A stretch of 12,737 nt of DNA from a bacterium (GTDB lineage: Bacteria; Cyanobacteriota; Vampirovibrionia; Obscuribacterales; Obscuribacteraceae): positions 1 through 12,737 of the forward strand of contig JAUIJG010000124.1 of assembly GCA_030431355.1 (NCBI GenBank), written 5' to 3'. Made by a program: the position numbers and the translations under genes. The notes beneath the pieces were generated by a model. That model saw only the letters and a program-made list of their open reading frames with translations, ran no database searches and was not told the DNA's origin. Below, piece after piece: positions 1-12,737 of the stretch (its first letter is position 1; each line of letters starts with the position of its first letter).

Positions 1-1
1 C

Positions 2-1006
2 GTCGTCCTGGAAGCAGAAAAGCTCAAACAGAAAGTAGAGCGGTTGAAGAGCGCCATCGCCCTCAGTGCTAGAGCAAATAAGGACGCAATCCTTCCCGGT
101 TATACTCATATGCAAAGGGCGCAACCGGTGCACTTCTCCCATTCCCTCCTGGCCTTCTATGAAATGCTGGAAAGGGACAGGGCGAGATTGGATGAAGTAA
201 TAGAACGAGCCTCGGTATCGCCTCTAGGGGCTTGCGCCCTTGCGGGCACCAGCCTACCTATCGATATCTCACTCACCACCCGAGAGCTCGGATTCAAAAG
301 CAGTTTCAAAAACTCCATAGACGCTGTTCTTGACAGAGATTTCGTCATGGACATTCACTATGCCATGACAGTAATCTCGGTGCATCTCTCCCAGATGGCC
401 GAAACCCTTATCACCTGGATGACGGCGGAATTCAATTTCATAAAATTGCCGGACAATCTGACCACCGCCTCCAGTCTCATGCCCCAGAAAAAAAATCCCG
501 ACGGCATCGAACTAGTCCGTTCGAAGTGCGGAATCGCACTGGGAGAACTTGTGAGCGTGGTGACGATTCTCAAAGGCTTGCCCCAGGGCTACAACCGCGA
601 TCTGCAGGATACAAAACCAGGAGTGGCGAGAATCTCGGAACTGATTCAAACTGCCCTGGAAGTTATGGCACTGAGCTTCGAGCATCTGGAAGTGAATAAA
701 AGTTCTCTGGACGAGGCGGTAAGTGATCCAGGACTCTTCGCCACAGACTTGCTTGAGATGCTGGTTAAAAAAGGAGTGCCCTTCAGACAAGCGCATTCCA
801 TGGTCTCTGAACTGGCCAAGGGATCCGATGCCGAGAACACACCCCTCAACAAATACAGCCTCAAGCAATTTCAAGCCATATGTGACAAATTCGACGAAGA
901 TGTCTACAAGTGCTTTGTGGCAAAAGACTCGGTGGCCGCCAAAAGCTCCTCCGGCAGTACAGGAACCGCCGTGGTTGCCGCAGCCCTGAGCGATTTGGAG
1001 AGCTAG
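2..1006 (+). CDS. argH: Argininosuccinate lyase, C-terminal part (5' end outside window)
   Basis: Last step of arginine synthesis: cleaves argininosuccinate to arginine and fumarate in the cytosol, as a homotetramer of the fumarase/aspartase superfamily. The open frame runs in from the left edge at base 2. The 334 visible residues are roughly the last three quarters of a usual 450-470 residue ArgH. Visible family blocks are the GYTHMQRAQP segment (bases about 98-127, active-site Thr-His region), the ALAGTSLPID segment, and the superfamily signature SSLMPQKKNPD (bases about 473-505) with the catalytic Ser loop. After this comes KGLPQGYNRDLQDTK, also typical of ArgH. One small departure is that the residue before the signature Ser pair is Ala, where ArgH normally has Gly. 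No internal stop or frameshift is seen, so the gene looks functional. The TTG at 44 is an internal codon, not the start. No convincing terminator follows the stop. Confidence 0.95.
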   Translation, partial: VVLEAEKLKQKVERLKSAIALSARANKDAILPGYTHMQRAQPVHFSHSLLAFYEMLERDRARLDEVIERASVSPLGACALAGTSLPIDISLTTRELGFKSSFKNSIDAVLDRDFVMDIHYAMTVISVHLSQMAETLITWMTAEFNFIKLPDNLTTASSLMPQKKNPDGIELVRSKCGIALGELVSVVTILKGLPQGYNRDLQDTKPGVARISELIQTALEVMALSFEHLEVNKSSLDEAVSDPGLFATDLLEMLVKKGVPFRQAHSMVSELAKGSDAENTPLNKYSLKQFQAICDKFDEDVYKCFVAKDSVAAKSSSGSTGTAVVAAALSDLES

Positions 1007-1017
1007 CCACAAGAACC

Positions 1018-1045
1018 TTGAGACGAGAGTCCCATAATATATAAG
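1018..1045 (+). promoter_or_regulatory. Candidate sigma70-type promoter upstream of the kinase run
   Basis: TTGAGA at 1018-1023 and TATAAG at 1040-1045 are separated by 16 bases, close to the consensus -35/-10 arrangement. This lies in the argH-kinase gap, 65 bases before the first kinase ATG, and would start transcription near 1052. A second TTGAGA occurs at 1059-1064, but no good -10 partner follows it. The call rests on consensus matching only; the AT-rich stretch here would give such matches easily. Confidence 0.4.
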
Positions 1046-1060
1046 AATCCATGGATTCTT
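1043..1060. promoter_or_regulatory. Perfect 18-bp palindrome, candidate operator
   Basis: AAGAATCCATGGATTCTT reads the same on both strands with no mismatch and no spacer. It overlaps the last bases of the candidate -10 element and the expected transcription start, the classic place for a dimeric repressor site. It is unlikely to be an intrinsic terminator: the stem is AT-rich and no T-run follows. The regulator is unknown, and none is encoded nearby. Confidence 0.4.
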
Positions 1061-1109
1061 GAGATCTAATAAGGGAATAAACAATAAGTAGACCCTATAG
1101 TCTTGATTC

Positions 1110-3470
1110 ATGGAAAAGGTTCCGGAAAAAGAGAAGACAGAACTGAAAGTAGGTTCTGATACAGAAGCTGAGTCGACTACAAATGTTGACGCGGATTCTC
1201 AGTCGGCTGCCACAGCGGCGTCTGAGTCCTTGCCCTTCATAGACGAACGATTCGAAGTGCTCTCTCTAATTGGGAAAGGCGGAATGGGCGCTGTCTATAA
1301 GGTAAAAGACCTGGAACTGGACAGAATACTTGCGGTGAAAGTCCTGCAAAAGGAGCTTACCGCGGATAACGTAGCTAAGAAACGGTTCGAGCAGGAGACC
1401 GAGTCGGCAAGGAAGCTCAACCATCCTAATCTTGTCTCCGTCTACAACCAGGGAATGACCGTTGACGGCGAACCATATCTGGTTATGGACTACCTGGAAG
1501 GTAAGAGCCTCGCCCAGGTCATCGATGAGGAAGGGGCTCTATCCACAGACAGAACCCTGAACATATTCATTCAAATCTGCGACGCCCTGGACCATGCCCA
1601 TGAAAACGGGGTGATTCACAGGGACATAAAACCGACCAACATAATTCTAACTTCGGAATCTGACGGGCATGAGACGGCAAGGATAGTCGACTTCGGCATC
1701 GCCAAGGTGATGGACAACACGGCAAGGGAGACCCATGACCTCACCCAGACAGGAGAGGTCTTCGGCAGCCCGCACTATATGAGTCCCGAACAATGTCTCG
1801 GATTCATGCTTAAAAAGGAGTCCGACGTTTACTCTCTCGGTTGCTCGATGTATGAAACCCTGACAGGTCAACCACCTTTTGCCGGCTCCAATCCGATTCA
1901 GCTTGTGGTCAAGCATATCAACGATGACGTGGATGGCTTCGCCAAGGAATTCAAACGTTCAAAGAAGCAGAAACAGCTTGAAACAGTGACCTTGAAATGC
2001 CTCTCCAAGGAGATGGAAGATAGATATCCTTCCGCCCGGGATCTAAAAGAAGATCTGGAGAAAATAGAGACAGGAAAAGCAATTCCCAATTACTCCGTGC
2101 GTTCAAAAGCAAAGCCGGCATTCACAAGAAGGCAGTTGCTGATCGCCTTTCCTGTTTTGCTTGGTTGTTTTGTCTATGGACTAGTGGCCACCATGACCCT
2201 TATCGGCGACAGAGTAACCGGTACTCTTCTAAACTTTGTCGCCCTGGCTATTCTTCTACCGGGCATGTCCGCACTCATGTTGGTGGGTTATGAAAAATTC
2301 AAGGAGATTAAACTAGGAAAGTCATCCGGCGCCAATTGGTGGCAGATGCTCCTTGCCACCACCACCGGAGTCGCAGGACTTTCACTTTCACCCTTTTTAC
2401 TCTATGAGCTGTTACACAAAATACTGCCCCTGGATTTCATGCACCCGCTCAACACCATCGGCATTTTGATTCACTCAGTAGCAGTGCCGCTGATAGTGGC
2501 GTCCTTCTTGGGTTGGTTGCTTTTCAGAAAAGTAGAGTCTACAAGGGCATGGAAAGTAAGCCTGCAACTAGCGATTCTTACCGCATGCGTGGTGGCTCTG
2601 CCGGTTCTCGCTATTCCGAATAAATTGTCCTACATTCCCGAGAATTTAGCGAAAGCGACTGCCAGCACCTTTCCGCAAATCTCTGTGCTGGCTAGAGAAG
2701 TCCAGATCATGCTCTCCAAGCATCCTGTGTCTGCCCTCAAAGATCTGGCCCGGTTTTATCTATCCCGGGGAGAGTTAGAGAAAGCCGCGGAAGTCTATAC
2801 AAGAATCGCCAACAGCAGTAAAAATGGAAGCGCTGTCGCCCAGTCCGACAACTACCGAGACATAGCCAAATATTTTGAAGGACAACATGAATTCGAGAAA
2901 GCGATTGTCTATGTGCGCAAGGCTCTGGCGGTTCTGCCCCAGACGAACAAAAATAAGAATCGTCGATACAACCTCTTACGCAGCGAAGTGGATATGCTCC
3001 TTCGCCTGGAGAGATACAAAGAAGCTCTAGGGCCAATTAACGAGTTGCTAACCTATCCAAGAAACTGGAATGGAGTCGATAGTTATCTGGTGCTTCGAAA
3101 AGCCAACATTTTAACCCGACTGGGTCGAGGCGAAGAAGCGATAAAACTACTCGACAAATTCCTGGACCGGTACGGATATAACATAGACTTTCTCATGCTG
3201 AGAGCGAGACTGCTTGAAACTTTAGGGAAGCCAGACCTTGCCATTTTGGATTACCGAAGACTTTTAGACGCCTATAAAGCTTTCGGGGAAGCACCAAATA
3301 GAAGCGTCATCCACCTGAAAGCTTTCCTGTATGCGGCTTTCAAATGCGAAGACCAGGAGACTTTTGATGCGATCATGAATCTATTAAAGCGCCGGGGAGG
3401 TTCGGGAATGGATGATCTCGCCCAGCATCTTAGCTTACCCATTTCAGGCATCCCCTTGAATCTAGAATAG
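1110..3470 (+). CDS. Membrane Ser/Thr protein kinase with five membrane helices and TPR tail
   Basis: Hanks-type protein kinase of 786 residues that should phosphorylate Ser/Thr on partner proteins. Residues 1-45 are an acidic, Ser/Thr-rich leader. The kinase domain spans about 48-318 and all catalytic positions are present: glycine loop G55-x-G57-x-x-G60, Lys77, helix-C Glu96, H170-R-D172-x-K174-x-x-N177, D194-F-G196 and S225-P-E227. Five hydrophobic stretches follow (about 342-364, 371-394, 411-435, 448-472, 481-503). About five TPR-like helical repeats come next (roughly 542-723). Many bacterial kinases have one membrane helix; five is unusual, and an odd number would put the TPRs outside the cytoplasm. 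ATG 1110 is the first possible start, because an in-frame stop lies at 1104-1106. No good Shine-Dalgarno is seen. The stop is 11 bases from the next gene, suggesting an operon. Kinase call very sure; substrate unknown. Confidence 0.95.
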   Translation: MEKVPEKEKTELKVGSDTEAESTTNVDADSQSAATAASESLPFIDERFEVLSLIGKGGMGAVYKVKDLELDRILAVKVLQKELTADNVAKKRFEQETESARKLNHPNLVSVYNQGMTVDGEPYLVMDYLEGKSLAQVIDEEGALSTDRTLNIFIQICDALDHAHENGVIHRDIKPTNIILTSESDGHETARIVDFGIAKVMDNTARETHDLTQTGEVFGSPHYMSPEQCLGFMLKKESDVYSLGCSMYETLTGQPPFAGSNPIQLVVKHINDDVDGFAKEFKRSKKQKQLETVTLKCLSKEMEDRYPSARDLKEDLEKIETGKAIPNYSVRSKAKPAFTRRQLLIAFPVLLGCFVYGLVATMTLIGDRVTGTLLNFVALAILLPGMSALMLVGYEKFKEIKLGKSSGANWWQMLLATTTGVAGLSLSPFLLYELLHKILPLDFMHPLNTIGILIHSVAVPLIVASFLGWLLFRKVESTRAWKVSLQLAILTACVVALPVLAIPNKLSYIPENLAKATASTFPQISVLAREVQIMLSKHPVSALKDLARFYLSRGELEKAAEVYTRIANSSKNGSAVAQSDNYRDIAKYFEGQHEFEKAIVYVRKALAVLPQTNKNKNRRYNLLRSEVDMLLRLERYKEALGPINELLTYPRNWNGVDSYLVLRKANILTRLGRGEEAIKLLDKFLDRYGYNIDFLMLRARLLETLGKPDLAILDYRRLLDAYKAFGEAPNRSVIHLKAFLYAAFKCEDQETFDAIMNLLKRRGGSGMDDLAQHLSLPISGIPLNLE

Positions 3471-3481
3471 GAAAAAATCGG

Positions 3482-4531
3482 ATGAGATACCTTGTGGTTA
3501 TTGCAGGAACACTAAATACAAAGCGCTTCTGGCCGGAGGGGACCAGCGATGCCGATACCATCAAGCTTGACATTACCAACGGTGGCTTTTACTACGGTGT
3601 GCCGCATAGCAACAGCAAGTTAAGGAAGACCAAAGTCTTTGATGATGCCTATTGTTTAGTGGACGATGAGAAACGCCCTCTGGTTTCTGACAAAGGGATA
3701 GTCGATATCAGGTTGCAAGGGGTGGATGCCCCGGAGCTTCATTATCCGGTGGAGTTCGAAGACAGCGATGCCCTCACCCTGCACTACCGGCAATACTTCG
3801 GCAAAACCGCCACAGTGGATCTTCTGTCGGCTCTCGGCGGACCGAACAAAAAAATCGATGTTGAAATCTGGTCTTATATAGATAGACCCAGTGACCTGTT
3901 TGACGCTTACGGCCGGGCCATAGGCTACGCCTTTACCCTCAATGAGCACGGCGACAGCTTCGATCTGAACATAAATGAATGGCTGATCAATAACGGTCTG
4001 GCCTTTCCCACCTTTTATTCTACAATGCAGTTCGAAGAGCTTGAGTACTTCGCCCATCTCTCCAATCAGGCGAGTAGATACAAAAGAGGAATCTGGCGTC
4101 ATCTCACCAATGAAGTAAGAAAGTCCCAGCTCAAGCTCAAATTTCGCTACAGCGATAGAAAGTTCGACCGGGACAAAGACCGCGGTCCGGTAATGTTTCC
4201 AAAAGTATTTCGGCGGGCTTCCAGATGGCTTCGAGGAATGGAGATCGGAGAAATCGACTCAAAAATGACCCTACAAAAATTTCTCAAGTCCCAGCCGACG
4301 GTGACCTTTTCCTACCTGGATGACATGGTCAATTTCGGTCCCAAGTACTCCATACCGATCTACAAACTGGAAGATGTCATAACAGGAGCAGGGCGAATCT
4401 CCATCTCTCCCATGCGAGTTGTTTTTTACGAGAAGCCTTCATTTGTCTTCAACAAAAGAGGAATAGAGATATCCAATTTTGAGGAAAATGTACTGGAAGG
4501 ATTGGAAACCATGTATGGCACCACCAGCTAA
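3482..4531 (+). CDS. Staphylococcal nuclease-fold (thermonuclease-like) protein
   Basis: A 349-residue protein whose first 206 residues match the SNase/TNase fold, a calcium-dependent sugar-nonspecific phosphodiesterase family. By motif alignment, D23-A-D25-T26 fits the family DGDT. R77 with VDAPE (D82, E85) matches the catalytic Arg, the calcium-binding Asp and the general-base Glu. DAYGR (R145) is the second catalytic Arg, and the NEWLINNGLAF and RGIW segments complete the barrel and helices. An insertion of about 45 residues separates the first two motifs. Residues 207-349 form a basic, then mixed C-terminal region I do not recognise. There is no clear signal peptide or membrane helix, although many SNases are exported. 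AGGAAA at 3469-3474 sits 7 bases before the ATG, and the gene lies between two kinase genes at 11 and 26 bases. Fold and active-site match are strong; actual nuclease activity and target are inferred. Confidence 0.85.
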   Translation: MRYLVVIAGTLNTKRFWPEGTSDADTIKLDITNGGFYYGVPHSNSKLRKTKVFDDAYCLVDDEKRPLVSDKGIVDIRLQGVDAPELHYPVEFEDSDALTLHYRQYFGKTATVDLLSALGGPNKKIDVEIWSYIDRPSDLFDAYGRAIGYAFTLNEHGDSFDLNINEWLINNGLAFPTFYSTMQFEELEYFAHLSNQASRYKRGIWRHLTNEVRKSQLKLKFRYSDRKFDRDKDRGPVMFPKVFRRASRWLRGMEIGEIDSKMTLQKFLKSQPTVTFSYLDDMVNFGPKYSIPIYKLEDVITGAGRISISPMRVVFYEKPSFVFNKRGIEISNFEENVLEGLETMYGTTS

Positions 4532-4557
4532 GACATTGCAGGATAACGGATTAGACA

Positions 4558-6588
4558 ATGTCCCAGGATAAAGGCTTTGAATTTAAACCCAGGCAGGTTA
4601 TCAATGACCGCTATGAGATCCTGGAAAAAATAGGCTCCGGTGGAATAAGCTCTGTTTACACCGCCAAAGATCTACTGCTAAAACGTGTTCTGGCGCTCAA
4701 AGTTTTGAAGCCGGATAAGCTCAAAGACGAGCATCTAGTAAGGTTGCATAGAGAAGCAAAGGCTATTTGTCAGCTCCAGCACTCAGGAATCATAGAAGTC
4801 TATGATTTCATCATCACTGATGACAACATTCCCCTACTTGCCATGGAATATGTCCAGGGGCGAGAGCTATCGCGGGTGATCGAAGACCAGGGTTCGCTGT
4901 CGGCGGAGGAAGTCCTGCCGATATTCATTCAAATTGCCAACGCTATGAACTACGCCCATGAGAGGAATACTCTTCACCGGGACTTAAAACCGGAGAATGT
5001 TCTTGTCACCGATGACACCTATGGCAATACCAGAGTAAAGATATTTGACTTCGGAATCGCTAAAATTTCCGATCTGGAGGACGACTCAATCACTCGGTCA
5101 GGCTTCATTGTAGGCACTCCAGCATATATAAGTCCGGAGCAGGCAAAAAACGAAGATGCCGATCAAAGAAGTGACATCTATTCGATGGGATGTCTAATGT
5201 TCAAAGCTCTGACTGGAAAACCTCCTTTCCGGGGGAAGAACCTGGTTGAGACGGTGAACATGCAAATCAATTCACCAGCTCCTGAGATGAAGCAGGTCTC
5301 TGCTCAAATAGATATCCCCGAGGCACTCGAATCGCTTGTCAGGAAAACGCTTGAGAAATCTCCTGCCGACAGGCCTCAGTCCATGGCTGAATTGGCAGAG
5401 TACTTAAGCAGGATTCAAGAGGAGCTATTATCAATCCAGGGTGATGAAGAAGGCGAAGATTCTCCAGAGCCTGTGAATCAAGAAAAAGATCCGGTCGGCA
5501 AAAGAAGAGTTGTTGAAACATCCTTGGTTTTGATCCTGCTTCTTGTTTTTCTGGCATTTCCCATCTATGCCCTTCTCTCGACCAGACAGGATGCGCCTAA
5601 AGCAGACTCGAACGAAAATGAGTTAAGTAGCACCCTGAAGAAATACGGAATCAGACGAAAGCGAATTAACGACAATCTGTTTTTTAGCCTTGAAGGCAAA
5701 GTAGACGATGATCAGCTAGATGCTTTGAAGTTAGTGAAGCCGGAACGCATGGACTTAAAGAATGCCGTAGTCACTGATAAGCAGCTAAAGTACCTGGAAA
5801 CATTGCCGATCAAAGTGCTGGACATGCGCAACACTGGTATCGGTGATGATGCCATGATTCACATAGGCAAAATAACAGGATTGCAGTCGCTCTTATTGGA
5901 AGGCTGCCACAAAATCAGCTCAAAAGGCTTCAAAGAGCTTGGTGGACTAGAAAACCTGGTGGTTCTATCATTGAGAGACACGAATGTGTCGGACAAAGAC
6001 ATGGAAGTGATTAGCGAGCTTGGAAATATCAGAATGCTCTATATATCTAAATCGCCGAACATCACAGACAAAACTGTTCCCGAGTTACTCAAGTTAAAGA
6101 AGCTTGTATCAGTGAGAATGGGCGGCACCAAAATCACCGAAGTAGGCATAGCCGGGATCCAAAAACATGATGGACTCTCCTTCATCGGACTAAAAGATTT
6201 AAAAATCGACGATAAAAAAATGCCGAAAGCTTTCAATCCACATTTAACCATGTTGGATCTATCCGACAATTTGATAACAGACGGAAGTATTCCAAAATTG
6301 CTTAAGCTCAAGAACTTATGGTTCCTTGACGTCAGAGGCTGCCCGAACCTGAGCGCAGTGGGAACGAATCGTCTCTGCAAACAGTTTCCCCTCAGTGAGA
6401 AAAAGCTGGTTTTCTCAGATATGGCCGATACCCTGGCAAAATTTGCCATGGTTGCCGACAATGAATGGTATCTTGATCCGAGAGTCTACCTGGACACATC
6501 CTGGAATAGTCAGCGATTCCGCGAAGAATATGTGACAACAGATTTTCTGTTTACTGGAAAACGTCCCCATGTAAAAGAGATGGAATAG
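4558..6588 (+). CDS. Membrane Ser/Thr protein kinase with C-terminal leucine-rich repeats
   Basis: A 676-residue Hanks-type kinase. The kinase domain (about 18-290) keeps Lys48, helix-C Glu66, H140-R-D142-x-K144-x-x-N147, D164-F-G166 and S192-P-E194. The glycine loop is G26-x-G28 with Ser31 replacing the third Gly. An acidic linker leads to one membrane helix (about 321-341). A tail of about 335 residues follows, with leucine-rich repeats of roughly 24 residues (about 390-600; each unit has L-x-x-L-x-L/M followed by T/I-x-D). The LRR part should lie outside the cytoplasm and is a likely ligand- or protein-binding sensor. The kinase domain is clearly a paralogue of the first kinase (shared IFIQI, AHE, DFGIAK). 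It follows the nuclease-fold gene by 26 bases, with GGA at 4548-4550 as a weak ribosome site, so it is probably the last gene of the same operon. Ligand and substrate are unknown. Confidence 0.94.
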   Translation: MSQDKGFEFKPRQVINDRYEILEKIGSGGISSVYTAKDLLLKRVLALKVLKPDKLKDEHLVRLHREAKAICQLQHSGIIEVYDFIITDDNIPLLAMEYVQGRELSRVIEDQGSLSAEEVLPIFIQIANAMNYAHERNTLHRDLKPENVLVTDDTYGNTRVKIFDFGIAKISDLEDDSITRSGFIVGTPAYISPEQAKNEDADQRSDIYSMGCLMFKALTGKPPFRGKNLVETVNMQINSPAPEMKQVSAQIDIPEALESLVRKTLEKSPADRPQSMAELAEYLSRIQEELLSIQGDEEGEDSPEPVNQEKDPVGKRRVVETSLVLILLLVFLAFPIYALLSTRQDAPKADSNENELSSTLKKYGIRRKRINDNLFFSLEGKVDDDQLDALKLVKPERMDLKNAVVTDKQLKYLETLPIKVLDMRNTGIGDDAMIHIGKITGLQSLLLEGCHKISSKGFKELGGLENLVVLSLRDTNVSDKDMEVISELGNIRMLYISKSPNITDKTVPELLKLKKLVSVRMGGTKITEVGIAGIQKHDGLSFIGLKDLKIDDKKMPKAFNPHLTMLDLSDNLITDGSIPKLLKLKNLWFLDVRGCPNLSAVGTNRLCKQFPLSEKKLVFSDMADTLAKFAMVADNEWYLDPRVYLDTSWNSQRFREEYVTTDFLFTGKRPHVKEME

Positions 6589-6591
6589 AAC

Positions 6592-6628
6592 AGAAAAGAG
6601 AATGGAAATAGCAACCTATTCCTTTTCT
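6592..6628. terminator. Possible bidirectional terminator hairpin between convergent genes
   Basis: AGAAAAG (6592-6598) and GAAT (6600-6603) can pair with ATTC (6618-6621) and CTTTTCT (6622-6628). This gives an imperfect 11-bp stem with one bulged A and a 14-base loop. It covers the whole gap between the LRR kinase and the opposing pseudokinase and includes the latter's stop codon. The stem is AT-rich and there is no long T-run, so termination strength is doubtful. Confidence 0.3.
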
Positions 6629-8100
6629 ATGGTTCTCAGGTGTGACTGTTCAATCTCTTCAAGGCGCTTTCTCATCTGTTCGACATTGGCTTTGTCGCCT
6701 TTGCCCTCATAGGCTTTTAACAATCCGGTCAGTGACTTAACCGCTCTTTCATCATTGTCTTTGATGGAATCGGTCGTTTTCAATGCCTGTTCGTAAGAAG
6801 TCACGGCACTCTCATAATTCTTGCTCTTGAGAGCGCTGTCGGCAGAAGACATTTGTTGCTCCCACATGAGCTTGACCCACAACGGACCTTTGTCTTCGTC
6901 ACTGCCTTGATAAAACAAGATTGAGACAGCACCGATAACCACCACTGCCGCCACCACAGCAAGCATGGAAAATGACTTACTCAGGTCTTTTACCTTGCCC
7001 TGGATCTCCTCATCAATTTTTCGTTCTTCTTCTTTTACTTTAGCGGCTTCCTCGGCCACTCTTTTGGCTTCAAGATCTTGCTCCTCCTCATGCACTTCGG
7101 GAGCTTCACTCGATTGCTCGGTGAACACCGAGGGTGAATACTTGGTGTTTGCTCCTGCGGGCAAATAGATCCTGGACTCTTTGGCAGCGTACAAAATCTC
7201 TTTCTGCATAACCTCAAAAGAGGTGTATCTTCCCCGGGGATCTTTATTGAGGGCTCTGATTGTAAGATTGTCCAACATGGGAGGAATGGCAAGCTCAGGA
7301 GCCACTCCGCGCAATGGCAACAGTTGTTCCTGAAGATGTTTGCTATGTAACTCCTCCAGCGACTTGCCGCTATAAGCGGGCAGACCTGTTAAGGCTTCGT
7401 ACATGAGAGCACCGACGGAATAAATTTCTGACAACTCAGAAGCACTCTGCCCTTCCACCCGCTCCGGGCTCAAATAAAGTGGACTCACATTTTCGGCCAC
7501 CGGTCCACTCAGGTTTACAAAACAGCTGCCTGGCAATGCCATCGAAGTAAGGATCAATTTGTCGGGGATCTTAGGATCATCGACAAAAATGCAGGATGCC
7601 GGCATCACATTGCCGTGAAAAATTCCGGAAGACTTCAGATCATTCATAATGCCAAGCATCTGATTGAACAAGTGAACAACCTTGTCAGCCTTCATCTCAC
7701 CATGCTGCTCCATACGCTCTGCCATCGAAACACCATGGGGCAACTCGGAGAGTACATAGTGAATACCGCTCTCCAGGGCACCATATGCGAGGCAGGGAGC
7801 GATCTGGTCATTGGATAGCTGTGATCGTCTACCAAGATGCGACTCAAACTGGCCGGAATCTATTATCTGCGAGGCATAGGTTTCCAACAAAAGGGTTTTA
7901 CCGGAATCTTTATCGATAGTCTTATAAATTCGGATATGCTCACCGGGAAAGACACAACTCTGAAACTCCAGATTATGCGATGCTACCGTCATCGATGGAG
8001 GAAACTCCATGTTGGCTTCGGCTAGAGCATAGGAATCATGGGGGCAGACCTCAGAAGCTTCGGCAAAACTTCTATGACAGGCAAAACAAAACAAAGCCAT
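6616..8100 (-). CDS. Zinc-finger pseudokinase with coiled coil, membrane helix and TPR-like tail
   Basis: A 494-residue protein with kinase-fold landmarks but without the catalytic residues. Residues 5-22 are a CxxC-x10-CPxD zinc-ribbon-like element (C5, C8, C19). The kinase-like region spans about 50-305. The catalytic loop reads HGNVMPAS (162-169), so the HRD Asp is Asn164, the Lys is Met166 and the Asn is Ser169. The DFG position reads TSM (185-187), the beta-3 Lys aligns with Glu73, and the glycine loop is gone. YLSPE (209-213) and the YSVGALMYEALTG helix remain, which confirms the ancestry. A charged coiled coil (about 338-372), one membrane helix (about 377-397) and a TPR-like helical tail (about 410-490) follow. 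ATG 8100 is chosen because GAGGAAG (bases 8109-8115, minus strand) sits 8 bases upstream; the longer frame to 8199 has no such site. It probably acts as a scaffold or allosteric regulator rather than an enzyme. Confidence 0.9.
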   Translation of the reverse strand: MALFCFACHRSFAEASEVCPHDSYALAEANMEFPPSMTVASHNLEFQSCVFPGEHIRIYKTIDKDSGKTLLLETYASQIIDSGQFESHLGRRSQLSNDQIAPCLAYGALESGIHYVLSELPHGVSMAERMEQHGEMKADKVVHLFNQMLGIMNDLKSSGIFHGNVMPASCIFVDDPKIPDKLILTSMALPGSCFVNLSGPVAENVSPLYLSPERVEGQSASELSEIYSVGALMYEALTGLPAYSGKSLEELHSKHLQEQLLPLRGVAPELAIPPMLDNLTIRALNKDPRGRYTSFEVMQKEILYAAKESRIYLPAGANTKYSPSVFTEQSSEAPEVHEEEQDLEAKRVAEEAAKVKEEERKIDEEIQGKVKDLSKSFSMLAVVAAVVVIGAVSILFYQGSDEDKGPLWVKLMWEQQMSSADSALKSKNYESAVTSYEQALKTTDSIKDNDERAVKSLTGLLKAYEGKGDKANVEQMRKRLEEIEQSHLRTIEKE

Positions 8101-8108
8101 TGACAACA

Positions 8109-8115
8109 CTTCCTC
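8109..8115 (-). promoter_or_regulatory. Ribosome binding site fixing the pseudokinase start
   Basis: On the minus strand this reads GAGGAAG, 8 bases before the ATG at 8100. It decides between that start and an in-frame start 99 bases further upstream. The shorter protein also begins right at the zinc-finger element, as expected for this architecture. Confidence 0.7.
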
Positions 8116-8148
8116 ATATGAATAAATCGCTGGTCTACATCCGCTCTT

Positions 8149-8175
8149 CTTATACCCTTTAATTATGCAATCCAA
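8149..8175 (-). promoter_or_regulatory. Weak candidate promoter for the pseudokinase gene
   Basis: On the minus strand TTGGAT (8170-8175) is followed after 15 bases by TATAAG (8149-8154). This would give a leader of about 40 bases before the ATG at 8100. The spacer is shorter than the 17-base optimum. The -10 box resembles the TATAAG upstream of the first kinase. Consensus match only. Confidence 0.25.
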
Positions 8176-8281
8176 AAAGTCATAGACATGACATCCCAAA
8201 TGCTTTATCGGAGCGGAGACCCAAGCATCAATTTTGCTTCACTGTCAGTTACAATGACCTGGTTTATCAGCTTAACTAAAA

Positions 8282-9841
8282 ATGAGCGAAACCAGGAATC
8301 CAGACCCCAGAACAACAATACAAGCGGCCGGGCTTATCGCCGGGCCCTGCCTTGCTTTGCTAGCTTATTTCCTTCTCCCCCTTGAGTACAAAGATGCCAA
8401 TCACCAGATCGTAGAGTTTGCTCATTCCGGAAGAATTACCATGTCTGTTTTGATCTGGATGGGAATATGGTGGTTCACGGAAGCGATTGACATCTCAGCC
8501 ACTGCCCTCTTACCACTTGTTCTTTTGCCAATTCTGGGAGCCACCTCCATGGAGGCCGCAGCCGCTCCATACGCGCATCCTCTCATTTTCCTTTTCATGG
8601 GGGGCTTTCTCATAGCGCTTTCTATGCGAAAGTGGGGCATGGACAAAAGAGTAGCTTTGATTACTCTCAGTATTGTCGGCACCAAACCAGGAAATATGAT
8701 CGGTGGATTCATGCTGGTCTCCGCCGTTCTAAGCGCTTTTGTTTCAAACACCGCCACCACCACAATGATGCTTCCGATTGCAATCTCTGTCATTGACCTG
8801 ATGCGTCGCAAATCAGAAGATAATCCCAGATCGGAGTCCGACTCGAAAAACTTTGCGGTCTGCTTGCTCCTGGGTCTTGCCTACGCTTCGTCTATAGGAG
8901 GCATATCCACTATTATCGGCTCGGCACCAAATGCGCTACTGGTAGGCTTCATAGAGGAGTCCATCGCTGCCCCATATAGAAGGGAGGTGAGCTTTGTAGA
9001 ATGGATGGAAGTGGCCATGCCGCTTTCCGTTGTACTGCTGCCCTTGACTTGGATCCTCTTGACCAAGATTCTCTTCAAGTTAAACGGGGATGGAATCAAA
9101 GGTGGAGCCAGATATATAAGAGACGAGTTAATGGAGTTGGGTCCGGTGAACCGGGGAGAATGGACCACCATTATTGTCTTTTTGACCACGGCTTCTTTGT
9201 GGTTGACCAGGCCCCTGTTGAAAGATCTTCCCTTGACCATCGCCGGAACACAGTTCTTTCCATTTCAAGGACTTACTGACGCGGGTATAGCAATGGCGGG
9301 AGCAATTCTCCTCTTCGTCATTCCTGTGGACTTGAAGGAGCGTATCTTCACAATGGAATGGAAAACAGCCAACGAGCTACCCTGGGGAATTTTGATTCTC
9401 TTCGGTGGCGGTTTGAGTCTGGCTTCTTGCGTGCAAAGTAATGGGGTGGCGGAGTTCATCGGCAGTCAAGCCCATCATCTGGCCGGTATGCCCAGTTTTT
9501 GTCATATTCTAGGAGTAACGGCGACCGTTTTATTTTTGACAGAGCTGACCTCAAACACAGCCACCACGGCTGCACTTTTGCCGGTACTGGCTGCCGTAGC
9601 TCCCGGATTCGGTCTGCATCCGTACTATCTTATTTTCCCTGCCGCCATCTCTTCCAGTTGCGCTTTCATGATGCCGGTGGCGACACCACCGAACGCCATC
9701 GTCTTCGGCTCGGGCGAGGTGACCATGAGACAGATGATAAGAGCCGGACTCTGGCTAAATATCTGTGCGGTTGTGATAATTACCCTGCTCTCTCTGGTCA
9801 TACTTCCCAATGTGTTCACCTCAATTTGGAAACATGGATAA
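8282..9841 (+). CDS. DASS/SLC13-type sodium-coupled anion symporter
   Basis: An inner-membrane transporter of 519 residues, of the divalent anion:sodium symporter family (INDY/CitT/SdcS group). It probably imports dicarboxylates, or possibly sulfate or other divalent anions, with sodium. The two inverted-repeat SNT motifs that form the sodium and substrate sites are present: S155-N-T157 (VSNTATTT) and S424-N-T426 (LTSNTATTA). GSAPNA (213-218) and the family signature region around AFMMPVATPPNA (461-472) are also there. About eleven hydrophobic segments are visible, and the length is normal for the family. ATG 8282 is the first start after an in-frame stop at 8273-8275; no good Shine-Dalgarno is seen. 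It is divergent from the pseudokinase gene, with 181 bases between the two starts. The stop overlaps the next gene by 8 bases, so the two are likely translated together. Substrate cannot be told from sequence alone. Confidence 0.92.
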   Translation: MSETRNPDPRTTIQAAGLIAGPCLALLAYFLLPLEYKDANHQIVEFAHSGRITMSVLIWMGIWWFTEAIDISATALLPLVLLPILGATSMEAAAAPYAHPLIFLFMGGFLIALSMRKWGMDKRVALITLSIVGTKPGNMIGGFMLVSAVLSAFVSNTATTTMMLPIAISVIDLMRRKSEDNPRSESDSKNFAVCLLLGLAYASSIGGISTIIGSAPNALLVGFIEESIAAPYRREVSFVEWMEVAMPLSVVLLPLTWILLTKILFKLNGDGIKGGARYIRDELMELGPVNRGEWTTIIVFLTTASLWLTRPLLKDLPLTIAGTQFFPFQGLTDAGIAMAGAILLFVIPVDLKERIFTMEWKTANELPWGILILFGGGLSLASCVQSNGVAEFIGSQAHHLAGMPSFCHILGVTATVLFLTELTSNTATTAALLPVLAAVAPGFGLHPYYLIFPAAISSSCAFMMPVATPPNAIVFGSGEVTMRQMIRAGLWLNICAVVIITLLSLVILPNVFTSIWKHG

Positions 9842-10562
9842 ATCTATAGTAACCCTATTGCTTGCGCTCCTGGTACTTTCAACACAGAGCCAGCCGCTTT
9901 ATGGCAAGACTCTGAGCGCCACGATAGAACACAAGAAAGTATTACCGGCGGTGCCGGAAGAACTTAGAGCGGGAGCCACTTTTGACGATAGTTATCTCCA
10001 GGCGATGTCGTCGAGCAAGTGGTTTAAAATTCCAGATTGGCTCGCAGGTACCTGGCAGCGTAAGAGGATAAAAAAACGAGTCATGGGTATGGCCGTGGTC
10101 TCAGTAGCTGATCACAGGATAAGACATTTCGGTCATCAAGTTGATGCCCGGAAAGATATATGGCACTGGGTAAAAGTACCCCGCAGGATCATCACGGAAA
10201 GACCGAATTTGCTCAGTTACTTTTTTGCCTCGGATGAAAGCTGTGAGGAGATTGACAAAAACACTGTCAAAGTTAGAACTATCTGGACCGCCTGGAGCGT
10301 GAACAAGTCCAACAATCAAATAGTGAAAGTTCAGCAGGGTGACCAGATCGACATATTCAAACTAAAAGCGCCCGGCAAGCTTAAAGCCGACAGCTATACC
10401 CAGTATTACAATCAATCGGGCACAAAAATAGCAAGCCAGAGAGCCTACTGGGAAGAGTCAAAAATAGAAGAGTTCAATCAGATAGACTTTCAAGACAATC
10501 AAAATCTAAGAGTTCTATTTGAAGAGTTTCTGAAGCAGAACGGACTCACAGATTTACTCTAA
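9834..10562 (+). CDS. Hypothetical exported protein coupled to the anion symporter
   Basis: A 242-residue protein not recognised as a named family. Residues 1-24 look like a Sec signal peptide: charged MDKS, then a Leu/Val-rich core, then a polar Ser/Gln stretch with a plausible cleavage site near residue 24. The mature part has a Trp-rich segment, WFKIPDWLAGTW (63-74), reminiscent of small beta-barrel (lipocalin- or FABP-like) openings, and then alternating beta-like stretches. It ends with an acidic helix. That fold idea is only a suggestion. ATG 9834 is chosen over ATG 9810 because it starts the signal peptide and overlaps the transporter stop by 8 bases, a common coupling arrangement. The protein may sit in the periplasm and support the transporter, but no binding-protein family is seen. 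Its stop overlaps that of the opposing gene by 4 bases. Confidence 0.75.
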   Translation: MDKSIVTLLLALLVLSTQSQPLYGKTLSATIEHKKVLPAVPEELRAGATFDDSYLQAMSSSKWFKIPDWLAGTWQRKRIKKRVMGMAVVSVADHRIRHFGHQVDARKDIWHWVKVPRRIITERPNLLSYFFASDESCEEIDKNTVKVRTIWTAWSVNKSNNQIVKVQQGDQIDIFKLKAPGKLKADSYTQYYNQSGTKIASQRAYWEESKIEEFNQIDFQDNQNLRVLFEEFLKQNGLTDLL

Positions 10563-11092
10563 AACAAGCTGTTATCGACAGCAAAATTAAAGAGCCAGTT
10601 GACGCAGTAGGGGGTCGCCAGACCTCCTACTATTCCAGACAATCCGAGCAACACTTTCACTATTCCATCGCTTGCGCCGGTTGCCATCTGGATAAATCCG
10701 AAAAGCATTGCCGGAACACCTACTCCACAACCGATCATCAATACGCCATTAGAAATATAGCTCAAAATACTCTCTAGTTTACCCAGCATTTGAAGACGCC
10801 CGTGGGCTCTATGATTCTGCCCGCTGGGCAATTTAGCATGCTGTCCTATACAGCCTCTATTGCCACCCATATTTTGAACTCTACCGGCGCCTCTCCTGTC
10901 CCCGCCCGGTTGCAAGTAAGCAGGCTGATTTCCAGGCATTCTCCCGGGCAATTGTTCGCCCCTTAGATAACCCCTCGAAGGCGAATGATCATGAACCGAC
11001 TGAGCCTCTGATGCGGACCAGAGACCGGCTAGTAGTAGGAAAAAAAACGCTAAAGTGACTCTCAGCACTGTCGATGCTGCCTCCGACTTCAT
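10559..11092 (-). CDS. Small secreted/membrane protein with VirB2/TrbC-like architecture
   Basis: A 177-residue protein. Residues 1-31 form a signal peptide ending ASEAQS. Residues about 32-100 are a low-complexity region rich in Gly, Pro, Gln, Arg and His. Two hydrophobic helices follow (about 108-136 and 144-170), joined by a short TGASDG turn, with GIVKVLLGLSGIVGG in the second. Signal peptide plus two helices around a short polar turn, with a Gly-rich second helix, is the layout of VirB2/TrbC pilins. No other type IV secretion gene is in the window, and the low-complexity insert is atypical, so this is a resemblance, not an assignment. ATG 11092 is preferred over the in-frame GTG at 11110 because it gives a normal signal peptide; neither has a strong ribosome site. 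The stop shares bases with the opposing gene's stop. Confidence 0.7.
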   Translation of the reverse strand: MKSEAASTVLRVTLAFFFLLLAGLWSASEAQSVHDHSPSRGYLRGEQLPGRMPGNQPAYLQPGGDRRGAGRVQNMGGNRGCIGQHAKLPSGQNHRAHGRLQMLGKLESILSYISNGVLMIGCGVGVPAMLFGFIQMATGASDGIVKVLLGLSGIVGGLATPYCVNWLFNFAVDNSLF

Positions 11093-11209
11093 CTGACAAT
11101 AATCTACCACGCCGAAAGAAAGAAAGCCTCAAAAACAAATTGACCAGGCAGCACTTTCTCGTTCCCACAATGATAGGATCTACTGCGAAGGGAAATTAGT
11201 AGACTTGAA

Positions 11210-12349
11210 ATGAATTCGAGCAATTTAAGCAAGACCACTGAAATCAAGACAAAAACGATCAAAACCAGGCTGTTTATATGCCTGGTTCTCGTCGCCTGCC
11301 TGACCACTTGCATAACTTCCTGTGGTCAGGAGGACCGACCGGACAAATCAGTCAAGAAGAAAGAGAAAAAACCGGATAGGCTGATCAGCCAGGATTCAGC
11401 GGACAAGTTTCTATTCGATAATCCCAAGAGAACTCTTAAAGAGGCGAAGAAGCTCTATCTGAAACCGTCTCCGAAAAGAGATAAGTGGCAGGATTACAGA
11501 AGAGCGACAAAGAAAGCTTATTTTGCCGACGACTACAATAGCGCTATCTTGCTGGCCACTGAAACAATAGAACTCAATCCGAACTGCGCTGAAGCCTATA
11601 CGCTAAGGGCAAAAGCTCGTTATGATTCCCTGGAAGGAGACGACAAAACCCTTCTTGCAGACCTGGAAAAGGCCATAGAACTGGGCACCACTTCCGATGA
11701 CACCTACAATCTGATCTCAAGAATGTACGACAAAATCGGCAAGCCAGAAAAGGCTGTGGCAGCTCTCACTAAAGGTATTTCTCTGACTGAAGATCCGAAG
11801 CATCTCTACCGGGTGCGCGCAGGTCTCTATTGCAGCATGGGTCAAAATGAGAAAGCCGTCGAAGACTACAATCACCTGCTCAAGGTCAATCCTCGTTATT
11901 CGCGAATATACGCGCACCGTGGACAGTTATACGAGGGTATGGGCAAAAATGAAGAAGCCCTGGAAGATTATAGGAAAGCAGCCCTCTATGACAACGGTAA
12001 AGCCGCTGTTCGAGTGATGCCGATAGCTCTTAACCTCAGAATTGACCTCTTAAAGAAGATGGGCCGGCACAAAGAAGCCATAAAAGACCTCAATCAATTG
12101 TTAAAAGCAAATCCATACGAAGATGAGTTGCTGAGGAAAAGAGGAGATTCCTACGCCGCTCTCAAAAAATATAAAGAAGCTCTCAACGACTTCAATAAGG
12201 CCATAGAATATGAACCTGACTATGCTCGAACAGCCTATGAATCACGGAGTAAGATCTACAAAATTTTAGGCAAAGATGAGTTGGCCGCCAAGGATTTGCA
12301 AACCGCAAAGAGAATAAAAACCACACCGGCAGAAAAGCCAATTTATTAA
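11210..12349 (+). CDS. TPR-repeat lipoprotein
   Basis: A 379-residue protein. Residues 1-37 are a long signal sequence with a basic N-terminus, a hydrophobic core (21-33) and the lipobox I-T-S-C38, so Cys38 is probably lipidated and the protein anchored to a membrane facing the periplasm or outside. A Lys-rich linker (about 40-95) is followed by seven to eight TPR units (about 97-370), each with the Ala/Gly-Tyr and ...A...D...AIEL-P pattern. TPRs bind other proteins, so this is a likely scaffold or assembly factor of an envelope complex; no partner is evident. The start has no strong Shine-Dalgarno; AGGG is about 20 bases upstream. Two perfect hairpin-forming repeats lie inside the signal-sequence coding region. 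It is followed after 11 bases by the acyltransferase gene, probably in one transcript. Confidence 0.9.
   Translation: MNSSNLSKTTEIKTKTIKTRLFICLVLVACLTTCITSCGQEDRPDKSVKKKEKKPDRLISQDSADKFLFDNPKRTLKEAKKLYLKPSPKRDKWQDYRRATKKAYFADDYNSAILLATETIELNPNCAEAYTLRAKARYDSLEGDDKTLLADLEKAIELGTTSDDTYNLISRMYDKIGKPEKAVAALTKGISLTEDPKHLYRVRAGLYCSMGQNEKAVEDYNHLLKVNPRYSRIYAHRGQLYEGMGKNEEALEDYRKAALYDNGKAAVRVMPIALNLRIDLLKKMGRHKEAIKDLNQLLKANPYEDELLRKRGDSYAALKKYKEALNDFNKAIEYEPDYARTAYESRSKIYKILGKDELAAKDLQTAKRIKTTPAEKPIY
11263..11287 (+). repeat. Inverted repeat, 8-bp arms, within lipoprotein signal-sequence coding
   Basis: AACCAGGC (11263-11270) and GCCTGGTT (11280-11287) are exact reverse complements around a 9-base AT-rich loop. 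As RNA this would form a compact hairpin about 55 bases into the coding sequence of the TPR lipoprotein. It may be a coincidence of codon use. Confidence 0.5.
11299..11330 (+). repeat. Inverted repeat, 9-bp arms, directly after the previous one
   Basis: CCTGACCAC (11299-11307) and GTGGTCAGG (11322-11330) are exact reverse complements around a 14-base loop. The right arm covers the codons of the lipobox Cys38 region. With the repeat just upstream it makes two tandem hairpins within 70 bases. Confidence 0.5.
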
Positions 12350-12360
12350 AGGTCCTTTCA

Positions 12361-12737
12361 ATGCCACCAGAAAATGACGATAGTAGACACCAGTTCTTAC
12401 AAGCCATTCCAAACAAACCTTTCCTAGGGGCGGCAAGAGAATTCGTGAGAATGCAGCTTGCCCTGAACAACAGACTGAATATCGCAAACAAAGACCTGGA
12501 ACATCTGAAGAACCTTCCTGCTGATTCCGGCGCTATTCTAATTTCAAATCATGCCGATGAAATGGACCCTCGCATCTGTCTAGAGCTTGCTCGCAAATGT
12601 GGCAAGCGTTTTATATCCATGTGTAACCGCGAAGCTTTTGATGAATTATCTGGTATGGCAGGATGGGTGTTGCAACATCTAGGTCATTTTTCGGTAGAAC
12701 GAGGCGCCCATGACAGCAGGGCTAAAGACTATGCCAT
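12361..12737 (+). CDS. PlsC-like acyltransferase, N-terminal part (3' end outside window)
   Basis: The first 125 residues of a glycerolipid acyltransferase (LPLAT/PlsC superfamily), which normally transfers an acyl chain to lysophosphatidate or a related lipid at the inner membrane. The catalytic HX4D motif is present as N63-H64-A-D-E-M-D69 (ILISNHADEMDP). The downstream block GHFSVERG (108-115) matches the substrate-binding F-x-x-R-G block. The leader of about 55 residues before the motif is polar. The frame is open to the right edge, so the gene is cut by the window, not broken. ATG 12361 has AAAGG (12348-12352) 8 bases upstream and lies 11 bases after the lipoprotein stop, suggesting one operon. 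Exact substrate is uncertain; glycerolipid, lipid A-type or ornithine-lipid acylation are all possible in this superfamily. Confidence 0.85.
   Translation, partial: MPPENDDSRHQFLQAIPNKPFLGAAREFVRMQLALNNRLNIANKDLEHLKNLPADSGAILISNHADEMDPRICLELARKCGKRFISMCNREAFDELSGMAGWVLQHLGHFSVERGAHDSRAKDYA

Follow-up and report, generated by a model that had tools for sequence, protein, structure and literature searches.

The DNA analysed here, a stretch of 12,737 nucleotides referred to below as the window, carries a row of three co-directional genes and a fourth gene that converges on them. K1 (1110..3470, + strand) encodes a Hanks-type Ser/Thr kinase with several membrane helices at about residues 343-502 and a TPR tail. 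SN (3482..4531, + strand) encodes an SNase-fold protein of 349 aa, with the fold in residues 3-206 and a family-specific C-terminal part in residues 207-349. K2 (4558..6588, + strand) encodes a second Hanks-type Ser/Thr kinase with one membrane helix and a leucine-rich-repeat (LRR) tail. K1 and SN are separated by 11 bases, and SN and K2 by 26 bases. PK (6616..8100, − strand) encodes a pseudokinase with a Cys-rich N-terminus, one membrane helix and a short tail, and 27 bases lie between its stop and that of K2. The preliminary description, which placed an SNase-fold gene at these spacings between two intact-motif kinases with different tails (TPR and LRR) and a membrane-bound pseudokinase converging on the row, is confirmed from the sequence. 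The K1 leader (1007..1109, + strand) contains GGGAATAA at 1073-1080 and a perfect palindrome, AAGAATCCATGGATTCTT, at 1043-1060; promoter and terminator sites in the window were not more numerous than in shuffled sequence. An argininosuccinate lyase gene (2..1006, + strand; PF00206 and PF14698), truncated by the window start, lies upstream, and a gene for a DASS-family sodium-coupled anion symporter (8282..9841, + strand) lies downstream. Both are conserved neighbours, and we do not claim them for the module. The neighbours annotated in the Pfam scan are the arginine-synthesis lyase, the transporter, a TPR protein and an acyltransferase.

K1 and K2 both carry the VAIK lysine, HRD, DFG and the PE of the activation loop, and are Hanks-type Ser/Thr kinases on these motifs. 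They match PknB_PASTA_kin with the kinase part only, at 325.4 and 311 bits, where the curated cut-off is 450. They resemble PknB-type bacterial kinases in this part and in the full set of catalytic motifs, but have TPR and LRR tails in place of PASTA; the Pfam scan found no PASTA repeats in either, and they are not PASTA kinases of the PknB/Stk1 kind.

SN matches the Pfam profile PF00565 at 39.9 bits (cut-off 21), and residues 3-206 have the SNase (OB-type) fold. Across the 87 sequences aligned, two short ones of the 89 matches having been left out, Asp23, Asp25, Arg77, Asp82, Glu85 and Arg145 never vary. Alignment to solved nucleases places Arg77/Asp82/Glu85 and Arg145 on the motifs of the S. 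aureus nuclease, and Asp25 is presumably the first metal Asp, going by the motif. As judged from its sequence, SN is likely to be a working nuclease, probably a cytoplasmic one that depends on a divalent metal. It shares the fold, the above-cut-off Pfam match and the catalytic residue pattern with staphylococcal nuclease/thermonuclease (PF00565), but differs from it at both ends. It has no secretion-like hydrophobic N-terminus: there is no hydrophobic helix (the top 19-residue hydropathy mean is 0.74), and hydropathy revealed neither a secretion signal nor an N-terminal membrane anchor. The score against the EcnA model (29.7 bits, below the cut-off of 180) likewise places SN outside the secreted-thermonuclease (Nuc/EcnA) type. 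The second difference is the additional C-terminal part of 143 residues, which is common to relatives in several phyla. Modelled alone, this part reached a pLDDT of 82.8; among solved structures the best Foldseek E-value was 2.7 and VIA-align gave no match in 111 chains, which does not show that the predicted fold is new. No PHROG match was found for it either.

A second locus (L001; RI_106, genome G001) has argininosuccinate lyase, two tandem K1 relatives, SN, K2, PK and the transporter in the order of the window. Here the stop of the second K1 copy (K1b) and the start of SN overlap by 4 bases, and SN and K2 are 2 bases apart; GGGAATAA also occurs 30-49 bases upstream of both K1 copies. Amino acid identity between the window and this locus is 80% for SN, 50% for K2, 55% for PK, 46% and 43% for the two K1 relatives, 71% for the lyase and 79% for the DASS symporter. 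The dN values, from a comparison in which synonymous sites are near saturation, are 0.138 for SN, 0.224 for the lyase, 0.171 for the transporter and 0.37-0.56 for the kinases and PK. SN thus changes no faster than the flanking enzymes, which indicates that it is under purifying selection. K1, SN and K2 are very probably co-transcribed.

The PK orthologue at the second locus is a pseudokinase by the same features as PK itself: the VAIK lysine is absent, HGN replaces HRD and there is no kinase DFG. Bacterial Ser/Thr pseudokinases that have lost catalytic motifs have been described, some families of them membrane-associated (PMC12599244), and PK has both properties in common with them. The portions of that paper drawn on here cover the GLW, CP1 and DLHK families, beside which PK is set by description only, and mention 'nuclease' twice, each time on Dna2. 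In other genomes, PK-type genes face other kinases and SN is absent. The kinase they face there is a different one: 38 of 53 genomes each have one match to it, and in G001 the orthologue of this kinase sits on another contig. The partner of PK is therefore not fixed, and a fixed pair of PK and facing kinase was rejected as the core of the system; the tail-to-tail placement is a recurring habit of the PK gene family beside another kinase.

SN is confined to one of the 53 genomes of the order (G001), and full-length SN was found in one of 382 genomes drawn from the class. The K1 tail is likewise restricted to G001 among the 53 (E<=1e-20), and K2-type tails occur in 23 of them. We favour the reading that K1-SN-K2 is a narrow, lineage-specific kinase-nuclease operon. 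As a three-gene transcription unit specific to the lineage, it would couple the synthesis of SN to that of two membrane-anchored Ser/Thr kinases with different binding tails, TPR and LRR. One or both kinases may then phosphorylate SN and so set its activity or location. We infer such control of SN by K1/K2 with a probability of about 0.4. PK, which is membrane-bound and has lost its catalytic residues, might bind and modulate a neighbouring kinase, although a part for it in the control of SN is rather doubtful. The fuller picture, in which K1 and K2 with their different sensor tails, and PK as a check, would switch SN on or off by phosphorylation in a damage or infection response confined to a single branch of the non-photosynthetic cyanobacterial relatives, is unlikely as a whole. 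If the proposed control is real, an intracellular bacterial nuclease of the SNase fold would be regulated through phosphorylation. Literature searches with narrow terms in open-access papers surfaced no link between phosphorylation and nucleases of this kind, and no study surfaced on the Ser/Thr kinases of this lineage, where such kinases are very numerous. Two kinases with a single candidate substrate gene kept between them provide, for an uncultured group, a kinase-substrate pairing that can be tested directly.

SN may also be an independent nuclease of turnover or repair that lies in a kinase-rich region, perhaps on a shared transcript, without being a substrate of K1 or K2, the order having been kept by genome kinship. 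This is a serious possibility, if short of even odds, and several observations are in keeping with it. The synteny between the window and the second locus spans the lyase through the TPR gene, and because it extends well past the four genes, the K1-SN-K2-PK order says less about a shared function than it seems to. In the 4.4 Mb genome G001, 110 matches to kinases exceed the cut-off, so that a kinase neighbour is easily come by; random placement would give ∼3 kinase-flanked genes, with ∼0.7-0.8 on one strand. Several kinds of gene adjoin K2-type kinases. At the six K2-type loci that were read, other genes adjoin and SN is absent, and at one of them (L135) the K2-type kinase and a second, divergent kinase enclose an esterase-like gene; SN is thus not alone in lying between kinases.

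The distant relatives of SN point the same way. The examined flanks of 81 other loci with such relatives held no kinase match (0/81), and among the 63 of 82 loci analysed no neighbour occupied a fixed place across phyla; at the other 19, which were dropped, the simple gene picking had chosen a longer ORF that overlaps SN in its stead. The largest group of SN neighbours comprised 7 ORFs from 6 Bradyrhizobium loci, and another, of 4, drew on three Bradyrhizobium loci and one from Acidobacteria (L010), each member at a position of its own. The longest contigs for the close SN relatives P0004-P0007 (3360, 34181, 6662 and 13337) equal none of those for K2-tail relatives; this comparison does not bear on co-occurrence either way, as the lengths are apparently those of cluster representatives and only candidates sharing most words (7991/7993) were scored. 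One K2-tail search missed the K2 of the second locus, which a later search found (P0104). Recurrence of the kinase-SNase-kinase order with its pseudokinase, as envisaged in the preliminary description, thus held at the second locus, with tighter spacing, and was not seen in the examined flanks of the 81 others, which leaves two genomes with the row. A general kinase-SN system was not borne out, K2-type and PK-type kinases occurring without SN in other genomes, and the case for a wider SN-kinase association is weak. What speaks against an independent SN, and for the favoured operon, is the overlapping or near-touching arrangement of the genes at the second locus, together with the rest of G001. 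All nine pairs of adjacent kinases there whose domains start 3.3-5.5 kb from each other were read, and K1b-SN-K2 alone encloses a single gene that lies on the same strand and is tightly spaced from both kinases.

An anti-phage or stress-suicide unit, in which the TPR and LRR tails of K1 and K2 would sense a trigger and SN would then degrade nucleic acid, is improbable. The distribution of SN is patchy, and the kinase domains of K1 and K2 match the defence-system profiles PD-T4-6 and mad6. These matches are limited to the kinase domain, however, as expected of any such kinase, and PADLOC, applied to four of the window's proteins, gave no match for SN. The likeness to PD-T4-6, MADS and BREX/Pgl is one of kinase domains; the methylase or other partner genes of MADS and BREX/Pgl are absent among the 10 window ORFs (Pfam), which places the locus outside MADS and BREX/Pgl. 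None of the annotated neighbours is a defence gene, SN is not fast-evolving, and defence was rejected as the leading reading.

It is equally improbable that K1, K2 and PK regulate the flanking arginine synthesis or anion transport with SN as a passenger: the lyase and the transporter are conserved as neighbours, and a second DASS gene in G001 has a kinase gene ∼1.5 kb upstream on the opposite strand, but the transporter sits beyond PK and occurs in only 2 of the 53 genomes of the order (E<=1e-60). An in-frame TAG in that second DASS gene was considered as damage and rejected, ORF comparison identifying it as the gene's own end.

At its start the window cuts into an argininosuccinate lyase gene, whose 3' part (2-1006, plus strand) is followed on the same strand by two Hanks-type Ser/Thr kinase genes, K1 with a TPR tail (1110-3470) and K2 with an LRR tail (4558-6588), and by the gene of the SNase-fold protein SN (3482-4531) between them. 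The pseudokinase gene PK (6616-8100) faces them on the minus strand. Beyond it lie a gene of the DASS sodium-coupled anion symporter family (8282-9841), an ORF of unassigned function (9810-10562), a minus-strand ORF of 183 aa with no match in Pfam or NCBIfam (10559-11110), a TPR gene (11210-12349) and, at the window end, the start of an acyltransferase gene. Kinase motifs are complete in K1 and K2, while PK has lost the VAIK lysine, carries HGN in place of HRD and has no DFG. Hydrophobic stretches number about four in K1, ahead of the TPR tail, one each in K2 and PK, and none in SN. The preliminary description of the kinase-SN-kinase row with an opposing pseudokinase was correct. An 18-base perfect palindrome, AAGAATCCATGGATTCTT, is located between the lyase gene and K1 (1043-1060); a match within 3 mismatches was obtained in 26 of 200 shuffles.

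The row is present in the same order on WGMS01000008.1 of isolate RI_106, as lyase, two tandem K1 genes (K1b being the one next to SN), SN, K2, reversed PK, DASS, small gene and TPR gene; the 183-aa ORF and the acyltransferase start are without counterpart at this locus. Spacing is tight, with a 4-base overlap of K1b and SN, a gap of 2 bases between SN and K2, and 15 bases separating the stops of K2 and PK. Amino acid identity between window and RI_106 is 80% for SN, 79% for DASS and 71% for the lyase, and 55% for PK, 50% for K2, 46% and 43% for the two K1 copies, 52% for the small gene and 47% for the TPR gene. SN has the lowest dN of the compared genes (0.138), a value used for ranking only because synonymous sites are close to saturation. 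The gene row is real and is kept in one relative; its parts are known, and we found no name for the combination. The spacing and overlap make it likely that K1, SN and K2 share a transcript. GGGAATAA is common to the K1 leader of the window (1073-1080) and both RI_106 K1 leaders (5173-5180 and 7586-7593), and its longer form GGGAATAAYTATCTGGT occurs at 0 mismatches in the RI_106 genome only at the two K1 copies. A second DASS gene of this genome (contig C9, 61722-63188; L095, L105) is about 60% identical, and ∼1.5 kb upstream of it a kinase gene lies on the opposite strand.

The RI_106 genome (4.4 Mb) is very dense in kinases, with 113 Pkinase matches, 110 of them over the Pfam cut-off. Assuming 3800-4200 genes, random placement would leave ∼3 genes flanked by kinases on both sides, and ∼0.7-0.8 with all three on the same strand. 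Neighbouring kinase pairs with domain starts at most 5.5 kb apart number 30, nine of them spaced 3.3-5.5 kb. All nine were read, the 21 closer pairs (<3 kb) being covered where they fell in the same stretches, and only K1b-SN-K2 had just one gene between the kinases, on their strand and closely spaced from both. A kinase sandwich per se is cheap in this genome; the tight, twice-seen K1-SN-K2 exceeds the usual layout there.

SN probably has nuclease activity inside the cell. Phosphorylation of SN by K1, K2 or both would explain the tight row most economically, a tentative reading with a probability of about 0.4 that is based on two related genomes. Almost as probable is the rival reading of SN as a nuclease that is independent of the kinases and simply lies in a region rich in them. 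The preliminary description had proposed a kinase-SN-kinase operon facing a pseudokinase, perhaps with a phosphorylation-controlled nuclease; the row recurs in RI_106, but a home-made profile of 12 kinases gave 0 matches in the flanks (up to 10 kb, less at contig ends) of 81 other SN-relative loci. SN can therefore do without kinases, which does not mean that kinases leave it alone in the window lineage, and the lineages of the 81 distant loci may merely be poor in such kinases. Beyond the patchy occurrence of SN, nothing speaks positively for a defence role of the row, the defence-profile matches being to kinase domains, as any such kinase would yield.

A protein search with SN gave 89 matches, the window's own protein among them. 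Seven others are 46-80% identical, including P0006 ('Candidatus Obscuribacterales bacterium') and P0007 ('Cyanobacteria bacterium HKST-UBA02'), after which identity drops to 28-35% (Bradyrhizobium and others). The eight close proteins form one group (support 100/100, 100% of 200 bootstrap trees) in an unrooted tree of 84 of the 89 sequences, and the two source names in it would put the window within Obscuribacterales or close to it. No relative was found when the genome collection was searched with the single SN sequence; the SN alignment retrieved 114, the best 80 of which were looked at, and the viral collection held two distant relatives. RI_106 is the only carrier of SN among 53 genomes of the order, and of the full-length family among 382 genomes drawn from the class, where five further matches (E 1e-5 to 9e-4) covered the SNase part alone. 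All four order genomes checked with PF00565 have SNase proteins of the ordinary, short kind, with open frames of 149-214 aa. Going by record titles, long SNase proteins with their own C-terminal part (L002-L080) come from Bradyrhizobium, Bacteroidetes, Acidobacteria, Nitrospira, Verrucomicrobia and archaeal MAGs, and across phyla these loci share no fixed-position neighbour.

The K1 tail was found among the 53 order genomes only in RI_106, in two copies (E<=1e-20), and K2-like tails in 23 (E<=1e-20). Ten neighbours were scanned at six K2-tail loci from three genomes; they include TPR, matrixin, S9 peptidase, FMN reductase, amylase and esterase genes, and no SN was among the ORFs. At L135 (genome G030, 8815-13620), the gene between two kinases, one of K2 type and the other divergent, is esterase-like, a further case of such placement in the window lineage. 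A K2 99% identical to that of the window (P0090; residues 300-676 measured) is on public contigs of up to 71,733 bases, so that a very close organism is represented by contigs longer than the window's.

In literature searches, the passage on kinases in PMC4040986, matched for Obscuribacter, concerns polyphosphate and adenylate kinases; Obscuribacterales with kinases matched, in open-access text, only a Journal of Nematology item, and among the matches listed for Melainabacteria with kinase terms none contains that word. No paper was retrieved by narrow searches on bacterial SNase-domain proteins with protein kinases and operons, or on thermonuclease with Ser/Thr kinases, in a collection that leaves out most subscription papers. 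Bacterial pseudokinases are treated in PMC12599244.

PK relatives occur in 9 of the 53 order genomes (E<=1e-40). Outside RI_106, seven of eight converge tail to tail not on K2 but on another kinase with Cys-rich ends; the eighth (G047) is at a contig end. This Cys-rich kinase is found in one copy per genome in 38/53 (E<=1e-90). At the 35 of 38 loci readable downstream, the next ORF is of the PK family in nine, always convergent with gaps of 0 to 370 bases (pairs L096-L102, L188 and L189), and another ORF in 26. The RI_106 copy (L175) is on a different contig from the SN row, and the ORF facing it, of 133 aa, does not belong to the PK genes. PK-type genes thus repeatedly converge on kinase genes; the partner varies, and SN is not required. 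HGN is also found in the PK relatives of G018 and G019, and HRD in those of G037, G038, G039, G041, G042, G044, G047 and G048, so loss of catalysis could be followed inside one gene family.
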